Shown here: piece by piece, positions 1 to 63,150 of the stretch
How positions within the stretch are numbered: the stretch's first letter is position 1
How the letters are laid out: each line of letters opens with the position of its first letter
DNA from: a virus
DNA: 63,150 nt
Virus record (IMG/VR): IMGVR_UViG_3300029910_000019
Location: 1 to 63,150 of that record
Direction: 5' to 3' (one strand)
Program-made: the position numbers and the translations under genes
The notes under the pieces: generated by a model
Told to the model about the DNA's origin: nothing
Databases searched by the model: none
The model's input: the letters and a program-made list of their open reading frames with translations, nothing else

Positions 1-848
1 TGAGCCTCGAAAAGCGTATTGCTGCCGAATACCTGAGTCTGGGCCAGGCCGGGGTTGATCGCGTTGTTGAAACCAATCTGCGTGCCGGTGCTCACTGCCA
101 TAAGCTGGGGCCCAGTAGGGCTCTCGGCCAGCGAAAACACATTGCCCTCGATTGTGGACCCCATGACGTGCGAATTGGCCCCGTACCCATTCGTTCCGCG
201 ACGAAAGCTGAGCTGATTCAAGACGAGCGACGTTGGGGTTATCGAGTCCCAACAGATAGCCTCAACGATCGGAGCCGTCCAGCCGCATCCCGTCGAAGGC
301 CAGCCGGTCGTAGATGACACAGGGATGGTTAGTGATGTGGAGGTAATGGCCGCCGTAGTCACAAGATTTGTGACCGAGAAGGTCGGGTTGTTCTGGTCAA
401 GATTTGCGCATGTCGGACCGGCACAATACGGTGGCAGGGCGCAGGACCCCCCTACCATGCAAGACACGCCGTTGATATCAATGACGCCCCCGCTACTGCC
501 AGCAGAGTTGTTGCAGACATTCGGAACCACCAAACTGCCTCCGCCCGGCTTGGAGATGGTTTCCGTTACGCATTCGTTCAGAGGAATGTAGTACCCGTAG
601 TTGCCGCTTATATCGGTAGTCACTAAAGACGACGCGATCGGAGAGGAAAGAAGCGGGTCGGAATAGATCGTGGCCGCCGCCCCTGTTGAAGTTAGAGTCA
701 CCGATACACGCGCGCCGGGCACGATTTGCGCGACGACGCCGTCATTCCCCCGCGCGATGACTTGGGCGGTGCGATGGTATCCCGTCGTTGCTTGTCCGAA
801 TAATGGAAACGGCAAAAACAGCAAAAGTAATGTAAAGAGTAGCTTCAT
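1..848 (-). CDS. Exported tail-fibre-like protein, C-terminus off the window
   Basis: The frame is open from an ATG at 848 to the left edge, giving at least 282 residues. It begins with a Sec-type signal peptide, MKLLFTLLLLFLPFPLFGQA. About 90 N-terminal residues parallel those of the next gene (848-2218): both have a G-x-H-R..Q-x-IARGN stretch, then VVAQ, then AATIYSDPLL and a PLNxCVTET segment, so the two are tandem paralogues. The start overlaps the upstream stop as TAATG, so translation is probably coupled. The rest is Ser/Thr/Gly-rich with many cysteines, like a beta-rich adhesin or fibre. A variant of the dispersed 13-bp motif lies in the signal-peptide codons (795-807). A fibre role is inferred from position and from its paralogue. 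Confidence 0.75.
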   Translation of the reverse strand, partial: MKLLFTLLLLFLPFPLFGQATTGYHRTAQVIARGNDGVVAQIVPGARVSVTLTSTGAAATIYSDPLLSSPIASSLVTTDISGNYGYYIPLNECVTETISKPGGGSLVVPNVCNNSAGSSGGVIDINGVSCMVGGSCALPPYCAGPTCANLDQNNPTFSVTNLVTTAAITSTSLTIPVSSTTGWPSTGCGWTAPIVEAICWDSITPTSLVLNQLSFRRGTNGYGANSHVMGSTIEGNVFSLAESPTGPQLMAVSTGTQIGFNNAINPGLAQTQVFGSNTLFEA

Positions 849-2218
849 TAATTGCCCCTCGCCGACCACATGATGTAGATGGTGTTGGCCAGATTGGCCC
901 CGCCACCGCCAACCAAAACGTTGGAGGCTGCGTGTGCTGTGAACCCTGTCGTGGCTATACTGTTATCCAGCACATTCACGCTGATGCTGTTGTTGCCCGA
1001 GCAAGCGCTTTGCGGGCATCCGTAAGCTGTCAGAATCGGAATGAGATTACTGGTGGTGGTAAACGGGAAGGGAAAGGTTACCGACTGGCTTGTTTGATTC
1101 GCTCCGGTAGGGATCGGACCCGCGCGGCCCCACTCCTCAATCGTCCCGTCTGCGCCAATTTCGTAGCATCCGTTTGCGTTACAGGTCCGCGAACTACCCG
1201 GTAAGCTGCAGTTCGAGCCGAGGGTGCAAGTCGTAGAGGTGTTGATCGTGAAGGAGGAATTCGCCAGAGACGAGTTCGGTATGGCAGAGGCCGTAACCGA
1301 AAGAATAGGCGCGGAAGTGGGGTTCGCCACGGACGGCGTAAGCCACGACGGCCATGAACCCGTGAGGAAGTCTGTGAGGGTTCCGGAACCTGTCGTGCAG
1401 ACTCCATTGGTGGAGGTGCAGACAGGCGATCCTTGGATGTTCATAGGTACGCTAGCCGTGATCACCACATCGGACATTGAGAGCGGGGTAACTCCGTCCG
1501 TGTTGTCGATGATGCTGAACAGCGACCCGGTGCCCGAGACCTGAAGGCTCCACGAGGTCGAACCGGTATTGACGAGGTTCAGGCCCGTCTCAGAATGGCT
1601 GCTCTGGATAGTCTGGTCTTGGCCGAAGGTGTTCGCGTTGGATAGCAAGGGGAGGACCGAACCGCTCGTTCCAATAGCCGTGGTGGCCGCCGCAGTAAAC
1701 GCAACCCCGTTGGTCTTGAGGCAAGTGATCGCTCCACTCGCAACGAGCGTGCAATCCCCCGATAGATTTTCGGGAGCGTACACAGATCCGGTCTGCCCCA
1801 CGAGAATCTGACCAGCAGCAGGTGCCACGATGGTTCCAGTACCACCGTTCAAAGTTCCCACCGGAAGGGCTAACCCAGCGTTACCGCAGATGTTGGCAAC
1901 CGTGAGGGTACCGGAACTCGGGTAAGAGATGGTTTCCGTTACGCAGGTGTTGAGTGGCAGATAGTAGTCGTAGTTACCTTGGTTATCGGTAGTCAGGATC
2001 GAACCCGGGATGGTCAGGGTCAGAAGAGGGTCGGAGTAAATTGTCGCGGCGATACCGGTTGCGGTGCTAGCGACGAAAATAGAGGATCCGGGTACGACTT
2101 GCGCTACAACTCCGGAGTTACCTCGCGCGATAATCTGATTGACGCGATGGAACCCGGCAGTCACTTGTGCGTGACACAAGGACGGGAGCAGCGCGAAAAG
2201 TAGGAGTAGCTTCTTCAT
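848..2218 (-). CDS. Tail fibre protein with a Sec signal peptide
   Basis: 456 residues. The N-terminus MKKLLLLFALLPSLCHAQ is a classical signal peptide with a CHA|Q cleavage site, unusual for a virion protein. The middle is low-complexity and beta-rich (VNTGSTSWSLQVSGTG). The last ~110 residues have the pattern of the phage tail-fibre C-terminal domain (gp53-like): an ADGTIEEWGR strand, TFPFPF, then FTAHA and a terminal IYIMWSARGN. It is the last complete gene of the leftward structural operon and is followed by a paralogue. Receptor binding is inferred. An alternative is an exported host-surface protein that borrows a fibre domain. Confidence 0.75.
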   Translation of the reverse strand: MKKLLLLFALLPSLCHAQVTAGFHRVNQIIARGNSGVVAQVVPGSSIFVASTATGIAATIYSDPLLTLTIPGSILTTDNQGNYDYYLPLNTCVTETISYPSSGTLTVANICGNAGLALPVGTLNGGTGTIVAPAAGQILVGQTGSVYAPENLSGDCTLVASGAITCLKTNGVAFTAAATTAIGTSGSVLPLLSNANTFGQDQTIQSSHSETGLNLVNTGSTSWSLQVSGTGSLFSIIDNTDGVTPLSMSDVVITASVPMNIQGSPVCTSTNGVCTTGSGTLTDFLTGSWPSWLTPSVANPTSAPILSVTASAIPNSSLANSSFTINTSTTCTLGSNCSLPGSSRTCNANGCYEIGADGTIEEWGRAGPIPTGANQTSQSVTFPFPFTTTSNLIPILTAYGCPQSACSGNNSISVNVLDNSIATTGFTAHAASNVLVGGGGANLANTIYIMWSARGN

Positions 2219-2490
2219 TGTTTTCCATTATCTGGACTGGTCGATTTGTCCACGCTCGCCGCGAGCTTGTTCGTTCCGTAGGGCATTAAACAAAACGTCC
2301 CCTGCCCCATAAGAATGGCGGCGGGGACCCAGAGGTCACTAATTTGTGGGTGCAGAACGCTCCAGTGCGCGAGCAGGAACCAGAGAGATGCGGTGTCCCA
2401 GCCCATGCAGAAGACAATACAGATGAGGGACGCAAACCGCCCGAAGCTGGCGTTTGAGGAGCTGCTGAGTACATCTCTAAAGAAACTCAT
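2215..2490 (-). CDS. Small two-helix membrane protein, holin-like
   Basis: 91 residues with two hydrophobic segments, about residues 20-42 (FASLICIVFCMGWDTASLWF) and 50-70. A polar, Lys-containing C-terminal tail follows. AGAAGGGA lies a proper distance before the ATG. Its start overlaps the adaptor stop (ATGA), and its last codons (SPDNGKQ) are encoded by the dispersed 13-bp motif that precedes the fibre gene. Size and topology fit a holin, but the endolysin is 27 kb away, so this is only a possibility. Otherwise it is a virion-associated membrane protein. Confidence 0.6.
   Translation of the reverse strand: MSFFRDVLSSSSNASFGRFASLICIVFCMGWDTASLWFLLAHWSVLHPQISDLWVPAAILMGQGTFCLMPYGTNKLAASVDKSTSPDNGKQ
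2223..2237 (-). promoter_or_regulatory. Dispersed palindrome (motif 1), exact copy
   Basis: TTCCA-N5-TGGA core reading TCCAGATAATGGA on the minus strand, ending five bases before the ATG of the fibre gene. Confidence 0.8.
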
Positions 2491-3197
2491 CGTGTTCCCT
2501 TCTGGACCATCTCGGTCTGGCGGAGCGAGTTTAATTTATCTTCGATCCATAAATTTTTCTGAGTCTGAGAAAGATTTTCCGAGGAGTCCACAAGCTGCTG
2601 CAAGAAGAGCTGCATGGTCGTCATGTAGCGAGGGTCGTTGGTGTACTCGTAGCCTTTGGCGTCAAATCCAGAGTTGTAAATGAAACTCAAGTAATCCGGA
2701 ATAGGCTCCCAGGTTTGGTCAACAGAGGTGAACAAGGAAGCAGAATTCTGGTACTCAACCACGATGTTGTACACTTGGTCGGGCGCGGGAAAGATGCGGA
2801 AGGTGATATTGCCTTCGCCGTCGTCGAACTGCGCCGAGATGCGAGCAGGCTGGTTAGTCTGAGCGTCTGCCCCAAAGATCAACCCTACCTGGAGCTCGTG
2901 GGTAAGATAACCATTTACGGGTTCGTACGCGACGGCCTTCTCGATCCACCCAAAAGTAGGCAAGTTGACTACGTAATCTGTCTGTCCGATGATGGTTACA
3001 AACGTGGGGTCCGTGAAAGTAGCCGCGGTGCGATTCCACCTCCAGGCGAACGGAGGCGACAGGATGAGTTGCTTCACCCAGTCGGCGTTGGAAAACGCGG
3101 GATCGTTCGCTGTGTTCTTTTGAAACAACAGCGGCTGTAGGCGCAGAAACTGCGACGTACGATTGATCGTCCGCTGTAACTCAATAGTGGAGGCCAC
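2487..3197 (-). CDS. Head-tail adaptor / tail tubular A-like protein
   Basis: 236 residues. The pattern is that of short-tailed phage connector proteins (T7 gp11-like / P22 gp4-like). It has an N-terminal helix, a central beta region (GEGNITFRIFPAPDQVYNIV), then IPDYLSFIYNSGFDAKGYEY and a long C-terminal helical tail. The IPD...G..A.. segment is typical where a ring subunit counts its helices. It follows the small hypothetical genes in the late operon and overlaps the next gene by four bases. Predicted role: ring joining the portal to the tail nozzle. Family assignment is by eye. Confidence 0.55.
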   Translation of the reverse strand: MASTIELQRTINRTSQFLRLQPLLFQKNTANDPAFSNADWVKQLILSPPFAWRWNRTAATFTDPTFVTIIGQTDYVVNLPTFGWIEKAVAYEPVNGYLTHELQVGLIFGADAQTNQPARISAQFDDGEGNITFRIFPAPDQVYNIVVEYQNSASLFTSVDQTWEPIPDYLSFIYNSGFDAKGYEYTNDPRYMTTMQLFLQQLVDSSENLSQTQKNLWIEDKLNSLRQTEMVQKGTR

Positions 3198-3198
3198 G

Positions 3199-3597
3199 TT
3201 ACCTCGGAGGGATGATTGACTTGGGGAGGTTTTTTAGCAGGACCGCCGTCAGCTTTTGGGTCTGGTTCTCCAGCATGTTTTGGAAGAACGGGCGCGTCGT
3301 GTCGGAAAGGAAGGGTTCAGCGTGGTCGTGAAAAGGATCAACCAGGATGTGGCAAAGTTCGTGGGTGAGAATCAAGACCAAGTGGTCGATGTCACCCTTT
3401 TTGAAATCTTCCTCGCACATCTGGTACGTGGTGAGGTGCGCCTGCATATAGGTAGAGTCGATACAGATGTCTGCGGCGCAACTACCTTTAGCGGCTGGGA
3501 CATGTTCTATGGTGATGATCCACCCCGGAAGGTTGAGGTAATCAGCCATCCGCGTTACGAAGCTGGCGACCCAGCTCCCGTACGTCACCTTCTTCAT
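3199..3597 (-). CDS. Putative zinc metallopeptidase, HELCH motif
   Basis: 132 residues. The motif HELCH at about residues 80-84 (LTHELCHILVDPFHDH) matches HExxH, with later His/Glu residues (HDHAEPF) that could supply the third ligand. There is no signal peptide. It sits between a coiled-coil protein and the adaptor in the late operon. Phage HExxH proteins of this size are often virion-associated or act on peptidoglycan cross-links, but the substrate cannot be read from the sequence. The genome has two other HExxH proteins (29049-29722), which differ outside the motif. Confidence 0.6.
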   Translation of the reverse strand: MKKVTYGSWVASFVTRMADYLNLPGWIITIEHVPAAKGSCAADICIDSTYMQAHLTTYQMCEEDFKKGDIDHLVLILTHELCHILVDPFHDHAEPFLSDTTRPFFQNMLENQTQKLTAVLLKNLPKSIIPPR

Positions 3598-3611
3598 TTT
3601 GGCTCCGAGGA

Positions 3612-4199
3612 TTACTCGATGTCGTGGAGGTAGGACAGCTCGATCGCGGCCAGAGGATCCATCACAGTACGGAAGCCCGATGCAGAATCTTTATTGAAGC
3701 TCTTCTTCTTGCGCCACTGGTAGAAGTCTGGGTCCGACTGCTTGAAGATTCGCTGGCAGACAGTGCAGATACCGGTGGTCTGGCCTACGTCGCCGCGGTG
3801 CCAGATAATGGACGTGCGGCCCGCGATGTCTTTGGACTCGCTCAGCGGACTGCAACCGGCTATGTGCTCGCAGTTGTCCTGGGCGAACTTGTTGTTGGCC
3901 TTGGTGCGCTTTTCCTGCTCGCGCTGCTGGTCCTTGAACTGCTTGTCGTTGGCTTCATTCGCCAGGTCGCGCGCAGATTTGAGGGCTTCTTTCGGTTCAG
4001 CCAGCTTGAGGATCGCATCGGTCTGAGCGGCGCTTGCGGCTGCGGCCTGCTTCTGAACCTCGATCAACTGCTGTTGCATACTGGCTACGAGCGTCAAAAG
4101 TTGCTCGGTAGACATTGCGGGCTGGACTGCTTCGACGGCCTTCGGGGTTTCGGGTGCTACAGATGCTGCGGAAGTTTCTTTGATGGTGGCATTCGCCAT
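3612..4199 (-). CDS. Coiled-coil protein with Cys/His cluster, unknown
   Basis: 195 residues: an Ala/Glu/Gln-rich predicted coiled coil over about residues 30-105 (MQQQLIEVQKQAAAASAAQ), then a C..H...C cluster and CTVC that could bind one zinc, and a basic C-terminus. No enzyme motif is seen. GGAG precedes the ATG. A structural or assembly role is likely from its place in the late operon. A degenerate motif-1 copy (3800-3812) lies in the coding region, in the opposite orientation. Confidence 0.6.
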   Translation of the reverse strand: MANATIKETSAASVAPETPKAVEAVQPAMSTEQLLTLVASMQQQLIEVQKQAAAASAAQTDAILKLAEPKEALKSARDLANEANDKQFKDQQREQEKRTKANNKFAQDNCEHIAGCSPLSESKDIAGRTSIIWHRGDVGQTTGICTVCQRIFKQSDPDFYQWRKKKSFNKDSASGFRTVMDPLAAIELSYLHDIE

Positions 4200-4232
4200 A
4201 ACGGGCTCCTAGTCCAATCCGGACTGACGGGG

Positions 4233-4907
4233 TTATATGATTTTGGTGCTGTTGCGGTGGTTATGAAGGTGCTTGTACCACAAAGAGCTTTCCCCGCCAG
4301 AGGGAGGACCAAACTCTTTGTTGCACTGCTGCTCGGTAAGGATGTTGTTTTCGATGAACCGGATTAGTACCGAGCGCCAACCCATTTCAGTGGTTCGGAT
4401 CAGCACGTCGCGGGCCTCGTCGAACTCATACGAAGAGAACTCAGGCATCATGCCAAGGGTCACGTAGCCTAGGTATTTGAAGGGATTGCCGCCCCATTCA
4501 GGCTTGTTGACGCCGTTCGTCACATACAACGCCAGATCAGTGACAATTCCACCCTGCGTGACGTACAAACTCGGACAGATGTGATGGAGTTTCTGAAGGA
4601 ACAGAGAAGCATCCATCGCCCGACCCCGACGATCTTTACGCATTTCTTCTTGATCAGGATGGCGCTGACGTTGGGTTCCGTGAGAGTTGAAGTTCATTTC
4701 CTTCAACCTGGATACATGCTCGGCGATACTGAGGCGGGGGGCTTCGAGGCACTTGAAACACTGCGCGCCGTGGCCTGTCTTGCGAGAGGAATCTTTGGGG
4801 TAGAACTTGAAAGTCAACAGTCGCGCGCAAGACTGGCACTCGATTCCACGGATCTCGTTGTCTACGCCCGCCTCGTAGTCGATGATGTCAAACTCGTCTA
4901 CGATCAT
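4233..4907 (-). CDS. Zinc-finger-like protein, unknown function
   Basis: 224 residues. An N-terminal CQSC...CFKC pair (residues ~24-53) is the layout of a four-cysteine zinc ribbon. The remainder is helical with no recognised motif. Its ATG overlaps the stop of the upstream gene. Its position next to other Cys-rich late genes suggests a virion-assembly or host-interaction role, which is inference only. Confidence 0.6.
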   Translation of the reverse strand: MIVDEFDIIDYEAGVDNEIRGIECQSCARLLTFKFYPKDSSRKTGHGAQCFKCLEAPRLSIAEHVSRLKEMNFNSHGTQRQRHPDQEEMRKDRRGRAMDASLFLQKLHHICPSLYVTQGGIVTDLALYVTNGVNKPEWGGNPFKYLGYVTLGMMPEFSSYEFDEARDVLIRTTEMGWRSVLIRFIENNILTEQQCNKEFGPPSGGESSLWYKHLHNHRNSTKII

Positions 4908-5158
4908 TCAGGCATCCAGATCTTGCTCTCTGGCGCGGCTTCTTCTTGGGGAAGAGCCTCACTCAGCTTGGCGTCGATCGACTTGATGAAGTCGAGGACA
5001 ATCTCACCGTCTTCCCCAGGCTCCGCGTTGACACCAGAAGCGCGCTCGATGATCAGAGACCCGTCTTCCTTCTTCAGGACAGCGACGATTACGTGGCCGA
5101 CTACGGATTCAAAAACCAGCGGCTCGGCAAGTCCGTCTACGCGCACGGATACAGACAT
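4904..5158 (-). CDS. Small acidic hypothetical protein
   Basis: 84 residues, mostly beta/alpha, with an acidic C-terminus ending ESKIWMPE. AAGGAG precedes the ATG by six bases. The stop overlaps the next start (ATGA), so the two are probably translated together. No family was recognised. Confidence 0.6.
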   Translation of the reverse strand: MSVSVRVDGLAEPLVFESVVGHVIVAVLKKEDGSLIIERASGVNAEPGEDGEIVLDFIKSIDAKLSEALPQEEAAPESKIWMPE

Positions 5159-5186
5159 GTGGCTCCTTGGCCCATTGCTCGGGCGA

Positions 5187-5201
5187 TTCCAGATAATGGA
5201 A
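5187..5201. promoter_or_regulatory. Motif 1, exact copy, intergenic
   Basis: Perfect 5-bp arms TTCCA/TGGAA round GATAA, in the 112-bp gap between 4904-5158 and 5271-5951. Confidence 0.8.
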
Positions 5202-5270
5202 AGTGTGCCGGTTTTGGTCTATGGGAGACCGGCGGACCCGTTCAGATGCGACCGAAGTCGCTGAACATCT

Positions 5271-5951
5271 TTATACGCGATCCAGAACAAACTCCTGCAC
5301 CGAAATCGTGCTGGAAGCGGCGTTTCCGAGCGTCACTGTGGCCGACAACGAGAGGAGGGCGGCAGTCACGCTGGCAACTGAGGTAAAGGCGGTCGGGGCG
5401 GTCCACTGTTTGGTGGCACCATACGCGATATTCGCGGTATACCAACCCGTGAAGATCTGGGAAGTGGGGTCCCACTGCGCCGTGGCTTCGATATAGAAGT
5501 TGAACGCTCCGCCAGCCGCCATGGCGAGACCAGCACCCGTGGTGCCGATTACGTTATTCGAGGCGGGGGTTGTGGACGTGCCCTGACGGAGGTTGAAGGT
5601 TACCGTCTGACCCGCATTCGCGCCCGCGTTGCCGATACCAGCGATACGGATTTTCATCAAGTGGGCGTTCCACGAGTTGACGCTGAACTGGTCGTTCGAC
5701 TCTCCGCTGGGGAGGCCGTACACCATCGCCGAGCGTTCAGTGACCGCCTGGTTGGCGTTGGTATCCAACCCGCCAGTTGCGCCGTAGACCTGACCGCCCG
5801 TGGGGACGACGAGAAAGTAGGGGGTTGTGCCGGTGTCAGTGTTAACCACCAGTTGGGTTTCGGTAGTGGCTACGGCGACAGTTTGCACAGGAAAACTATT
5901 CCTGACGGTTCCGCTTAGACCAATTCCCGCGACGCTGCTTGTATTCGACAT
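5271..5951 (-). CDS. Minor virion protein, paralogue of 28345-28980
   Basis: 226 residues, Ala/Thr/Gly-rich and beta-rich, typical of decoration or head-fibre proteins. It shares an outline with the protein at 28345-28980: FPVQTVAVA near the N-terminus, a mid region ending in a W-D-x-x-[ST]-x-I/K-x strand, and a C-terminus of the form S-[TS]-I-V/S-V-x-EFV-[LI]-[DN]-R-[VL]. Both genes have a similar AAAGGA...AACAAA leader. The function is inferred. Confidence 0.6.
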   Translation of the reverse strand: MSNTSSVAGIGLSGTVRNSFPVQTVAVATTETQLVVNTDTGTTPYFLVVPTGGQVYGATGGLDTNANQAVTERSAMVYGLPSGESNDQFSVNSWNAHLMKIRIAGIGNAGANAGQTVTFNLRQGTSTTPASNNVIGTTGAGLAMAAGGAFNFYIEATAQWDPTSQIFTGWYTANIAYGATKQWTAPTAFTSVASVTAALLSLSATVTLGNAASSTISVQEFVLDRV

Positions 5952-6012
5952 TTGTTTATTCCTTTGAAGTTATTTTTGGGTTTGCTCTAAGCCCCTGACG
6001 CAGGCTAAGGAT

Positions 6013-6639
6013 TTATGAAACGGTGTCTGCACGATTTCCAGGTTGAACTCGGGCGGGTTTGAAGATAGGTTCGGCCCCGAGTTTGCCGTTGCTTAGGTAC
6101 ATAGCAACCGCCCCGCCTGGGTCAACCAAAATGCTTTTATGATCCTGATATAACGTCGAGCCTAGTTCGTGAATCACGGACGAATGGGCGACGATCAGAG
6201 GGGGTACTCCGCACTCCATGAACACGTCAACCGCTTCAAAGAAGCAGGGCTGAATTCGCGTTTTGAACTCGTTGAGTGACTCGCCGCCGGGGATCTGGGT
6301 GTCGGGGTCGTCCAAGTAGACTTGAAGATCCGCTTCCGACTCGGGAGTACGCTTCTGGCCAGAGAAGTCACCTACGTTCAGGGCGCGCAGGGATTCCGAT
6401 TTGTGAATTGGAATTTGCTTCTCGCGCGCGATAATCCCAGCGGTCTCGGTAGCCCGAACCTTGTCGGAACTGAAAATGTGGGAGATGTCGATCGTGCTGA
6501 AGAGGTTAGCGATTATTTCAGCATCGCGGATACCTTCAGGAGCTAGAGGAGGGTTCAGGTTACCTCTGAAACATCCAGATTGGTTGAGCGTTGTCGAACC
6601 GTGCCTGACGATGTAGGCCACGATGGTCTTGTCGGACAT
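6013..6639 (-). CDS. Histidine phosphatase (phosphoglycerate mutase family)
   Basis: 208 residues. The N-terminal VRHGSTTLN is the RHG motif carrying the phosphohistidine nucleophile. SSDKVRATETAGII supplies the second conserved arginine, a Glu-rich stretch follows, and AHSSVIHEL holds the second catalytic His. Length and order match the one-domain histidine phosphatase superfamily. The substrate is unknown; the family includes phospho-sugar, nucleotide and protein phosphatases. It lies between virion-type genes and a tRNA, so it may be auxiliary host-directed metabolism rather than structure. Confidence 0.8.
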   Translation of the reverse strand: MSDKTIVAYIVRHGSTTLNQSGCFRGNLNPPLAPEGIRDAEIIANLFSTIDISHIFSSDKVRATETAGIIAREKQIPIHKSESLRALNVGDFSGQKRTPESEADLQVYLDDPDTQIPGGESLNEFKTRIQPCFFEAVDVFMECGVPPLIVAHSSVIHELGSTLYQDHKSILVDPGGAVAMYLSNGKLGAEPIFKPARVQPGNRADTVS

Positions 6640-6650
6640 GGTGTTTCCCT

Positions 6651-6953
6651 TTAGCAGGATAGACCGATGTCACCCACGTAAAGGGTCTCAGTCGTAATAC
6701 TCGCAATCAGCGCCCCGCCACCGGACACGGGCGATTCAAACTCAATTCCCTCCAGCTCGATCTTCAGTTCCAGGAGGAACGGGGCGAACTCGGGGTGTTT
6801 CACCATCTCGGATTTTCGGTTCGCGAGAAGTTCCACGGCGAAGCGTCTGTAGTCGCGGGTGGCCGACTCGTTGCGGGCCAGGTCGCGGAGGACTCCGTCG
6901 GGAAGGTGCTGAAGATGATCCCAGCGGTCGTCCCATATATCTTTGTGTGCCAT
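6651..6953 (-). CDS. Hypothetical protein next to tRNA-Thr
   Basis: 100 residues from the ATG at 6953, chosen because GGAA lies six bases upstream. A start at 6965 is also possible, and longer starts would run into the tRNA. It has an acidic helical N-terminal half (IWDDRWDHLQHLPDG) and a beta-rich C-terminus. No family was recognised. Confidence 0.5.
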   Translation of the reverse strand: MAHKDIWDDRWDHLQHLPDGVLRDLARNESATRDYRRFAVELLANRKSEMVKHPEFAPFLLELKIELEGIEFESPVSGGGALIASITTETLYVGDIGLSC

Positions 6954-6983
6954 GTCGTATTCCATTTCTCGGAAAAATTGTTT

Positions 6984-7058
6984 TGGAGCCAAGATTCAGA
7001 CTTGAACTGAAAACCTAACCATTACGAGTGGTTTGCTCTACCGTTGAGCTATCTTGGC
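6984..7058 (-). tRNA. tRNA-Thr (CGT)
   Basis: A full cloverleaf reads on the minus strand. The acceptor is GCCAAGA/TCTTGGC with discriminator T and an encoded CCA. The D arm is GCTC/GAGC, the anticodon stem AACCA/TGGTT with loop CTCGTAA (anticodon CGT, reading ACG), and the T arm TTCAG/CTGAA with loop TTCAAGT. It is a phage-borne tRNA within the late operon, probably supplementing host decoding. Confidence 0.93.
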
Positions 7059-7732
7059 GGAAGGGTCGGACGAATTTCCGTCGTCCTTCCTACTGGCGTT
7101 GTAGACCTAACGCGTTCGGGTCGCCCATTACTCCGGGTCCAGAGCATAGCTTGTTTTGTCTACGGCTGGTGAATTTCTGGAGCAGCGGTTGGGACGTATG
7201 CTACGTTCGGGATAACCCGGTAGACATTGGGTCTGATTCCAACCGCCGCATGGTTTGGAGCGCCCTCTCGCGCGTGTCACACCACTGGTTACGACAAGGT
7301 GTCGAAGATCAGGCCGTCGCCCAATACCAATCTCCTAAAACGCAGGCCGCTGTTCCTAATCGGTTTTGGACAGACTTGCCCGGCGAGTTTCGTACAGCGG
7401 GGATACGGTTGGAGATCGTCCGCCCGTGCCCGCTGTTCTAATACCCACCAGCCTGAACAATCTCCTCGCGCGCCGGGGGCTAACCAGCGGGCGGCTTGAC
7501 CCCGAGGAGGAACAACGACCAGCCAAATTCCATTTTCTGGAATAAACTAATTGCCGCAGGGTGCGGATTTAGACCTCGCACGGCTTCCTAGGAGCCGACC
7601 CGCCGGTGTTGAAACCCGCGGTGCCTTTACTGATTCGTGCCAACCCTGCCGCAATCAAACCCGGACTGGAGAAAGGAGGGTAAATCCAGCCCGGTAAACG
7701 GCACACCGAAGCGCGCCATTTAATCTCTATGA
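7059..7732. other. 674-bp gene-free, strongly structured region
   Basis: No plausible coding frame. It is full of inverted repeats: GCGGTTGG/CCAACCGC around 7180-7250, and an almost complete GCCGCAGGGT/ACCCTGCCGC pair enclosing about 7550-7655. The latter holds a 5-bp/7-nt hairpin with TCCTAGG in the loop. A motif-1 variant lies at 7528-7542. The region may hold decayed tRNAs or a structured RNA made from the leftward late transcript. No second tRNA with a proper T arm could be folded by eye. Confidence 0.5.
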
Positions 7733-8596
7733 CTACTCGTCATCATCTGTACTATACCACTTATACTTCCCGGTGGCAAGCAGTTCACGAAACTTTTTGA
7801 AGCGGGAGATTGGGATGGCGACCATAGTAGTTTTTCCAACGGTGCCGACCAAAAACCCGCATATCGCCCGCTGGCTCAGACAGACAATCGCCGACCCACT
7901 CGACCCGCCGTTAGTTCCCGGCAGTTGGAGCAGCATAGCGTTCGTCCAGTTGATGTTGTTGTCGTCATCCTGGATGGAGCGATCAACCTGAGCCCGGGAC
8001 ACCCGACCGAAGAAAGTCTGTTTGCCGAGACCCAAGGGGCTGGCCACGTTTACTACTTGTTCGGTGTCGTCTGTGGTATCGGTACCGATTGCCACTACGG
8101 GGAATTGTTTATCTGTGGTAACTTTGAAGATGCAGAAGTCGTCGCCCTTGGTCTGCATACCGCAGCCCTCGACCTTGGCTTCGAGGAAGTCCTTCACGTT
8201 CGGCTTATCCGAGCTGATAAAGAACAAACTCTTGTCCACTACGGCGCGGTGAGTTTCTTTGTCGTCGTTCGCGGCGCAGTGAGAGGCGGTGGCAAACTCG
8301 TAAACTCCCTTGTCGTGGGAAATTGCGGTCGCCGTGCAGAGCATCTTCATGGTGCCCATTGCGTCTTGGGAGAACAGGAGGACGGTGGCGGGGTACAGAG
8401 TCTTGGAGATGAAATCAGCTTCGGACTGGCGCACAACAGAGACCGTGACCGAGGGATTCAAGGATGGATTGAGGCTCGTAAACCAACCCGTGTCCGCCGT
8501 TGCCGATTTACAGCCGTTTTGCTCGGTGCAAGGTGTTTGGGCGCGAAGCGTTCCGCAGGTTAAAACCATTACCGCAACAGCCAAGAGCTTCTGCAT
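7733..8596 (-). CDS. Exported trypsin-like serine protease
   Basis: 287 residues from the ATG at 8596, preceded by GGGGGAG. It starts with a signal peptide (MQKLLAVAVMVLTCGTLRAQ). The catalytic triad can be followed: His in ATASHCAA, Asp in GDDFCIFKV, Ser in GTNGGSSGSAIV, the usual chymotrypsin-fold order. Four extra cysteines could form disulfides outside the cytoplasm. It probably acts in the periplasm or outside the host. The target could be a capsid or tail component, a host surface protein, or a competitor. The longer in-frame upstream start has no good ribosome site and would destroy the signal peptide. Confidence 0.85.
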   Translation of the reverse strand: MQKLLAVAVMVLTCGTLRAQTPCTEQNGCKSATADTGWFTSLNPSLNPSVTVSVVRQSEADFISKTLYPATVLLFSQDAMGTMKMLCTATAISHDKGVYEFATASHCAANDDKETHRAVVDKSLFFISSDKPNVKDFLEAKVEGCGMQTKGDDFCIFKVTTDKQFPVVAIGTDTTDDTEQVVNVASPLGLGKQTFFGRVSRAQVDRSIQDDDNNINWTNAMLLQLPGTNGGSSGSAIVCLSQRAICGFLVGTVGKTTMVAIPISRFKKFRELLATGKYKWYSTDDDE

Positions 8597-8604
8597 ACTC
8601 CCCC

Positions 8605-8949
8605 TTATTTGCTTGGTGTCGCCTTCGGAACTGCTACGAGACCTGCTGTTTTGTCGTCCCACTGGTAGCCGGGGTGCTCAGCGACGATCGCGGCGACCGT
8701 AGTCTGGTACTCGGTCTGAAGTTTCTTCTGTTCAGTCTGAAGCTGCGCTAGCTGGGTCTGAAGCAGAGAGAACTTGAGCTGGATGTTCTCCAGTGTCAGC
8801 TTCTCGACATCAGTCGGCTGCAGGGCCGGAACGACCGCCAACTGCGGGGCTGGCTTAGCGGGAGGAGCAGGTTTGGTTTGCGCGAAGGCGGGCACGGTGA
8901 GTGCGGTCGCCAAGATGAGTCCGAAGATGCTGCTTGTTCTCTTCATCAT
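8605..8949 (-). CDS. Exported coiled-coil protein
   Basis: 114 residues. Signal peptide with AFAQ cleavage (MMKRTSSIFGLILATA then LTVPAFA|Q), a Pro/Ala/Lys linker, then a heptad-rich helix around residues 50-85 (QTQLAQLQTEQKKLQ). It lies just upstream of the serine protease in the same transcript. A periplasmic coiled coil could be a spanin-like or envelope-associated protein, but no lipobox is seen. Either of two adjacent ATGs may be used. Confidence 0.7.
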   Translation of the reverse strand: MMKRTSSIFGLILATALTVPAFAQTKPAPPAKPAPQLAVVPALQPTDVEKLTLENIQLKFSLLQTQLAQLQTEQKKLQTEYQTTVAAIVAEHPGYQWDDKTAGLVAVPKATPSK

Positions 8950-8956
8950 TGAGTTT

Positions 8957-9103
8957 TTACCCTTTTACTTTTTTGAGGTTCTTGTTCTTACGTTTTGCTG
9001 CGGGGCTTGCGTTCCGAGTTGCGTTTGCGAGGATGGCTCCTGCCGACTTTTTCGAGACACCCTCGGATTTGGAAATCTTATTTTGAACTTCTTTGAATCC
9101 CAT
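8957..9103 (-). CDS. Small basic hypothetical protein
   Basis: 48 residues, Lys/Asn/Ala-rich with a strongly basic C-terminal tail (AAKRKNKNLKKVKG). GGGAGGAG lies seven bases before its ATG. It overlaps the end of the preceding membrane-protein gene by 26 bases in another frame. Possibly nucleic-acid binding or a virion peptide. Confidence 0.5.
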   Translation of the reverse strand: MGFKEVQNKISKSEGVSKKSAGAILANATRNASPAAKRKNKNLKKVKG

Positions 9104-9254
9104 ATTGCGCTCCTCCCATAAAGGGCCAGAAGAGTATACAAAACAAAGTGGTGTTGGCCCGCTTATCTGTAATGCCCTGCTCCTTGAAAGCCTTCAGGAC
9201 GAAGTAAGACTTAACACATCCGGTGAAGACCCATGCGGCGACTACAGTGTCCAT
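9078..9254 (-). CDS. Small membrane protein
   Basis: 58 residues with a hydrophobic N-terminal third and a second hydrophobic stretch (TTLFCILFWPFMGGAQ). GGAGGGAG stands before the ATG. It sits directly downstream of tRNA-Asn, with an exact motif-1 copy (9261-9273) between them. Function unknown. Confidence 0.5.
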   Translation of the reverse strand: MDTVVAAWVFTGCVKSYFVLKAFKEQGITDKRANTTLFCILFWPFMGGAQYGIQRSSK

Positions 9255-9260
9255 ACTCCC

Positions 9261-9274
9261 TCCAGATAATGGAA
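9261..9274. promoter_or_regulatory. Motif 1, exact copy
   Basis: TCCAGATAATGGAA lies between tRNA-Asn and the small membrane-protein gene. Confidence 0.8.
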
Positions 9275-9276
9275 AT

Positions 9277-9352
9277 TGGCTGGGGAACTTGGGGTCGAAC
9301 CAAGAACCGTTCGGTTAACAGCCGAATGCACTGCCAATTGTGCTATTCCCCA
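9277..9352 (-). tRNA. tRNA-Asn (GTT)
   Basis: Cloverleaf on the minus strand: acceptor TGGGGAA/TTCCCCA, discriminator G, encoded CCA. The anticodon stem is TTCGG/CCGAA with loop CTGTTAA (anticodon GTT) and the T loop is TTCGACC. A sigma70-like promoter on the same strand lies ~240 bases upstream. Confidence 0.95.
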
Positions 9353-9590
9353 TCGCGTCCGAGCCTGCGGTGACTTACCCTTGCGGTGCGCCGCAGGCCT
9401 CAGAGTCAAATTTGATCCCTCGGACCGCTTCCCCGGAAGTGTGCAGGCTTTCCGCTGGAAGGAGGGAACCGTTTCGTATCCAAACCCTTGCACGGGTGTA
9501 AGGACATAGGAAGCTCGGCGTCTCATGAGAAGGTACTTGTGGGTTTCCCGACGTGTGCCGTGTGTGTCAATTTCGTTCAACTATGGAACT

Positions 9591-9619
9591 ATTCTATCAT
9601 AGTCAGAAAAATGTGTCAA
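9591..9619 (-). promoter_or_regulatory. Sigma70-like promoter TTGACA-N17-TAGAAT
   Basis: On the minus strand the -35 TTGACA is at 9619-9614 and the -10 TAGAAT at 9596-9591, with a 17-base spacer. An exact motif-1 copy (9622-9636) ends two bases upstream of the -35. The promoter points at tRNA-Asn and the exported-protein genes. The ~280 bases between the glycosyltransferase stop and the tRNA hold no other feature I can support. Confidence 0.75.
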
Positions 9620-9621
9620 AT

Positions 9622-9636
9622 TTCCATTATCTGGAA
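9622..9636 (-). promoter_or_regulatory. Motif 1 abutting the -35 of the 9.6-kb promoter
   Basis: Perfect TTCCA/TGGAA arms immediately upstream of TTGACA and just after the glycosyltransferase stop codon; a natural operator or activator position. Confidence 0.8.
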
Positions 9637-10452
9637 TTAGGCACTAAGGTCTTCGGCAAGGAACTCGTTCACCAGTTTTCGCATCTCGCGCGCGATCCCT
9701 TGGTTCTTGTGGTAACGGGTGAACAGGTTGCTGTTCCGGATCGCGGGGTCTTGTCCGGGCCAAATCCGATTCATCCCTGCGGGGTTGTCAGTCGGGTTTC
9801 GGGTGAGTACGGGGTGCCAGACATGGAATACCGCGGACGGCAGAGTCTTATGCGGGGAGTACAGCGTGTCCATCGCCAACATGGCCGCCTGGTCTTCGCC
9901 GCCCCAGCCTTTGAATCTCGGGTCCCAGCCGCCGACCGTGTAGTACGCTTCCCGGGGAAAGATCTGAGCCATCGCTCCGTACCAGTGGCCAACGCGAGAA
10001 GCTGGAAGTCCTTGGCTGAGTCCGGTGTTGCTGAAGTCTTCAAGAGGCGGCGGACAGGACGGTAGCCTGGGGTTTGCTGGGTCTGAGGCCGTAACACTGT
10101 TAGAAGCCGCCTCGGTTAGGCGATACAACTGGCGGTACGGGACAAACCACAGCTTAGCTTGGTGTGATCGCGCCAGTCGGATTTCTTCGGCGGCGTGCAG
10201 CATAGACTCTTTGGCAAGGAAGATGTCCGCATCAAGTACCGCAAAGATATCTCCATTGGCCCGACTGGCTGCATCGTTGACTGCGGCAGACTTTGAGAAC
10301 GGTACTGAACTCGGGTCGTCGCCCAATACAATCTCAGCTTCGGGCAGGGCGGCTTCCCAATACTTCTTGAGCCATTCCCAGTTACGGGCTCGGACACCGT
10401 TAGGATCGTCGAGGCGAAGCGGGACTAAAATGCTGATGCCCTCACCGGCCAT
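9637..10452 (-). CDS. Glycosyltransferase, GT2/GT7-like
   Basis: 271 residues. N-terminal SILVPLRLDDPNG is the GT-A opening strand. FAVLDADIF carries a DxD-type metal/nucleotide-sugar site, and GGWDPRFKGWGGEDQAA is the C-terminal galactosyltransferase-like block (Glyco_transf_7C pattern) with the catalytic acidic pair. It overlaps the end of the pyruvyl transferase gene by 11 bases, so the two form an operon. Likely role: adding a sugar to a virion protein, to DNA-linked groups or to host surface glycan. Confidence 0.85.
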   Translation of the reverse strand: MAGEGISILVPLRLDDPNGVRARNWEWLKKYWEAALPEAEIVLGDDPSSVPFSKSAAVNDAASRANGDIFAVLDADIFLAKESMLHAAEEIRLARSHQAKLWFVPYRQLYRLTEAASNSVTASDPANPRLPSCPPPLEDFSNTGLSQGLPASRVGHWYGAMAQIFPREAYYTVGGWDPRFKGWGGEDQAAMLAMDTLYSPHKTLPSAVFHVWHPVLTRNPTDNPAGMNRIWPGQDPAIRNSNLFTRYHKNQGIAREMRKLVNEFLAEDLSA

Positions 10453-11185
10453 ATAAACTACTCAATTCCCGGTAGGCGTCAAAAACTTCGAAGCGGCGTT
10501 CATTTACCCAGTTGCGGGATGGCTCTTGCATCTTACCCAGTTCAAGTGGGAGGTGAATCGAGGCCGCGTAGTCGTGGTACTTGAACAACCCACCCTCAAC
10601 TTCCAGGGCGTCGCAGGGTTCGAGTTGCCGCGGAATGCCGCCAATCGCATCTGCGGAAATAATCCCGTGGAGGGAGGAGGTAACCAGCGCGCGGCAAGAG
10701 GCGATATCGCGCAGGACGGACAACGGTTCGGCGCGGGGGCTGATCACCTTGCACGAGACCTTGTCAGTCTGGAATTTCTCGACCAGGAACTTATCCTTCC
10801 AATGCGGGAGGATGCCCAGGTCATACTTCTTTTCTTGCGGCTCGATCAGCTCATTGGCCAGCAGGCCGGGGTCGCCGAGAGCGAAGGTACCGGTGAATCG
10901 AGAGGCGGTCAGCGGGCCGCGGAGAGCTAAAATCTTGGCGGCGGACGGGTCGAACTTGAGTGGGTAGGATTCGCGGAGGATGCCGGAACCAACCACGTAT
11001 CCGGACCAACCGGCGGGCAGGTATTCTAAAAGGGACCCGACTGATACGACTTCGGATTCTCCGTTCGGGGCGTGCTGACAATCCAGGTAGGCGAAACGCT
11101 TGAGGAGCAGAGGAGCGAGCCGGTCACCGAAGTTCGGGATGCCCGTCCACCAATGCGCCTTCACGGGCCGAACTTCCGATGTCAT
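10442..11185 (-). CDS. Polysaccharide pyruvyl transferase-like protein
   Basis: 247 residues from the ATG at 11185. It has the family's N-terminal NFGDRLAPLLLKR, a GSGI strand, a GDPGLL segment and the C-terminal SSLHGIISADAIGGIP. Members transfer pyruvate ketals, or similar groups, onto cell-surface sugars. Pairing with a glycosyltransferase suggests phage-directed glycan modification, for example receptor masking. An in-frame upstream extension crosses another gene and is rejected. Confidence 0.8.
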   Translation of the reverse strand: MTSEVRPVKAHWWTGIPNFGDRLAPLLLKRFAYLDCQHAPNGESEVVSVGSLLEYLPAGWSGYVVGSGILRESYPLKFDPSAAKILALRGPLTASRFTGTFALGDPGLLANELIEPQEKKYDLGILPHWKDKFLVEKFQTDKVSCKVISPRAEPLSVLRDIASCRALVTSSLHGIISADAIGGIPRQLEPCDALEVEGGLFKYHDYAASIHLPLELGKMQEPSRNWVNERRFEVFDAYRELSSLYGR

Positions 11186-11208
11186 CCCGCCCCACCCCCT
11201 TGACCCGA

Positions 11209-11334
11209 TTAGCTTACGGCGGCGTTTACCGCTCTGTTTATGATGAGTTGCATCGCCGGAAACTGGCGTATAGAAAAGTATTCGGGCGGGGCTAAGAAGC
11301 GTTTCGTGCCGTCGGCGAGGAGGAGGCGTTCCAT
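11209..11334 (-). CDS. 41-residue protein starting inside motif 1
   Basis: It begins MERLLLADGTKRFLAPPEYF, with the ATG being the ATG of an exact motif-1 copy (11329-11342). No ribosome site stronger than a few purines is seen, and the upstream gene stops just before the motif. No family was recognised; it is short but in the right strand and spacing. Confidence 0.45.
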   Translation of the reverse strand: MERLLLADGTKRFLAPPEYFSIRQFPAMQLIINRAVNAAVS

Positions 11335-11342
11335 TATCTGGA

Positions 11343-11717
11343 CTAGTTGATCGCGATGGTGTTAGGCGCGCCGCCTTGGAGAGTCCCAGTGCCGCTTGTC
11401 CAGGTAATTTCACCCCAGGGTTGAGCAGGAGGAAACCAAGGAGGAGTACTGGGGTAGTAGTAGGGATATTTGTCGATCCAAGGTACGCCGCGCCCACAAT
11501 GAGGACAACGACCGCAGTGCGGGCAATCAGCGCTCTGATGTCCTTGGTATGGGGCACCAGACTGCGTTTGTGCGACAGAGGCGGTACCTTGGCTGAGGTT
11601 ACTAGCCGCCTGCTGCTTGGCAGCGTACTGTTCGAGCGTGTCTTTCGAAATAGCTTTACCCACCGGCTCGTCGGTTGAGTGCATGTACTTTGAATATCCG
11701 TCGGGCGGGTACGCCAT
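11343..11717 (-). CDS. Hypothetical protein with tandem CPHCGR zinc knuckles
   Basis: 124 residues: an Ala/Gln-rich helical N-terminal half, then CPHCGRCPHCGR, a duplicated CxxC able to bind one zinc, then a Pro/Tyr/Trp-rich tail (YPYYYPSTPPWFPPAQPWG). The composition suggests a virion or adhesive protein. It follows the GIY-YIG gene and ends at motif 1. Confidence 0.6.
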   Translation of the reverse strand: MAYPPDGYSKYMHSTDEPVGKAISKDTLEQYAAKQQAASNLSQGTASVAQTQSGAPYQGHQSADCPHCGRCPHCGRGVPWIDKYPYYYPSTPPWFPPAQPWGEITWTSGTGTLQGGAPNTIAIN

Positions 11718-11737
11718 TTTAGATTGCTCCTAAAATT

Positions 11738-12424
11738 TTACTGCGGGGATGCTTCGCGCTGGCGGCGGTTCTTTTGGGCTTCGCTTAGCTTGGCACGGTG
11801 TTCGGGCGACAGTTGACGACCTAACTTAGCTTGCCTCATTTTCTCAAGAGTCTCGGGAGAGAATTCTCGACCGAGCATCCGTTGCCTAATCTTTTCGCAC
11901 GTTTCTTCGGAGTGCGGGCCTAGCTTTACGCCGCGCGTCCGAGCGCCTATTTTCTCTTTCGTTTCCTCGGTGTGCGTTCTTCCGAAGAAAGGATTCTTTT
12001 CTCCGACCAGCAACCCCGTCAGCGTTTCACTAATCTTCTGCCTTGTTTCGGGAGCAACTGCTCGACCGTAAGAAGGACTATCTGCTCCCTTGCGAGGATT
12101 CAGCCGATTGGGGTTCAAGTCACCGTAGGAGAAGCCTTCTCCGCCGTGGGTGCTGTTGTATCCAAACTTGCGATCAGAGGATCGTAATTCTTTGATCCAT
12201 TTCCGTTCCGCGTCGTCCAAATCATCTACGTTGTCTACTACTTCAAGGGTAGACAGAACGAAAGCTCCGGGGCCGTACTTGCGAATAGCGTGGCTAAAGT
12301 AGATGTTTTTGCCTTCTTCGGCCAGCTTGACGTGGGAACGCCAGCGGACGTGAGGCTCTTGAACGGTCTTTCCTACGTAGACTTTTCCGTTCACAGTGTT
12401 CGTAATGCAATAGATTACTGCCAT
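11738..12424 (-). CDS. GIY-YIG homing endonuclease with NUMOD3 repeats
   Basis: 228 residues from the ATG at 12424, preceded by GGAAGG. The N-terminal nuclease domain shows IYCITNTVNGKVYVGKT (GIY-YIG), a WRSH arginine and a catalytic Glu region. The C-terminal half has several NUMOD3-type DNA-binding repeats (SEETxEKIRxRxLG, SPETLEKMRQAKLG). It is free-standing, immediately downstream of the last exon of the intron-riddled capsid gene, and may promote spread of that locus. Confidence 0.9.
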   Translation of the reverse strand: MAVIYCITNTVNGKVYVGKTVQEPHVRWRSHVKLAEEGKNIYFSHAIRKYGPGAFVLSTLEVVDNVDDLDDAERKWIKELRSSDRKFGYNSTHGGEGFSYGDLNPNRLNPRKGADSPSYGRAVAPETRQKISETLTGLLVGEKNPFFGRTHTEETKEKIGARTRGVKLGPHSEETCEKIRQRMLGREFSPETLEKMRQAKLGRQLSPEHRAKLSEAQKNRRQREASPQ

Positions 12425-12509
12425 TTTTCTCACCTTCCCGTGAGTTTTGGTTGAGGAGGCCGTGGGGAAGCACAGCCCCCTCTTCCAAACTTTTGTAAAT
12501 CTAATCCCT

Positions 12510-12530
12510 ATAGTTATTAGACGTTCAAAT
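12510..12530 (+). repeat. 21-bp direct repeat, copy 1
   Basis: ATAGTTATTAGACGTTCAAAT followed by a similar ACGAAAAATCACAAC. The same 21 bases occur at 31825-31845. It lies between the capsid stop codon and the GIY-YIG gene. Confidence 0.8.
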
Positions 12531-12571
12531 CAACGAAAAATCACAACAGGTTTTAGATTTATTTCACAACA

Positions 12572-15460
12572 CTAGCTGGAGGAAGTCTGAGACTGCAACC
12601 GGCGTAGCGTCATGGTAGAACCAGGCGAATCTGTTACCTTTTCCATTATGTGGAAACGGGCAAGTCGTTTCTGTTCCGCTTGCCTCATACGGTTGTTATT
12701 CCCGTATGTCCAGACTATTGCATACCTTTGCGGGTCTTCTTCGCTTAGTCGTTCACGGTCCCGTGTGTAGGGTTCCGCCTCGTTGGCATCACAGCGTCCG
12801 AGTCAATCAGAAGAAGTTTTACCTGCGCCGATGATTTAACGCAGGGTGTTGGTATACCTTCACGGCTGTTATCTGCTGTATTACCAGCAAGATGAGTCAT
12901 TTCTGCTCACCTCTTATGGTTCCAATTCCCATAAGGTCGGACTATCGCATCACCCCGAGGGGTGTTCTATCGCTTAGTCTCTCACGGCCCCTTTCGGGTT
13001 CCGCCCTGTCAGCCATCTCAGCTTCCAAGTCAATCAGATAGAATTTTCTAACTACGGCTCTCACCGTAGCGACGCAAGTATGTCTACGTTGTAGCTGACC
13101 CACGAACTAAGCTACGTTTACCAACACAGTCGGAGGCTGGGTCTGCACACCACCGATTTGACGCGCAGGATCCGAAACCGAACCCTGTTCTGGAGCAGAC
13201 TGGATGAAGAGCTTCACGTTTGTTACTCACCGTTGCCGATGGGGCGGGTCATTTCTGCTCGCCTCTGTACGTCACCGCACAGGTCGGACTATGTCATCAC
13301 CCTCTTGCGAGGGGCAAGGTATATAGTCTCTACACGTTCCCGGATGTTCTCGGGCTTCGCTCGGCGTTTTCTCCAAAGGAGACGTTCACCGAATTAGCCT
13401 TGTGTTCGAAAGCAATTACTCGCTTAAGCTACCATTTTCAAATAGTTCTTCGATCCGTCTTCAGGATTCTTGCCGAGGAACACGGAGAAAATCGCGTCAT
13501 CGCCAAAAATGTAAGTGTTGTAGAATGTGTTACCTGAGATGGTAACAGTAGGTGCCGTGGTCGTCTGCTTGAACTTAACCCCGCCGAACTTGATGACATC
13601 TTCGTTCTTCGGGAGCTCGAACAGCATAGCGCGCATGGAATCGTCACGCTTGATAATGTCGGTCAGACCATTAAAGCTCGTGTCGTTCAATACGTCGCGC
13701 ACGACGTTGGGGTGGATGATTCCGCCGAACGAGTTGTCCATGAGAGGACGAGCGTTGACGGATGCCAGCGACTGGGCCGCAGAGCGAATGTTGTTCGCAG
13801 TGAGGTAGGAGCCGTTGGCGAGCTGGATGTTCACCAGGGAATCGACCGCAACAGCCGAGTCAGCGGTAAGCTGGACAAGGGAGTTGAGGGTGAGGGCCAG
13901 GCGATAGTTCAGTTCGTTTGCAAGGTTCTGCAACAGACCTGGGTCATCGATGGCCACGTCGAGTGCCAAGTCCGAGGAATTGATAAAATCAGCGTACTGG
14001 CCGATTGTAGCAACGATCTTCGAGCTGGACTCGCTGATGGGGGAGCCCACGGTCCCTTCCGCCGCCTGGTTCAAATTGGCTGCGAGGAGAGCGTAGGTGT
14101 AGACAGTTGTGTTTTGGAGATGCCCTTTCGGGTCACCGGGCTTTCGCCCCTCTTATGTCACCATAAGGTCGCTCTGTACGTCGCCGCACAGCTCGGACTC
14201 TATCTTCATTTCCAGATAATGGAAATGTCCGGCGTATTAGCCTCTACGGGTTCTGGTTGCCCAGTCTTCCCTCGGTATTGTCTCAAAGAGAGTTCCACCG
14301 ATATAGCCGGATTTTACTTCAGCACATTAATACTGAATCTGGTTTCCCTGCCGAAGAGGCAGAGGGCGCTGCTTGGTCATGCTCAAAAAGGGCGTTTGGG
14401 CCTTGAGATTGGGCACGGCCTCGCGTTCATCATTGTGTTTAGGCCGCCAGCATCTCTGATGGGGCGCTCTGCATATCGCTATGCAGTTCAGACTGTATCT
14501 TCAGTTTCTTCAAAGCAATTAGGCGAAGATAAAGTTCTTCCCGTTTGGGCGGGCAATGAACCTTGTGGCCTAATCCAACGTATTCCATTCCAGCTAGGGC
14601 CTCGTCTCTCTTGACTACGAGATACGGAAGCGTGTGGAGGAGAAACTGCTCAATGTGGAGTTTGTTGAACAAAGACCACTGGAAACAATTCCTTTTTCCT
14701 TTACTTCGAACGTCGCCGCCGTACAGTTTCTTGCAAGAATCAAGCACGGTCTTGTCGTTGTTCGAGATGGTCACGATCAGATGGTAGCAGATAACACCCC
14801 GAGAGAGGGTTTTGTTCACTCGGATGCAACCTTCGCCATCAAAGAAACCAGCCATGTAGGAGGGTTCTGCTTTGAGGTAACTGCTGTTCGTCTCAGTCGT
14901 TACGGACCCGTGTTGCTTCATTTCCTTGAGTTTTTGGAGGTATCCATGTTTCTGGTCCTCGGACAGATTTTCTCTGTTCTCAATAAACTCAATCAGAACG
15001 TCAGCTTGTTCCCTTTTGTATCTCAAGTAGGGCAGAATAGCTTTAAGGAAAGCAACGGTAGAAGGGAAGGATTGCAGGTACCAAATGTACCAATCCTCGC
15101 CTGCCTTGTTGTTTACATTGCGGGTAAAGCTGCCCCCGAAATGTAGCACAGACCACTGCATCAAAGCTCTTGATTTATTGCTCAAGTATACTTTGGGTTC
15201 GAAGTAGGTCTTGCTTCCTCGTTTGTGGGTGGCGATCCGGATGCAACCTTCTGCATCGAAAATCCCAGCCATGTAGCTTTTGGTTTTCTCTTTCACGGTT
15301 TCCTCGGTATTGTCTATATCCTTATGCTACCACACCTAGTAGTAAAAGTCAACAGAGTTTCACCGATTTAGAACAGTTTTACTTCACCAAGAATTTAGTG
15401 AATGGCCACCAAGTTCGGTAGCGCGCCAGATGTAACGATTGATGCAGGAGAGTAACTCAT
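12572..15460 (-). CDS. Major capsid protein (N4 gp56-like), six exons
   Basis: Exons: 15460-15397, 14430-14332, 14103-13426, 13216-13109, 12862-12839 and 12630-12572. Joined they give 1,032 nt, 343 residues and a TAG stop, with the frame preserved at all five junctions. The product begins MSYSPASIVTSGALPNLVAI. It continues through FLSMTKQRPLPLRQGNQIQ, TEG-like EGTVGSPISES, IGQYADFINSSDLALD, FGDDAIFSVFLG and GSVSDPARQIGG to a basic end (MTLRRLQSQTSSS). This is the order of an HK97-fold capsid protein of the N4 gp56-like family and close to its usual length. It lies just downstream of the scaffold and portal genes. The family call is by pattern; splice sites are inferred from frame, P1 pairing and the terminal G of each intron. 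Confidence 0.88.
12631..12838 (-). ncRNA. Group I intron E (208 nt) in capsid gene
   Basis: The P1 helix is perfect: exon CCTGCGT pairs with GCGCAGG (12828-12822), with the U.G wobble at the cut. The P7 region reads CGACTAAGCG ... CAATAGTCTGGAC (12720-12708). A motif-1 variant (12641-12655) forms a hairpin (TTTCCA/TGGAAA) ~10 bases from the 3' splice site. The intron ends in G before exon 6 (ATTCGCC). It has no open reading frame. P4-P6 resembles intron D. Confidence 0.85.
12863..13108 (-). ncRNA. Group I intron D (246 nt) in capsid gene
   Basis: The core reads AGACTAAGCG ... GCGATAGTCCGACC (12948-12935), with a CACCCC/GGGGTG P8 hairpin, and P4-P6 close to intron E. The exon boundary GTAGCTT^TGAAG equals that of intron C. 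P1 is less clear than in A, B and E: GTAGCT can pair with AGCTAC nearby. A second parse ending the exon at CTACGGT would leave an in-frame TAG and is disfavoured. Confidence 0.75.
13217..13425 (-). ncRNA. Group I intron C (209 nt) in capsid gene
   Basis: P4-P6 strand TTCGGTGAACG ... AACGCCGAG, then AGACTATATACC ... GACATAGTCCGACC (13292-13282 region) for P3/P7. It is inserted at GTAGCTT^TGAAG, and its terminal G is at 13217. P1 would be a short-looped, partly wobble helix, so the 5' site is set mainly by frame. Confidence 0.78.
14104..14331 (-). ncRNA. Group I intron B (228 nt) in capsid gene
   Basis: P1 is perfect: exon TTCAGT pairs with GCTGAA (14323-14318), U.G at the cut. P4-P6 reads ATCGGTGGAACTC ... 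ACAATACCGAG, nearly as in intron A. The P7 3' strand is GATAGAGTCCGAGC (14204-14191). Between the P7 strands an exact motif-1 copy with 8-bp arms (CATTTCCA/TGGAAATG, 14208-14226) forms the P8-like hairpin. The terminal G precedes TCTACACC. Confidence 0.88.
14431..15396 (-). ncRNA. Group I intron A (966 nt) with endonuclease gene
   Basis: P1 is perfect: exon TTCACT pairs with GGTGAA (15388-15383), U.G at the cut. P4-P6 reads ATCGGTGAAACTC ... GACAATACCGAG. A LAGLIDADG gene fills most of the intron, and its last codons overlap the P7/P9 segment (GATACAGTCTGAAC). The intron ends in G immediately before exon 2 (ATGAACGCG). Its core is the close relative of intron B. Confidence 0.88.
14439..15296 (-). 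CDS. Intron-encoded LAGLIDADG homing endonuclease
   Basis: 285 residues with two LAGLIDADG helices, YMAGIFDAEGCIRI near the N-terminus and YMAGFFDGEGCIRV at about residue 145. The protein should therefore act as a pseudo-symmetric monomer. Both motif ends have the acidic residue that binds catalytic metal. It starts with GTG and lies wholly within intron A, ending eight bases before the 3' splice site, so its coding sequence doubles as intron core. Predicted function: cutting intronless capsid alleles at the intron A site. Confidence 0.9.
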   Translation of the reverse strand: MKEKTKSYMAGIFDAEGCIRIATHKRGSKTYFEPKVYLSNKSRALMQWSVLHFGGSFTRNVNNKAGEDWYIWYLQSFPSTVAFLKAILPYLRYKREQADVLIEFIENRENLSEDQKHGYLQKLKEMKQHGSVTTETNSSYLKAEPSYMAGFFDGEGCIRVNKTLSRGVICYHLIVTISNNDKTVLDSCKKLYGGDVRSKGKRNCFQWSLFNKLHIEQFLLHTLPYLVVKRDEALAGMEYVGLGHKVHCPPKREELYLRLIALKKLKIQSELHSDMQSAPSEMLAA

Positions 15461-15481
15461 GTTGGGTTGTCTTTCGTGGTA

Positions 15482-16591
15482 TTACTGTGAGCGCCGATTC
15501 AGGGCCCGGATCCGACGGGTGCCCGCCAACAAGTTGGCGATTTCCGTATCGGACAGGGATTCTAAATCCTCGACTGAGGGCGGCCTTGGGGCTTCCGGAG
15601 GCGGGACGGGTGATACGTCACTTCTCTGGATGCCTAGACCCGCTCTCGGGCGCGTCTCCGTTCGAACAATCCGTTCATCGGGGCGCGGCGCAGGTGCCGG
15701 TTCGTTGGGTTGAACCGCTACCGGCGGAGTTGGTTTGGGGGCCTTCGGGGCCTTGGCGAGTAAGTCATCGCTCGCTAGGTCCTGGAAGGCTTCCTCAAGA
15801 TTTTCGACTGTCCAGACGCCGCCGGTGTAAAGTTCACCGATGTCTGCGCCCGGTTTGCCGAGTTTGTATTTTGCCAGCCACTGGATCAGCAGGGTCTCGT
15901 TCTTGCCTACTGGGTAGTAGGTGTCTGCGTTGCGGGCCAGGAATTCTTTTGCGACGGCTTCGGTTCCGAGATTCGCGTCCGCGTTCGCGCCTTTTTGGGC
16001 AAGCTGGACTAGTGTGGCCATCGAAACGCCGTACTGCTTTTGGAACAAAGTGTCGAACGCGAGGCCGGGGTCCGACTCCAACTGGGCCTTGATCTCGAAG
16101 ATCTCGTCCGCAGTCAGGTTGCGAACCTGGGGCATGGCCGCCGCAGGGGCCGGGGCCGTCTTGGGTACTCCGCCCAACTTGACCTGCCGGTTGAGTTCGC
16201 GGATCTTCTGGGTCGCCTTCAGCTTGGCCGAGAGGACGTTGGTCATGAGCTCGTTCTTGTTCTTGCCCTTGAATACCTCGGCGTTCGCGCCGTTGCCCGG
16301 GTCGAGGGACGCCTTCCACCAGCCTTTGTCTTTCTCCAGCGTGATGGTAGCCCCGTCGCCGATATCGATTACTTCGGGTCCTTCGGGTTCTAGCTCTACG
16401 ATCGGCTCGGTGGGCTGGCGGATTACGCCGCCTTCCGCGATGACGACTTCCGGGTTGAGACTCGGGTGGGCGTCGAGGTGCATCGGCTCGTCCGGGTCGA
16501 TCATGTCTTCAGGACGGGTTGCAAAATCTACGAGGGGCGCGCCGAAGTTATCGGCTTCGAGCCAAGGGTCTACAACTGGGGTATTGGGCAT
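15482..16591 (-). CDS. Capsid scaffolding-like protein
   Basis: 369 residues: acidic N-terminal half, a helical middle with Lys/Gln-rich heptads, and a Pro-rich linker before a short helical, basic C-terminus (LLAGTRRIRALNRRSQ). Position between portal and capsid genes, charge layout and lack of globular motifs are typical of phage scaffolds, whose basic C-terminus docks to the capsid protein. No sequence match was tested. Confidence 0.65.
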   Translation of the reverse strand: MPNTPVVDPWLEADNFGAPLVDFATRPEDMIDPDEPMHLDAHPSLNPEVVIAEGGVIRQPTEPIVELEPEGPEVIDIGDGATITLEKDKGWWKASLDPGNGANAEVFKGKNKNELMTNVLSAKLKATQKIRELNRQVKLGGVPKTAPAPAAAMPQVRNLTADEIFEIKAQLESDPGLAFDTLFQKQYGVSMATLVQLAQKGANADANLGTEAVAKEFLARNADTYYPVGKNETLLIQWLAKYKLGKPGADIGELYTGGVWTVENLEEAFQDLASDDLLAKAPKAPKPTPPVAVQPNEPAPAPRPDERIVRTETRPRAGLGIQRSDVSPVPPPEAPRPPSVEDLESLSDTEIANLLAGTRRIRALNRRSQ

Positions 16592-16642
16592 GTACGGTGT
16601 CCTTTGCTGAAATCCTCAGCTACGGGTGATTTGTGTTGCGAT

Positions 16643-16719
16643 TTTGAGAACGATCATTGCGGTTTTGAGAACAGATTCTCAATTTGAGAATTCCATTATC
16701 TGGAAATCTGTGGTACAAT
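16643..16719 (+). promoter_or_regulatory. Divergent control region: motif 2, motif 1 and extended -10
   Basis: Two TTTTGAGAAC half-sites (16643-16652, 16663-16672) precede a full motif 2 (TTCTCAATTTGAGAA, 16676-16690). An exact motif 1 (16691-16705) follows, then TGTGGTACAAT with -10 TACAAT at 16714-16719. The first six bases of motif 1 fall exactly in the -35 position with a 17-base spacer. It drives the small plus-strand gene at 16738 and may also affect the divergent scaffold gene. Confidence 0.7.
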
Positions 16720-16737
16720 TAAAGCTCGGAGGAAACA

Positions 16738-16967
16738 TGAAACTTCAACGAGTAGAACCGGCAGTTGTCAGCGAGTATGTAAAACTGTCTTCGGTAAACT
16801 TTGGGCTATTTGCAGAGGATCGTGCGGGCGAAATTTACGCCTACGTGGGTACCTGCTGGACCAATTCGCAAGGCATTCCGATGAATAGCTTCGACCATTG
16901 GGTTCGAGTACTTCCAGAAGGAACTCAATTTATAATTACTTCCCAGAAAATCGGCGGAGGATGCTAG
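16738..16967 (+). CDS. Small plus-strand protein in the late arm
   Basis: 76 residues from the ATG after GGAGGAAAC, starting MKLQRVEPAVVSEYVKLSS and ending IGGGC. It is transcribed against its neighbours from its own TGTGGTACAAT promoter, and its end overlaps the convergent minus gene by four bases. No family was recognised. The layout (single gene, private promoter) is that of a moron or early gene. Confidence 0.6.
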
Positions 16968-17311
16968 CCCTGCTGCTCCATCGCCTTCGCCACGTCCAGA
17001 TGTTCCCGCGCCCCGAACAGAAACTCCTTGACTTCATCTGAGGGGTTAGCGGCGGCGTCGATCGCCTTGGCTATGTCCTGCTTGAAGTGGGCCACGAGCG
17101 TATCCAGGGCGGCGGCGGCTGCGTGCGCGGTCGGAACTGTGGTGTCGCCCGGGGCTAATGCGATGAGGTCGTCTTTGGCGGCGTCCCGGTAGTCTTCCAG
17201 TGTTTGGATCACCGTCTCCCATGCGGGGGTGTTTACGACGACCCGGAGCTGGCGGCCTTTGTCGTAGAGTGCGAGGTCTATTTCCAGCGCGTCGATTTCG
17301 GTGTCGGTCAC
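16964..17311 (-). CDS. Hypothetical protein upstream of scaffold
   Basis: 115 residues, acidic and helical (TLEDYRDAAKDDLIALAPGD), ending in a GAREHLDVAKAMEQQG helix. It overlaps the next gene's stop by four bases. Its position between portal and scaffold suggests an assembly factor. No motif was found. Confidence 0.6.
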   Translation of the reverse strand: MTDTEIDALEIDLALYDKGRQLRVVVNTPAWETVIQTLEDYRDAAKDDLIALAPGDTTVPTAHAAAAALDTLVAHFKQDIAKAIDAAANPSDEVKEFLFGAREHLDVAKAMEQQG

Positions 17312-17502
17312 TTGCGGGCCTCGAACTGGGCGTCGTAGTCTACGTAGCCGGGCTGGGCTGGAACGCGGATCGGGCCGAGATTGCCTGCGCGACCTTTGAG
17401 GCGGGCGGCGTCGTTGATCAGCTTGCGGAGGTCTTCGTCGGACAGGGTGTCGTACTCGCTGGGGCCTTGTTGGGAAAGTCTATCTGGGTTGGGGGTGTTC
17501 AT
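17308..17502 (-). CDS. Small hypothetical protein after portal
   Basis: 64 residues from the ATG at 17502, preceded by AAGGAGA. Pro/Asp-rich start, then LSDEDLRKLINDAARLKG helix. No recognised domain. Confidence 0.5.
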   Translation of the reverse strand: MNTPNPDRLSQQGPSEYDTLSDEDLRKLINDAARLKGRAGNLGPIRVPAQPGYVDYDAQFEARK

Positions 17503-17536
17503 TCTGTCTCCTTCAATCAATCCGATTGAACGGGTT

Positions 17537-17551
17537 TTCCATTATCTGGAC
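17537..17551 (-). promoter_or_regulatory. Motif 1, exact copy after portal stop
   Basis: TCCAGATAATGGA on the minus strand, in the gap between the portal stop and the small gene at 17308-17502. Confidence 0.8.
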
Positions 17552-19620
17552 TAAACGTCTGAGCCAAATCCGGTTTGGGCGGAGGGTTCTCCTGTTAATT
17601 CAAGGGGTTCCACAGATTTCTTAAAGCCTTCCCTTAATACATCCCGGGCTGCTCTTGCGATATTGCTGCTGTCGTCCCTTTGCTCAGCCGCGGCATCTTT
17701 CTGCGCCTGAAGCTGTGCTTGGGCCTGCGCCTTTTGTTGAATCTGCCCACCCTGCGATTGCTGTTGTTGCCGCTGAAGATCTTGCGGGGTCATGTCCACG
17801 ATCACGTCGTTCAGGTTCTTGAAGTCGGCGGCCTCAAACCACATGTGGACCACCTCCATCACGTTGACCTTCTTGCCTTCGATCGAGAGCGAGGAGATGA
17901 CTTCGGGGTTGGACAGGAACTGAGATAGCATCGGGAGCGCTTGGGCCATGTTGCGGCGCGTCTGCATCTTGGACCCAGCGAGGATGGAGAACTTCACTCG
18001 GGCGTTCAGGATGTCGATCACGTCGCCGCCGGACTGCACGTACTCGTGCTTCAGCTCTTCCGACATGATGAAGTTCAACTGCGACTCGGGTAGCATCTCC
18101 CGGTTCATTTGCTGCATGTCGTAGAGCAGCGGCACGATGACCTGGTCGGCCAGATTGTCGATGAACTCCGAGATGCCCGATGACGCGCCCTGCGCAAGAG
18201 CCTGAGCTCCGGCAGAACTGCGCGCGAGATTGGAGTGGCCCGAGGAACCTGCGTTGCCGCCCATGATCGGGTTGTTGCCCGAGACGGTGTCGGCGCGGCC
18301 CTGCGACATCGCCATAAGTTCCCCGGCTTCGGGGATGGCGGGCAGGCGCTGAAGCGGCTCAAGGTCGCCCTTGGTATCCACCTCGATGATCTTGCCGGGG
18401 CAGATGCGGATTGACTGAGTTGGGATGCTCTTGCCGCGGACGCGGACGAGCGGGGTGTTCAGGTTCAACGAGGCGTTGTCCAGCAGCAGGTTGGTGATGC
18501 CGGTCATCAGGCGCTGCTCGGAGCCGATCGTGCGCCCGAGGCCGAGCGACCAGTACCCGCCGGGGATATTCCACCAGCCGATAGAGTAGAACGGGATCTT
18601 GCCGTAGACGTTCTTGCCGTTGTAGATGACCAGTTTCTTCTGGAGCACCACGATGTACGTGCCGTTGTCCCACCGCTCCAGTACCTCTAGGGGTTTCTGG
18701 AAGGGGTCGGCGGTCGTGGTATCCCAGCGGGCTTCTGCACGGGCTTCCCAGAGCGGGTTGCGCCCGCCGATTTCCCCGATAGCCGGATCAGCCGTCTCTG
18801 CGGGCGGCATGAACAGCATCATGAGGTTTTCGCGGGACGGGATATCGTATCCCTCGCGGTCCCGCAGCTTGTCGAGGTCTTCCCACGTCATGTAGCGGCG
18901 GCGGACGACGTACTTGGCCTTGCGGATGTCCGGAACACGTAGCCCGGGGTCTACCAGGACTTCGCGGAGGTCTACGATGTGCTCGAACGTGGGCCGGTCG
19001 ATTACTTCTTCGATGATCTCTTCTTCGAGTTCACCATCGGAGATGCGGGTGTCAGGCGCGCCGGGGATTCCGGACGGAATTACGACGGAGGGGTTCTTCC
19101 GCTTGACTATTTTGCGCTCTTGGGTGAACTTTTCCCAGCCCCATTGGAACATGGAGGTGCCAAACAGCAGGCAATTGAAGATTCCGAGCTTCAGTTCGGC
19201 CCGGAAATCCATGTCGTCGAGCTGGTAAGCAAGCAAAGCGGAGGTCGCGCGCGCCAGTTGGGCGGTCGTTCCGGGCCGTTCCTGCACCATAAACGGCGGG
19301 TTTTCGTAAAATAACCCGGACATTACCTGCGGAACTATGCCATTTACAGCCGTTGCGACCGTGAAAAAGCTGATCGAAGCGGCCTCAGATTGGGTTCCGG
19401 GCCAGTATCTGGGCTGAAAAGGGGACTGGTAGAGGGTCTGTGCGGCTACCCAGCCGAGGCAAAATTGCCTACTCAACTCAGCTTTCTCAGCGCGTTCCGC
19501 GTCTTGAAGACATAATTTGAGGGCTGGATTTTCTTCCCACACGCCCTCGGACAAAAAGCCCCGTGCTTCGGCAGGTGTTACCTGCTCATAAACGTTATAT
19601 GGGGCTTCCGGCAAGTTCAT
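17551..19620 (-). CDS. Portal protein
   Basis: 689 residues, matching podovirus-type portals. It has an N-terminal helical wing and a long beta-rich clip/stem region (IPFYSIGWWNIPGGYWSLGLG, then ITNLLLDNASLNLN). A helical crown follows with SSAGAQALAQGASSGISEF, and a long Gln/Ala-rich C-terminal helix (QQQQSQGGQIQQKAQAQAQL). It sits between terminase and scaffold on the same strand, as expected. Its first 26 bases overlap the end of the upstream GIY-YIG gene, so that gene probably inserted at the portal start. Confidence 0.85.
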   Translation of the reverse strand: MNLPEAPYNVYEQVTPAEARGFLSEGVWEENPALKLCLQDAERAEKAELSRQFCLGWVAAQTLYQSPFQPRYWPGTQSEAASISFFTVATAVNGIVPQVMSGLFYENPPFMVQERPGTTAQLARATSALLAYQLDDMDFRAELKLGIFNCLLFGTSMFQWGWEKFTQERKIVKRKNPSVVIPSGIPGAPDTRISDGELEEEIIEEVIDRPTFEHIVDLREVLVDPGLRVPDIRKAKYVVRRRYMTWEDLDKLRDREGYDIPSRENLMMLFMPPAETADPAIGEIGGRNPLWEARAEARWDTTTADPFQKPLEVLERWDNGTYIVVLQKKLVIYNGKNVYGKIPFYSIGWWNIPGGYWSLGLGRTIGSEQRLMTGITNLLLDNASLNLNTPLVRVRGKSIPTQSIRICPGKIIEVDTKGDLEPLQRLPAIPEAGELMAMSQGRADTVSGNNPIMGGNAGSSGHSNLARSSAGAQALAQGASSGISEFIDNLADQVIVPLLYDMQQMNREMLPESQLNFIMSEELKHEYVQSGGDVIDILNARVKFSILAGSKMQTRRNMAQALPMLSQFLSNPEVISSLSIEGKKVNVMEVVHMWFEAADFKNLNDVIVDMTPQDLQRQQQQSQGGQIQQKAQAQAQLQAQKDAAAEQRDDSSNIARAARDVLREGFKKSVEPLELTGEPSAQTGFGSDV

Positions 19621-20542
19621 TTTTGTTCCTCGGGGCGAATTTGGACGGTCTTAGAGCCGTTCCAACGCTCTTTAATCGGTTGCGAACCGTAGCAGATGTG
19701 CAGCCGAGAGCCTGTCCAACTTCCTTCGTGGACATTCCGGACTGATAAAGTTCGAGCATCCTGTTGGTGTTTAGGCGCTCTTGAGGTAGATTATTGGAGG
19801 GTCGGAGAGCGATGGAGAGGCCGTCTAGCCTTCCTTTGACGCACCCCATTGAGCATCCCAGAGTATCCGCAACTTCCTGAAGCGTAAGTCCGCTTTGGTA
19901 AAGGCGCACCAAGCGGACGCTATCTACGTCCGAGCGGTATAATGGGTTTGATTCGCCGCCAATAGACCGTTTGTTGACCAAACATTCGGGGCGAATTTTA
20001 TACCCGTGCCTGTGCCGACCCTGCCCGACTAGAACACCAGCCTTCTTCATGCGCAGGGTTACCAACTCGGTCGAGCAATTGAACTTGGCGGCGATCTCTT
20101 TGCGCGTCAGCATCTCATCAACGTAGAGATGTCGAATCTCTTCGGTCGAAATATCAGCCCGATAGTGGCTATGTCGAGTAGGATCCGCGGCCAGCGTAGC
20201 TTTGAGAGTCTTGGCCCGAGCCTTCCGCATGTGCGGACTGATGCCGGTCCACCCGTCTCCTCCCCAAGTGCAGACATACCCGTGCTTGGAGATGTGCGCG
20301 CCGAAGAGGAGAATCCAGATGCGTTCCTGGTAGTCAGCCTCGGCTTTCGTCTCAACGGTGAGAAACGGCTCGCAGGTAAAGTTCTCGACGCCGTATTTCC
20401 GCATAGCCTTGTAGAGGGGCTGTTGTTCGCCCTTCCGTAGGTCTTTGAGGTGGTTTCTCCACCGATGCGGGACGCCGCATTTGGTCTGGCCAACGTAGAG
20501 TTTGTCGTTGACGTGGTTCTGAATCAGATATATGGTGTACAT
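19595..20542 (-). CDS. GIY-YIG homing endonuclease with HTH repeats
   Basis: 315 residues. The N-terminal GIY-YIG domain has YTIYLIQNHVNDKLYVGQT, a WRNHLKDL arginine and a Glu in YQERIWILLFG. Three C-terminal helix-turn-helix repeats follow, for example RLYQSGLTLQEVADTLGCS and ELYQSGMSTKEVGQALGCT, which would read the target DNA. It is free-standing beside the portal gene and overlaps its start. Probably a mobile passenger. Confidence 0.9.
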   Translation of the reverse strand: MYTIYLIQNHVNDKLYVGQTKCGVPHRWRNHLKDLRKGEQQPLYKAMRKYGVENFTCEPFLTVETKAEADYQERIWILLFGAHISKHGYVCTWGGDGWTGISPHMRKARAKTLKATLAADPTRHSHYRADISTEEIRHLYVDEMLTRKEIAAKFNCSTELVTLRMKKAGVLVGQGRHRHGYKIRPECLVNKRSIGGESNPLYRSDVDSVRLVRLYQSGLTLQEVADTLGCSMGCVKGRLDGLSIALRPSNNLPQERLNTNRMLELYQSGMSTKEVGQALGCTSATVRNRLKSVGTALRPSKFAPRNKNELAGSPI

Positions 20543-20629
20543 TGGATGAGACTATTATAGCATAATAATGAGCCGTAAACAACCCTTTAAGGGCTTTTAG
20601 GTGTCATTTATGACTCATTATCACCGGTC

Positions 20630-20971
20630 TCAATAAGTTTGCTTGTCTGCCGTGGGCGACATCGCACCGCTGGAAAGATCCACGCTGCCCGGGATCGATA
20701 CCGCGGTGCTCTTCATACCACCTTCGCCGCCGTTCACGCTGACCTTGAAGTTCTCAGAGATCACGCGGGAGCGATCGGACGGAACCGGCATACCCGGGCC
20801 GCCATCTTCAGTGTGGCGGGGGCCATCCTGGTTGGTGTTCTGGGGGACGAGCTTGCCTGCGCCCGAGGACATGCCAGCCGCGCCCGAAGGCCCGACAGCG
20901 GGGAAGTCAGTTGCTTTGCAATCGCGCGGATTTTCGAGGTTGCCGCTGAGTTTGATGAGAGAGTCAGACAT
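20630..20971 (-). CDS. Gly/Ser/Pro-rich hypothetical protein
   Basis: 113 residues of low complexity (SGAAGMSSGAGKLVPQNTNQ), likely disordered or virion-associated. It lies between terminase and portal in the late operon. No domain was recognised. Confidence 0.55.
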   Translation of the reverse strand: MSDSLIKLSGNLENPRDCKATDFPAVGPSGAAGMSSGAGKLVPQNTNQDGPRHTEDGGPGMPVPSDRSRVISENFKVSVNGGEGGMKSTAVSIPGSVDLSSGAMSPTADKQTY

Positions 20972-20974
20972 AGG

Positions 20975-21289
20975 TTATCCTTTGGATAGGCCCGCGAGCG
21001 AGCCGGTAGAGATAGATGAAGGGGACCCGGAACCAAAACTCAGTTGCGGAAAACTTGGGCCCGGCGGAGGGGCTACGTAGCCGTTGGGCCGGTCGATTCG
21101 TACGTGGGGTTGGAAGCTGATCCCGAAGAGTTCGTACATACCCGTGGCGGGGGCGTCAGACTGGCGGGGCATGTCGGAGATGAATTTCTGTCCGGACGGG
21201 GGCCGCCACTGGGAGGGAGTCGAGGCGTCGGCCTTGTGCTCGGATAAGACGGTGCCGTCGTCGTCTACGATCTTGACTTCTATGCGCAT
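20975..21289 (-). CDS. Hypothetical late protein
   Basis: 104 residues from the ATG at 21289 (MRIEVKIVDDDGTVLSEHKA), chosen because the longer frame would cross the plus-strand promoter. It has a beta-strand start, then a Pro/Ser-rich tail. It precedes the Gly-rich gene by three bases. Unknown. Confidence 0.5.
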   Translation of the reverse strand: MRIEVKIVDDDGTVLSEHKADASTPSQWRPPSGQKFISDMPRQSDAPATGMYELFGISFQPHVRIDRPNGYVAPPPGPSFPQLSFGSGSPSSISTGSLAGLSKG

Positions 21290-21290
21290 G

Positions 21291-21310
21291 TGTGGTAGAA
21301 TTTCCAGATG
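21291..21310 (+). promoter_or_regulatory. Extended -10 promoter TGTGGTAGAAT
   Basis: It belongs to the TGTGGTAnAAT class seen at 16.7, 24.7 and 47.1 kb. A weak motif-1 relative (TTTCCAGATGATGAAC) follows and runs into the start codon of the plus-strand island at 21311. Confidence 0.5.
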
Positions 21311-21481
21311 ATGAACGAAGACGATTTTAAGAAGACGTACATCGCCACATTTCTCGCGGCGTACGCTGCTAAACAATACGACTTCAACTGCCAGACGGGG
21401 TGGGAGAAAGATTTTCCGCCAATCGAAGATTCTCAGACTCTCGCCCAGGATGCGTGGAATAAGCTACAGGAGCGATCATGA
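21311..21481 (+). CDS. 56-residue hypothetical, first gene of plus island
   Basis: It begins MNEDDFKKTYIATFLAAYAA and contains WEKDFPPIEDSQTLAQDAWN. Amphipathic and acidic, with no known family. Its stop overlaps the next start as ATGA, and it lies just downstream of a TGTGGTAGAAT promoter. Confidence 0.6.
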   Translation: MNEDDFKKTYIATFLAAYAAKQYDFNCQTGWEKDFPPIEDSQTLAQDAWNKLQERS

Positions 21482-21747
21482 ATATTAGATGCCGTCTTTT
21501 CGGTTGCTGGATAAGCGACGAGCCTGAAGACCACGGGTGTTGTGGCCGATGCGGGATTTGGGTATATGACGCCGACTTCCGCCAAGCTGGGGTACCTTTG
21601 GTCGAATGGTGGCGATCAGTTCGCTCGAAATGGAAGCGCCGTTCAAACTATCGGCACCATCTCTGTGGTGTTTGTAACAAGCCAATGTACCTGACCGAAG
21701 AGAGCTGTTGCTCGTCCGAGTGCTATGACAAATGGTTCCCGTTCTAG
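21478..21747 (+). CDS. Zinc-ribbon protein with two Cys clusters
   Basis: 89 residues: an N-terminal CCGRCG cluster and a C-terminal HLCGVCNKPMYLTEESCC..EC cluster with treble-clef spacing. Second gene of the plus-strand island. Probably binds zinc and possibly nucleic acid or protein; the function is unknown. Confidence 0.6.
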   Translation: MNIRCRLFGCWISDEPEDHGCCGRCGIWVYDADFRQAGVPLVEWWRSVRSKWKRRSNYRHHLCGVCNKPMYLTEESCCSSECYDKWFPF

Positions 21748-21751
21748 GAGA

Positions 21752-21766
21752 TTCCAGATAATGGAA
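21752..21766 (+). promoter_or_regulatory. Motif 1, exact, carries the next start codon
   Basis: TTCCAGATAATGGAA: its ATG (21761) is the start of the following gene. Confidence 0.8.
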
Positions 21767-22171
21767 ACAGAGAACAGCAAGAACGAACGATGTTGGCGTT
21801 GCGGCGGGAGCGGATTCCGTTCGTTTACGGAAACTATGAGCAGCCCGGGCCATCCGTGTCCAGCCTGTAACAAGAAAACTCTCATGGAACGGTTGGCTGA
21901 GATTGCCCCCAAGCGCGAGGAAAAGGTATGGGGCGAACAGAAACTAACAGCGTTTCGCTACGAACCCATTCTTCTTCACGCCCAACTCTTCGCCAACTGG
22001 GTGGCGGAAGACTTACCCAAGAACCAAGGAGAGTTACGAGACTTACTATGGGTTTTCGGCACGCAATTATCGGGAGATATGGAGAAGCGAATGAACCATG
22101 CAATGAACTTGGCGAATGATATGGTGAATCTCCGAGTTCCTGCGATAATCTTTGAGGGAGAAAAGAAATGA
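21761..22171 (+). CDS. Hypothetical protein with DnaJ-like half zinc finger
   Basis: 136 residues starting METENSKNERCWRCGGSG at the motif-1 ATG, with TAGGAG upstream. CWRCGGSG and CPACNKK give one CxxC...CxxC zinc site like a half DnaJ knuckle. The C-terminal half is helical. It overlaps the next gene (ATGA). Unknown role. Confidence 0.6.
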   Translation: METENSKNERCWRCGGSGFRSFTETMSSPGHPCPACNKKTLMERLAEIAPKREEKVWGEQKLTAFRYEPILLHAQLFANWVAEDLPKNQGELRDLLWVFGTQLSGDMEKRMNHAMNLANDMVNLRVPAIIFEGEKK

Positions 22172-22323
22172 AGGACGAACGAGATTTTGATTTCCGCATT
22201 GACATGCGAACGGCTAGAAAGTTGAAGGCTGCGCTGCACAAAGGCACGTTCGATAAGCTAACAAAGGCTGAGGCGAACGCCCTCGAAGATTTAGTATGCG
22301 AACTGCTAATGCAAGTCGAATAG
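22168..22323 (+). CDS. 51-residue helical protein
   Basis: MKDERDFDFRIDMRTARKLK start, then LTKAEANALEDLVCELLMQVE. Two predicted helices, no family. It starts by ATGA overlap with the preceding gene. Confidence 0.55.
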   Translation: MKDERDFDFRIDMRTARKLKAALHKGTFDKLTKAEANALEDLVCELLMQVE

Positions 22324-22332
22324 GAGACGGAA

Positions 22333-22479
22333 ATGAAGAAACTACGCAGCAAGTGCTGTCAACGGAGCATGTGGGACGATGAACGGTACTGTCCACGCTG
22401 CGGTTGGGAATGTTACGTAGAATACATTCCAGATTCCTTAGCCACGGACAAAACTTCAGCCAAAAATCCCACTCCCTAA
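22333..22479 (+). CDS. 48-residue Cys-rich zinc-binding peptide
   Basis: CCQRSMW...CPRCGWEC gives four cysteines in zinc-ribbon spacing. GAGACGGAA precedes the ATG. Its last 24 bases overlap the convergent end of the large terminase gene. It closes the plus-strand island. Confidence 0.5.
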   Translation: MKKLRSKCCQRSMWDDERYCPRCGWECYVEYIPDSLATDKTSAKNPTP

Positions 22480-24510
22480 GATGTTGTCCATCCCGCTGGG
22501 GGCCGAATACGCGAAGTCCTCTTGCGGGGAGAAATCATCCGGAGGTGGTTGGTAGGGGTCAAACACTACCGTGTTTCCCTCGGCGTCCGTCCGAAGCAGA
22601 ATGCCAGAGCGTGGGTCAAAAGAACCCTCTTCGAAAACTTCGTTCCACCCCATGCGGTCGATGAAGCTGAACATCTCGGTGTTGTTCTCGATGATAGCCT
22701 GCGTTGCGCGCGGGGCGTACCGGGTTTGGTAGCCTAAATTGTCCGGTATGTCATCGTGGTGATGGTCATACATGCACTTCTCGAACTCGTTGTAGACAAT
22801 CTCGATCTTGTTGTTCGGGGCCGGGTTGGCCTCCATGCAGTAGTTCGCGAACTTTAGGCGGCCTTCGGTGATCCACGGGTGGAGCGACCCCATGCGTAAC
22901 TTCTTGGCGTCCTTCTGCTGCTCGGGGGTGAACCAGTCGATCCCGGCGCAGATGCCGATGACGTACGGGTCTTGTGTCCGGAACGCCGCGGACATGATGG
23001 AGTCCTTGAGGTAGGTCGCGCCCTGAGCATTCTCGATCGCTACTACGAACGGGTGCTCTTCCTGGATCATCCGGATAATGGAAGCCACGATCTGGTGGGG
23101 CAGCAGCCGATCGCGGAAGATCTTGCGGACGTAGCCGGTGGTCTGCTTCTGGCCGTTGCGCCGCCCGTCGGGGTCTACCTGCTCTTCTTCGCCCCAGACA
23201 ATCGAGGTGCCGACTGTGAAGTCGCTGCCCTTCTTCTGGCTGGAGGCCAAGTCCCATACCTGGGAGCAAGGCCCGACGCGGGGCAGGCTGGTGAACGGAA
23301 CGGTGGCCTTGAGCAGCATGGCCCGGTCGAAACCGATCTGCGAGGCATTGCGGGGGTTCTGGTTGCGCTGGCCCTCGAAGGACTTCTCATCCTTGGCGAG
23401 ATCCACCATGCACCAGTTGAAGCTCATTTTGTGGGGCATCAGGAGGATGCACCCGTCTGGGCCCGCTTCGTGGTACGTGACCGGCTTGCCTTCGCGCTCC
23501 AGAGCCTCTGCTACTTCGGGCTTGATCTGGATGGCCTTGCCGATAAGAATGTTCGAATTCGTGGACTTGTTTTCCATGAACTCCCAGCCAACACCCTTGG
23601 TAATCTGGATGTCGCCCAGGTTCTTGGAGAGCAGGACGCCGTAGTGGTCCTCGTCGGCGTACCGGGTGCCGATGTAGTCGATGTAGTAGCCGCCCAACGC
23701 CAGCAGCTTCTCGGCCAGGAACAGCGCGCGCGAAATCTTCTCGCACAGCAGGGCGGTCTCAGAGTTGGTGTCGGACACCGCGTCGTCGGCCTTGATCAGT
23801 TCGTAACGCCAGCCAGCCTTGTTCTTGCCTACCGAGGAGGCGTAGACCGTGGGTTCCTTGCGGCCCGTCTTCTTGGCGGCGTACACCGGGCAGGTGAAGG
23901 TGTTCATCGCCCCGGCTTTGCCTTCTTCTACGCAGAACTCCGGCCAGAAGAGATTCATCAGCGACGGCTCTTCTTTGATGTAGAAGTGGCCCTTGATCTC
24001 TCCGACGAAGCCTTCTGCCAGGCTCTTCTCGGCGGTCAGGTAGAGGATGCGGATGGCGGGGAAGCAGAGGATCCACTGAACAGTGTCGATGTGGTCGAAT
24101 GTGCTTTTTGCGCCGCCGCGGGGCCATAGCAACAACCGAGTCTTGACTTCAGACTGTTGGTTGAGGGGCTTGGACGGGTCTTTCTGGGTAAAGAGTTTGG
24201 GGAAGGCCCCGTAGTACTCTTCGTCGAAGATGTTTTCCTCGAAGGGGAGGAGGCCATTGTCTGAGATCGGGTTCGTGCCCCAGGTGAAGTACCGGGCCAT
24301 CCACATCAAGTCGGTCTGGCAGCGACGGCGAACTTCTATACCAAGCCGCGACGCCCGGATGTGCTCAATCCCAAGGGAGGCTACGTTGATCAGATCTTCC
24401 CGCACTGAGAGCAGGTAGGTGTAGAGTTCTTCGTTCGGGATTTTGCTGTCGCCGCCGTGCTCTTGGCATAGGAGGTCGAAGCGATCTTGATTGTCGGGGA
24501 CTTCGGGCAT
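22456..24510 (-). CDS. Terminase large subunit
   Basis: 684 residues. Walker A is LLWPRGGAKST at about residue 130, adenine-binding/ATPase coupling follows, and a Walker B-like ELIKADDAVSD is at about 240. The C-terminal half has nuclease-type acidic strands (VWDLASSQKKGSDFTV; VVAIENAQGA). It packages DNA through the portal. Genes of this size and layout accompany podovirus-like portals. A TCCGGATAATGGA motif variant lies in the coding region (23070-23082). No small terminase was recognised nearby. Confidence 0.9.
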   Translation of the reverse strand: MPEVPDNQDRFDLLCQEHGGDSKIPNEELYTYLLSVREDLINVASLGIEHIRASRLGIEVRRRCQTDLMWMARYFTWGTNPISDNGLLPFEENIFDEEYYGAFPKLFTQKDPSKPLNQQSEVKTRLLLWPRGGAKSTFDHIDTVQWILCFPAIRILYLTAEKSLAEGFVGEIKGHFYIKEEPSLMNLFWPEFCVEEGKAGAMNTFTCPVYAAKKTGRKEPTVYASSVGKNKAGWRYELIKADDAVSDTNSETALLCEKISRALFLAEKLLALGGYYIDYIGTRYADEDHYGVLLSKNLGDIQITKGVGWEFMENKSTNSNILIGKAIQIKPEVAEALEREGKPVTYHEAGPDGCILLMPHKMSFNWCMVDLAKDEKSFEGQRNQNPRNASQIGFDRAMLLKATVPFTSLPRVGPCSQVWDLASSQKKGSDFTVGTSIVWGEEEQVDPDGRRNGQKQTTGYVRKIFRDRLLPHQIVASIIRMIQEEHPFVVAIENAQGATYLKDSIMSAAFRTQDPYVIGICAGIDWFTPEQQKDAKKLRMGSLHPWITEGRLKFANYCMEANPAPNNKIEIVYNEFEKCMYDHHHDDIPDNLGYQTRYAPRATQAIIENNTEMFSFIDRMGWNEVFEEGSFDPRSGILLRTDAEGNTVVFDPYQPPPDDFSPQEDFAYSAPSGMDNILGSGIFG

Positions 24511-24513
24511 TGT

Positions 24514-24699
24514 TTAGCAGAATCCGTCGGCTTCGATTGGCTCCCGGGTATTCTTTTTGAACCACTCTACGAGGACGCCTGCGGGGGTTCGTGCAGCAGT
24601 CAGAGAATACCGGCGGAAGGTACAGGAGGTTTCAGTCTCTTCGGGGCGGTAGTCGAGGATGCCTAGCATACTTTCGATATCGCGCTTTGAAATTTTCAC
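24514..24699 (-). CDS. Small hypothetical upstream of terminase
   Basis: 61 residues from a GTG at 24699 with AAGGA before it: KISKRDIESMLGILDYRPEE, then a basic strand and EWFKKNTREP. Unknown. Its control region holds motif 1 and a divergent promoter. Confidence 0.5.
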   Translation of the reverse strand: MKISKRDIESMLGILDYRPEETETSCTFRRYSLTAARTPAGVLVEWFKKNTREPIEADGFC

Positions 24700-24707
24700 G
24701 GGGTCCT

Positions 24708-24736
24708 TTCCATTATCTGGACAAGTGTGGTACAAT
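24708..24736 (+). promoter_or_regulatory. Motif 1 plus TGTGGTACAAT promoter
   Basis: An exact motif 1 (24708-24722) has its first six bases in the -35 position. A 17-base spacer leads to -10 TACAAT (24731-24736), the same layout as at 16.7 kb. Transcription would start about at the ATG of 24743, so the message may be nearly leaderless. Confidence 0.7.
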
Positions 24737-24742
24737 TACGGG

Positions 24743-24934
24743 ATGAGCGAATACGGGATGAGCGAAAAAGATACTAGTTGCGCGACCTGTGGCGGGAAAA
24801 AGACGGACCATCCGTACGGAGAAAGTCGAGGAGTTTGCAAGTTATACAAGAGCAAGGAACCTTCCCTCCGCTCCGATCCACCGATCGTTGTGGAGATCAC
24901 GCACTACTCGGGCGGGACGGGCGATCCGCAGTGA
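24743..24934 (+). CDS. Small Cys-containing protein
   Basis: 63 residues. CATCGGKKTDHPYGESRGVC suggests a small zinc site. The segment ATGAGCGAATACGGG is followed by a second ATGAGCGAA, so residue 6 is an alternative start. No ribosome site lies upstream, and the -10 box ends six bases before the ATG. Confidence 0.5.
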   Translation: MSEYGMSEKDTSCATCGGKKTDHPYGESRGVCKLYKSKEPSLRSDPPIVVEITHYSGGTGDPQ

Positions 24935-25221
24935 GTGTCTACGTAGACGACATGCAAGCGGGCTATGGGCGGATGATCATGTGCCACATGAGCGCCGATA
25001 CCACTGAAGAGCTGTTGGCAATGGTGGACGCGATCGGAGTCCGCAGAAAGTGGATTCAGTATCCCGGGACGTACAAGGAACACTTCGACGTGTGCCTAGC
25101 TAAGCGATCTAAGGCAGTTGAACTGGGTGCGGTCGAGGTGACTTCCCGAGAACTGGTCAAACGGCAGATAGCGAAACGCCAACACGGAGATTACGGTACC
25201 AAAGTGGAGGCAAAAACATGA
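24931..25221 (+). CDS. DUF4031-like protein
   Basis: 96 residues from a GTG overlapping the upstream stop (GTGA). It has VSVYVDDMQAGYGRMIMCHM at the start, ADTTEELLAMVDAIGVRR, a WIQ...HFDV middle and AVELGAVEVTSREL. This is the pattern of the DUF4031 family found in phages and bacteria; its biochemical function is not known. Confidence 0.75.
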   Translation: MSVYVDDMQAGYGRMIMCHMSADTTEELLAMVDAIGVRRKWIQYPGTYKEHFDVCLAKRSKAVELGAVEVTSRELVKRQIAKRQHGDYGTKVEAKT

Positions 25222-25340
25222 GCGGAATACGTCGAGACAAGTGCAAGAAGTGCCGTAAGCTATTTTGCCACTACGGACTCTGCAAACTCAAGAAGTGCAG
25301 GCGTTGTCGGAAACCTAGTATTCAGGCTCATTCGAAATGA
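25218..25340 (+). CDS. 40-residue Cys/Lys-rich peptide
   Basis: DKCKKCRKLFCHYGLCKLKK followed by CRRCRK: three CxxC pairs and strong positive charge, likely a zinc-binding nucleic-acid ligand. It overlaps the previous gene by ATGA. Its end overlaps the convergent gene at 25315. Confidence 0.5.
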   Translation: MSGIRRDKCKKCRKLFCHYGLCKLKKCRRCRKPSIQAHSK

Positions 25341-25581
25341 CCATGATGTTCTCGACGATCCAGCACTTGGCCTGCGGGTACTCGATCCAAGCGACGGGAG
25401 AGTGTTCTGACCGCGCCTCACCGTTGAACTTAGCCAGGCCGATGCCTTCTATGATCAGCTCGGCTACTTTGACTTCGTTGGTCGGGTCACCGTCGTCTAC
25501 GCTCCACACATTGGGGAAGTCGTTTCGGTGGTTGAAGTAGAGCCGGAGGTATGTGTGGGTTTTGTTGAACTCAAGCGGCAT
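25315..25581 (-). CDS. Hypothetical late protein
   Basis: 88 residues, beta-rich (THTYLRLYFNHRNDFPNVWS), acidic. It lies in a row of short overlapping minus-strand genes upstream of terminase. No family. Confidence 0.55.
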   Translation of the reverse strand: MPLEFNKTHTYLRLYFNHRNDFPNVWSVDDGDPTNEVKVAELIIEGIGLAKFNGEARSEHSPVAWIEYPQAKCWIVENIMVISNEPEY

Positions 25582-25753
25582 GATTTTCCGTCTGGAGATC
25601 CTTGAGGATCAGGTCGGCGTAAGCGACTTCGTTGTCCCGTTCCGCGGCCAGAGTGTGGTGTCCGGCTTCGTGTAGGTTGCGGGCAGCGATGGCTGATATC
25701 CGCCGGGTGCTCGATACGTAAAACTGGATCCGTTCAAGAATCTCTGGGTTCAT
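25571..25753 (-). CDS. Short helical protein
   Basis: 60 residues, nearly all helix (ERIQFYVSSTRRISAIAARN), overlapping both neighbours. Unknown. Confidence 0.5.
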   Translation of the reverse strand: MNPEILERIQFYVSSTRRISAIAARNLHEAGHHTLAAERDNEVAYADLILKDLQTENHAA

Positions 25754-26064
25754 TTGTTGAGGACCTGCTTGGGGTTCAGAGCTTCGGTTTCAGTTTGAGT
25801 CGTGCCGAGGTGCTTGATGCCCCACTTGACCAGAGAGTACGGCCACATTAAGAAGGTAGGACCGGAGCGTGGATCGAGTTGATCGTCGGGAACAGGAACG
25901 TGGATATCAACTACACTCGACTCAAACTTTCCTACGGGTGCGGCGGAAAAGGTGACGCTGCCGTTGTCCCACCGGGTCAACGTGAACGACATAGGCGGAT
26001 CGAACCCGTCTGAGTGTATTGAAACCGAATGTTTCTCTGAAGACCGTTGCCATTTATCACTCAT
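25750..26064 (-). CDS. Hypothetical late protein
   Basis: 104 residues from the ATG at 26064 (MSDKWQRSSEKHSVSI), chosen because it sits just after the upstream stop. Beta-rich, with FTLTRWDNGSVTFSAAP. No motif recognised. Confidence 0.5.
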   Translation of the reverse strand: MSDKWQRSSEKHSVSIHSDGFDPPMSFTLTRWDNGSVTFSAAPVGKFESSVVDIHVPVPDDQLDPRSGPTFLMWPYSLVKWGIKHLGTTQTETEALNPKQVLNK

Positions 26065-26065
26065 A

Positions 26066-26782
26066 TTAGTGGGCCAGCAAAGCTCCTGCGATAGTGGCTG
26101 ATGGTAAGAAGAAGGGCTCGACCACATAGTAGGCCCGCACAAACGGGTTCTTCGAGGGGTTGAGGTACCGGTACGTAGCCTTGGTTTCTACTTTGTCGGC
26201 GGTGTCCAGCATGTGGTTGCCCGTGGCGACCGTGGTGCCGAGCTCGCTGGTGACTACCTGCACGTTGCCCAGCGTTTGGCTGATCGCGGGGTTGGTGATC
26301 AGGGTGTCGAAGTCAGTGATGGACTTCTGGAGGGCAGTCTGCGCCGGTACAAACCCTTTGATCACGGTATCGGTGTCGAGTACTGCAACATCCAATCCGT
26401 TTAGCGATCGCGTGGTTCCCGCCGTCACCGTCTGAAGACTCTGGCTTACCGTTCCCTCAGTCTGTGTCAGCCCGTCTAATGCGGTGTTGACGTGACCGGG
26501 GATCGTGCCGAGACTGTCCATCGTGGCTCCGACTTTTTTTCCTATCGCCTGCTCTTGAATCTGGGTTGTGACTATGGCGTCACCTACCTTGGTGGTAGTC
26601 TTACCCAAATTTGCCAGCAGGCCGCAGGGGCCGGGAGCGCACGGTTGGTTGACCGTGGTTAGAGCCGTGTTCACCTCGCCCACGATCCCGAATCCCTTGT
26701 AGAGCAGGACACACAACATAACCCCGGCCACGATATACGTAACCAAGGCTAAGTCGCGGAGGATGGAGCGAACCTTTTCCAT
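26066..26782 (-). CDS. Membrane-anchored helical protein
   Basis: 238 residues. The ATG is that of an exact motif-1 copy (26777-26791). A transmembrane segment at about 13-33 (LALVTYIVAGVMLCVLLY), a long Thr/Val-rich helical middle and a hydrophobic C-terminus are visible. The shape resembles phage membrane-associated ejection or lysis accessory proteins, but no family could be named. Confidence 0.55.
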   Translation of the reverse strand: MEKVRSILRDLALVTYIVAGVMLCVLLYKGFGIVGEVNTALTTVNQPCAPGPCGLLANLGKTTTKVGDAIVTTQIQEQAIGKKVGATMDSLGTIPGHVNTALDGLTQTEGTVSQSLQTVTAGTTRSLNGLDVAVLDTDTVIKGFVPAQTALQKSITDFDTLITNPAISQTLGNVQVVTSELGTTVATGNHMLDTADKVETKATYRYLNPSKNPFVRAYYVVEPFFLPSATIAGALLAH

Positions 26783-26791
26783 TATCTGGAA
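26777..26791 (-). promoter_or_regulatory. Motif 1, exact, carries start codon of 26782
   Basis: Perfect arms; the internal ATG begins the membrane-protein gene directly after the stop of its upstream neighbour. Confidence 0.8.
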
Positions 26792-27316
26792 TTAAGCAGC
26801 AGGAGCAGGAGTCGGAGCGGTAACCGGGAAGGAGGCAACTAGGTTGTTGAGGGTATTGACCGCCAACGTCAACGCAGCCACACTCTTCGGATCAGTGATG
26901 TTGGCCGCAGCTTCGAGTTGACTTACATCTGAAGCGACACCAGCCAGCAGGCTCTTACCCGTGGGGGTAGGACCGACCGTCTTGACCAAGGTATTCACAG
27001 CCAGAAGTTCCTGCTGCGCCTTGGAGACGATGTTGCCAACGAGGGTGGCCGCCGGGCCATTACCGTCGATCGTGAATACCGTTTCGAGCGAGATGCCGAC
27101 GATGTTTACGCCGACGCTCAGAACGTTATAGAAGGCGGGCTCTTTGCCCCACCAGGATTCCAAGACTTTCTCTACCTTGGAGATGTCGCTTTCAAGTGCG
27201 GTGATAAAGCTCATTGAGGTGTCCTTGGGTGTAACTGTGGGTGCTGCTACCTGGGGAAGAGGCTGAGATACGGGAGTAACTGAAACGGTAGGTTTGGACC
27301 TGGAGAACCAGCCCAT
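26792..27316 (-). CDS. Ala/Val-rich hypothetical protein
   Basis: 174 residues with a Pro/Thr linker near the N-terminus (TPVSQPLPQVAAPTVTPKD) then helical repeats (ALESDISKVEKVLESWWG). No signal peptide. Possibly virion-internal. Confidence 0.5.
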   Translation of the reverse strand: MGWFSRSKPTVSVTPVSQPLPQVAAPTVTPKDTSMSFITALESDISKVEKVLESWWGKEPAFYNVLSVGVNIVGISLETVFTIDGNGPAATLVGNIVSKAQQELLAVNTLVKTVGPTPTGKSLLAGVASDVSQLEAAANITDPKSVAALTLAVNTLNNLVASFPVTAPTPAPAA

Positions 27317-27630
27317 TACATTCCTGCCGGTGCGCCGCCAGCAGCCGGGGGAGGAGCGGCAGCTTGCGCGGCGGCTGGATCCGGGGCGGCGGGAGCAGGA
27401 GGCTGGTCACCCATCGAATCGCTCATGTGCTGATTAAGGCTTTGCATGTCGGGGATCACGTGTTCTTCCGGCTCTTGCATCTGGCCGTCTGCGTCCGGCT
27501 TGTGGTGGTGGGTTGCTACAAACCCGCCCGAATGCCCGCGGCGTACGTGGATCGAATGGGGCTTGCCGCCAGACTTTGACTTGTGGCCGCCGCTGAGGGC
27601 TGACTTCGCTCGTGAGTGTTCTTTTGCCAT
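27316..27630 (-). CDS. His/Lys-rich N-terminus, Pro/Ala-rich C-terminus protein
   Basis: 104 residues: basic start (KSALSGGHKSKSGGKPHSIH), VATHHHKPDADG, acidic middle and a PAAAQAAAPPPAAGG tail. It is probably disordered and structural in origin. The start overlaps no gene, but the stop abuts the next start. Confidence 0.5.
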   Translation of the reverse strand: MAKEHSRAKSALSGGHKSKSGGKPHSIHVRRGHSGGFVATHHHKPDADGQMQEPEEHVIPDMQSLNQHMSDSMGDQPPAPAAPDPAAAQAAAPPPAAGGAPAGM

Positions 27631-27634
27631 AATG

Positions 27635-27730
27635 TTATTTCCTGACCACTAGTTTTTTGGACCCCGAAACCGGGACCTTGACTTTAACTTTTACCTTGAC
27701 GACGACGCCTTTTTTCTTCTGATCAGGCAT
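27635..27730 (-). CDS. 31-residue Lys/Val repeat peptide
   Basis: KKKGVVVKVKVKVKVPVSGS forms alternating Lys-Val, a beta-strand or membrane-active peptide pattern. The ATG overlaps the stop of the upstream gene (TAATG), giving translational coupling. Small but in the right place. Confidence 0.45.
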   Translation of the reverse strand: MPDQKKKGVVVKVKVKVKVPVSGSKKLVVRK

Positions 27731-28065
27731 TAGACCGTCCACCAGAGGAACAAGCGCGTTCCCGTCGCAGTAAGTCCAGTAACGGCGAAGTCCCGCCAGG
27801 TCAGGTAGTCACCTGAATCCGGGTTGTCTACGTATAGGATGGTGTTCGCCGCGGACGAACCGGGCACAACCATCGGGGGGAACAGCGTAGAGCTATCAGA
27901 CGGAGCCGTGATCGTAACGGTGCCCGCGGTCGAAGCCCCACCGGGCCCGACGGCCAGCGTCAGCTTTTGGACACGGATGCCTTGGAGTCGTTCACCTGAC
28001 GTAGTACGATACGAAGTAATATCCGTATCAATAATTAGGGGTAAACTGTTGAGAGAATTGGCCAT
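27730..28065 (-). CDS. Beta-rich minor structural protein
   Basis: 111 residues: LTLAVGPGGASTAGTVTITA, then ILYVDNPDSGDYLTWRDFAV and a Trp-rich end. Typical of capsid-decoration or fibre-base proteins; the family was not identified. Confidence 0.5.
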   Translation of the reverse strand: MANSLNSLPLIIDTDITSYRTTSGERLQGIRVQKLTLAVGPGGASTAGTVTITAPSDSSTLFPPMVVPGSSAANTILYVDNPDSGDYLTWRDFAVTGLTATGTRLFLWWTV

Positions 28066-28293
28066 TTAGTTCTCCGGAAAGTATTTGCCGAGCACTCCGG
28101 ACAACCGGTTGGCTACAGCCTTGTAATGAATTTTGATTCTCGGGTCGTCCGTAATCCGCTCGACCTCCCTGCAATCCTCTGCGTACTCCTCCAGTTCAAA
28201 CCGGATAGCTTCGAGGGTCAGGTACTGGCCGATCGCCAGGATAATCAGGAACGCGAGCCCAACGCCGAACACGGCAACTAGCAGGAATTCCAT
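28066..28293 (-). CDS. Single-pass membrane protein
   Basis: 75 residues with an N-terminal membrane helix (MEFLLVAVFGVGLAFLIILA) and an acidic heptad tail. The topology fits an i-spanin or membrane anchor near the endolysin; this is inference. Confidence 0.5.
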   Translation of the reverse strand: MEFLLVAVFGVGLAFLIILAIGQYLTLEAIRFELEEYAEDCREVERITDDPRIKIHYKAVANRLSGVLGKYFPEN

Positions 28294-28304
28294 TGGGACT
28301 CCTC

Positions 28305-28322
28305 GGGGGTGTTTCCACCCCC
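28305..28322 (-). terminator. RNA hairpin between two late genes
   Basis: GGGGGTG-GAAA-CACCCCC on the minus strand: a 7-bp stem with a GNRA-type tetraloop, but no following T-run. It may pause transcription, stabilise the transcript or tune translation of the membrane-protein gene next to it. Confidence 0.4.
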
Positions 28323-28344
28323 TAAGGTTCTGATTCTAAATGGA

Positions 28345-28980
28345 TTAGAGCCGGTTAATGACGAATTCCGTGACCACGATCGAGGTCGTAGCAGCGGAAG
28401 CGATCGTGAACGAGGGGATGAAGTTCAGATCCGTCAGCCCAACCGCCGTAGCGTTCGCCGTGGTGCCCGCTGCCACCGAGGCTCCGTTGAGGTAGGCCGT
28501 GGAGGTCGTGTAGGCGAGGATCTTCGTAACCGAATCCCAAACGAACTGCGCCTTCAGCCAGTAGTTGATCGATTGCGAGGCCGTCAGACCAGCGGTACCG
28601 GTACCCGTAACAAGCAGGGTGCAGCCAGTGCCGAGCGTGCCGAGAGTATAGCCACCCGCTGTGCCCGCGCCAGAGCCCGCCGAAAACGAGGAGTTCTTAG
28701 CGTTATACAGGCTAACCTGGAAATTGGTGGTGGCCGTCGAGGTTACCTTGAGGGCGAGCGAGACTTCGAACGGGTGTCCGTCGAACACGCTGCCCGCGAT
28801 GTCGGCGGGAATGCCAACGAAAAGACCCGTGGGCAAAGAGCTGGTGGACAACGGGAACTCGGGGGAAGGGAGCCCCGGATAAACTCCGGAAGCGGAAGGA
28901 GCGAGGAGCGGGGTATTGGAAGTGACCGCAACCGTCTGCGGGAAATTCTGGATACCGAACGAGGAGTCTTGACGTGCCAT
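28345..28980 (-). CDS. Minor virion protein, paralogue of 5271-5951
   Basis: 211 residues from the ATG at 28980, with AAAGGA before it. N-terminal FPQTVAVT, Gly/Thr-rich beta middle, and C-terminal ATTSIVVTEFVINRL, which match the ends of the protein at 5271-5951. Predicted decoration or fibre protein. The two genes lie 23 kb apart in the same late strand. Confidence 0.6.
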   Translation of the reverse strand: MARQDSSFGIQNFPQTVAVTSNTPLLAPSASGVYPGLPSPEFPLSTSSLPTGLFVGIPADIAGSVFDGHPFEVSLALKVTSTATTNFQVSLYNAKNSSFSAGSGAGTAGGYTLGTLGTGCTLLVTGTGTAGLTASQSINYWLKAQFVWDSVTKILAYTTSTAYLNGASVAAGTTANATAVGLTDLNFIPSFTIASAATTSIVVTEFVINRL

Positions 28981-29048
28981 GATTTGTTGTTTCCTTTGAG
29001 GGGTGAGTTGTGTTGCGTCAGGGGCGTAAACCGACCCCACAAATACTG

Positions 29049-29393
29049 CTACCACAGACCGTTGAACGCGCCTTTAGCAGCTAAATCTTTCATCCGGTTC
29101 TGAAAAAGACGACCGTGTTCCCGACCTGTCTTGACCTTATCCCATTGTTCGACGTGGACAAGTTCGTGGATTACAGTCATGATCGTGACGGACCGGTATC
29201 GACGAAGAGCCCAGTCTAGTTCTATCAGGAACTTGCGTTTTCCTTTTGGGACAGTTCCCAGAACCGATCGGGTCCGCGCCATTATGTGCGAACTCGGAAA
29301 TCCTTTTCGAACCCACTTGATCTTCACGTTCTTAAGCCTGCCGCGGAAATACCGACTGTTGGCTAGGTGATAAATCTGTTCGAGCTGCGTCAC
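29049..29393 (-). CDS. SprT-like zinc peptidase
   Basis: 114 residues from a GTG overlapping the upstream stop. HELVH in MTVIHELVHVEQW with a downstream EHGRLFQNRM glutamate/His pair matches the SprT-like metallopeptidase layout. The substrate is unknown. A tandem relative lies directly upstream. Confidence 0.7.
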   Translation of the reverse strand: MTQLEQIYHLANSRYFRGRLKNVKIKWVRKGFPSSHIMARTRSVLGTVPKGKRKFLIELDWALRRYRSVTIMTVIHELVHVEQWDKVKTGREHGRLFQNRMKDLAAKGAFNGLW

Positions 29394-29722
29394 CAAAGAT
29401 CCTTGAGCGCCCCCAGGTTGGCGAGCCGTTTCATTTCGTCCTGGAATATCTTTCCATGCCCACACCGTACCCGGGCCGGAGCGTTCCGGAGTTTACAGTG
29501 CGCCATCTCGTGAACCAAAAGCAAGAGAGAGTAGTTGTCCAGTTTCAGACGTTTGATCAGAGGGTGAATATGGATTCGGTAGGTTCCGTCTTCGTACGAG
29601 ATAAACTCCGCGGCGTGCCCAGACGAAACATCAGCGTACCCTACGAATATATCGGGCAACGAGTTTCCGAAGTACTTTCGGTTGAAAACCCTGTATTGCT
29701 GCTTAAGCTCCCGGTTGGTCAC
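29390..29722 (-). CDS. SprT-like zinc peptidase, second copy
   Basis: 110 residues, HEMAH in LLLVHEMAHCKLR, then CGHGKIFQDEMKRL. Same fold layout as 29049-29393 but diverged. The two overlap by four bases, pointing to tandem duplication within the lysis/early-late block. Confidence 0.7.
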   Translation of the reverse strand: MTNRELKQQYRVFNRKYFGNSLPDIFVGYADVSSGHAAEFISYEDGTYRIHIHPLIKRLKLDNYSLLLLVHEMAHCKLRNAPARVRCGHGKIFQDEMKRLANLGALKDLW

Positions 29723-30170
29723 TGTTCCAAAGCCCCACCTCGAATTGTCTTCGTCTAGTAAGGCCGTCCAGAACTACCAACTCCCCGTTGACCCGGGCTT
29801 TATTGTACTCCAGGATCTTGAGGGGAACTTCTACATACCCGCCTTGGTTGAGTCCAGTTTCGGAAATAACGTGCTGGAGGGTACCGGCACCCAGGTTGAA
29901 GGTAAAGCTGGAGAGTGCGTCGAACTTATTCTGCGTCAGCGGCACTCGGACAAACTCGTTGATGTACCGCTCGGATACGTGGACAAGGTCTGCTGCGAAG
30001 AGCGAGAGAGCCTGCTGGATCGTAATCGGCTTTTCCGTACCGTTTAGCGGACCGAGGTGAAGGAGATGACCCACCCCCACCGTTGCGTTTCCGGAAGCGT
30101 CGTTGTATGGAACCAGTTTGCAGCTCTCGAAGGAGAAGATACGGGCCGCGGTCTGGGAGGAGGTTGTCAT
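29703..30170 (-). CDS. Endolysin, GH24 lysozyme
   Basis: 155 residues. The GH24 catalytic set is visible: Glu in FESCKLVPYND, Asp in the same stretch, Thr in TVGVGH, then the helical lobe NKFDALSSFTFNLGAG. No signal peptide, so export would need a holin. It hydrolyses peptidoglycan at late infection. It begins the leftward operon. Confidence 0.9.
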   Translation of the reverse strand: MTTSSQTAARIFSFESCKLVPYNDASGNATVGVGHLLHLGPLNGTEKPITIQQALSLFAADLVHVSERYINEFVRVPLTQNKFDALSSFTFNLGAGTLQHVISETGLNQGGYVEVPLKILEYNKARVNGELVVLDGLTRRRQFEVGLWNSDQPGA

Positions 30171-30656
30171 GGGTGGTACGACTGGGGTCCGTTTACAATT
30201 TGGAAACCGGAAATAAAATGACTTTGGTAATTTAAATAAATTACTTTAGTATTTATGAAAGGAAAAGACCCTCGGGGTGACCAGGTCACGTAGCGGTACC
30301 GGCGGCGGCCAAGGGGGTAAGGCCCGCCCCAGCCGAAACTGATTTTAGGGTCCCCTACTCTAGCCAGCCAGCGACTCGATCTAACTCACTCAGTCTAAAC
30401 GAGTTAGCACGCTGTAACATGACTGGCTTTCGACTCTGATACACTGTTGCGAGTCGGGCATCTAGTGTATTCAGCGACTCACCAAAGGGAAATTGACACA
30501 ATCGCGTCACAATACCGCGTCAAGTGATTGATTCTAAAGGCTGTTGACTAATCGTAGGATTAGTCTCGATGTCGTGTTGTCCATTATTCGGATATTTTCG
30601 CGGTAAAAACACACTGAAAAGTTCCACGTAACCTATTCGTCGGGCGTGTTCAGCAA
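30171..30656. other. 486-bp intergenic region upstream of endolysin
   Basis: No gene is supported. It contains an AT-rich palindrome TAATTT/AAATTA (30228-30243), a CTAACTC/GAGTTAG inverted repeat (30381-30407), a CTAATC-GTAG-GATTAG hairpin (30548-30563) and a motif-1 variant (30580-30592). TTGACA and TTGACT boxes are present but without a clean -10. A plausible late-promoter/regulatory zone. Confidence 0.5.
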
Positions 30657-30845
30657 TTAGGCGTGTTCGCGGTACGTGAACGGCTGGAGCAGCGTGTCGC
30701 CAGTGTAGAACGGAGAGAACGGGAACATCTCCGCTAGTTTATGCCTTGCTTCGCTTACACACGAGTCGCATACTTCTATTGTCTTTCCCCGTTCGATCTC
30801 TACCAGCTTATAGGCTATGTCATGCTTAGGGCATTGGGCGAGCAT
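30657..30845 (-). CDS. Small zinc-site protein
   Basis: 62 residues from the ATG at 30845 (AAAGGA before it). CPKHD...CDSCVSEARHKL suggests a CxxH/CxxC zinc site. An in-frame ATG inside a motif-1 variant at 30869 is an alternative start. Unknown. Confidence 0.5.
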   Translation of the reverse strand: MLAQCPKHDIAYKLVEIERGKTIEVCDSCVSEARHKLAEMFPFSPFYTGDTLLQPFTYREHA

Positions 30846-31037
30846 TGTATCCTTTGGGCGCGAGTCCATTATCCGGACAAGGTTTCAGTAATCAGGTCGG
30901 TTTCAGCATTCGGTGAACCAAGGCAGACGGGTGAAACTAACTCCCATCGCTCAACTTGAATGCTCTATCTCTACCCTTGGACTGTCTTACACTCTCTACA
31001 GTCTTATTACATCCGTTGCGGGCAAGCTGTTTCGTAC

Positions 31038-31241
31038 TTAGCAGGCTGGTCCGTATTCTCGGAACGTTGGGCGCGCCTCAATCTTTAGTCGAAACGCCAG
31101 CGATTCACTAGGCATGTACTCTGTGACGTTGTTCGCTTGCATCCAGCGCGCGAGCTCATCTAGGCTGTTGCAGTCTTGTGCGCGTTCAGGCAGTTTGCGC
31201 GCGTCTAGCACGATAACCCTATGTCCAGACCGTCGCCGCAT
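31038..31241 (-). CDS. Small hypothetical protein
   Basis: 67 residues, basic start (MRRRSGHRVIVLDARK) and a helical middle. It overlaps the next gene by 37 bases, so a GTG at 31211 may be the true start. No family. Confidence 0.4.
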   Translation of the reverse strand: MRRRSGHRVIVLDARKLPERAQDCNSLDELARWMQANNVTEYMPSESLAFRLKIEARPTFREYGPAC

Positions 31242-31360
31242 CTGTCCAGCCTATAGCGAATCTCTTTGATCCATTCCGCATACCATTGCTCTATCGCGCG
31301 GTCAAGTTTGCATCTCTTGAGCGTTGCGCCGTGCCGGTATTTGTCCCTGTTGCGCGCCAT
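31205..31360 (-). CDS. 51-residue basic helical protein
   Basis: MARNRDKYRHGATLKRCKLD, then AIEQWYAEWIKEIRYRLDRC. Amphipathic and basic, preceded by a motif-1 variant (31366-31378). Unknown. Confidence 0.4.
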   Translation of the reverse strand: MARNRDKYRHGATLKRCKLDRAIEQWYAEWIKEIRYRLDRCGDGLDIGLSC

Positions 31361-31406
31361 AGTTGTCCGGATAATGGAAAATCGTGCTACGTGTCGCTTG
31401 TTTACC

Positions 31407-31598
31407 CTATGCCCTTGTACCTAACACGCTGTTTGGGAGTGTTGCGCGCGGTTTACGCTTCGCCCTGGGGCGCGGCTTTATCTTGCGTATCTGCGTGAGT
31501 TGCGCGCTCGCCGTTAGCTTTTGATCCATGCTCGCATTGGGGTCCTCACAGATGCGGATCAAGACTTGCTCTAATCTTTGGGCGATAGTCTTTGGCAT
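31407..31598 (-). CDS. Small basic hypothetical protein
   Basis: 63 residues, helical start (QRLEQVLIRICEDPNASM), basic Pro/Arg tail (KIKPRPRAKRKPRATLP). It could bind DNA; no family recognised. Weak ribosome site. Confidence 0.4.
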   Translation of the reverse strand: MPKTIAQRLEQVLIRICEDPNASMDQKLTASAQLTQIRKIKPRPRAKRKPRATLPNSVLGTRA

Positions 31599-31625
31599 GG
31601 GTTAGCGGTTGGGCTTGGCGTGCGG

Positions 31626-31703
31626 TTTTCCATTATCTGGAAAGTGGTTCTAAGCGGTTCCCTAAGTCAAGTATATAATCATTACTATACTTGCTTTAGA
31701 ACC
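31626..31703. promoter_or_regulatory. Nested palindrome with TATAAT, at the divergence point
   Basis: An exact motif 1 (31628-31642) is followed by GGTTCTAA (31646-31653), CAAGTATA (31668-31675), TATACTTG (31686-31693) and TTAGAACC (31696-31703). These are two nested perfect inverted repeats, with TATAAT at 31674-31679 in between. It lies between leftward and rightward gene blocks, so it may hold divergent promoters with an operator. About 180 bases to the GIY-YIG gene hold no other gene; a tRNA-like fold near 31722-31803 was not accepted. Confidence 0.5.
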
Positions 31704-31824
31704 ATCAACATAAGGTTTGGGGCAGAGTGTTTCCCAGTGGTTAGGGCGCTAGCGCTTTGAGCGTTGAAAGCCATAGAGGATAGGCGCGCATTCTGCCCCG
31801 TCCGTAAACCGTAAAAAGGTCTAC

Positions 31825-31845
31825 ATAGTTATTAGACGTTCAAAT
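31825..31845 (+). repeat. 21-bp direct repeat, copy 2
   Basis: Identical to 12510-12530, with ACGAAAATCACAAC after it as in copy 1. It lies just past the end of the small GIY-YIG gene. Confidence 0.8.
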
Positions 31846-31887
31846 GAGACGAAAATCACAACCCATCCGAAAAATAATTGAAAATAA

Positions 31888-32301
31888 TTACTTTTGGGCT
31901 TGACGTTTGGCCTGATACTCGTCTAACATGTACCGCCTATCCGCTGGCATTTCCCACCTGTTGAGGACGATAAACCCGAACTTGCCCATTCGATTGAGCG
32001 GCGGCTTATGCGTATGAATGAGATACGCCTCTGTCCACATCCTGGTTAGATCGTTCGGGATCTCGATACACGACACATGCGTCACTCCGTTGTCTATAAA
32101 TTCCTGCATTCGGTTGTGGTACAGCAGCCTGTGTCGCGGCTGGACCGATGTTCCAACATATAGCAGCCGGTTTGCCGCCCAAACTGTGTATACAGCGGGC
32201 CGTTTCGGAGCGGTACGGGCCGCCGCAAACCATTCATTCTCTTTGGGCGTGCCTGTCTTATATGGATAATTGGGTGGGAGCTGAAAATCGTCTGAATACA
32301 T
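31888..32301 (-). CDS. Small GIY-YIG nuclease-domain protein
   Basis: 137 residues. AVYTVWAANRLLYVGTSVQP is a GIY-YIG variant (VYT...YVG), with RHRLLYHNRM arginines and a TEAYLIHTHKPPLNR Glu-to-Asn segment as in UvrC/SLX-type domains. No DNA-binding repeats. Possibly a homing nuclease remnant or a regulatory nuclease; it lies at the divergence point. Confidence 0.75.
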   Translation of the reverse strand: MYSDDFQLPPNYPYKTGTPKENEWFAAARTAPKRPAVYTVWAANRLLYVGTSVQPRHRLLYHNRMQEFIDNGVTHVSCIEIPNDLTRMWTEAYLIHTHKPPLNRMGKFGFIVLNRWEMPADRRYMLDEYQAKRQAQK

Positions 32302-32341
32302 GCTCCCATTATATCACATGCAATTTATTTCAGAAAAACAC

Positions 32342-32370
32342 TTGACAATTTATTCGGTGGGGAATAATGT
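32342..32370 (+). promoter_or_regulatory. Early promoter TTGACA-N17-TAATGT
   Basis: A perfect -35 at 32342-32347, a 17-base spacer and -10 TAATGT at 32365-32370. It is the first rightward promoter after the divergence point and feeds the gene at 32408. Confidence 0.65.
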
Positions 32371-32407
32371 GAGTTTGTTGGTTCAAAGCAAACGGAGGAA
32401 ACACCCC

Positions 32408-32572
32408 ATGAAAGACGCACAACAGGCTTTCGAGGAAGCGATCGCAGCCGGTAGACTGTCACTCAACCCAGCCGCCACCAACTATGTCGGGCATTACATG
32501 TACATGGGCCCGAACGCAGCCGGAACACTCGACACGTTCAAACATCGTCTTACCCGGCAGTACATCGCCTAA
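32408..32572 (+). CDS. 54-residue early hypothetical protein
   Basis: ATG after CGGAGGAAAC. MKDAQQAFEEAIAAGRLSLN, then TFKHRLTRQYIA. Helical, no family. First gene of the rightward early operon. Confidence 0.55.
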   Translation: MKDAQQAFEEAIAAGRLSLNPAATNYVGHYMYMGPNAAGTLDTFKHRLTRQYIA

Positions 32573-32604
32573 CCGAAACGTCTTTACAACCTGGGAGGTA
32601 GAAA

Positions 32605-32778
32605 GTGCAAACCCTAAAGAAACTAACACTTACACACGTATTGCTCGCCGTCATTGCTGTGATGCTCGGCCTAACCTATCACCGGCTGTTTCTCATGGAT
32701 CAAGACATAGAGAACAACGTAGAGTTTTCACAACAGATTGCAACAGCGTTCGGCGCGCTTCCGAGCTCGGCGCGCTAG
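32605..32778 (+). CDS. 57-residue membrane peptide
   Basis: GTG start after GGGAGGTAGAAA. One hydrophobic helix (LTHVLLAVIAVMLGLTYH) and a polar tail. Early gene, unknown. Confidence 0.5.
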   Translation: MQTLKKLTLTHVLLAVIAVMLGLTYHRLFLMDQDIENNVEFSQQIATAFGALPSSAR

Positions 32779-32808
32779 TTCTCAGTTTGAGAATTCCAGA
32801 TAATGGAC
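32779..32808 (+). promoter_or_regulatory. Motif 2 and motif 1 side by side
   Basis: TTCTCAGTTTGAGAA (32779-32793) abuts an exact motif 1 (32794-32808), the same pairing as at 16.7 kb. It lies between the membrane-peptide gene and the next gene. Confidence 0.7.
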
Positions 32809-32847
32809 ATAACCGCGCGGCGCGTATCGTCGCAGAATGAGGAACTT

Positions 32848-33030
32848 ATGGAAGATCCAAGGGACGAAATTTACCGCGAAATGGCTCGGGAAGAGTACGG
32901 CTCCGACGAATGCGAGATAGATGATAACGCAGTGGTCAGCTACGGCGAGGATGGGGCGTTCGTCGCGGCTTGGGTTTGGGTTCGCTACCCCGAGAAAAGC
33001 GAAACAGAGGACGAAGACGAAGCCGCCTGA
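32848..33030 (+). CDS. Acidic early hypothetical protein
   Basis: 60 residues from the ATG at 32848 after GAGGAAC: EYGSDECEIDDNAVVSYGED, then AWVWVRYP. It may instead start at the motif-1 ATG (32803), adding 15 residues. A common small phage-protein pattern without assigned function. Confidence 0.55.
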   Translation: MEDPRDEIYREMAREEYGSDECEIDDNAVVSYGEDGAFVAAWVWVRYPEKSETEDEDEAA

Positions 33031-33084
33031 TGAGCCGGTGAGATCCCGGCGAAACGCTCGAACCTGGGCGTAGCGGTACGCAAC

Positions 33085-33113
33085 TTGACAACCTAACCCC
33101 TAGCCTGTAGTAT
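33085..33113 (+). promoter_or_regulatory. Promoter TTGACA-N17-TAGTAT
   Basis: Consensus -35 at 33085-33090, 17-base spacer, -10 TAGTAT at 33108-33113; the next gene starts at 33139. Confidence 0.7.
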
Positions 33114-33138
33114 GGTCTAAATCTGAAAGTGAGGCGCG

Positions 33139-33237
33139 ATGCCTAAGCTAACCCCAACTGAGCGCGGATACATGAAGACGGAGTTTATCGAGTTCGTTTG
33201 TCTTATGGCGCTCTTGATATTCATTCTTTGGATCTGA
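33139..33237 (+). CDS. 32-residue membrane peptide
   Basis: MPKLTPTERGYMKTEFIEF followed by a C-terminal hydrophobic helix (LMALLIFILWI). It is preceded by GAGGCG and a strong promoter. Small early membrane peptides often target host functions, but nothing specific is visible. Confidence 0.45.
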   Translation: MPKLTPTERGYMKTEFIEFVCLMALLIFILWI

Positions 33238-33330
33238 ACCGAGACCCGGCGGTATCCGGGTTAGCTCCCCTACAACCTGGCCGCCAAGTGGCGGGGAGCG
33301 GGCAACGGGTTTATCCCGGCTAATAGGTTG
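33238..33330 (+). other. Structured leader with three hairpins
   Basis: ACCCGG/CCGGGT, GCTCCCC/GGGGAGC and CGGG/TCCCG hairpins occur in the 109-base gap before the gene at 33347. This may be a structured leader RNA or attenuator. No riboswitch consensus was recognised. Confidence 0.35.
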
Positions 33331-33346
33331 AGAAAGAGAGGGTTAC

Positions 33347-33604
33347 ATGAGAAAATATCCTGAACACGAAAAACAAGCGAAGGTGCTCGACCAGAGTCAA
33401 ACAATTGGCTCGTTCCTAGATAACGGCGGTCTGGGTGATGGTGTAGTTTTAGCCAAATGGGACGAACGTCCGGGGAGGGATAATCTGTACCCCATCCACA
33501 TGGATATCAACAAAATACTCGCCGCTTATTTTGAGATCGACCTCAACAAGATCGAAAAGGAAAAGCAGCAGATGCTGAAAGATCTCCGAACGGCTGCCGC
33601 ATGA
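33347..33604 (+). CDS. Early hypothetical protein
   Basis: 85 residues: helical N-terminus (PEHEKQAKVLDQSQTIGSF), then HMDINKILAAYFEIDLNKIE, Lys-rich end. A widely met small-phage-protein style. Overlaps the next gene by ATGA. Confidence 0.6.
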   Translation: MRKYPEHEKQAKVLDQSQTIGSFLDNGGLGDGVVLAKWDERPGRDNLYPIHMDINKILAAYFEIDLNKIEKEKQQMLKDLRTAAA

Positions 33605-33777
33605 AACGCCATGATCTAATGCGCTACACCTACGGCGATATCTCTTACCTGGTAATAGTCCAGCGGGCAACGCTCGACGAGTTCGGGACTGTACTAGTCA
33701 AGCGGGATGACGACGGGCACTATTTCTTCGCCACGCCCGAACGGTTGGAGGCTGTAATTGCTGATCCCAGCGTTTAG
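33601..33777 (+). CDS. 58-residue early hypothetical protein
   Basis: MKRHDLMRYTYGDISYLVIV, beta-rich, ending EAVIADPSV. ATGA-coupled to the previous gene. Unknown. Confidence 0.55.
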   Translation: MKRHDLMRYTYGDISYLVIVQRATLDEFGTVLVKRDDDGHYFFATPERLEAVIADPSV

Positions 33778-33895
33778 CCGCTCCCCCAGCCGTTTACCAC
33801 CAAAGGCCGCGACCAGGTTTAGGGCCGCGATTCTACCCGCTGGACGCAAAACAGTAAGCCGCACGGCGCGAACGGATTGGACCTGTGTAGCCTGT

Positions 33896-33958
33896 ATGAA
33901 GGGTAAACACGGGTGCGTAAGTCGCAAATGTAACTGTGTCCGGTGTAATCTAGCTTGA
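33896..33958 (+). CDS. 20-residue Cys-rich peptide, tentative
   Basis: CVSRKCNCVRCNL: four cysteines in zinc-knuckle spacing after a short basic start. No strong ribosome site. Reported only because the surrounding ~230 bases (33778-34009) hold nothing else. Confidence 0.25.
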   Translation: MKGKHGCVSRKCNCVRCNLA

Positions 33959-33982
33959 CGGGCACGAAACCGCAGCGTAGTA

Positions 33983-33997
33983 TTCCATTATTTGGAA
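33983..33997 (+). promoter_or_regulatory. Motif 1 variant (TTATT centre)
   Basis: TTCCATTATTTGGAA with perfect arms, just upstream of the AGAGAGGG ribosome site of the next gene. Confidence 0.65.
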
Positions 33998-34009
33998 AGA
34001 GAGGGCCAA

Positions 34010-34228
34010 ATGACTAAGAAGGACGCCGTAGCAACAGCAGTCAAGCGAGTAGACGAGACTGGGTTTACCTTCCTCGTTTTGCGCCGAGGATATGGCTATC
34101 GAGCGCAAATCTCTTCCTACCCAGTTGCGCGAGGCTGGAAGATCGCCGAACAGATTGGTGTCGGCAACGTACAGAACTTCCGCGATGACCTACAGGAATT
34201 CAACCCGATTTGTGATGTCGTTTCTTAG
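34010..34228 (+). CDS. Early hypothetical protein
   Basis: 72 residues from the ATG after GAGAGGGCCAA: KRVDETGFTFLVLRRGYGYR, beta-rich, then a helix. No family. Confidence 0.55.
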   Translation: MTKKDAVATAVKRVDETGFTFLVLRRGYGYRAQISSYPVARGWKIAEQIGVGNVQNFRDDLQEFNPICDVVS

Positions 34229-34237
34229 GAGGAACCG

Positions 34238-34426
34238 ATGCCGAGATACAAAGTAGCTTTAGAAGTCGAGATCGAAGCCGAAAGCGCAGAGGCCGCGTTT
34301 GCTTACGTCCGGTCTTACGCCACGATCACAGACGAGTACGCGGCCCAACACGGTACGCAATCGCAGTTTGAGTTCTATGTGTTGCCGCCAGAAGAGCTGG
34401 CCGAGGGAGAATTGGTAATTCAGTAA
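34238..34426 (+). CDS. Acidic early hypothetical protein
   Basis: 62 residues, Glu/Ala-rich (VALEVEIEAESAEAAFAYVR); ferredoxin-like beta-alpha-beta pattern. AGGAGG before the ATG. Unknown. Confidence 0.55.
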   Translation: MPRYKVALEVEIEAESAEAAFAYVRSYATITDEYAAQHGTQSQFEFYVLPPEELAEGELVIQ

Positions 34427-34516
34427 CACGCCCGCCCGAGCGTATCGGGTAGTCCGCCACAAACCAGCCTCCACGCGGCGCGGACGGGTAAAGCTAATGG
34501 GCGAAAGGGAGTGTTT

Positions 34517-34753
34517 ATGCAATGCAAGATATGCAACACCAGGACGGAAGCGCCTTACGCTGTAGCGACGAGAGTCAACAGCAAGGAGCTTTCCATCAAA
34601 AGGTATAACCGCACGGCGCAGCCGGTCAAAGGCTCGGTGTTACTATGTGGCGTGCGTTGCTCGGGCTCGGCGCTTGAACGGTTCCTACAGTCGGGCTCTC
34701 TTGAAATGCCAAACCAGCAAGGGAGGATTCCAGATAATGGACGAACAATTTGA
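34517..34753 (+). CDS. Small CxxC protein ending through motif 1
   Basis: 78 residues: MQCKICNTRTEAPYAVATRV, later VLLCGVRCSGSALERF. Two CxxC-like pairs suggest zinc. Its last codons (RIPDNGRTI) are translated from motif 1 and overlap the next gene by 17 bases. Confidence 0.55.
   Translation: MQCKICNTRTEAPYAVATRVNSKELSIKRYNRTAQPVKGSVLLCGVRCSGSALERFLQSGSLEMPNQQGRIPDNGRTI
34728..34742 (+). promoter_or_regulatory. Motif 1, exact, carries the next start codon
   Basis: GGGAGG lies just upstream; the internal ATG (34737) starts the next gene. Confidence 0.8.
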
Positions 34754-34931
34754 CCCCGAGAAAGTAGATCGCTGGGAGCCCCAATGGGACTATGACTTCG
34801 CGGGCATGGGAATAGACCCCGATGGCGGTTTCGTAGCCGTAGAAGATTACGACAAACTCCTACAAGTCCACATCCAGACTCTAATCGACTTCAACGCCTG
34901 CACCCTAAAGCTCGCCGCAATGAAAGGATGA
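34737..34931 (+). CDS. Early hypothetical protein starting in motif 1
   Basis: 64 residues, MDEQFDPEKVDRWEPQWDYD, acidic, then helical (LLQVHIQTLIDFNACTLK). Similar C-terminal layout to the protein at 38736. Unknown. Confidence 0.55.
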   Translation: MDEQFDPEKVDRWEPQWDYDFAGMGIDPDGGFVAVEDYDKLLQVHIQTLIDFNACTLKLAAMKG

Positions 34932-34932
34932 C

Positions 34933-35166
34933 ATGACCGACCTAGCCGAACGCAGCACACGCAACCGCTTCGGGACCTCCGAGGTACTGTTCACCAAGGG
35001 CAAGAACCGGAAGATAATTGTCGAGGCCCGCCCGCGGTGTGCTATCATAAAGTTCTCAGGGTTACACGCAGAGTATGAGGTTCCGTGGAGCGCGATCGCG
35101 AGCCTGGCAGTAAAGGCAGACGTGGCGGCTAAGCGGGCGGCGAAGAAAGCGAAGGTGGCGGCGTGA
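34933..35166 (+). CDS. Basic early hypothetical protein
   Basis: 77 residues. A beta-rich core (EVLFTKGKNRKIIVEARPRC) with an Ala/Lys C-terminal tail (KADVAAKRAAKKAKVAA) that may bind nucleic acid. GTGA-coupled to the next gene. Confidence 0.55.
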   Translation: MTDLAERSTRNRFGTSEVLFTKGKNRKIIVEARPRCAIIKFSGLHAEYEVPWSAIASLAVKADVAAKRAAKKAKVAA

Positions 35167-35351
35167 TTGAAGTAACAACCAGCAAACAGTGGGCTTGGTG
35201 CAAAACCTGTGACGGCCTGATTGTGCGGGAGTCAGCAGATCGCATTTGGAGCCACGCCCGATCAAACAACCATTGCCACAATTTGGTCGTAGAGCCTTTC
35301 ATTTCAGCCACTGAGATAGAAATGGCTTCCTTGCTCCGAAATTCCAGATAA
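35163..35351 (+). CDS. Single C2H2-type zinc finger protein
   Basis: 62 residues: WCKTCDGLIVRE...HARSNNHCHN has CxxC followed by HxxxxxH spacing. It is likely a small zinc finger of unknown target. GTG start overlapping the previous stop. Confidence 0.55.
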   Translation: MIEVTTSKQWAWCKTCDGLIVRESADRIWSHARSNNHCHNLVVEPFISATEIEMASLLRNSR

Positions 35352-35356
35352 TGGAA
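35342..35356 (+). promoter_or_regulatory. Motif 1, exact copy at a convergent junction
   Basis: It lies over the end of the plus gene 35163-35351 and just before the stop of the minus gene at 35358. Confidence 0.8.
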
Positions 35357-35357
35357 A

Positions 35358-35543
35358 TCAACCCGCCGCAACAGCAGACTGAACCACAACACTAGGAAAT
35401 ATCACCAAGTTGGACTTCGGGGTCGCCTCTAACAAGGCGGCCCCTGTTGTTGCTACCCAGTCCTCGATGGCTTGCTCTATAATGGTTTCGACCGACAGTC
35501 CGGTCCGCACGGCGTAATCCTCGACAAGTTCTAGGTAGGTCAT
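35358..35543 (-). CDS. Small helical regulator candidate on minus strand
   Basis: 61 residues from the ATG at 35543: MTYLELVEDYAVRTGLSVET, IIEQAIEDWVATTG. A short strand followed by two helices resembles ribbon-helix-helix regulators, but no firm match can be made. It is the only minus-strand gene within the right arm. TTGCTA-N18-TATATT sits right before it, and GAGC-TATATT-GCTC makes a palindrome over the -10, as expected for self-control. Confidence 0.45.
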   Translation of the reverse strand: MTYLELVEDYAVRTGLSVETIIEQAIEDWVATTGAALLEATPKSNLVIFPSVVVQSAVAAG

Positions 35544-35698
35544 AGTGAGCAATATAGCTCATGCCCATCCGACATAGCAAGCATAAATCTGTGGAAATCA
35601 AATAATTCTGTAAAATTGTTTCCATTTCCGTACAACTGTGCCGCTATGCGGTGTATCATACAGACATCCGCCCTACTAGGGCATACAGGAGATTTACA

Positions 35699-36373
35699 AT
35701 GGCGAAGCAAGCAATCCACACACCAGACCTCGCCGAGCTGCAATCGTTAGAGGGCTGGGCCCAACTAGATCCAGATGAGCGAGAGACAATCGTAACCAAG
35801 GCTGAGGACTTGGCCCGAGCACTTCACCAGGAGGGCCAATCCAAACTCAGCATCGGCTCCCACTTGGTGGTGATCCGTGGTATACTCCACCCTAAGAAGA
35901 TGTGGACTGGGTTCCTCCGGAAGAGTTTCCACATGAGCGTGGCTACGGCGTTCCGGTATATCGCCGAGCATGAGACAGTTTCGAAGGCGCTGCCCGCCAA
36001 CGTGATGAGCATTGCCATGAGCCGCGGGTATAAGATCAAGCCCCAGGCGATCGCGAAGAACCCACCGCCCAAGACGACGGATACGAAAGAGATTGTCCAT
36101 TATCTGGACAAACTGGTCCGTATCCCAAAGTCGAAGGTGATCGTGGTCGAGGCGCTGGACACCGACCTGATGCTGAAGGAATGCCTGAACTTCTGCAAGA
36201 CTCGGTTCGCGCGCGTGCCAAGTGGCCGCGCGAAGACTAACTTCACCCGGGCGCTGCTGGGTATGCTGCTCACCACTTTTGGAATGTCAGACCAGACGCT
36301 TGCTCCCGTAGCCGTCCCCGCTTTCTTTGCGGCAAAGCGGGGACGCCCGCTTGGGTCGCGTAAGGCTGCCTGA
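35699..36373 (+). CDS. Hypothetical protein, DUF3102-like segment
   Basis: 224 residues from the ATG after AGGAGA. N-terminal acidic helices, then SIGSHLVVIRGILHPKKMWTG...FHMSVATAFRYIAEHE, which resembles DUF3102-type DNA-related proteins. The C-terminus RGRPLGSRK is AT-hook-like. A motif-1 exact copy (36096-36108) lies within the gene. It could be a partition or regulatory DNA-binding protein. Compare the protein at 62448. Confidence 0.5.
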   Translation: MAKQAIHTPDLAELQSLEGWAQLDPDERETIVTKAEDLARALHQEGQSKLSIGSHLVVIRGILHPKKMWTGFLRKSFHMSVATAFRYIAEHETVSKALPANVMSIAMSRGYKIKPQAIAKNPPPKTTDTKEIVHYLDKLVRIPKSKVIVVEALDTDLMLKECLNFCKTRFARVPSGRAKTNFTRALLGMLLTTFGMSDQTLAPVAVPAFFAAKRGRPLGSRKAA

Positions 36374-36402
36374 CTGAGGGGGCTGGGGTTCGCCTCAGCC
36401 CT

Positions 36403-36460
36403 TTCTCAATTTGAGAATTGTGGAAATAAGAGTTGACTTTTTGCGGGGCGGTGGTATTCT
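36403..36460 (+). promoter_or_regulatory. Motif 2 plus promoter TTGACT-N16-TATTCT
   Basis: TTCTCAATTTGAGAA (36403-36417) lies 15 bases before -35 TTGACT (36433-36438). The -10 TATTCT (36455-36460) is preceded by TGG. The gene starts eight bases after the -10, so the message is probably leaderless. Confidence 0.65.
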
Positions 36461-36467
36461 ATGAGGC

Positions 36468-36689
36468 ATGGGAGCCTTTGATCTCTACGGACAGTACTAC
36501 GAGAATGCCCGCGACGCTCACAACGCCGAAGATGCGCAGTGCGCAGCGATTGACGCTCAGGTTGCGGCGGAACGGGTGAACCAGTCAGAGTCGTATCTCT
36601 ACAGTTTGTTGGAAGGCCAGCACTGGGAGATTGTACAACTGACTGAGCGTGTTGCCGCCTTAGAAGCGAAACTATCGGAGACCAAATGA
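36468..36689 (+). CDS. Coiled-coil early protein
   Basis: 73 residues: MGAFDLYGQYYENARDAHNA, then a heptad helix (IVQLTERVAALEAKL). It lies just upstream of the integrase group. No ribosome site: see the leaderless promoter. Confidence 0.55.
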   Translation: MGAFDLYGQYYENARDAHNAEDAQCAAIDAQVAAERVNQSESYLYSLLEGQHWEIVQLTERVAALEAKLSETK

Positions 36690-36877
36690 GCCTATACAGC
36701 CAAGCACGGGCCTGTGGCGTCAACCCCGACGCGGATGCGGATCCAGAGGATTATGATCGGTACGCACATCACTATGTCTGCAACGCTTGCGCCGCAACCG
36801 AAGACTTTGCCCAGTATCGCGCCAACTATGTCTGCCCGTGGTGCGGCGAGGGAGTAATGGAGCTAGACACGCTATGA
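36686..36877 (+). CDS. Zinc-ribbon protein
   Basis: 63 residues with CNACAA and CPWCGEG, two CxxC pairs 24 residues apart, a rubredoxin-type ribbon. ATGA overlap on both sides. Unknown target. Confidence 0.6.
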   Translation: MSLYSQARACGVNPDADADPEDYDRYAHHYVCNACAATEDFAQYRANYVCPWCGEGVMELDTL

Positions 36878-37056
36878 CGCCCCGACAGAAAACCATGAAT
36901 GAGATTTGCGACATTCTCCACGAGCAGGTCAAGGCCGACGGCATGGGTATGGACCGAGAGAGGTTCATAAAACAGCACCGACGCTTGAACCACAAGTGGT
37001 TACTGGTTGCGCTAGAGAACTTGAAGAACCCGATCAAAGATGAGGTTTCCGGATAA
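36874..37056 (+). CDS. Short protein before integrase
   Basis: 60 residues: TMNEICDILHEQVKADGMGM, basic helical. Its stop TAA overlaps the integrase ATG inside a motif-1 variant. It could be an excisionase by position only; no HTH was proven. Confidence 0.45.
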   Translation: MTPRQKTMNEICDILHEQVKADGMGMDRERFIKQHRRLNHKWLLVALENLKNPIKDEVSG

Positions 37057-37061
37057 TGGAA
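37047..37061 (+). promoter_or_regulatory. Motif 1 variant (GGATA centre) at integrase start
   Basis: TTCCGGATAATGGAA; its ATG starts the integrase. The same variant starts the DNA polymerase gene (41922-41936). Confidence 0.75.
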
Positions 37062-38192
37062 AACGTCCTCAAGCGCGGCAACCAGTACCACTACTCAGCC
37101 ACAGTCGGCAACGGCAGAAGGCTCCGGGCCTCGCTCGGCACGTCATGTCCGAAGTCGGCCAAGCGCCTAGCCCACCGTATCGGTCTAGCCATAGCCTCGG
37201 GGCCGGACAGTGAGTTGTGGCCTACCTTACGCCTCACCCTGCCCACCCAGAGTTACCGCACCATAGCCACGGGTATGAGCGTAACCGCGCCGCCCGACTT
37301 GGCAGAGTTCGAATCCCTGTTCAAAGAGAAGCTGGACCGGCGGGAGAAGTTGGGCGAGATCACGGCCTCGACTCACAGTCTGTACGAGGCCGCCGCCGAC
37401 AGCTTTTTCAACTGGCTAATCGGCCAGAAGATCGGCCAGATCTCAGAGGTAACCCCCTCACTGGTAGAAAAGTACCAGGTCTGGCGCAAGGAAAGAGTGT
37501 CCGAGCGGCCCCAGTCTAAAAACGGGCGCTCCCTGCTGACGGACAACACGGTGCTGGCCGCTATCTTCGAACTCGCCCAGGAGGAAAGGCTGATCCAGAA
37601 GTCTCCGTTCAAAGGCCGATTCAGAGCGTACGGTGCGCCCAAGGGTGCTGAGCCGTTTACACCGGAGGAGATGGCAAAGCTGGAGGCTGCGACCACAGAC
37701 GGCGATCGCCTCGCATTCAAGATCTTCAAGTGGACAGGTATGCGTGGGTCAGATGTTGCTGATCTTACTTGGGCGGCGCTTGACCACATCGGCAGGACAC
37801 TGCGTTGGGAGACCCGGAAGCGCGGCGTTTGGGTTACCATCCCGATATCCGAAGCTCTTGCTGATCAGTTGGGTGCGCGTTGGTACAACTCAACTGTAGT
37901 AGTGGAGGACAAGGTGCTTTCTGGCATGACGCGCCCGAAGCTATACCGCATGATCAAAGAACTTGGCATCCGGGCTGGCGTGCCCAACTGTCATCCCCAC
38001 AGATTTCGTGACACTTTAGCCGTGACATTACTTGAGCGAGGTGCTACAATTTACGACGTAGCCAAAATGCTGGGCGACTCCGTTACGACCGTAGAGAAAC
38101 ACTATGCACCGTTTACCGGTCGATTGCAGGAACGGGTCCGCGGGATTTTAGATTCCAGCCGGGAGTTTATGGAATTCCGGACCACGGGATAG
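37056..38192 (+). CDS. Tyrosine integrase
   Basis: 378 residues. N-terminal core-binding helices; catalytic domain with Arg in TGMRGSDVADLTW, Lys in the beta-hairpin RWETRKRGVWV, HxxR in HPHRFRDTL, a Asp/Ser-type LGDSV in place of LGH, and Tyr in KHYAPFTG. It integrates phage DNA, showing a temperate life style. It starts in motif 1. No attP could be assigned: the 79 bases after the stop hold no clear arm-type repeats. Confidence 0.92.
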   Translation: MENVLKRGNQYHYSATVGNGRRLRASLGTSCPKSAKRLAHRIGLAIASGPDSELWPTLRLTLPTQSYRTIATGMSVTAPPDLAEFESLFKEKLDRREKLGEITASTHSLYEAAADSFFNWLIGQKIGQISEVTPSLVEKYQVWRKERVSERPQSKNGRSLLTDNTVLAAIFELAQEERLIQKSPFKGRFRAYGAPKGAEPFTPEEMAKLEAATTDGDRLAFKIFKWTGMRGSDVADLTWAALDHIGRTLRWETRKRGVWVTIPISEALADQLGARWYNSTVVVEDKVLSGMTRPKLYRMIKELGIRAGVPNCHPHRFRDTLAVTLLERGATIYDVAKMLGDSVTTVEKHYAPFTGRLQERVRGILDSSREFMEFRTTG

Positions 38193-38271
38193 TCGTACCT
38201 GCAATTTCTGTTGGAGCGCATCGACCGCCTCACCAGTAGCAAGCCCTGAGTAGCCCTTGGAGGAGAGAGAG

Positions 38272-38469
38272 ATGGCAAAGCAATACGTAGTTTCAGAGGA
38301 AGAGTTCATGTCTCTCATTGAGAGCCTAGAACTCCACGCCCTGCGTAAGAACAACTTCATCCGCGACGACATGGGCAAGCCGCCAACGTTTGAAGAGATT
38401 CATCGCACGTATCACTACGTGGTTGTTCGATGGGTTCAGGCTATGGGCTTCGGCGGAGTCAGAAGGTAG
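38272..38469 (+). CDS. Accessory small protein 1
   Basis: 65 residues: MAKQYVVSEEEFMSLIESLE. It follows a GAGTAGCCC...GAGAGAGAG leader that recurs before the next cassettes. No family. Confidence 0.5.
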   Translation: MAKQYVVSEEEFMSLIESLELHALRKNNFIRDDMGKPPTFEEIHRTYHYVVVRWVQAMGFGGVRR

Positions 38470-38511
38470 CAGGCTCTGAGTAGCCCCTTAGAAGAGAGGA
38501 AAGAGAGAGAG

Positions 38512-38712
38512 ATGAAAGATAAGCGACCGTTCGCGCCGAAGAGATTGTGGATTCTGATGCACAGAGTATGTGGTGGCACCCAATGGGCGGCGTCGATGGA
38601 CTATGCATTTCCTTGGACCACGAAAGCAGCAGCGATGAGGAAGATCAAGTCGCTCGGAGAAAAGGGAAAGAACTACAGGGCGTTCAGATTCGATTGCTCC
38701 ACTACTGAGTAG
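38512..38712 (+). CDS. Accessory small protein 2
   Basis: 66 residues: KRPFAPKRLWILMHRVCGGT, basic, Trp-rich. Same repeated leader. Unknown. Confidence 0.5.
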   Translation: MKDKRPFAPKRLWILMHRVCGGTQWAASMDYAFPWTTKAAAMRKIKSLGEKGKNYRAFRFDCSTTE

Positions 38713-38735
38713 CCCCAGAAGAGAGGAAGAGAGAT

Positions 38736-38942
38736 ATGGCGTTCAAGGTTTTTCACAGGCGCAAAAGCGCGAGCCGGGCCGCTTTCACCATCCGCCAAAT
38801 CATAAAGAATGTGGAGATTTGGCATCGCATGGAAGCCGGAAGATGTGTAGGAGATTTTGTGCCAAAGACCGACTATGACAAGTTGTTGGAAACATGCCGC
38901 AGTTTACTGGAAGTCAACGAAGCTTTACGCGACGCTGAGTAG
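38736..38942 (+). CDS. Accessory small protein 3
   Basis: 68 residues: basic start (FHRRKSASRAAFTIRQIIKN) and helical FVPKTDYDKLLETCRSLLEV, which resembles the end of the protein at 34737. Repeated leader. Confidence 0.5.
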   Translation: MAFKVFHRRKSASRAAFTIRQIIKNVEIWHRMEAGRCVGDFVPKTDYDKLLETCRSLLEVNEALRDAE

Positions 38943-38972
38943 CCCTTACCCCAGCACCAGAAGGAGAGAGAG

Positions 38973-39155
38973 ATGAAATATCCGAAGCGCAAAGTCCTGT
39001 CGATGAGATTCTATCGCGTCCGATGCAAGCTTGGTTACGGCTCAGTGATGATGCAGTTGGAGTGTGGTCACGCGCAGGGCAGGAAGCAGAGCGAGGCCAA
39101 GAATGTCGTCGCAGGAGTATCCACCGTCACATGCAAGCAATGTGACCCCCTGTAG
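38973..39155 (+). CDS. Accessory zinc-site protein 4
   Basis: 60 residues: MMQLECGHAQG...VTCKQCDPL gives a C-H...CxxC zinc set on a basic protein. Repeated leader before it. Confidence 0.5.
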   Translation: MKYPKRKVLSMRFYRVRCKLGYGSVMMQLECGHAQGRKQSEAKNVVAGVSTVTCKQCDPL

Positions 39156-39194
39156 CAAAGAACTGATGCGCTGCTGCGAAACGAGGAGATACCG

Positions 39195-39332
39195 ATGAGT
39201 CAGGAAGAAGGGATGAAACTGGCGTTCTGCTGCCGCTGTGGAATGCCGATGCTGCGCTCCGGTGACGAACCACTACACCACGTTAGGCTTCTACACGGAC
39301 TTTTGTGTTGGCTGAACTATTCAAGAGACTGA
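39195..39332 (+). CDS. Accessory Cys-rich protein 5
   Basis: 45 residues: MKLAFCCRCGMPMLRSGDEP then HHVRLLHGLLCW. Preceded by the ACTGATGCGCTGCTGCG...GAGGA leader that recurs before the next gene. Confidence 0.45.
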   Translation: MSQEEGMKLAFCCRCGMPMLRSGDEPLHHVRLLHGLLCWLNYSRD

Positions 39333-39362
39333 TGCGCTGCTGCGCTGAAATGAGGAAATGAA

Positions 39363-39560
39363 ATGAGCGAAGCGAGAGAGCCAATGATTGGAACTGGCCC
39401 ATGTTATGCGCCTCGGCAGTGCTGCTTTTGCGGAGCCGTCCACGAGAAGGGTGCCGTGATGGGCTATGCGGGAGAGATTCAATGCGGAGTCTGCGGCAAG
39501 GGTGGCAACGGAGAACCTGACGAGCCGGGGATGTTTTACAAGCGCGTAGGGATGGCCTAA
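39363..39560 (+). CDS. Accessory zinc-ribbon protein 6
   Basis: 65 residues: CCFCGAVHEKG and CGVCGKGGNG, a two-CxxC ribbon. It carries the same 17-base leader repeat as cassette 5. Confidence 0.5.
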   Translation: MSEAREPMIGTGPCYAPRQCCFCGAVHEKGAVMGYAGEIQCGVCGKGGNGEPDEPGMFYKRVGMA

Positions 39561-39734
39561 ATGAGCAACCTTAGCGAAATGGATGAACCCTGCAAGTGCG
39601 GCCATCCTCGACATGTCCACGTAATTCGCATGATAAACACCAAGTGTGACTTTGGCTGCGCACACGGCTTATGGAGCGACAAGGAATGTCCATGCGTGAA
39701 GTTCGTTTCCGTCGCACCACCTGAAGCAAAGTAG
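39561..39734 (+). CDS. Accessory Cys/His-rich protein 7
   Basis: 57 residues: CKCGHPRHVH, CDFGCAHGLW, CPCVKF; seven cysteines with His, likely two zinc sites. Starts right after the previous stop. Confidence 0.5.
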   Translation: MSNLSEMDEPCKCGHPRHVHVIRMINTKCDFGCAHGLWSDKECPCVKFVSVAPPEAK

Positions 39735-39759
39735 TCCCACCACACCATAAGGAGCCACC

Positions 39760-39954
39760 ATGACACCGAAACAGCGCAAGATTTGGAGTGATCGGATGAT
39801 TCAGAAAGAAATTCGAATGCTCAACTTCTACCGAGCTCCTCTCGCGAATAATGATCCTCCTGATGGATCATTTCTCATGGGCGCATTCTTGCAGGGATGG
39901 GATTCTGCGATGCGGGCCTCGCGGAAAAACCCCAAATCAAAGCCAACGAAGTAG
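39760..39954 (+). CDS. Accessory small protein 8
   Basis: 64 residues: MTPKQRKIWSDRMIQKEIRM, basic helical. The leader CACACCATAAGGAGC recurs before the next gene. Confidence 0.5.
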   Translation: MTPKQRKIWSDRMIQKEIRMLNFYRAPLANNDPPDGSFLMGAFLQGWDSAMRASRKNPKSKPTK

Positions 39955-39974
39955 CCACACCATAAGGAGCAGAG

Positions 39975-40697
39975 ATGGACGACAGAGATTTTGCAGACAT
40001 GGAAACCGAGGACTTCGAGCGCGAACAGGACGATTTACGCGCCAAGCTCCCAGCAGATGCTAGCCTCTCAGAGCCGCAGGAGATTCTTGGAGAGTGCGAT
40101 TACAGACTCGAAGGGCCGCACAAGAAAACTCCCGAGTGTAAGAACTGGAAGGCAGCCCCAACAGCAGCAGGGAGCGAGGAGCCGACGTCTCAGCCACGGT
40201 GCAGGAATTGCGGCCAGTTCAAAGCCATGCACGAAGGATGGAGATGGTGCGTTGGCGATCCGTGGGAGGATCATAAGAAATTCTTCATCCCCGGCGACGA
40301 ACCCGAGGCCACGCAGGACTCTCCGAATAAGCCCCTAGACACACAAGAACTGCCGCCGCTGGGAATGACAATCATCACCCGAGAAGATGTAAGGCGAGCG
40401 CTGGGAATCCGTGAGCGCCAGTTACGCGAAGCCCGGGCTCGGCTCTCCCAGCTTGAGAAAGAGAACCAGTGGATCAGCGTGGAGCAGGAGTTGCCTACCG
40501 AGCGCGAGCAGGTAATGATCTCCACCGCTATCGCAGGAATAATGCTGTCCTCATGGTTTTGCTGGTTTCCAGAGAAGGGTGACCCGCCTTTATGGCACAA
40601 CGTTCTTCGGGAATTTGGAGAAGTTACCCACTGGCGTCCTCTTCCATCCCCTCCCAGGGAGGCACTAAGCTCCGGGTCCGAAAGGAATTCCAGATAA
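39975..40697 (+). CDS. DUF551-containing protein
   Basis: 240 residues. An N-terminal Asp/Glu region, then CRNCGQ...WRWC, a helical linker and a C-terminal DUF551-like domain: WISVEQELPTEREQVMI ... THWRPLPSPP. DUF551 is common in phage early regions, function unknown. Another begins at the right edge (63083). It ends overlapping the next start inside motif 1 (TAATG). Confidence 0.65.
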   Translation: MDDRDFADMETEDFEREQDDLRAKLPADASLSEPQEILGECDYRLEGPHKKTPECKNWKAAPTAAGSEEPTSQPRCRNCGQFKAMHEGWRWCVGDPWEDHKKFFIPGDEPEATQDSPNKPLDTQELPPLGMTIITREDVRRALGIRERQLREARARLSQLEKENQWISVEQELPTEREQVMISTAIAGIMLSSWFCWFPEKGDPPLWHNVLREFGEVTHWRPLPSPPREALSSGSERNSR

Positions 40698-40702
40698 TGG
40701 AA
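40688..40702 (+). promoter_or_regulatory. Motif 1, exact, carries next start codon
   Basis: AAAGGA precedes TTCCAGATAATGGAA; the TAA of the upstream gene and ATG of the next share the motif. Confidence 0.8.
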
Positions 40703-40873
40703 ACCCATGACCTGATAAACGAAGTAGTCAACCAGGCGAACATGATCGATAAAGGTATGACCAAGATGCGGGCCAAATACTCTTTCTCAGGCACGCCGCC
40801 GGAAGGACTGAACGAAAAGTTCGCCGCGGACGCAAAAGAGTTTATGCAGTGGCACAAAATTGGTATAAGATAA
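40697..40873 (+). CDS. Hypothetical protein starting in motif 1
   Basis: 58 residues: METHDLINEVVNQANMIDKG, helical. Unknown. Confidence 0.55.
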   Translation: METHDLINEVVNQANMIDKGMTKMRAKYSFSGTPPEGLNEKFAADAKEFMQWHKIGIR

Positions 40874-40886
40874 GAAAGAGGACAAA

Positions 40887-41093
40887 ATGAGATTGGGCGC
40901 AGAACCGAGCATAACTGTAAACGGTGTAGTTCTATCACAGGCCGAAGCCATGACGTTGCGGGTGGCGCTAGGTTCATTCGTTATTTCCCTCCTCTCGGAG
41001 GGATTGGGTGAAGATGAAACTGGTCTCGCCATTTCACAGGGATACAAACGTTGCGCCGATAGCATTCATAAACTTATGTGGAGGAAACCATGA
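40887..41093 (+). CDS. Early hypothetical protein
   Basis: 68 residues: ITVNGVVLSQAEAMTLRVAL, two helices. ATGA overlap with next. A small-phage-protein pattern with no known function. Confidence 0.55.
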   Translation: MRLGAEPSITVNGVVLSQAEAMTLRVALGSFVISLLSEGLGEDETGLAISQGYKRCADSIHKLMWRKP

Positions 41094-41320
41094 ACCGTCA
41101 AGAATTCGACAACGCACTTTACATCAAACCCAGTGGCCGCGAAGACCGCGAGGCCCGAGAAAAGTCTAACACCCGCCGGTTCTGGTTTCTGTGCGTTCCG
41201 GGCGGTGCGCTGGCCGCGTTTATCGTGGCGCTGGTATCCGGCTCGGGCGGGGTATTCTTCTGGGCCTGGCTGGTGTTTACCTTTCTGATTTACGGGCTTA
41301 GTATTCCGGAGGGGAAATGA
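41090..41320 (+). CDS. Two-pass membrane protein
   Basis: 76 residues: basic N-terminus then two membrane helices (FWFLCVPGGALAAFIVALV; FFWAWLVFTFLIYGL). GGAGGAAACC before the ATG. Unknown. Confidence 0.55.
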   Translation: MNRQEFDNALYIKPSGREDREAREKSNTRRFWFLCVPGGALAAFIVALVSGSGGVFFWAWLVFTFLIYGLSIPEGK

Positions 41321-41931
41321 ATTCTCAAGTTGAGAAACCAGTGGTGATGTTCGATAGCCCCGAAGCTGCCACGTATCGGACGGACATAAAGGGTTGGGTC
41401 TCGCGGGGCGGCTTGTTCTATGGGGACAACCCAGGATCGGAGCGTGGCGCGCGCTGGAGCGGCTGTACACACCAGACTTGCGAATGCGGGGCCGTTCACG
41501 AAAAGAGCCGCAGCATTTGCTGGGCCTGCGTTTCCAAACAGAGGGACGAGAAGTACAACGCCCTTCCTATGGTGGAGTGGGATGAAGCCACACCTATCTG
41601 CACGTTCGACGACGACAAGTTCTTCTTTGACGAGTCCTCCCTGCTGGACTGGATGGGTGAACTCAAGTGGGAGGCGGAGCAACGGGGCGAAGGGCTACCG
41701 TGCGTTCAGCTTGTGCTCTGTACACCTCACCGGCTCGGGTATATCGACGAGGACCAGTGGGCCGACGACTTAGCTGAGGACGGAGAACTCCCCGCCGAGG
41801 TACAGGAAAAGCTGGACGAATTAAACGAGGCCATCAAGCGCGCGCCGGTGGTATCGTGGTGGGCTGGGGCGACCCGGATCGACGTGGAGAAGCTGTGGGA
41901 GCAGGTCGCGGCTGAGGAAGTTTCCGGATAA
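41317..41931 (+). CDS. Hypothetical protein with Cys cluster
   Basis: 204 residues. Its first codons contain motif 2 (41322-41336). CTHQTCECGAVHEKSRSICW gives a zinc-site candidate, followed by acidic helices. It lies directly upstream of DNA polymerase and ends in the shared TAATG, so it may be a replication accessory. Confidence 0.55.
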   Translation: MNSQVEKPVVMFDSPEAATYRTDIKGWVSRGGLFYGDNPGSERGARWSGCTHQTCECGAVHEKSRSICWACVSKQRDEKYNALPMVEWDEATPICTFDDDKFFFDESSLLDWMGELKWEAEQRGEGLPCVQLVLCTPHRLGYIDEDQWADDLAEDGELPAEVQEKLDELNEAIKRAPVVSWWAGATRIDVEKLWEQVAAEEVSG

Positions 41932-41936
41932 TGGAA
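41922..41936 (+). promoter_or_regulatory. Motif 1 variant at polymerase start
   Basis: TTCCGGATAATGGAA; its ATG starts the DNA polymerase gene and its TAA stops the upstream gene. Confidence 0.75.
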
Positions 41937-44066
41937 ACGGACTTTTACCTCGACTGGGAAGTAAAATCTGTTGTGGCCCTAGATGTTCACGGGCTCGACA
42001 GGTACGCTAAGGATCCTTCGACGGCGATCCTGATGGGGGCGTACGCCGAGGGAGATCACGCACCCAAACTCTGGCAGCCTCACCTCGAACCCAAGATGCC
42101 CGCCGAGCTGCGTGAGGCGCTTGAAGACCCGATGGTCGCTATCCACGCATGGCACAGCGCCTTTGAAAGGGTGATTTCCAAGAATGTGCTGAAGATCGAC
42201 AAGCCCATCCCTGAGTGGAGATGTTCGATGTCCGCAGCGCGTTATTTGAGCTTGCCGGGAAGCCTGGACGACGCAGGCAAGATTCTGGGTCTGCGTGAAG
42301 ACCAAGCCAAGATGAAGATCGGCGACAAGTTGATTCGGAAGTTTTGTATCCCGGAAGACCTTGGCGGAGAAACTACACTTTTCGGAATGAGCGAGCCCAC
42401 TTTCCGATCCTGGGCGACGGACCCCGCCGAATGGGAATTATTTTGCGATTACTGCAAGCAGGATGTAGTTGCGGAGCGCGCCATCCTCAAAAAGATCCGC
42501 AAGTTCCCGTTGCCCGACTTCGAATGGGACACGTATTATCTCAACGAAATGGTCAATGCTACTGGGTGGCCAGTGGACATGCGTCTCGTGACCGGGGCGC
42601 GTGAGATTGTCGTGCGGGAATTAGAACGCCTCGGTACCCGACTGCACGAACTCACAAAATTAGACAATTCTAACTCCGTGGAACAGTTACTACCCTGGTT
42701 AAGGGATCGTGGGTACAACTTCTCGTCGCTGAATAAAACCCTCGTCGCGCGCGCGCTCGAAGACACCCAACTGTCCGAGGACGCCCGAGAGGTTCTGATC
42801 CTGCGCGGCCAGACTTCCAAGTCATCGGTACGGAAGTACACCAACATCGCGGACATGGTGAGCTTGGACGGGCGGCTGCGGCACCAGTACACTTACTACG
42901 GCGCGGCGAGAACTGGGCGGAATGCTGCGCACGGTGTTAACGTCGGAAATCTCCCAAAACCAGTCAAGTCAGTCGAAAAGCACCTGGAGCGAGCGATCGA
43001 ACTGGTGCGCGCCGGAGACTACGAGGGAGTCAAGCGAGAGTTTGACAAGCCTCTGGACGTGATTACCTCGACCGTCCGTGCGTCCTTTCGAGCGGAGGAC
43101 GGGAGTAAGTTTATCGTTTCGGATCTCACGTCAATCGAGAACGTAGCGATCATGTTCCTGTCTCGGTGCGTCTCGGGGCTAAAGGTGTTTGAGGAGAAGC
43201 GTGATCCCTACCTGGACTTCGCCGTCCACTTCTTCAAACAGAGTTACGCCGACCTCTACGCCGAGTACAAGGCGGGGGACAAGTCGAAGCGTACGCTGTG
43301 TAAACCAGCCTCCCTCGGATCTGGCTTTGGCTTGGGCGCGGGCGAAGAGTTCCTAGACGCAGACGGTAACAAACAGTGGAGCGGTCTCCTGAAATATGCC
43401 CGAGACATGGGAGTAATCATGACCCAGGAAGAGGCCACCAAAGCCATCGCTGTGTTCCGGAAAGTTTATCCCGAGGTGCCGCAGATCTGGAAGGACCTAG
43501 AGCGCGCCGCCGTCCGGGCCATACGAAACCCCGGATCATTGGTAGGCGTGGGCGTGCCTCAGTCGGACAAAGATCGTGAGTGGTATCTATCTAGAGGGCG
43601 CGCCGTAGACTTAGAGCCGTTCCTATCCTTCCGGTGCCACGGTAAGAAGATACTGGAATTGATCCTGCCATCTGGGCGATCGCTGCATTACATTGACCCT
43701 CGCGTCGAAGAGGAACCAGCGGTTTGGGAAGGCAGATCGTACACCCGCCAGAAAATCATGTACTACGGCAAGCAACAGAACACGTCCGCTTGGGGTTTGG
43801 TTCCCACATTCGGCGGCAAGTTGCTGGAAAACAGTGCCCAGAGCTGGGCCCGAGACATCCTCATGGAGGGCATGAAGAACGCTGCTGCGATGGGATTCGA
43901 AGTTGTCGGATCGACGTATGACGAGATCATCGCGCTGGTGCCTAATGATTCCCCCCTTGGGGTGGACCAGTTATGCGAGTGCATGACGCGGAAACCCTCG
44001 TGGATGCCCGATGGCATACCTCTTGGCGCGGCTGGTTTTGAGACACAAGAATACCGAAAAGATTAG
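41931..44066 (+). CDS. DNA polymerase, family A
   Basis: 711 residues. An N-terminal 3'-5' exonuclease-like region with acidic Exo residues (DWEVKSV near the start, HAWHSAFE, then FCDYCKQDVVAE). The polymerase domain has motif A SDLTSIENVA, the O-helix region KPASLGSGFGLGAGEE and motif C STYDEIIALV. Length suits phage PolA with exonuclease but without 5'-nuclease. It copies phage DNA together with the primase-helicase, SSB and clamp encoded downstream. Confidence 0.9.
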   Translation: METDFYLDWEVKSVVALDVHGLDRYAKDPSTAILMGAYAEGDHAPKLWQPHLEPKMPAELREALEDPMVAIHAWHSAFERVISKNVLKIDKPIPEWRCSMSAARYLSLPGSLDDAGKILGLREDQAKMKIGDKLIRKFCIPEDLGGETTLFGMSEPTFRSWATDPAEWELFCDYCKQDVVAERAILKKIRKFPLPDFEWDTYYLNEMVNATGWPVDMRLVTGAREIVVRELERLGTRLHELTKLDNSNSVEQLLPWLRDRGYNFSSLNKTLVARALEDTQLSEDAREVLILRGQTSKSSVRKYTNIADMVSLDGRLRHQYTYYGAARTGRNAAHGVNVGNLPKPVKSVEKHLERAIELVRAGDYEGVKREFDKPLDVITSTVRASFRAEDGSKFIVSDLTSIENVAIMFLSRCVSGLKVFEEKRDPYLDFAVHFFKQSYADLYAEYKAGDKSKRTLCKPASLGSGFGLGAGEEFLDADGNKQWSGLLKYARDMGVIMTQEEATKAIAVFRKVYPEVPQIWKDLERAAVRAIRNPGSLVGVGVPQSDKDREWYLSRGRAVDLEPFLSFRCHGKKILELILPSGRSLHYIDPRVEEEPAVWEGRSYTRQKIMYYGKQQNTSAWGLVPTFGGKLLENSAQSWARDILMEGMKNAAAMGFEVVGSTYDEIIALVPNDSPLGVDQLCECMTRKPSWMPDGIPLGAAGFETQEYRKD

Positions 44067-44097
44067 TTGACATTTACGTCCCCGCGTGTGCTATATT
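44067..44097 (+). promoter_or_regulatory. Promoter TTGACA-N19-TATATT
   Basis: TTGACA at 44067-44072; -10 TATATT at 44092-44097 with an upstream TGC, acting as an extended -10 that tolerates the long spacer. It drives the gene at 44184. Confidence 0.55.
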
Positions 44098-44183
44098 CAA
44101 TTCAACACAAACGTACTGGAGACAGGGACTCAGCGCTTGACCGTCATCTCCCTGTATTTTTCCGGACCCAAAGGAGAAACACC

Positions 44184-44450
44184 ATGAAGCAAATTGTGAG
44201 CGTAGTAGAAGTAGACGGCGAGGGCCTAGAAGCCCTCCTTAACCAAGATGTCCTGCTGTTCGGACTCAACTATATCTATGCCGGGAAATTAGTCGGCGTG
44301 AACACAACTTTTGTCAAACTAGAAAACGCGAAGATCGTGTACGAGACCGGTTCGTTTACTGATAAGGGATACAAAGACGCACAGCCGCTGCCCGGCGCTT
44401 CGTGGTATGTCCAGACCTCCGCCATTGAGTCTTTCGGCCTCGGAAAGTAG
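44184..44450 (+). CDS. Hypothetical protein after polymerase
   Basis: 88 residues: beta-rich (MKQIVSVVEVDGEGLEALL, LFGLNYIYAGKLVGVN). AAAGGAGAAAC before the ATG. It follows a private promoter. Unknown. Confidence 0.55.
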   Translation: MKQIVSVVEVDGEGLEALLNQDVLLFGLNYIYAGKLVGVNTTFVKLENAKIVYETGSFTDKGYKDAQPLPGASWYVQTSAIESFGLGK

Positions 44451-44456
44451 GCGGCT

Positions 44457-44684
44457 ATGGCCCGTTCAAGCAAACAAAAATACCGCTCTTTATGGTCGCG
44501 GTCGGGGTCGCGGTCGGGGTCGGGGTCGTGGTCGGGGTCGTGGTCGGGGTCGGGGTCGTGGTCGGGGTCGTGGTCGGGGTCGCGGTCGCGGTCGCGGTCG
44601 GGGTCGCGGTCGGGGTCGTGGTCGCGGTCGCGGTCGCGGTCGTGGTCGTGGTCGCGGTCGGGGTCGGGGTCGTGGTCGCTATAA
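44457..44684 (+). CDS. Ser/Arg/Gly/Trp repeat protein, tentative
   Basis: 75 residues: MARSSKQKYRSLW then about 30 SRSGSW-type dipeptide units encoded by the hexanucleotide array. The reading frame starts with a plausible ATG, but the array is open in all three forward frames, so coding may be incidental. Confidence 0.35.
   Translation: MARSSKQKYRSLWSRSGSRSGSGSWSGSWSGSGSWSGSWSGSRSRSRSGSRSGSWSRSRSRSWSWSRSGSGSWSL
44494..44681 (+). repeat. Hexanucleotide array (GGTCGN)n, about 31 units
   Basis: A tandem repeat with sixth base G, C or T in mixed order over ~188 bases, right after the gene at 44184 and before a motif-1 copy. The plus strand is G-rich with GGGG runs. Tandem-repeat length variation is likely. 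Confidence 0.9.
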
Positions 44685-44722
44685 CTTAACTCTAACTGCC
44701 CGCCGGGAGCAATATCCCGGTT

Positions 44723-44737
44723 TTCCAGATAATGGAA
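44723..44737 (+). promoter_or_regulatory. Motif 1, exact, starts a mini-frame
   Basis: The motif ATG opens six codons ending TGA that overlaps the ATG of the next gene (ATGA), a possible coupled leader peptide. Confidence 0.7.
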
Positions 44738-44748
44738 AGAGGTCGCAC

Positions 44749-44844
44749 ATGACGATCGAAGAAGCCACAGAAGAACTCCTTGACTTGGTGTACGACCCGC
44801 CGATCTTCCACTCCGATCCGTACGTCCAACGAAAATCAGTATAG
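44749..44844 (+). CDS. 31-residue peptide
   Basis: MTIEEATEELLDLVYDPPIF, helical acidic, then basic end. Translation is probably coupled to the motif-1 mini-frame. Unknown. Confidence 0.4.
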   Translation: MTIEEATEELLDLVYDPPIFHSDPYVQRKSV

Positions 44845-44883
44845 ACTTCTATAGCGGACATCCTGGAAGGGTACGAGCCTGCT

Positions 44884-45075
44884 TTGCCGCCGGTTTGCCC
44901 CGAGTGTTCGCACAAGGACAGAGAGCATGACCGACTCGTAGATGAGAATACTGATATGGCGGGCGACATAGAGGATTTGGAACGCAAACTCGGGAGACTT
45001 CTAGAACAAAACGAGACCTTGCAAGACCGCAACATCTGTCTGAGCGCGCGATTGCGGGAGCTAGAAGGCGAATGA
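44884..45075 (+). CDS. CxxC coiled-coil protein
   Basis: 63 residues from a TTG: MPPVCPECSHKDREHDRLVD then a heptad helix (IEDLERKLGRLLEQNETLQD). The start codon is uncertain. ATGA overlap with next. Confidence 0.45.
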   Translation: MPPVCPECSHKDREHDRLVDENTDMAGDIEDLERKLGRLLEQNETLQDRNICLSARLRELEGE

Positions 45076-45212
45076 CTTACTGGGGCCGAGTAACCGTTGC
45101 CGTGCTGTTCTTCTTTGCCGGAGTTGCCTTCCTCGGTGTGGGCAGTGTTAGTTTTTGGTGTTTTGCTGGGGCCGCAGTCGCTGTATTCTGGCCCAGAGGG
45201 AAGTATGACTGA
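45072..45212 (+). CDS. 46-residue membrane peptide
   Basis: Two hydrophobic stretches (VAVLFFFAGVAFLGVG; FAGAAVAVFW). ATGA-coupled at its start, and it overlaps the next gene by eight bases at its end. Unknown. Confidence 0.5.
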   Translation: MTYWGRVTVAVLFFFAGVAFLGVGSVSFWCFAGAAVAVFWPRGKYD

Positions 45213-45384
45213 ACTTGAAGAGATGCGGGCCCGAGTGATAAAACTTGAGGCCCGGGTAGCAAGGCTCAAAAAGCGGCTGCTCAAGAAGAAGAAATACGAA
45301 GCGGGGTATTTGCAGGCTACGTCGGCTACCCCACAGTTGAGAGATTTGATTGACCAGAAAGATCGGGCCGTGCTCGAAGATTGA
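45205..45384 (+). CDS. Basic coiled-coil protein
   Basis: 59 residues: MTELEEMRARVIKLEARVAR then LKKRLLKKKKYEAGYLQ. Heptad helix with a Lys cluster, able to bind nucleic acid. Stop is four bases after motif-1 start region begins. Confidence 0.5.
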   Translation: MTELEEMRARVIKLEARVARLKKRLLKKKKYEAGYLQATSATPQLRDLIDQKDRAVLED

Positions 45385-45399
45385 TTCCAGATAATGGAA
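45385..45399 (+). promoter_or_regulatory. Motif 1, exact, before 45410 gene
   Basis: Perfect arms immediately after the stop codon of the coiled-coil gene; AAGGAGAG and the ATG at 45410 follow. Confidence 0.8.
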
Positions 45400-45409
45400 A
45401 AGGAGAGGT

Positions 45410-45607
45410 ATGGACAAGTCTCGCAGTTCTGTAAGCGTGTTTATCGGGTGGATGGCGGCTATTATAATGGACGGGGTTGCCCCCAAAGCCAGTATTTGGG
45501 TGATTATCGGGTTTAGTTTTGCCGCCTACTCGGCAGCGGCGGTCATTGAGCACTTCCGTCACGAAAAGGAACTGAACAAACTTCGCTGGCCCAAGGCGCT
45601 AGACTAA
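45410..45607 (+). CDS. Two-pass membrane protein
   Basis: 65 residues: VFIGWMAAIIMDGVAPK and VIIGFSFAAYSAAAVIE hydrophobic segments, basic tail. GGAGAGG before the ATG. Unknown. Confidence 0.5.
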   Translation: MDKSRSSVSVFIGWMAAIIMDGVAPKASIWVIIGFSFAAYSAAAVIEHFRHEKELNKLRWPKALD

Positions 45608-45792
45608 TGGCTAACATCCTACAAGCAACCGAGTGGCTGAAGCAGCACAAGCGCGTCCGGCGCGCCAGCATGGGCGAGAAGGGTCACTTCGGTCTTACGC
45701 CGTCCGGGTTCGTCGTGTTCTCCGAGCCGGACTTCACCGCCACACTGCATATCAATGACCTGCTGGCGGAAGATTGGGAAGTAGATGAGTAG
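45607..45792 (+). CDS. Hypothetical protein before clamp loader
   Basis: 61 residues: NILQATEWLKQHKRVRRASM, then GHFGLTPSGFVVFSEPDF and a WEVDE end. This is the DUF2829-like style often found in phage; no certain match. Overlaps the clamp-loader start. Confidence 0.5.
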   Translation: MANILQATEWLKQHKRVRRASMGEKGHFGLTPSGFVVFSEPDFTATLHINDLLAEDWEVDE

Positions 45793-46732
45793 CTTAGCTG
45801 AAATCCTCCGCCCGCAAAAACTCGACGACCTGCTGGGAAACTCTGGGATCAAAAAAGTTGTACAATCCTGGATCGACACGGACAACTTCCCTCGGTGTCA
45901 GCTCTACACCGGCCCGGTCGGCACGGGGAAGAGTTCTCTTGCGGCGATCGTGGCGCGCGCTTGCCAAGGGAAGGGTGACTTCGAAGGCGCGGACATCCGT
46001 TCTATCAACGCCGGGGCCGTCGGGAAGGTAGACGACATGCGGGAACTAGCCGCCGAGTCCGCCAGCCGCCCGTTCCTTGGCCGCTATAGAGTGTTCATTC
46101 TAGAAGAGTTTCAGAGGTGTACGGACGCCGCACAGGACGCGATCCTTGTGCCTATGGAGAATAACCCTTGGACAGTGTGGCTCCTTACAAGTTCTGAACC
46201 CGCCAAGATCTTGGCTTCGATCAAGTCCAGGTGTTCGGCGGCTACGTTCGAGCTGAAGCCCCTGAACCGAGGAGAGATTGCAGACTTAGTGTTGCGCGCC
46301 GCCCCCTCGGTTGCCTCTGGGACAGGCGTAGGCGTCGGAGATTTCCTCAGCAGCAAGGGCATCACATCTCCCCGGGAAATTCTGGGTGTTCTCGATCAGC
46401 ACCTGTCCGGACTGCCCCTCGAAGAGTGTATACACGGATCCGAGCACGAGCCCCTCTACTCCGCCGTAGCCTCAGCCGTGCTGTCCGGAAACTGGACAAA
46501 GACCGCCGGGCTGCTGGCCCAGATCCCTACCGCAGACTACCGAGGTATGGTGGCTATGGTATCGGCGTACCTGGCGGGGGCACTGCTGAAGGAGCCGGTT
46601 GGAGCGCGCGCAGACGGATTGGCGGCCTGCCTGGTCGGGCTCGGGTCGAACCAGTTTGCGGATGGCGTAGCGTACGCGGCGGCTAAGGGTCTACTTTACA
46701 AATGTGCAAAGATTTTAGGAGGCGGCAAATGA
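45785..46732 (+). CDS. Sliding-clamp loader AAA+ ATPase
   Basis: 315 residues: RPQKLDDLLGNSGIKKVVQS opening, Walker A LYTGPVGTGKSSLAAI, Walker B YRVFILEEFQ, a sensor region NPWTVWLLTSSEPAKI and SRCSAATFEL, then a helical collar domain. This is the gamma/RFC-like clamp-loader pattern. It would load the clamp at 60122 for the family A polymerase. Confidence 0.85.
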   Translation: MSSLAEILRPQKLDDLLGNSGIKKVVQSWIDTDNFPRCQLYTGPVGTGKSSLAAIVARACQGKGDFEGADIRSINAGAVGKVDDMRELAAESASRPFLGRYRVFILEEFQRCTDAAQDAILVPMENNPWTVWLLTSSEPAKILASIKSRCSAATFELKPLNRGEIADLVLRAAPSVASGTGVGVGDFLSSKGITSPREILGVLDQHLSGLPLEECIHGSEHEPLYSAVASAVLSGNWTKTAGLLAQIPTADYRGMVAMVSAYLAGALLKEPVGARADGLAACLVGLGSNQFADGVAYAAAKGLLYKCAKILGGGK

Positions 46733-47070
46733 GCAGTGAACTCACAAACCTGTTGCAAGAAACTTTAGAAACCCTGCGAGATAACGGCAAGACCTCCTCC
46801 GACGTGATTTGGGTCGGCAGTGGAGACGGCACAAAAGCCATTACCTGGGACCTGTTTGCCGAATTCGCCAACGTCGGATATGACTCAGGGTGCGGTGGTC
46901 ATGAGATAAATGGCGGCTTGGTCGTGGTCGGAGACGACTGGTGGCTTGAACGCGGTGAGTACGACGGTTCGGAGTGGTGGGATTTCAAAGAGCGTCCCCG
47001 CCTCCAAGAAAATCCCCTCCCGTTTAACAACGTTCTGCTGCGGGGCTATCAGGATGCTTGGACAATTTAG
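46729..47070 (+). CDS. Hypothetical protein after clamp loader
   Basis: 113 residues from the ATGA overlap: MSSELTNLLQETLETLRDNG, beta-rich Gly/Asp middle (GGHEINGGLVVVGDDWWLER). A phage-protein pattern of unknown function. Confidence 0.6.
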   Translation: MSSELTNLLQETLETLRDNGKTSSDVIWVGSGDGTKAITWDLFAEFANVGYDSGCGGHEINGGLVVVGDDWWLERGEYDGSEWWDFKERPRLQENPLPFNNVLLRGYQDAWTI

Positions 47071-47072
47071 CT

Positions 47073-47119
47073 TTCCATTAGCTGGAATTTGTGGTAAAAT
47101 TGAATTCTCAAATTGAGAA
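47073..47119 (+). promoter_or_regulatory. Motif 1 variant, TGTGGTAAAAT promoter, motif 2
   Basis: TTCCATTAGCTGGAA (47073-47087) lies where the -35 would be. The extended -10 TGTGGTAAAAT ends at 47100, and TTCTCAAATTGAGAA (47105-47119) follows before AGAGGACGT-ATG. It is the clearest example of both motifs flanking a promoter. Confidence 0.75.
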
Positions 47120-47128
47120 AGAGGACGT

Positions 47129-47443
47129 ATGACTACAGAGGAGCTTTCTGAATTCTACGATGAACACAAAGACGAATTTCTCCACTTCGAGCGCGTCGAA
47201 GACAAGATAACCAACCGCCCGGATCTTCACGCTTTTCTCCGGCTTGATAAACTATTACCCAACGCAGACCCCGTGGGGCGAGGTGCGGACGATATTGTTA
47301 GCGGAGCCGACCATGACGTTATTTACATCGGAATAGATGTCGAGGAACTCTTGGCCGTAGCCACTGATGACCAACTTATCGAACTTTACCGCTGCGGAAT
47401 CTTCTACAGCGAAGACAACGATGCCCTCATTTCATTCGTCTAA
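47129..47443 (+). CDS. Acidic hypothetical protein
   Basis: 104 residues: MTTEELSEFYDEHKDEFLHF, Asp/Glu-rich throughout (DVIYIGIDVEELLAVATDD). No family. It is the first gene after the 47.1-kb promoter and leads the Bet-SSB block. Confidence 0.6.
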   Translation: MTTEELSEFYDEHKDEFLHFERVEDKITNRPDLHAFLRLDKLLPNADPVGRGADDIVSGADHDVIYIGIDVEELLAVATDDQLIELYRCGIFYSEDNDALISFV

Positions 47444-47452
47444 AGGAGTAAC

Positions 47453-48634
47453 ATGGAATTTACTGACCAAGAACTAGCTGCAATACGTGCCGAGCAATGT
47501 AAGGGTGCGTCCGACAACCAATTTACGCTGTTCATCAGCGAGTGCAAGAGTCGTGCGCTACGTCCGGGTAGCCATATCCTATTTCAGCTCAGGAAGGCGA
47601 AGGAATACGATCCTGTCACCGGCGCGTACATCTCCTTCATGAAACCTTTCTACATCACCACGATCAGCGCGCTGTTGCTGATTGCTGAACGGACAGGTAA
47701 GTATGATGGGGCCTCCGCACCCGAGTACATCTACCTCGACGACGCCGGGGAGCCGACGGTCCTCTCCGAAATCCCCCTGCCCGACAAAGAGAAGAAGTCT
47801 TTGCCCCGGGAGCCGTGGGCTGTTCGGGTCAAGGTGCGCCGTAAGGACTTCTCCGAGCCCATCTCCAGCATTGTCCGGTTCGAATCGGTCGCCGGTACTC
47901 GCCGGGTTGAAGGCGGGGGCGTAGCGCTCACCGAGATGTGGCAGAAGAGGGGGCCCGAGCAAAACGCCAAGTGCTCCCTGGCCGCGGCGATACGCATTTG
48001 TTTCCCGGAAGAGGCTGGTCAACTGTTCATTGCAGAGGAATTGAAGAACGAACCAGAAGATGCACCAACACCATCTCAAGCCCTTACCCCCGCACCCTCC
48101 GCCCCGATCGTCCCCAAGGTAGACCAAACGCCCGCAACCTCAACCGATGCCCCGCGACCCGGCGAAGAGAAGCCGATCCCAACACTAGTGGAGCTGATCC
48201 TGGATAAGCCCGCCGCCCCCGAACCCGAGAGGAAGAAACCAGGCCGCCCGAAGAAAGAGCCGGTTCCAGATAACGGAAACCCCGGTGAGCTTGGGATCAC
48301 AGACGAGGACATCGCCCTCGCAGGCCCCTCGACCACCGAGACTCCCGAAGAGCGTGCGGCGGCCCTAGCAGACGCCCACGCATTTGTAGAAGAGGTATCG
48401 GTCGTAGCAACTGACCCGTTACCAACCAAAGAGCAGAAGGATGCCTTCGTAGCCCATGTCCGAGAAATAGTAGCGGCGGGGGTTGACAACAAGCTGTTGG
48501 GAGCGTATATTTGCGGCAGAGTAAATAAGCAAAAGTCCAGTGAGCTAACCGTAGGCGAATGGAAGTCAGCGTTTGAGATTCTGAACTCCGCCAAAGCGGC
48601 TGGGACGCTCAAGGAAGTGGTGAAGCCGGTATGA
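47453..48634 (+). CDS. bet: Phage recombinase, Bet/RecT family
   Basis: 393 residues. The N-terminal ~200 residues follow Bet: QFTLFISECKSRALRPGSHI, YITTISALLLIAERTGKYDG and LTEMWQKRGPEQNAKCSLAA, AIRICFPEEAGQLF. A Pro/Ala-rich tail (KKPGRPKKEPVPDNGN) carries a degenerate motif 1 in its codons. It anneals single strands in recombination. SSB and a RecB-like exonuclease lie close by. Confidence 0.85.
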   Translation: MEFTDQELAAIRAEQCKGASDNQFTLFISECKSRALRPGSHILFQLRKAKEYDPVTGAYISFMKPFYITTISALLLIAERTGKYDGASAPEYIYLDDAGEPTVLSEIPLPDKEKKSLPREPWAVRVKVRRKDFSEPISSIVRFESVAGTRRVEGGGVALTEMWQKRGPEQNAKCSLAAAIRICFPEEAGQLFIAEELKNEPEDAPTPSQALTPAPSAPIVPKVDQTPATSTDAPRPGEEKPIPTLVELILDKPAAPEPERKKPGRPKKEPVPDNGNPGELGITDEDIALAGPSTTETPEERAAALADAHAFVEEVSVVATDPLPTKEQKDAFVAHVREIVAAGVDNKLLGAYICGRVNKQKSSELTVGEWKSAFEILNSAKAAGTLKEVVKPV

Positions 48635-49266
48635 TTGACCACCGCGAGGCGTACTACGAACTTACCCGCAGTATGAATTCATCAAGGTGTAGTCACCCTG
48701 CTATCGCCATACAGGTTTGCCAGACCTACGTTGATTGGCAATCCCGCAGCTACGGTTATTTTGTTACCTGTGACGCCTGCCACCAAACTGGTAAAACTTG
48801 TAGCGATCCGGATTCCGCGAAATACAGCTTCTATCAGGACGAGTTTATCCGTACCCTCGGTTCCGTCTTCAAAAACCCCGAGAAGTTAGTAAAAACCGAA
48901 CCCGAAGTAGACTACGTAGACATCTACCGTCAAGTCGGCGAGAACTACGTCCTTCAAACTCAGTACCTGACTTTCGAAGAAATTGCGAGGAAATACCCTA
49001 TGGCAATTCTGCCCAACCCTACCCCCTACTGGATCATCGTGTCAGATGAGGGACACGCCGCGATCCCCGCCAAGCACCTCACAAAAGAAGCCGCAGACGC
49101 CGAAGCTAAGCGCCTGACCGCCGCCAAACCTGGTGCTACGTTTACCGTGTTCGAGGCTAAGTACAGCCTGAAGACACCGAAGGCCGAGGCGGTGAAGACG
49201 ACGTACGAACCGAAGGCGACACATTTCTACGATCCTTATCCGTGGGTGTATCCCATCGGGCGGTAA
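48631..49266 (+). CDS. Hypothetical protein between Bet and SSB
   Basis: 211 residues: Cys-bearing N-terminal half (GYFVTCDACHQTGKTCSDPD) and a Lys-rich C-terminus ending DPYPWVYPIGR. It may contribute a zinc site. Operon position suggests recombination or repair. Confidence 0.55.
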   Translation: MIDHREAYYELTRSMNSSRCSHPAIAIQVCQTYVDWQSRSYGYFVTCDACHQTGKTCSDPDSAKYSFYQDEFIRTLGSVFKNPEKLVKTEPEVDYVDIYRQVGENYVLQTQYLTFEEIARKYPMAILPNPTPYWIIVSDEGHAAIPAKHLTKEAADAEAKRLTAAKPGATFTVFEAKYSLKTPKAEAVKTTYEPKATHFYDPYPWVYPIGR

Positions 49267-49276
49267 CCGCTGTAAA

Positions 49277-49291
49277 TTCCATTATCTGGAA
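49277..49291 (+). promoter_or_regulatory. Motif 1, exact, before SSB
   Basis: TTCCATTATCTGGAA followed by AAGGGAAAC and the SSB start codon. Confidence 0.8.
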
Positions 49292-49299
49292 AGGGAAAC

Positions 49300-49743
49300 A
49301 TGTCAAAAGGTTTTAGTTTTGTAGTGGTCGGTGGCGGCCTTGGTCGCGACCCCGAGATCCGCTCTACCCAAGGGGGCAAGAGAGTTGCCTCGTTCAGCGT
49401 CGCGGTAGAAGAAGGGTACGGGGAGCGCCAATCCACGGCTTGGTATGACTGTATCGCATGGGAACCCCTCGCCGACTTCGTAGAGAAGCACCTCAAGAAG
49501 GGCAAGCAGGTCATCGTGTCCGGCAGCCTCCAAACCAGGTCATGGGACGACAAGTCCACGGGGGCCAAGCGCACCAAGACCGAGATCGTAGCCAAGGACA
49601 TCAAGTTCGGGGATGACGGTAAGTCGGGCGGCTCTGGCCAACCAGCTAGGGCAGCCGCAGCCCCACCTGCCCGCCGTGAAACGCCCCAACCAGAGCGTCG
49701 GGAAGCGGCTGATCCGTTCGGCGACGAGGAAGAAGCCTTTTAG
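49300..49743 (+). CDS. ssb: Single-stranded DNA-binding protein
   Basis: 147 residues. OB-fold pattern: FVVVGGGLGRDPEIRSTQGG, KRVASFSVAVEEGYGERQS, KHLKKGKQVIVSGSL then TKTEIVAKDIKFGD. A Gly/Pro/Ala linker leads to an acidic tip, DPFGDEEEAF. This is the standard bacterial SSB form and length. Confidence 0.93.
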   Translation: MSKGFSFVVVGGGLGRDPEIRSTQGGKRVASFSVAVEEGYGERQSTAWYDCIAWEPLADFVEKHLKKGKQVIVSGSLQTRSWDDKSTGAKRTKTEIVAKDIKFGDDGKSGGSGQPARAAAAPPARRETPQPERREAADPFGDEEEAF

Positions 49744-49751
49744 GAGCTACC

Positions 49752-49988
49752 GTGAAGATTTCAGTCACCCAGCATCACATTGACTCAGGGGTTCGGGGAA
49801 GTTGTACCTCGGACCCTATTGCTTTGGCCCTCAAGGATCTAGGTTATGAGCGGCCCTGGATCGGCGTGCATTACATCCGGTTGGACAAGGTAGACGTACA
49901 CATGCCGTCCGAGGTGTACGAGTTCTTGAAGAGATTCGACAATGGTTTACCGCCGCTCGATCCGTTCGAGTTTTCGCTGGAGTTCTGA
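49752..49988 (+). CDS. Small hypothetical protein
   Basis: 78 residues: MKISVTQHHIDSGVRGSCTS, DPIALALKDLGYERPWIGVH. A frequent small phage protein of unknown role. TGATG junction with the helicase start. Confidence 0.6.
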   Translation: MKISVTQHHIDSGVRGSCTSDPIALALKDLGYERPWIGVHYIRLDKVDVHMPSEVYEFLKRFDNGLPPLDPFEFSLEF

Positions 49989-51010
49989 TGCCCGCTAAGA
50001 AGCAAGCCCCCAAGCCGATCGCTCTCAACGAAGAGCAGCAGGCCGTGGTGTACGCGCGCGCTGGATTCTATCAAATTCTTGCCGGGCCGGGAGCTGGTAA
50101 GAGCCAATGTGTGACAACCCGGTTCGTCCAGTTGCTAAACGAAGGAGTCTCTCCGGACGACATTGCCTCCATGTCCTTCACTAGTACAGCGGCCAAGAAC
50201 CTCAAGGACAGGGTCGAGGCTCAAGTAGGGAAGCTAACCACCACACGTAAAGCAGGCGCTACCACCTTTCATGGGCTGGGACTTGCCTTCGCGGTAGAGG
50301 AGCGCGAACACTTTGGATACGAACTCGCCGAATTTCCGTTATGCCCTGAGCCTCTGGCAAATAAGCTATCCGCTATTGCCGGAAAACGATTCGAAGCTGA
50401 TCCCCGCTCACTGCGCGCCTACATCAGCCTTAGAAAACGGGAACGGGTTCGTGCTTCTGCGGCTGTCTCTAGAGCTGAGGCTCGCCTCGACGCCCCGGAG
50501 CTGAAGAACGCACTTGCCTACCGTCAGTACGAGAAGTCTTTGAAAGAGAACGGGGTGCTCGATTTTGACTCCCTCATCCTAGAGATGGTCGAGATTCTGG
50601 AGAAGAAGCCCGAGGTCCGCAAGCGCTGGACACGCGGCTGGATTATGGTGGACGAGGCGCAGGACTGCGCGAAGATAGAATGGGATCTGATCAAGCTGAT
50701 CTCGGGCAGGTCGGTTATGGCGGTTGGGGATATTTCGCAGGGTCTCTACGCGTTCAGAGGAAGTGATCCAGCGCTATTCGCCCACATGTCCGAGATGTTC
50801 CCGGGAACTAAAACGCTGTTCCTGGCCCGCAATTACAGAAGTTCACCACAGATCGTAGACTTCATCCGGCCTTACGCTACGTCGGCTGAACTGGCAGAGA
50901 AGTTCCATACGTCGAATCCTGCGGGCCCCCTGCCAGTTGTGAAGGGGTTCGCAAGTAGTGCTCAAGAAGTAGAATGGATAATCGCTCAGATAAAGGAAAC
51001 AATAAAGTGA
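49988..51010 (+). CDS. UvrD-family helicase, N-terminal half (split gene)
   Basis: 340 residues with superfamily-1 motifs: Walker A AGPGAGKSQC, motif Ia SFTSTAAKNLKDRV, motif II MVDEAQDCAKIEWD, motif III MAVGDISQGLYAFRGSD, motif IV LARNYRSSPQIVDF. It ends IAQIKETIK at a TGA that overlaps the next GTG. Motifs V and VI are in the gene at 51762. Intact UvrD proteins have both, so this is half an enzyme whose partner is translated separately. Confidence 0.88.
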   Translation: MPAKKQAPKPIALNEEQQAVVYARAGFYQILAGPGAGKSQCVTTRFVQLLNEGVSPDDIASMSFTSTAAKNLKDRVEAQVGKLTTTRKAGATTFHGLGLAFAVEEREHFGYELAEFPLCPEPLANKLSAIAGKRFEADPRSLRAYISLRKRERVRASAAVSRAEARLDAPELKNALAYRQYEKSLKENGVLDFDSLILEMVEILEKKPEVRKRWTRGWIMVDEAQDCAKIEWDLIKLISGRSVMAVGDISQGLYAFRGSDPALFAHMSEMFPGTKTLFLARNYRSSPQIVDFIRPYATSAELAEKFHTSNPAGPLPVVKGFASSAQEVEWIIAQIKETIK

Positions 51011-51765
51011 GTAGGAGAGGACAGGCCCGAAATATCCCAATGTTGGGAAAGAAATTTGGGAAGCTGACAGTTTTAGAGCGGGCAAATGGGCTGAGAAACG
51101 GGCGTTATTGGCGTTGTGAATGCGAGTGCGGGCATAGTAAGGTGGTGTTTGGTAACGAACTGCGGCGAGGAAGTACTTGGCATTGTGGGTGCTCCAACAA
51201 AGCAGTTATCGACTTGGTGGGAAGAAGATACAACAGGTTGCTTGTCTTGGGGAGGGATCTTGAGAAAGAAAGGGAGAGCAAGAAGAGAAAGGTATGGTGG
51301 AAATGCGCTTGTGACTGTGGGAACCTTAAAACCATATGCAGTTCTGATTTGACTTGGAAGCACATTCAAAGTTGTGGATGTTTTCTAAGAGACACCCGGG
51401 GACAGTCCACCTTGAAGCACGGTTTGGCTAGAGTGGGCGCAAAAACATTAGAGTACACAATGTGGGCGCACGCCAAGAAGCGAGCCAGAGATCGGAATAT
51501 TCCTTTTGACATCAAGCCGGAAGACATTGTCATTCCCGATAAATGTCCTATATTCGGGACACCGCTGAGGTCCAGCAAAGGCAACGGAGGCAAGATGACT
51601 TCAAACAGTCCTTCTCTTGACAGAACCATTGGTGAGCTTGGCTATGTCAAAAGCAATATTAGCGTTATCAGCCGAAGAGCTAACACTATAAAGAATGACG
51701 CCTCTTCAGAAGAACTAAGGGCTATCGCCAATTACATCGATAAGCAGACCAAAGAGGCCGCGTGA
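51007..51765 (+). CDS. HNH-family homing endonuclease inserted in helicase
   Basis: 252 residues from a GTG that overlaps the helicase stop (GTGA). Two zinc-ribbon units (CECECGHSKVV...GC; CACDCGN...SCGC) precede a C-terminal HNH-like block: PDKCPIFGTPL, SPSLDRTIGELGYVKSNISV and ISRRANTIKNDAS. It is free-standing between two helicase halves. Its stop overlaps the start of the second half in the same GTGA fashion, so the insertion was accurate. Confidence 0.85.
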   Translation: MSRRGQARNIPMLGKKFGKLTVLERANGLRNGRYWRCECECGHSKVVFGNELRRGSTWHCGCSNKAVIDLVGRRYNRLLVLGRDLEKERESKKRKVWWKCACDCGNLKTICSSDLTWKHIQSCGCFLRDTRGQSTLKHGLARVGAKTLEYTMWAHAKKRARDRNIPFDIKPEDIVIPDKCPIFGTPLRSSKGNGGKMTSNSPSLDRTIGELGYVKSNISVISRRANTIKNDASSEELRAIANYIDKQTKEAA

Positions 51766-52595
51766 CAGAAAAGCAAACAATTAGCATCCTAGCCAGAACC
51801 AATCGCGCGCTACTTCCTTTTGAGCAAGCGCTGTCGGCCGCCAACATACCCTTTTATTACGTGAATAAGAGTGGATTTTTCAACCAGACGGAGATACAAC
51901 TAACTCTTGCCTACCTCGGGGCCTCCCTCTTTCCCGCGAATTACCTCATCTCTGGTATGCTTCGGGGCGATCTGCACCCGACCAAATTTCTCCCGCGTAC
52001 TCGAATCTCCGCGAAGCTAAAGGAGTTGAAAGCCGAAGATGAAGACGCCTCCTACTGGGCAATCCTTACTAAGGAACCGCAGCGCCTGGTCGAGCCCCGC
52101 AATTTGGAAGCTGTCCGTAATTTCACGCAGTTTGTGCATAGCCTGTCCCGCTACCGCGACCTGTCTGCCGCCGACGCCCTTAAACAACTCTTCGGCGCTC
52201 TCCGGATAGGAGACCACTTCTCAGAGATGGAGTACGCAGACTCGGACCCACTGGAGAACCTGGCGGCTCTATCCAAGATGGCAAGCAAGTACGGTTCAAT
52301 CAAAGAGTTTTTGGATTTCTGCCGGAGGGTCGCCGCAGCGTCTAAGAAAAAGACCGGCGTGGCCTTATCGACCTGTCATAGTTTCAAAGGAATGGAAGCC
52401 GATACGGTGTACCTCGTACAGTGCTCGGAGGGTATAATCCCGCACAGCAAAGCGACTGATCTAGACGGGGAGCGTAATGTGTTTTTCGTAGGCTGCTCTA
52501 GACCTCGCCGCGAACTTGTGATAAGTTATTCAGGAACCCCCAGTGTGTTCCTTGCGCCGTTTATAAAGAAGGAGAAAGCTGATGTTCAAGCCTAG
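51762..52595 (+). CDS. UvrD-family helicase, C-terminal half (split gene)
   Basis: 277 residues from a GTG in a GTGA overlap. It begins TEKQTISILARTNRALLPFE, the segment that follows the 1B/2A region of UvrD. It includes motif V ALSTCHSFKGMEADTVYLVQ and motif VI ERNVFFVGCSRPRREL. It pairs logically with 49988-51010. If both halves fold together, the enzyme works as a two-chain helicase. Confidence 0.88.
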   Translation: MTEKQTISILARTNRALLPFEQALSAANIPFYYVNKSGFFNQTEIQLTLAYLGASLFPANYLISGMLRGDLHPTKFLPRTRISAKLKELKAEDEDASYWAILTKEPQRLVEPRNLEAVRNFTQFVHSLSRYRDLSAADALKQLFGALRIGDHFSEMEYADSDPLENLAALSKMASKYGSIKEFLDFCRRVAAASKKKTGVALSTCHSFKGMEADTVYLVQCSEGIIPHSKATDLDGERNVFFVGCSRPRRELVISYSGTPSVFLAPFIKKEKADVQA

Positions 52596-53079
52596 AGATG
52601 TGGTGCGGTACCGGTCCTCAGACACTTGGTGCCGACACGGGATCGCGGTAATCCACGGAGGTCCAGAGTGGGGTTACGCTCAAGACACTTACTGGGGCGT
52701 TACCGACAACTACTCAGATTACGGGTGGATTCGCGAGCAAGACTTGGTAGAGTCGGTGCTTATCGGAAACCTGGATGAGTTCGAGCCGTCCCAGTACAAG
52801 GAGTGCCGGGACTTCCGCGAAGAAGATCAGTTCTACATTCCGATCGGCGGCGGTTCGGCTCAAATTTGGTACCGAAAAGGCGCGGAGCCGCAACCCGAAC
52901 TCGTCTGGAAGAGACTGGTGTACGAAGTCGAGAAGGCCGAGAGCGCGATTCAGTCCGCTAATTGGAAACGGGAATGGGCCGTCAAAGAGTTGAATCAGCA
53001 TATCGCCAAACACGGAATTCCAGATAATGGAATGGAGGACATCGGTGAGGCCCTACTTCATCCGTCTGTTTCTGCCTAA
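52582..53079 (+). CDS. Hypothetical protein
   Basis: 165 residues: MFKPRDVVRYRSSDTWCRHG, Trp/Tyr-rich beta middle, helical end. Overlaps the helicase tail by 14 bases. It ends through motif 1. Unknown. Confidence 0.55.
   Translation: MFKPRDVVRYRSSDTWCRHGIAVIHGGPEWGYAQDTYWGVTDNYSDYGWIREQDLVESVLIGNLDEFEPSQYKECRDFREEDQFYIPIGGGSAQIWYRKGAEPQPELVWKRLVYEVEKAESAIQSANWKREWAVKELNQHIAKHGIPDNGMEDIGEALLHPSVSA
53018..53032 (+). promoter_or_regulatory. Motif 1, exact, carries a candidate start
   Basis: Motif ATG at 53027. A GTG at 53045 with GGAGGAC upstream is an equally good start for the next gene. Confidence 0.75.
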
Positions 53080-53383
53080 CTTCGCTTTTGCGAACCCCGA
53101 AGACATCCACAAGTTCCCGCCCGACGCGCAGATTCGATTTGACCCTGAGCGCACGGGAAACGGAACTTCCCTTTTTGAGCACCCCACCGACAGCACGCAT
53201 TACAACTACTACTGCATCTCGTGTTATGCCGCCGGTGGTTATAAAGATGCCTGTTTTAAGACTTCCGCCCGAGCAGCTAAGTACAAGCTAGACGGCCCCA
53301 CTCTGGATCAGCAGCAAGAAATGAAAGAGCACGGCGAGCAACACTCCATCATCTACCAATGGGCGAAAGGAATACTCAAATGA
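53027..53383 (+). CDS. Hypothetical Cys-rich protein
   Basis: 118 residues from the motif ATG (or 112 from the GTG at 53045): beta-rich with YYCISCYAAGGYKDACF, a CxxC...C cluster. ATGA overlap with next. Unknown. Confidence 0.5.
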   Translation: MEWRTSVRPYFIRLFLPNFAFANPEDIHKFPPDAQIRFDPERTGNGTSLFEHPTDSTHYNYYCISCYAAGGYKDACFKTSARAAKYKLDGPTLDQQQEMKEHGEQHSIIYQWAKGILK

Positions 53384-53532
53384 AGGGTTATTGGGAACAC
53401 AGAGCTAAACTACTGAAGCTGATGGGGCGTGAGCTGTCCGTGAACGAATTGGAGTTCGTGATCTGCATGTACTTCCTCGGTAAGAAGCCGAAGGCGGTCT
53501 ACGACGTACTCAGAGAGTGGGAGGGTCGGTGA
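53380..53532 (+). CDS. 50-residue basic helical protein
   Basis: MKGYWEHRAKLLKLMGRELS, VNELEFVICMYFLGKKPKAV, YDVLREWEGR. Amphipathic. GTGA overlap with the next start. Unknown. Confidence 0.55.
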   Translation: MKGYWEHRAKLLKLMGRELSVNELEFVICMYFLGKKPKAVYDVLREWEGR

Positions 53533-53843
53533 GCGACATCAAGTGGTACTCATACGAATGGGAACGCCCGCAGCAGGATCTACCGGTAATCATGCGCCGT
53601 CGGAACTACGGAAGCGACGAAACTCTCTGGGAAATGATCATGATTTCGGAGGAACTGCCTGATTGGTTCAACGTAAGCGGCCTCGAATGGCGGCCTACTG
53701 GAATCTTCACAGAGTTCGGCGGCACGATAACCCGAAATCACCAAGGATGGCAGCAAGCTAACTGTGTCGGCCTTGGGTCGAGCAGTTTTATGAGTGCCTT
53801 ACTGGGGTCAGCGGCTTCCCAAGGAATAGGGGAGTGGCTGTGA
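53529..53843 (+). CDS. DUF551-like hypothetical protein
   Basis: 104 residues from a GTG: DIKWYSYEWERPQQDLPVIM, then acidic beta middle. The opening resembles DUF551-type domains (short W...P..PVI strand), but the end differs. Unknown. Confidence 0.45.
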   Translation: MSDIKWYSYEWERPQQDLPVIMRRRNYGSDETLWEMIMISEELPDWFNVSGLEWRPTGIFTEFGGTITRNHQGWQQANCVGLGSSSFMSALLGSAASQGIGEWL

Positions 53844-54985
53844 GCTTCCTCTACAAGAACGCCTCCGGGCGCGAGATCCAGCACGGGTCAAATTCTTCCC
53901 TGTCCACATACCGGACATGCCGCCGTAAGTTCAAACTAAACCGAGTGGACGGCTGGAAACAGAAGGGCCACAAAGCCAGCCTTGAGTATGGCAAGGCTGT
54001 AGAAGACGCGATCATGTACTACCATGCCAACGGCCTCAAGAAGGGCGACTGCCTCGAAGAGTTCCAGCGGATATGGCTCAAGTGGGCCGACCAAGACCTT
54101 TCCTACACCGACCAAGAGGGTGACTTTTTCCAGCTTATGGGTATGGGTAAGGAGATGGCGCGGCTGTACGAGGCCCGACTTCCGAGCCTACCGATCCGCA
54201 ACCCCAAATTTCAGTTGCAGTACTTGAAGAAAGTCTTTGAGGGCACCGAGCTCGCCGACCTGGAGTTCATGGGGTACGTGGACATGCTGTCTACCCTCGA
54301 AGACGGCAGCCGCCTGATCATCGACATCAAAACGGCGAAGTCCGGCCTCGACCTAACCCCGAACATGCTATCCATGGACCCCCAGCTCCGAGAGTACGCC
54401 TGGCTGTCCGGAATCCGGGATGTGGCGTTCCTGTGGTTCGTCAAGTCCAAAGCCGGGGTCAAGAAGGGCGACACCGTAAGCCTGCTGGACGAGGGTGGGG
54501 CCGAGATGACCGCCTTCAAATACCAGAAGGACGAAGAGACTCAAGAAGAGAAGGTGCTGCTCGGGCACCCGATCGCTGTCCAGATACTGGACGACCAACT
54601 ATCCGAGATCAAGGGCAAAGGCTCTACCAAGTTACAAGAAGCCTTCGTCGAGAATTGGGTGGAATTGGGTATAATCAGGTGGGTTCCGCGCGACCAGATT
54701 GTTAAAGTCCGGCTCCAGTTTGTCCGTGCTACAATACCCGCAGAGATTATCCCAGAAGTCGGCAACCGTGTCGGGCATTTGATGGTGCAGATGAGGCAGT
54801 CGGCCCTAGACAACGACTATCCGCAGGACGGCGGCGTGCGATTCCCGAACCAGATCTGCACATGGTGTGAATTTCGGGGCTGCTGCCTGAAAGACCAAGG
54901 CTTGCGGGACGCCCTGCTTGTCCAGATCGCCCCCGCAGCAAACGAACCAGACTGGTTAGATGACTTAGAAGAGGAGGCAGCGTGA
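53834..54985 (+). CDS. Cas4/RecB-like PD-(D/E)XK exonuclease
   Basis: 383 residues. An N-terminal Cys (TYRTCRRKF), the nuclease core GYVDMLSTLEDGSRLIIDIKTAK with Asp, the D-x-K pair and a later Glu, and a C-terminal CTWCEFRGCC cluster. One N-terminal plus three C-terminal cysteines suit a Fe-S cluster as in Cas4/AddB nucleases. It lies in the Bet-SSB region and probably resects DNA ends for annealing recombination. GTG start. Confidence 0.8.
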   Translation: MAVSFLYKNASGREIQHGSNSSLSTYRTCRRKFKLNRVDGWKQKGHKASLEYGKAVEDAIMYYHANGLKKGDCLEEFQRIWLKWADQDLSYTDQEGDFFQLMGMGKEMARLYEARLPSLPIRNPKFQLQYLKKVFEGTELADLEFMGYVDMLSTLEDGSRLIIDIKTAKSGLDLTPNMLSMDPQLREYAWLSGIRDVAFLWFVKSKAGVKKGDTVSLLDEGGAEMTAFKYQKDEETQEEKVLLGHPIAVQILDDQLSEIKGKGSTKLQEAFVENWVELGIIRWVPRDQIVKVRLQFVRATIPAEIIPEVGNRVGHLMVQMRQSALDNDYPQDGGVRFPNQICTWCEFRGCCLKDQGLRDALLVQIAPAANEPDWLDDLEEEAA

Positions 54986-55236
54986 AATCAGTTGATTACT
55001 TATACGACATTCTCAAGAAACATCCGGACGAAGGGTGGTATATCGGCAAGAAGCGGTACACCATCGGAACCTCAAGGATCGATGGAAAGTGGAAAGAGGC
55101 CGTATGCCTCTGCTGGCGCGATCGGGTTGGCGTGATTAGCGAATTCTACGACACCCCCGAGGAGGCTTGGGAAGTCTTTCTCGCAGCCAATTACCCGAAG
55201 GTCTTGGAGCAGTGGAAAGAGAAGGAGGCAGCGTGA
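54982..55236 (+). CDS. Hypothetical protein
   Basis: 84 residues: EGWYIGKKRYTIGTSRIDGK, WRDRVGVISEFYDTPEEAW; beta-rich with ATGA and GTGA overlaps on both sides. No family. Confidence 0.55.
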   Translation: MKSVDYLYDILKKHPDEGWYIGKKRYTIGTSRIDGKWKEAVCLCWRDRVGVISEFYDTPEEAWEVFLAANYPKVLEQWKEKEAA

Positions 55237-55664
55237 GTCTAACCCCAAAGAAACGAGCCGAGCTGTTCAATATGTTCAAGGGGAAGTGTGCTTACTGTGG
55301 CTGCGATCTCCCCGCAAAAGGATGGCACGCCGACCACATAGAGCCTATCATCCGAGGAGGCAAGTTTGTGCCGGTCGAAAATCACGGGTACACCTCCTAC
55401 AAATACGTCCAGAACGGAAAGTGCGAGAGGCCCGAGAACAACCGAGACGATAACTACTACCCCTCCTGCCGGTCATGCAATATCAACAAGAGCTCCTGCG
55501 GCTTAGAGCTGTGGCGTAAGTGCTTGGAGCGGGTGGTTGAGGGGATGCGGCGCGACCACGCTTCTTTCAGACACGCCGAGAGGTTTGGGTTGGTCAAGGA
55601 AGCGGAGACCAAGGTAGTGTTCTATTTCGAGAAATTCCAGAAAGTGGAAAGTGAGGTAGCATGA
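55233..55664 (+). CDS. HNH endonuclease
   Basis: 143 residues from a GTG in a GTGA overlap. CAYCGCDLPAKGWHADHIEP carries the HNH His and first zinc pair, and CRSCNINKSSCG the second. The N-H of the motif lies around EPIIRGG..ENN. It resembles phage HNH nucleases of the McrA type; free-standing homing or packaging-linked roles are both possible. Motif 1-like arms with a different centre lie at 55635-55649 and are not counted. Confidence 0.8.
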   Translation: MSLTPKKRAELFNMFKGKCAYCGCDLPAKGWHADHIEPIIRGGKFVPVENHGYTSYKYVQNGKCERPENNRDDNYYPSCRSCNINKSSCGLELWRKCLERVVEGMRRDHASFRHAERFGLVKEAETKVVFYFEKFQKVESEVA

Positions 55665-55855
55665 GTGAAGTATACGTATTAGTGAAGCAGGTTCCTGGTC
55701 GCCCGAACGGTGAGGTGACCTTGCATGGTGCAACAAGCGACGAGATAGTGTCTGATACTTGGTCGGCGGCGGGTCCTGATAATGTGTCTTTTCTGGTCGA
55801 TACCGATTACGCGCCCGGATTTGATCCCTGCCAGTGGGAAGAGGTGGAAGAGTGA
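55661..55855 (+). CDS. Hypothetical protein
   Basis: 64 residues: MSEVYVLVKQVPGRPNGEVT, acidic end. ATGA overlap with HNH, GTGA with the next. Unknown. Confidence 0.5.
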   Translation: MSEVYVLVKQVPGRPNGEVTLHGATSDEIVSDTWSAAGPDNVSFLVDTDYAPGFDPCQWEEVEE

Positions 55856-56052
55856 GCACAATCCTGCGTAATGCAGTTCGGTGTAAGAAGTGTCTAGCCG
55901 TGCTAGAGTCTAAGCACCGGCATGACTTCGTCCAGTGCCCCTGCGGCGTATTCGTAGATGGCGGGCGCGACTACCTGCGCGGCGGCTGGCCCGGCGGCGA
56001 GTACGAAGACTGGGTCGAGGAGTTGCACGAGTTCGCCAATGACGAAGTTTAG
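55852..56052 (+). CDS. DUF7695-like zinc protein
   Basis: 66 residues: RNAVRCKKCLAVLESKHRHD, FVQCPCGVFVDGGRDYLRGG. Four cysteines plus His in the phage DUF7695 pattern. It is conserved in many phages with no known activity. Confidence 0.75.
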   Translation: MSTILRNAVRCKKCLAVLESKHRHDFVQCPCGVFVDGGRDYLRGGWPGGEYEDWVEELHEFANDEV

Positions 56053-56054
56053 CT

Positions 56055-56069
56055 TTCCATTATCTGGAA
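56055..56069 (+). promoter_or_regulatory. Motif 1, exact, before replication initiator gene
   Basis: TTCCATTATCTGGAA just after the upstream stop; the next gene begins GTG at 56083. Confidence 0.8.
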
Positions 56070-56082
56070 TTTAGGGGTAGCC

Positions 56083-57210
56083 GTGCCGAAAAGAGTCGTG
56101 GATGGGGACGCTGTATGGCGCTCCAAGAAGCTGAAACTGATGCACCCGCAGTTCCGGGCCGAGTACGCCAACCTGGTCCCGCTCGCGGAGGCTAACGGAG
56201 TGTTTGAAGTGGACGCGGACAGGATCTGGTCGGATGTCTACTCATACAACCGCGACGAAATCTCGGTCGAAACGGTCGAAGAAATCCTCGCTAACCTAGA
56301 AGAAGTCGGTCTCCTGCGTGTCTGGGAAGAGGATCGCAAGGTCTGGGGGTATTGGGAAGGTATCCACAAGTCTGGTCGGCTGCCAAAAGCCTCGGAACTG
56401 TCGAAATATAAGAACTTACCTCCGAACCCACCGCCGGAAAAGAGTATCAGCGGAGACTCAGCGGAGACCTCGCTGACCCTCGGCCCTAGGTTTGGTATTG
56501 GTTTGGATAGGATTGGTAATGGTTTAGATGCGGAACCGCAAGACCAAAATGAAACAATTTCTGAAGACGAGGACACGGACATGAAGCTCAAGAAAGAAAT
56601 TCAGGTAGTGTGCATGAGGTACGGAGCCAACGCCGGGGGGTTCAACGAGACCTGGGAACAGATGTCCGCTTTGGAGCAGGCCCATTCTCGCGGAGCAGTT
56701 GTCCGCAGCTTTACCGAGTTCCTGGACGAGAACCAAGGGGATGACTTCCCCCGGGGGGCTGTTTCTGCGTACCTGAGGGGCGCTGCGAGGCGTTTGTCCT
56801 CTGGAACGTCCTCAGCATCGGTCGCGGCCAAGGACCCGCAGGTGAAGGCACTGGAGGCCGAATTGATCTACTTGTCCGACGATCGGGTAACCTTTCAGGC
56901 CGGGCACAAGATCGTTCTGGAGGAATTGCTTCGGGAACATAGCCCCGAGGAGGTTATCTCAGCTTTCAAGACGTTCATTGAGAACAAAGACCTGAATGAC
57001 CCTAAGGTGCTGAACTTCGCTGCCAAGAACTTCGTGGACGCTGCAAACGGTCTGATACTCTCTGCGCGCCGCCGCAACCAAGAACGGGATCGCGACTCCG
57101 CCGCCCGAGAATCAGCTAAGCTCCGCCTCCAAGAAGAAGCAGAAGCCGAGCGGGCCGCCGCGGAAGTCGCCAAGCAGGCTGAGGAAGCGTTGTTCGATCC
57201 CCTCGCGTAA
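56083..57210 (+). CDS. Replication initiator/helicase-loader-like protein
   Basis: 375 residues from a GTG. The N-terminal ~100 residues form a winged-helix-like block (WRSKKLKLMHPQFRAEYANL, VETVEEILANLEEVGLLRVW) as in DnaD/lambda O-type replication proteins. An acidic linker follows (DAEPQDQNETISEDEDTDM), then helices and an Arg/Ala/Glu-rich coiled tail. It precedes the primase-helicase in the same operon, consistent with origin binding or helicase recruitment. Confidence 0.6.
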   Translation: MPKRVVDGDAVWRSKKLKLMHPQFRAEYANLVPLAEANGVFEVDADRIWSDVYSYNRDEISVETVEEILANLEEVGLLRVWEEDRKVWGYWEGIHKSGRLPKASELSKYKNLPPNPPPEKSISGDSAETSLTLGPRFGIGLDRIGNGLDAEPQDQNETISEDEDTDMKLKKEIQVVCMRYGANAGGFNETWEQMSALEQAHSRGAVVRSFTEFLDENQGDDFPRGAVSAYLRGAARRLSSGTSSASVAAKDPQVKALEAELIYLSDDRVTFQAGHKIVLEELLREHSPEEVISAFKTFIENKDLNDPKVLNFAAKNFVDAANGLILSARRRNQERDRDSAARESAKLRLQEEAEAERAAAEVAKQAEEALFDPLA

Positions 57211-57229
57211 CACCTATTTGCGTGACACC

Positions 57230-57262
57230 TGAAAGTGTGGTACACTCCGTCCAGATAATGGA
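57230..57262 (+). promoter_or_regulatory. TGTGGTACACT box followed by exact motif 1
   Basis: TGTGGTACACT (57237-57247) resembles the extended -10 class; motif 1 (57250-57262) follows. Here the motif lies downstream of the box, unlike at 16.7 and 24.7 kb. Confidence 0.5.
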
Positions 57263-57278
57263 AAACCGAAAGGCCCCG

Positions 57279-57440
57279 ATGAAAATTCAGTATGTTGAAC
57301 CAATCCACGACCTGGCGACCCCGCGCAAGTGCTCGGTCTGCCTTGAACCTGCCACTAGCTTCGGGTTTACCGCCAACCATCGTGGCGCGGTCAACCCTTC
57401 CTCGAAGACACCACTCTGCCCGGCCCACTCGGAACTCTAA
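57279..57440 (+). CDS. Small zinc-site protein
   Basis: 53 residues from the ATG at 57279 with AAAGG upstream. CSVCLEPATSF...HRGAV...CPAH: four-ligand zinc set. The motif-1 ATG (57258) in the same frame is an alternative start. TAATG overlap with next. Confidence 0.55.
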   Translation: MKIQYVEPIHDLATPRKCSVCLEPATSFGFTANHRGAVNPSSKTPLCPAHSEL

Positions 57441-57634
57441 TGGAAAACACATGGGGTAAAACAGCCTACTTAGGCCCGCGGGTAGATCAGAAGGTCTGGA
57501 TCTACTACAAGCGGGAAGTGCTAGAAGCCGTGTACCTCGGGCACGGAAATTACTACCTTCAGTTTGCGCAGCGCGGCGTAGCGTTCGAGGGCCGCTGGAT
57601 GCCCCGAGAGATACCAGCACCACCAGTGGAGTAG
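57440..57634 (+). CDS. Hypothetical protein
   Basis: 64 residues: MENTWGKTAYLGPRVDQKVW, VYLGHGNYYLQFAQRG; SH3-like beta pattern. Unknown. Confidence 0.5.
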   Translation: MENTWGKTAYLGPRVDQKVWIYYKREVLEAVYLGHGNYYLQFAQRGVAFEGRWMPREIPAPPVE

Positions 57635-57636
57635 CC

Positions 57637-57951
57637 TTGACCATCACAGAGTTCAGAGACAAGCACCAGTCCACGATGGAAGAGAGTACCTGGATAGCCG
57701 GGTGCTATCTCGAAGAAGTAGAAGGACTTAGGTTCGGGATCGACTTCGTAACCGGGGATGCTCTGGAATTGGCCGCCTCCGCGCTGACCCGGACAATGAC
57801 CAACAAATTCCGGGACGAGCAGGCGAACAAAGCTATTCTGGCTGACGTGCAATCCGAAATGCTGGCGCTATCCGCGCCGAAGCCGAACAGATTTGAAGAT
57901 GATGACTGGGAAGAGCGCTGGCCGCACGGAGACGAGACTGACGATGTCTGA
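57637..57951 (+). CDS. Acidic helical hypothetical protein
   Basis: 104 residues from a TTG with GGAG upstream: MTITEFRDKHQSTMEESTWI, then acidic DDDWEERWPHGDETDDV end. Overlaps the primase start by eight bases. Confidence 0.5.
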   Translation: MTITEFRDKHQSTMEESTWIAGCYLEEVEGLRFGIDFVTGDALELAASALTRTMTNKFRDEQANKAILADVQSEMLALSAPKPNRFEDDDWEERWPHGDETDDV

Positions 57952-59812
57952 TGACCTTGATGCAATTAAGGGGAACCCCGCGGTAATTCGGGTGTACAAC
58001 TCAATTCTCAAATTGAGATCTTTGGGCGGGGGAAAGTATCAGGGACTTTGCCCGCTACCAGGACATAGCGAGAAGTCCCCGTCCTTTACCGTTTACCCCG
58101 ACATGCGCGCGCACTGCTTCGGATGCAACCAGGATTTCAACATATTTACGCTGTTGCAGGCCGTCGAGGGTATTGATTTCAAGCAGGCTCTGGAGAAGGT
58201 GAAGAAAGAGATTGGCGGGTGGGAAGAGGCCAAGGAGACTACCGAACGGGCTTTCAAGCCGATCGCCCCGACCAAAGTGTTTAAGACAATACCGCTCAGT
58301 AACTTTCAGAAGCTAGAGGAGGCTTTGGAGTATAGTGTTCCTGCTCGGGAATGGCTACTCAAGGAGCGTGGCCTAATCTACGAGGCAGTAAAGCGACTCC
58401 ACGTTGGGTTTGTCCAGTCCATAGGCAATTTGGCTGGACAAGACGGGGCGGACATCGCCGATAAGGGTTGGATCGCCTTTCCGTGTATCGAGGGTGACAA
58501 GGTAATCTCAATCAAATACCGTTCCATTATTCGGAAAAAGCCGGGTGGATTCGCACGCCAGCCGGGAATGGCGACCGCTCTCTGGAACTCCGAGACGATC
58601 GATGTATTCGAACCTGTCTACCTGACGGAAGGCGAGTTCGACTCCGCCGCGCTAGAGGCTGCGGGATTCCATGCGGTCAGCGTCCCCTCTGCCGGGGTGA
58701 AACTAACCCCAGAGCAGAAGGACCAACTGATGAAGGCGGCGTACGTAGTGCTGTCCGGAGACAACGACCCCACTGGCTCGGGGTACATGAAGAAGCTTTG
58801 GGGTGAGCTGAATGAGCGGTGCTACCTACTAACATGGCCGGACGGCTGCAAGGATGCGAACCAGGCGCTGAAGGAGAACTGCAAGGGTGACATAGATAAG
58901 TTCCGCGAAATGGTAGACAGTCTCACGTCTAAAGCGAAATCAACCCCGGTCCCAGATGTCTACGCTATTCAGGAAATCATGAAGAATAGCGAGGATACCA
59001 GCCTTGCCGACCGGGCTGATCGCCTGCGGTTCCCGTGGTCCAACGTGGATAAGATGACCATCCTGTTACCCGGGTCCGTGCTGGGGCTCACCTCGACGAA
59101 CACGTCTATGGGTAAGACCCCCTTCGCGATCCAAGGAACTTTATTTGGGGCTAGGAAATATCAGGAAGTTGTGGTAAACTGGCAGTGCGAATTAAGTCCA
59201 GCGGAAATTTCAGTGATCGTAGCGGCACAGGTGCTCCACAAGAACCGTAATTTCCTGGGCAAAGAAGACTTGAAACAAGCAGCAGAGCAACTCGACGGAG
59301 TAGCCTACTACGTCGGTAATAACCCAGTCATCACGAACATCATGGAAGTGCTTGATATCATGGAGGCCGCAATACGTCGCTTAGGGGCCACGGTCGCAGT
59401 GCTTGATAATCTGCATTTTTATACAACAGGCATCGACGACGAGAACCGAGTCCAGACCGCGGCGATCAAGAGGATTAAGCAGATAGCAGGGACGTATGGC
59501 TGTAAATGGATTGTGGTCGGACAGCCTCGTAAGGCCTCTGCGCAGTCCAAAGGTAAAAAGACCCACATTACCGACGCCAAAGGTTCTGGGTCATTCGGCG
59601 ATACATGCGACAGCTTCATGGCGATCCACCGTGAAGTCGCGAAGCGGGACGGCGATGAAGAGTTGAGCGATATTTACGAGGACAAGGTATTAGTAGAAAT
59701 GCTGAAGACGCGATCAAAGGGTACAGGTAAGTCCAGCGGGTTCTTGACCTTTTTTGGAGAGTTCGCAGAGTTTGTTCAGTTGGATACGCATCACGAGGAG
59801 GAACCGGAATAA
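57944..59812 (+). CDS. Primase-helicase (T7 gp4-like)
   Basis: 622 residues. An N-terminal zinc-binding CHC2-type site (CPLPGHSEKSPSF ... CFGCNQDFNI), a Toprim strand YLTEGEFDSAALEAAGFHAV with acidic residues, and a C-terminal RecA/DnaB-like ATPase. The ATPase has Walker A STNTSMGKTPFAIQ, a hydrophobic Walker B region ATVAVLDNLHF and IVVGQPRKAS. It unwinds DNA and primes lagging strands. Motif 2 lies in codons 21-25, a motif-1 variant at 58522-58536. The end overlaps the next start (TAATG). Confidence 0.88.
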   Translation: MSDDLDAIKGNPAVIRVYNSILKLRSLGGGKYQGLCPLPGHSEKSPSFTVYPDMRAHCFGCNQDFNIFTLLQAVEGIDFKQALEKVKKEIGGWEEAKETTERAFKPIAPTKVFKTIPLSNFQKLEEALEYSVPAREWLLKERGLIYEAVKRLHVGFVQSIGNLAGQDGADIADKGWIAFPCIEGDKVISIKYRSIIRKKPGGFARQPGMATALWNSETIDVFEPVYLTEGEFDSAALEAAGFHAVSVPSAGVKLTPEQKDQLMKAAYVVLSGDNDPTGSGYMKKLWGELNERCYLLTWPDGCKDANQALKENCKGDIDKFREMVDSLTSKAKSTPVPDVYAIQEIMKNSEDTSLADRADRLRFPWSNVDKMTILLPGSVLGLTSTNTSMGKTPFAIQGTLFGARKYQEVVVNWQCELSPAEISVIVAAQVLHKNRNFLGKEDLKQAAEQLDGVAYYVGNNPVITNIMEVLDIMEAAIRRLGATVAVLDNLHFYTTGIDDENRVQTAAIKRIKQIAGTYGCKWIVVGQPRKASAQSKGKKTHITDAKGSGSFGDTCDSFMAIHREVAKRDGDEELSDIYEDKVLVEMLKTRSKGTGKSSGFLTFFGEFAEFVQLDTHHEEEPE

Positions 59813-59949
59813 TGGAAACTATCACTTACGCCCTAACCTGCAAAACAGAAGAAGACACGCAACAAGTAGGTCTTCTTATCGACTACCTTTACGAGATGGA
59901 CCGGCGCGCGGCGATTTTACTCGTCGAGAAATACGGGGTGAAGTCGTGA
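59812..59949 (+). CDS. 45-residue helical protein
   Basis: METITYALTCKTEEDTQQVG, LLIDYLYEMDRRAAILLVEK. It begins at an ATG in a motif-1-like sequence (GGAATAATGGAA). Unknown. Confidence 0.5.
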   Translation: METITYALTCKTEEDTQQVGLLIDYLYEMDRRAAILLVEKYGVKS

Positions 59950-60125
59950 AAGTAGTCTTCCTCGCGGTCCCGTTCATTGTGTTTTTCTTCGCCGCTTTCT
60001 ATTTCGCCAGCGTCCTCCCTTCGGCGTGGTGGTCCTTCCCTGCGTCCTTCCTCTGCGCGATATTTGACTTTTTCTTCTTCATCGCGGCGTTTGGCGAACT
60101 GATGTCCAGGATTACCAACCGATGA
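59946..60125 (+). CDS. Two-pass membrane protein
   Basis: 59 residues, nearly all hydrophobic (VVFLAVPFIVFFFAAFYFAS). GTG start in GTGA overlap, ATGA to the clamp. Unknown role in this replication operon. Confidence 0.5.
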   Translation: MKVVFLAVPFIVFFFAAFYFASVLPSAWWSFPASFLCAIFDFFFFIAAFGELMSRITNR

Positions 60126-61198
60126 TCATCTCCTCCACAGACCTGAAGCGCGACCTCAAGAAACTCTCGGGCGTTCGCGCAGAGCAGTACGTCTTCGGCC
60201 CCCACGGAGTCTCCGCGCAGGACTCGGACGTGTGGGTCGTGGTCGCCTCCCCGCTATCCGAACTCGGGAGTTTCAGTTTGCTCGGTAAGAAACTGACCCA
60301 GGTAGCGAACAGGATGTCCGGGCAAGTCGAGATCACCCGCACCGAGCAGTCTCTGGTCCTGAAGTCAGCCAAGGCGCGAATCGAGCTCGAAGTCAAAGAC
60401 GCCCGCCCGCAGGCTTTCCCCAAGGCGAATGAGAACGGTCTCACCTTCACGGGTGACGCCGCGGTCAAGTTCAAAAAGTCGCTGGCCCTGTCCGCCGCCT
60501 CAGTAGATTCCCAGAAGTCCAAGTGGTGCGGAGACGTGGTCCACTTCGAGAGCCTGGCAATGGGGATCGAGGACGAGTTCGCGCCCGGGTACCGACTGGT
60601 CGGAACCGACGAGAAGGTACTAACGGTAGTGTCCGAGCCGGGCGGGAGTTTCCCTCAGTTCTCGCACCTGCTCAGTCTGGCGGCCTGCGGGTTTGTCCAG
60701 ATAATGGAAAACTCGATCACGTTCCGCGAAGCGGGCACATGCACCTTGATCCAGTCCCCCGGCCTTGACGTGTACGCCTCCAAACCCCTCAAGGTGTACC
60801 AGCCGATCGAGCGGATTTTAGCCGTCACGCCGGTCCTGAAATTCTATTTCAAACCCGAAGAGTGGTTGGCCGCATACCGGACAGTAGAGCCTCTGCTGGA
60901 AGAAGACGACGGCGCGCGCCCAGTGACTTTACATTTCTCGGACGGCGTGGTACAATTCTCTACATCAGGAACAGGAACAAACGGTTTAGACGAGTCAGTT
61001 TATGAGCAAGTTGAACCCGACCCTCTATTTGATCCGCAAGAGATTACTTTGGTGGTGAACGCAGATCACTTGTCCGGGTTTTTGTCTAAGGTGACCGGCG
61101 AGGCTACACTAGCGTTCACGGCAATGAACAAGCCATTGAAGTACGAGTCGGGCGGGTTACAGACTCTGACGTTTCTTAGAAAGGGGAGTAAGAAATAA
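60122..61198 (+). CDS. Sliding clamp (beta-clamp-like), probable
   Basis: 358 residues: three-lobed beta-rich length and a C-terminal LAFTAMNKPLKYESGGLQTL FLRKG-type ending, similar to beta clamps. A clamp loader is present in the same genome. An exact motif 1 (60696-60708) lies within the gene. The family call is by pattern only; other DNA-binding beta proteins are possible. Confidence 0.55.
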   Translation: MIISSTDLKRDLKKLSGVRAEQYVFGPHGVSAQDSDVWVVVASPLSELGSFSLLGKKLTQVANRMSGQVEITRTEQSLVLKSAKARIELEVKDARPQAFPKANENGLTFTGDAAVKFKKSLALSAASVDSQKSKWCGDVVHFESLAMGIEDEFAPGYRLVGTDEKVLTVVSEPGGSFPQFSHLLSLAACGFVQIMENSITFREAGTCTLIQSPGLDVYASKPLKVYQPIERILAVTPVLKFYFKPEEWLAAYRTVEPLLEEDDGARPVTLHFSDGVVQFSTSGTGTNGLDESVYEQVEPDPLFDPQEITLVVNADHLSGFLSKVTGEATLAFTAMNKPLKYESGGLQTLTFLRKGSKK

Positions 61199-62448
61199 TG
61201 CCGATTGCCGCGCACAGCGTTTCAGAAATTTTAGGGATCGGAAGCCTTCTAACTCTTGTCGGAGGAAGTTTATTCGCGTGGGCTAAAGGGCTACCAGTTC
61301 AGGTTACTAACTTCGTGTTGAACAAGTTTACGGTTGGGGTTACGATAAGAGATACAGATCCCTTGTTTCCGAGCGTACTTTTGTTGTCGCAAAAGCAAGA
61401 AAATATGAAAAGTTGCCGTCGGCTATTGGTTGAGTCTGAGCAGTTAAATTCAGACGCGTGGACTGCGGCTTCCCTTAGTTTGGCCAGAAATACCAAAGGA
61501 AGGATACTGTTTACAAGGGCACCCGGTAAACACGTTTTTCGCTACAAAGATCAATGGGTATTCTTTACTAGAATCGTAGACGATAAGAAGACGGGGATCG
61601 GGCGCAATGTCGAGCAAATTTTCATGAGGACGATCGGAAGAAATAGGTCGTTGTTAGAGGCCTTGTTCGCAGAAGCTAAATCCGAAGTAGATAAAACTAG
61701 ATCAAACAGTCTGAATATACGCGTCTCGAACGGGGAAGGTCAGTGGTCGTACATCGCTGGATGCGGAAAGAGATCTCTGGATTCTGTGGTTCTTAGGGGC
61801 GAATTTCTAGAGAAAATAAAGAGAGATATAGAGGTTTTTATCGCCAATGAAGATTTTTATCGGTCCACTGGGACTCCCTACCACCGTGGATATCTGCTAG
61901 AAGGACCTCCCGGTAGCGGCAAGTCTTCCTTAGTTCAGGCACTAGCTACTCACTTCGACAAGAGCCTGTTTGTCCTGTGCCTAAATGAAATACACAGTGA
62001 TGCGAAGTTACGACAATTAGTGGGCGCTGTTCCTGAAGATAGTTTTCTGCTGATCGAAGATGTGGACGCTTCTGCTTCTACGGTTTCACGCAAAAAAGAT
62101 GATAGTTCGGAAGACAACGAAGACAGGATATTCACCAGGGGGCCGTCGTTAGCTGGGTTCTTGAACGTTTTAGACGGAATTTTTGCCAAGAATAAGTTGC
62201 TCGTGTTTATGACGACGAACTACCCAGACCAACTCGACGCGGCCCTCGTCCGCCCAGGAAGAATTGACATGCGTATTCGGCTTGATAACGCCGTTCCAGA
62301 GCAGGCGGCGCGGTTGTATCAAAAATTCTTTCCGACTGCTTCCATCGGAGAAGCAAATGTTTTTGCAGAACAAACAGAAGGTAATAACGTTTCGATGGCG
62401 TCACTTCAAGAACAACTCATCAAAAAAGTTCTCGGAGGTGTAGTGTAG
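61198..62448 (+). CDS. BCS1-like AAA ATPase with N-terminal membrane helix
   Basis: 416 residues. An N-terminal hydrophobic helix (ILGIGSLLTLVGGSLFAWA), a beta-rich BCS1-N-like domain, then the AAA core: Walker A LLEGPPGSGKSSLVQA, Walker B SFLLIEDVDAS, sensor 1 FMTTNYPDQL and arginine-finger RPGRIDMRI. It looks more A/T-rich than its neighbours, suggesting recent acquisition. BCS1-type ATPases move folded proteins across membranes in mitochondria; phage homologues have no settled role. Confidence 0.8.
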   Translation: MPIAAHSVSEILGIGSLLTLVGGSLFAWAKGLPVQVTNFVLNKFTVGVTIRDTDPLFPSVLLLSQKQENMKSCRRLLVESEQLNSDAWTAASLSLARNTKGRILFTRAPGKHVFRYKDQWVFFTRIVDDKKTGIGRNVEQIFMRTIGRNRSLLEALFAEAKSEVDKTRSNSLNIRVSNGEGQWSYIAGCGKRSLDSVVLRGEFLEKIKRDIEVFIANEDFYRSTGTPYHRGYLLEGPPGSGKSSLVQALATHFDKSLFVLCLNEIHSDAKLRQLVGAVPEDSFLLIEDVDASASTVSRKKDDSSEDNEDRIFTRGPSLAGFLNVLDGIFAKNKLLVFMTTNYPDQLDAALVRPGRIDMRIRLDNAVPEQAARLYQKFFPTASIGEANVFAEQTEGNNVSMASLQEQLIKKVLGGVV

Positions 62449-63086
62449 TGGCTATACGCGAAGAAATCGACGACCTCCTAGAGCAGATCAACTCCCACCA
62501 GATCCGGCTATCCCACAGCTACGCCCGGCTCGGGGGTATGCTCTCCGAGGTAGAGAAGTCCAAAGAGTGGGTGAACTGGGGCTTCGAGAGTTTCCCGCGC
62601 TACATGGCGTACGTGGGGGAGAAAATTGACCGGCGGAAGTCCCAGATGTACGCGGTGCTGTCCGTCGCAACCGACCTGCTGCCGTACCTGACCGAAGAGA
62701 AACTGGAAGCGATCGGGATCACCAAGGCACACGAGCTCCGGCGGTTTGTGAACACCTCGGGGCTGCGACCAGACGTGTTGCTACACGGAGGCGATGTCCA
62801 GCTAATGGAATTCGCCGCGGACCCCAAGGTAACGGCGGCCCAGCTCAGGGTGGAAGTGAACAAACTACTCCACCAGGATGAAGACCCCCAAGGTCTCTGG
62901 TACGACCTCAAGGGCTGCTACTTCACGGTAGAAGAGAAGAAGACATGGGAGCGGGCGGTCGAGCTGGGCAAGCAGATGGCCGAGGTAGCAAGCAGTACCT
63001 CGGAACACGGACAACTCAAGGCTGCGCTGCTGCTGATGGCGCAGGAAGTAATTGGAAGCTGGGAACCGGAGATGATAAGCGCATGA
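62448..63086 (+). CDS. Hypothetical protein, DUF3102-like layout
   Basis: 212 residues from a GTG (TAGTGG overlap): helical SYARLGGMLSEVEKSKEWVN, RYMAYVGEKIDRRKSQMYAV, a VTAAQLRVEVNKLLHQDEDP wing. It resembles the protein at 35699 in style: DNA-associated helical protein. A motif-1 variant (62797-62809) lies inside. Confidence 0.5.
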   Translation: MAIREEIDDLLEQINSHQIRLSHSYARLGGMLSEVEKSKEWVNWGFESFPRYMAYVGEKIDRRKSQMYAVLSVATDLLPYLTEEKLEAIGITKAHELRRFVNTSGLRPDVLLHGGDVQLMEFAADPKVTAAQLRVEVNKLLHQDEDPQGLWYDLKGCYFTVEEKKTWERAVELGKQMAEVASSTSEHGQLKAALLLMAQEVIGSWEPEMISA

Positions 63087-63150
63087 ACGGCTGGATCAGC
63101 GTAGAAGATCAATTACCAAAATTTTGCGAAGATGTCATCATCTCTAACGG
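63083..63150 (+). CDS. DUF551-like protein, 3' part off the window
   Basis: MNGWISVEDQLPKFCEDVII: the opening W-x-S-V-x-x-x-L-P of DUF551. ATGA overlap with the previous gene. The end is not in this window. Confidence 0.6.
   Translation, partial: MNGWISVEDQLPKFCEDVIISN

Follow-up and report, generated by a model that had tools for sequence, protein, structure and literature searches.

Euglenoid group III introns are reduced group II introns that rely on trans-acting functions. In the experiments of Szostak and of Doudna and Szostak, group I cores are said to act in vitro on separate P1 substrates. Short inserts can also be skipped by ribosomes, as with the 50-nt gap that is bypassed in T4 gene 60 and the likewise short byps of Magnusiomyces mitochondria. 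Within mycobacteriophages of cluster J (LittleE), the major capsid gene carries a group I intron with a homing endonuclease, and the N-terminal sequence of the LittleE virion protein was read across the splice site (PMC3706429). Capsid genes with several introns have already been published for crAss-like phages, where one capsid gene is split into five fragments; for RNAP genes with stops and frameshifts in these phages, 'yet unknown expression mechanisms' were suggested (PMC7886860). Group I introns average 18.5 per genome in Jug phages (PMC12363816).

The window, a 63,150-nt stretch of viral DNA, contains a soil-phage major capsid gene (12572-15460, minus strand) with six interruptions, namely five predicted group I introns (A-E) and a coreless insert of 46 nt. 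The borders were corrected with four intronless relatives as reference proteins (L001, L003, L009 and L013), all of which agree, and empty sites were compared in an alignment of ten close intronless relatives; the distant Tunturi_3 aligns less clearly. R1 denotes a group I model made in this analysis for the class of introns D and E, for which it replaced Rfam. The features are as follows:

15397-15460, minus strand: capsid exon 1, 64 nt, with ATG start (reference-protein borders)
14431-15396, minus strand: predicted group I intron A, 966 nt, with endonuclease ORF (empty site; P1; sub-threshold RF00028)
14439-15296, minus strand: LAGLIDADG homing endonuclease ORF within intron A (PF00961, E 1.2e-11)
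14332-14430, minus strand: capsid exon 2, 99 nt (empty sites and reference-protein borders)
14104-14331, minus strand: predicted group I intron B, 228 nt (RF00028 53.0 bits; R1 21.5 bits; empty site)
13442-14103, minus strand: capsid exon 3, 662 nt, corrected (reference-protein borders)
13215-13441, minus strand: predicted group I intron C, 227 nt, corrected (RF00028 50.9 bits; R1 54.6 bits)
13149-13214, minus strand: capsid exon 4, 66 nt, corrected (reference-protein borders)
13103-13148, minus strand: putative coreless mini-intron, 46 nt, with in-frame TAG and terminal G (reference-protein borders)
13130-13143, minus strand: putative mini-intron guide, 14 nt (complementarity to the ligated exon 4/5 junction)
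13110-13117, minus strand: strand ACGTAGCT, which could pair with AGCTAC(aa)CGT of exon 5 (helix Px; by eye)
13086-13102, minus strand: capsid exon 5, 17 nt, coding for WVSYN and part of V (reference-protein borders)
12861-13085, minus strand: predicted group I intron D, 225 nt, corrected (R1 177 bits, sequence in the model-building set; covariation)
12839-12860, minus strand: capsid exon 6, 22 nt (reference-protein borders)
12626-12838, minus strand: predicted group I intron E, 213 nt, 3' end moved by 5 nt (R1 191.6 bits, sequence in the model-building set; covariation)
12572-12625, minus strand: capsid exon 7, 54 nt, including the stop TAG (reference-protein borders)
11738-12433, minus strand: GIY-YIG/NUMOD3 homing endonuclease gene, adjoining the capsid gene downstream (PF01541, PF07460)

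The first-pass annotation had proposed six exons, joined by five splicing events into a protein of 343 residues. Its coordinates, lengths and stop-free join of 343 codons were reproduced as written, and a capsid gene split by five group I introns was upheld by a match to phrog_1357, by Rfam for B and C and by covariation for D and E. The junctions of A (15396-14431) and B (14331-14104) stood on empty sites. Those of C, D and E were rejected because the intronless relatives contradict them; the join made there holds residues that fall into gaps in ten close intronless relatives. With the corrected exon lengths of 64, 99, 662, 66, 17, 22 and 54 nt, the mature product comprises 327 aa instead of 343 and is 93.9% identical to L001 with zero gaps. 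The supposed 24-nt exon measures 22 nt, and an extra exon of 17 nt as well as a sixth interruption, 46 nt at 13148-13103, had been overlooked. The spliced product is predicted to be a phage major head protein. The uncorrected 343-aa join matched phrog_1357 (major head protein) of PHROGs with E 1e-16, and the product of L001 is 38.9% identical to the major head protein of Tunturi_3. The whole 2,890-nt gene is matched with 0 mismatches by L029, L030 and L033, three contigs that bear different IMG sample numbers, which makes an assembly error unlikely.

The assignment of interruptions A-E as predicted group I introns is supported by several features. Introns B and C reached the Rfam gathering score in the group I scan that the first-pass annotation had proposed as a check, while only the 3' part of intron A matched RF00028 (27.1 bits, gathering score 50) and D and E gave no Rfam match. 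R1 did not match intron A. Across 21 related introns of the D/E class, compensatory changes were found at 40 of 49 pairs, and 96.6% of the cells were paired compared to 33-41% for a slid alignment. This strong covariation supports D and E as members of a group I class. A catalytic core P3-P9 with P7 is supported in B and C by Rfam and in D and E by covariation. P7-type segments, noted for B-E in the first pass, were seen in B, C, D (pattern from the twin contigs L028/L029) and E. The P1 helices of 6-7 bp reported for A, B and E were found again with 6, 6 and 7 bp, each with the U.G pair and free of mismatches (TTCACT/GGTGAA in A); with corrected borders, C and D have a P1 of 7 and 6 bp with U.G and one mismatch each. 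All five introns end in G after the border correction, in which the search favoured G. The best PHROGs family of the intron A ORF is labelled HNH endonuclease. The adjoining GIY-YIG/NUMOD3 endonuclease is a possible mobiliser of the introns lacking an ORF.

The 46-nt mini-intron has a length that is not a multiple of 3. It is too short for P3-P9 and thus has no catalytic core, and neither R1 nor Rfam matched it. Its guide consists of a P10 strand GACCCA (13143-13138) followed by a P1 strand GCCTCCGA (13137-13130), and it fits the ligated exons 4 and 5 with one U.U mismatch and a U.G pair at the 5' splice site. None of 193 decoys equalled this P1 of 8 bp (with one mismatch) and P10 of 6 bp. For Px, a scripted search preferred another helix (p=0.062). 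The mini-introns at the same site, 891, showed no compensatory change in six comparisons and all share the U.U mismatch in P1. A de novo guide scan of the window at threshold 28 remained at noise level, with 12 hits on the minus strand, 26 on the plus strand and 11-17 in shuffles. The ligated exon junction sequence was sought in viral contigs with 0 matches, which is uninformative.

The 46-nt insert is probably a coreless group I-like intron that is spliced by the core of a neighbouring group I intron in the same RNA. We strongly infer its excision from the RNA and hypothesise that the neighbouring core carries out the splicing; as P3-P9 are absent from the insert, a borrowed full group I core is proposed. 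Six segments would have to be removed from the capsid mRNA before it encodes the 327-aa protein, with A-E each spliced through their own catalytic core. Through P1 (with U.G) the guide would bind the last bases of exon 4 and through P10 the first bases of exon 5, aligning both splice sites, and additional pairing with exon 5 through Px may keep the 3' site in place. The acting core would most likely be that of intron D, located just downstream at a distance of 17 nt. In a first step, GTP would attack after the U at the 5' site of the mini-intron, and in a second step the exons would be ligated with the last G of the mini-intron in the G site of the core.

The gene was compared with its relatives in locus sets comprising the best 80 of 93, 89, 277, 172, 170 and 177 relatives; the 141 loci of a sister clade were reduced to 75 by duplicate removal. 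The best 80 of 93 relatives yielded 56 complete genes that differ in sequence, and 35 of these have full-length insertions at recurrent sites; the split gene is therefore not a chance pattern. Border mapping and refinement rewarded a U before the insert and a terminal G. P1/P10 additionally counted to a small extent in the refinement, which left 15 of 16 clade-1 mini-introns unshifted and moved that of L042 by 4 nt. In the sister clade, borders could move by up to 8 nt and were set where the guide score was highest. Partial copies (L028, L032 and L075), three poorly resolved insertions of L055, an insertion of L066 recorded as 25 nt (in fact 10 nt) and a 244-nt insertion of L267 at 128 (no convincing P1, terminal T, incomplete gene) were left out. 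The L076 intron at 828 was added by hand based on a truncated R1 match. L174 and L208 aligned poorly because the stretch supplied for them missed the gene, and they were left unmapped.

Mini-introns were first found in one capsid clade and recurred in its sister clade, the two being about 38% identical. The 25 distinct mini-introns are 32-72 nt long, and every one has a guide and an in-frame stop, which occurs in 64% of shuffled mini-introns; 14 of the 25 have a length that is not a multiple of 3. The P1 and P10 of 16 clade-1 mini-introns were equalled by none of 3,088 decoy junctions. In the sister clade, seven of nine distinct mini-introns beat all 213 decoys each and two were equalled once. 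P10 is longer in mini-introns than in full-length introns (mean 5.3 vs 2.1 bp, p 3.5e-7). Px was found at p<=0.022 in only 11 of 16 clade-1 mini-introns and with 4-5 bp in two of the sister clade. The similar insert size (32-72 nt), the in-frame stops and local hairpins would also suit inserts that are kept in the mRNA and hopped over by ribosomes, as in T4 gene 60 or the mitochondrial byps. Such bypassing is nevertheless highly improbable, as take-off and landing codons were identical in 0/16 and 0/9 mini-introns (in-frame placements within 9 nt), the guide fits the ligated exons exactly at the U...G pair, which bypassing does not require, and mini-introns were seen solely in genes with full-length introns. 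Cutting and rejoining by an endonuclease and an RNA ligase, with the guide as a splint that would keep the exon ends together, is unlikely as well: U.G at the 5' site and the terminal G are group I signatures, and an RNA ligase was absent from the 20 window ORFs scanned and 8 proteins (the six-frame list holds 44 ORFs of at least 200 aa).

Splicing by a neighbouring core is consistent with the distribution of mini-introns: 24 of 55 genes that have full-length introns carry at least one, compared to 0 of 76 genes without (p 2e-11, for genes that are not phylogenetically independent). A full-length intron lies downstream in 27/27 occurrences, a rule of little weight by itself (p 0.1 and 0.023). 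Among the 25 distinct mini-introns, 23 have a downstream insertion with a model-supported group I core (R1 E<=0.01 or, for L059, a sub-gathering Rfam match), whereas neither R1 nor Rfam indicated a core in the downstream insertions of L264 and L266. Within clade 1, 14 of 17 mini-introns are located within 39 nt of the downstream full-length intron, compared to 18.9% of unoccupied sites. The tie to full-length introns could reflect co-conversion during homing instead of catalytic need. A mini-intron might itself be a very small autonomous ribozyme, since the P1-P10 layout, often with Px, recurs and brings the splice sites together. This appears scarcely probable, as linker bases are not conserved across clade-1 mini-introns (by eye) and none of the 76 genes without a full-length intron carries one.

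Between mini-introns at the same site, compensatory guide/exon changes affected two pairs at site 89, one at 120, two at 555 and five positions at 892. Joining in silico gave no stop in 14 of 15 mini-bearing clade-1 genes (L076 is partial). Downstream of the mini-introns, dN/dS was 0.043 at dS 2.3 for L059/L070 and pN/pS ranged from 0.09 to 0.25 across the compared pairs, indicating purifying selection. Identical mini-introns recurred in several contigs whose sample numbers differ. In the mini-bearing gene of L066, a 10-nt frameshifting insertion remains without explanation. Because sites 96, 120, 555 and 930 carry either a mini-intron or a full-length intron, depending on the phage, mini-introns may derive from full introns stripped of their core. 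Their position at intron sites, and the resemblance (by eye) of some to the 5' end of the full intron at the same site, would also fit dead remnants in defective capsid genes, tied to full introns through co-conversion alone. That they are dead is very unlikely given the purifying selection downstream, the recurrence of identical mini-introns in these contigs, the occurrence in two clades, the covarying guides at four sites and the in-frame stops in 25/25. Taken together, we consider it rather likely that mini-introns of 32-72 nt make up a naturally occurring class of group I-like introns that are non-autonomous, cut down to a junction guide and excised by a neighbour's core.

The intron load is concentrated in the capsid gene and flanking genes are nearly free of introns. 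For the portal gene as control, insertions were called in 12 of 49 distinct genes. Those of L015, L025, L027 and L062 were not intron-like on close inspection, the one in L027 resembling an intein, and those of L011, L012, L013, L016, L018, L019, L031 and L034 lie near gene ends, as judged from positions and borders alone. The capsid genes of L079/L080 contain up to 10 full-length introns, with R1 finding cores in 8 of 10 in L079. This is, to our knowledge, the heaviest load of a single phage gene, and the gene that bears it has to supply a protein in large quantity. The first-pass view of five introns as exceptional has to be tempered, given these relatives and the published crAss-like case (PMC7886860).

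Among the matches listed in searches of the open-access PMC literature, none described coreless mini-introns, which are apparently without published precedent there. If the proposed mechanism is true, a non-autonomous form exists among group I introns, as non-autonomous elements exist among transposons, natural introns of group I chemistry go down to 32 nt and one ribozyme would remove two introns. Borrowing of a core could then explain gene fragmentation in other intron-rich phages, and the locus would provide an easily cloned natural system in which a ribozyme core works on a substrate with its own guide. Mini-introns would escape Rfam and ordinary gene finding, so that some phage genes that look 'broken' may be intact.

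The inserts of T4 gene 60 and the byps are short and need skipping like mini-introns, which differ from them in lacking matched take-off and landing codons and in having a P1-P10 guide. With euglenoid group III introns, they share the concept of an intron reduced below its catalytic core, although that lineage is group II. The trans-acting cores of Szostak and of Doudna and Szostak reportedly act on a P1 that is not their own, but were engineered in vitro and form no natural intron pair. The LittleE capsid gene has one intron, whereas five full-length introns and a coreless one, known from sequence, interrupt the gene studied here (PMC3706429). The crAss-like and Jug phages are also intron-rich, with a split capsid gene in the former; mini-introns do not feature in the available parts of these sources, and the load observed here sits in one gene (PMC7886860, PMC12363816).

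In this 63,150-base virus record, the capsid gene lies after the portal gene in a tailed-phage module:

24510-22456, minus strand, terminase
19620-17551, minus strand, portal
15460-12572, minus strand, capsid gene

The exons and introns of the first-pass annotation are present in the sequence and their join gives 343 codons. Junctions A and B coincide with empty sites in uninterrupted homologues (alignment to 11). At the junctions claimed for C, D and E, the join carries residues where the ten close uninterrupted homologues among these 11 have gaps. The borders were corrected by aligning four different intronless proteins to the gene in a splice-aware manner, with a border search that favours U and G; each protein gave the identical structure. 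The corrected exons measure 64, 99, 662, 66, 17, 22 and 54 nt and the interruptions 966, 228, 227, 46, 225 and 213 nt. The five full-length introns stand, while the total of five does not, as a sixth interruption of 46 nt is present at 13148-13103. The coding sequence of 984 nt yields 327 aa instead of the 343 residues proposed, and this product is 93.9% identical to the intronless relative L001 in a gap-free alignment. If the 46 nt were retained, translation would end at a TAG and the C-terminus would be destroyed, as judged in silico. The whole 2,890 nt is identical in three contigs with different sample numbers.

The assignment to group I was confirmed by Rfam for introns B (53.0 bits) and C (50.9 bits), which reach the gathering threshold; A, D and E do not. 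Intron A contains a LAGLIDADG ORF and has a sub-threshold group I match of 27.1 bits at its 3′ end, and D and E gave no Rfam match even at E 10. Twenty-one introns of the D/E class were aligned over 49 pairs, P7 included. In this alignment 96.6% of the cells were paired compared to 33-41% when slid, and 40 of the 49 pairs had changed on both sides. At E<=1, the resulting covariance model, built without introns C and B, had four matches across the 63-kb window, namely E, D, C and B; all group I cores it detected in the record are therefore within the capsid gene.

Among relatives, the capsid gene is a hotspot for insertions. Mapping of 80 related loci (the best 80 of 93) gave 124 sequence-distinct insertions, with four calls dropped. 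Of these, 16 are short and 108 full-length, the latter distributed over 37 sites; all are in the window's own capsid clade (clade 1). Cores among the full-length insertions were checked in part, with 44 places in 28 loci found by the D/E model and three introns in 12 loci by Rfam. One to ten full-length insertions occur in 35 of 56 distinct complete genes and none in 21; L079 and L080 carry ten each. Intron content turns over fast, as the exons of loci L006 and L007 agree at 93% of bases, yet no intron site is common to both. Neighbouring genes are almost insertion-free: when 98 reference ORFs were compared with the loci, two insertions came up. For the portal gene (49 genes, 29,066 codons), insertions were inspected in four loci and no group I-like intron was among them. 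The L027 portal gene has a 1,023-nt in-frame open insertion with HN as last residues before T, probably an intein as judged from its sequence.

Several long insertions (611-1,202 nt) with a good P1 seem by homology to end in A and not in G (L064, L072 and L078 at site 555; L066 at 120; L061 and L063 at 218; L202 at 60; L207 at 136). L066 also has a frameshifting 10-nt insertion exactly on a known intron site (879), by eye with U before it and G last; it is too short for a guide and unexplained. A GIY-YIG homing endonuclease-like ORF (19595-20542, minus strand) overlaps the portal gene start of the window. An HDV-like ribozyme match is found at 33264-33332, plus strand (RF02682, 45.0 bits, gathering 44). 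At 49988-52595, plus strand, a DNA helicase is divided between two ORFs (phrog_1967 positions 151-441 and 480-669); the ORF between them resembles HNH/endonuclease VII, and the ORF ends overlap. A viral contig contains a permuted tmRNA (L035:7171-7414, RF04321, 77.4 bits). The nearest annotated phage found was Tunturiibacter phage Tunturi_3, in which the gene for the major head protein has no interruption. The genome collection yielded three contigs with a relative; a Candidatus Sulfotelmatobacter MAG contributed one of them and a single Acidobacteria MAG the other two.

The 46-nt insert belongs to the 16 short clade-1 inserts (32-59 nt), here termed mini-introns, at sites 89, 96, 120, 555, 804, 891, 892 and 930 (numbered on the L001 coding sequence). 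They hold the substrate parts for a group I core (P1, P10, U and G) and none of the core itself. In 16/16, one half of the guide matches each exon end and the two halves abut precisely at the junction, with a P1 of 7-9 bp (U.G, <=1 mismatch) immediately adjoined by a P10 of 3-8 bp. No decoy junction of 3,088 scored as well. Without homologues, a guide is not separable from noise. P10 averages 5.3 bp compared to 2.1 bp in full-length introns. Guide changes match exon changes between phages at sites 89, 120, 555 and 892; no such matched change was seen at 891. Many could also pair insert with exon in a third helix (11/16 at p<=0.022), and all 16 carry an in-frame stop.

A sister clade (∼38% identical) was examined next in 75 non-duplicate contigs, 55 without insertion and 20 with full-length insertions. 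Nine of these 20 contain mini-introns, nine distinct ones of 35-72 nt. All nine have an in-frame stop and a guide; for two of them, one of 213 decoys reached the guide score. In the two clades together, in-frame stops occur in 25/25 mini-introns compared to 64% of shuffled sequences. Of 55 genes that carry full-length introns, 24 have mini-introns, compared to 0 of 76 genes lacking full-length introns, related genes being counted as independent. A full-length insertion lies 16-182 nt downstream in 27/27 occurrences, a direction that is weakly significant when taken alone. The D/E model detected a downstream group I core within the gene for 22/25; in L059 it was seen only as a sub-gathering Rfam match (30.3 bits).

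We consider it fairly probable, on sequence grounds, that the mini-introns are coreless group I-like introns excised by the core of a neighbouring intron. The third helix and the strong P10 would replace the usual tether of the 3′ splice site by P9. A downstream location of the core would be explained if the core has to remain in the transcript until the mini-intron is made. Most C-terminal mini-introns adjoin compact D/E-type introns, while most N-terminal ones adjoin insertions of at least 611 nt, as long as introns that carry an endonuclease. These two kinds of neighbour are consistent with a group I core being generally required. They are also compatible with co-conversion, which would likewise fit the tie to full-length introns. 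Confidence in a borrowed core is slightly lower because two of the 25 mini-introns (in L264 and L266) have no downstream group I core recognised by the D/E model or Rfam. Other phages have full-length introns at sites 96, 120, 555 and 930, which suggests that mini-introns derived from these by core loss.

No report of coreless guide-only introns was found in the open-access literature, among the matches listed. Published work already describes introns in phage capsid genes (PMC3706429), multi-intron phage genes (PMC7886860, PMC12363816) and introns of Bastillevirinae (PMC11878797), and work on capsid and multi-intron phage genes includes a review (PMC3984707).
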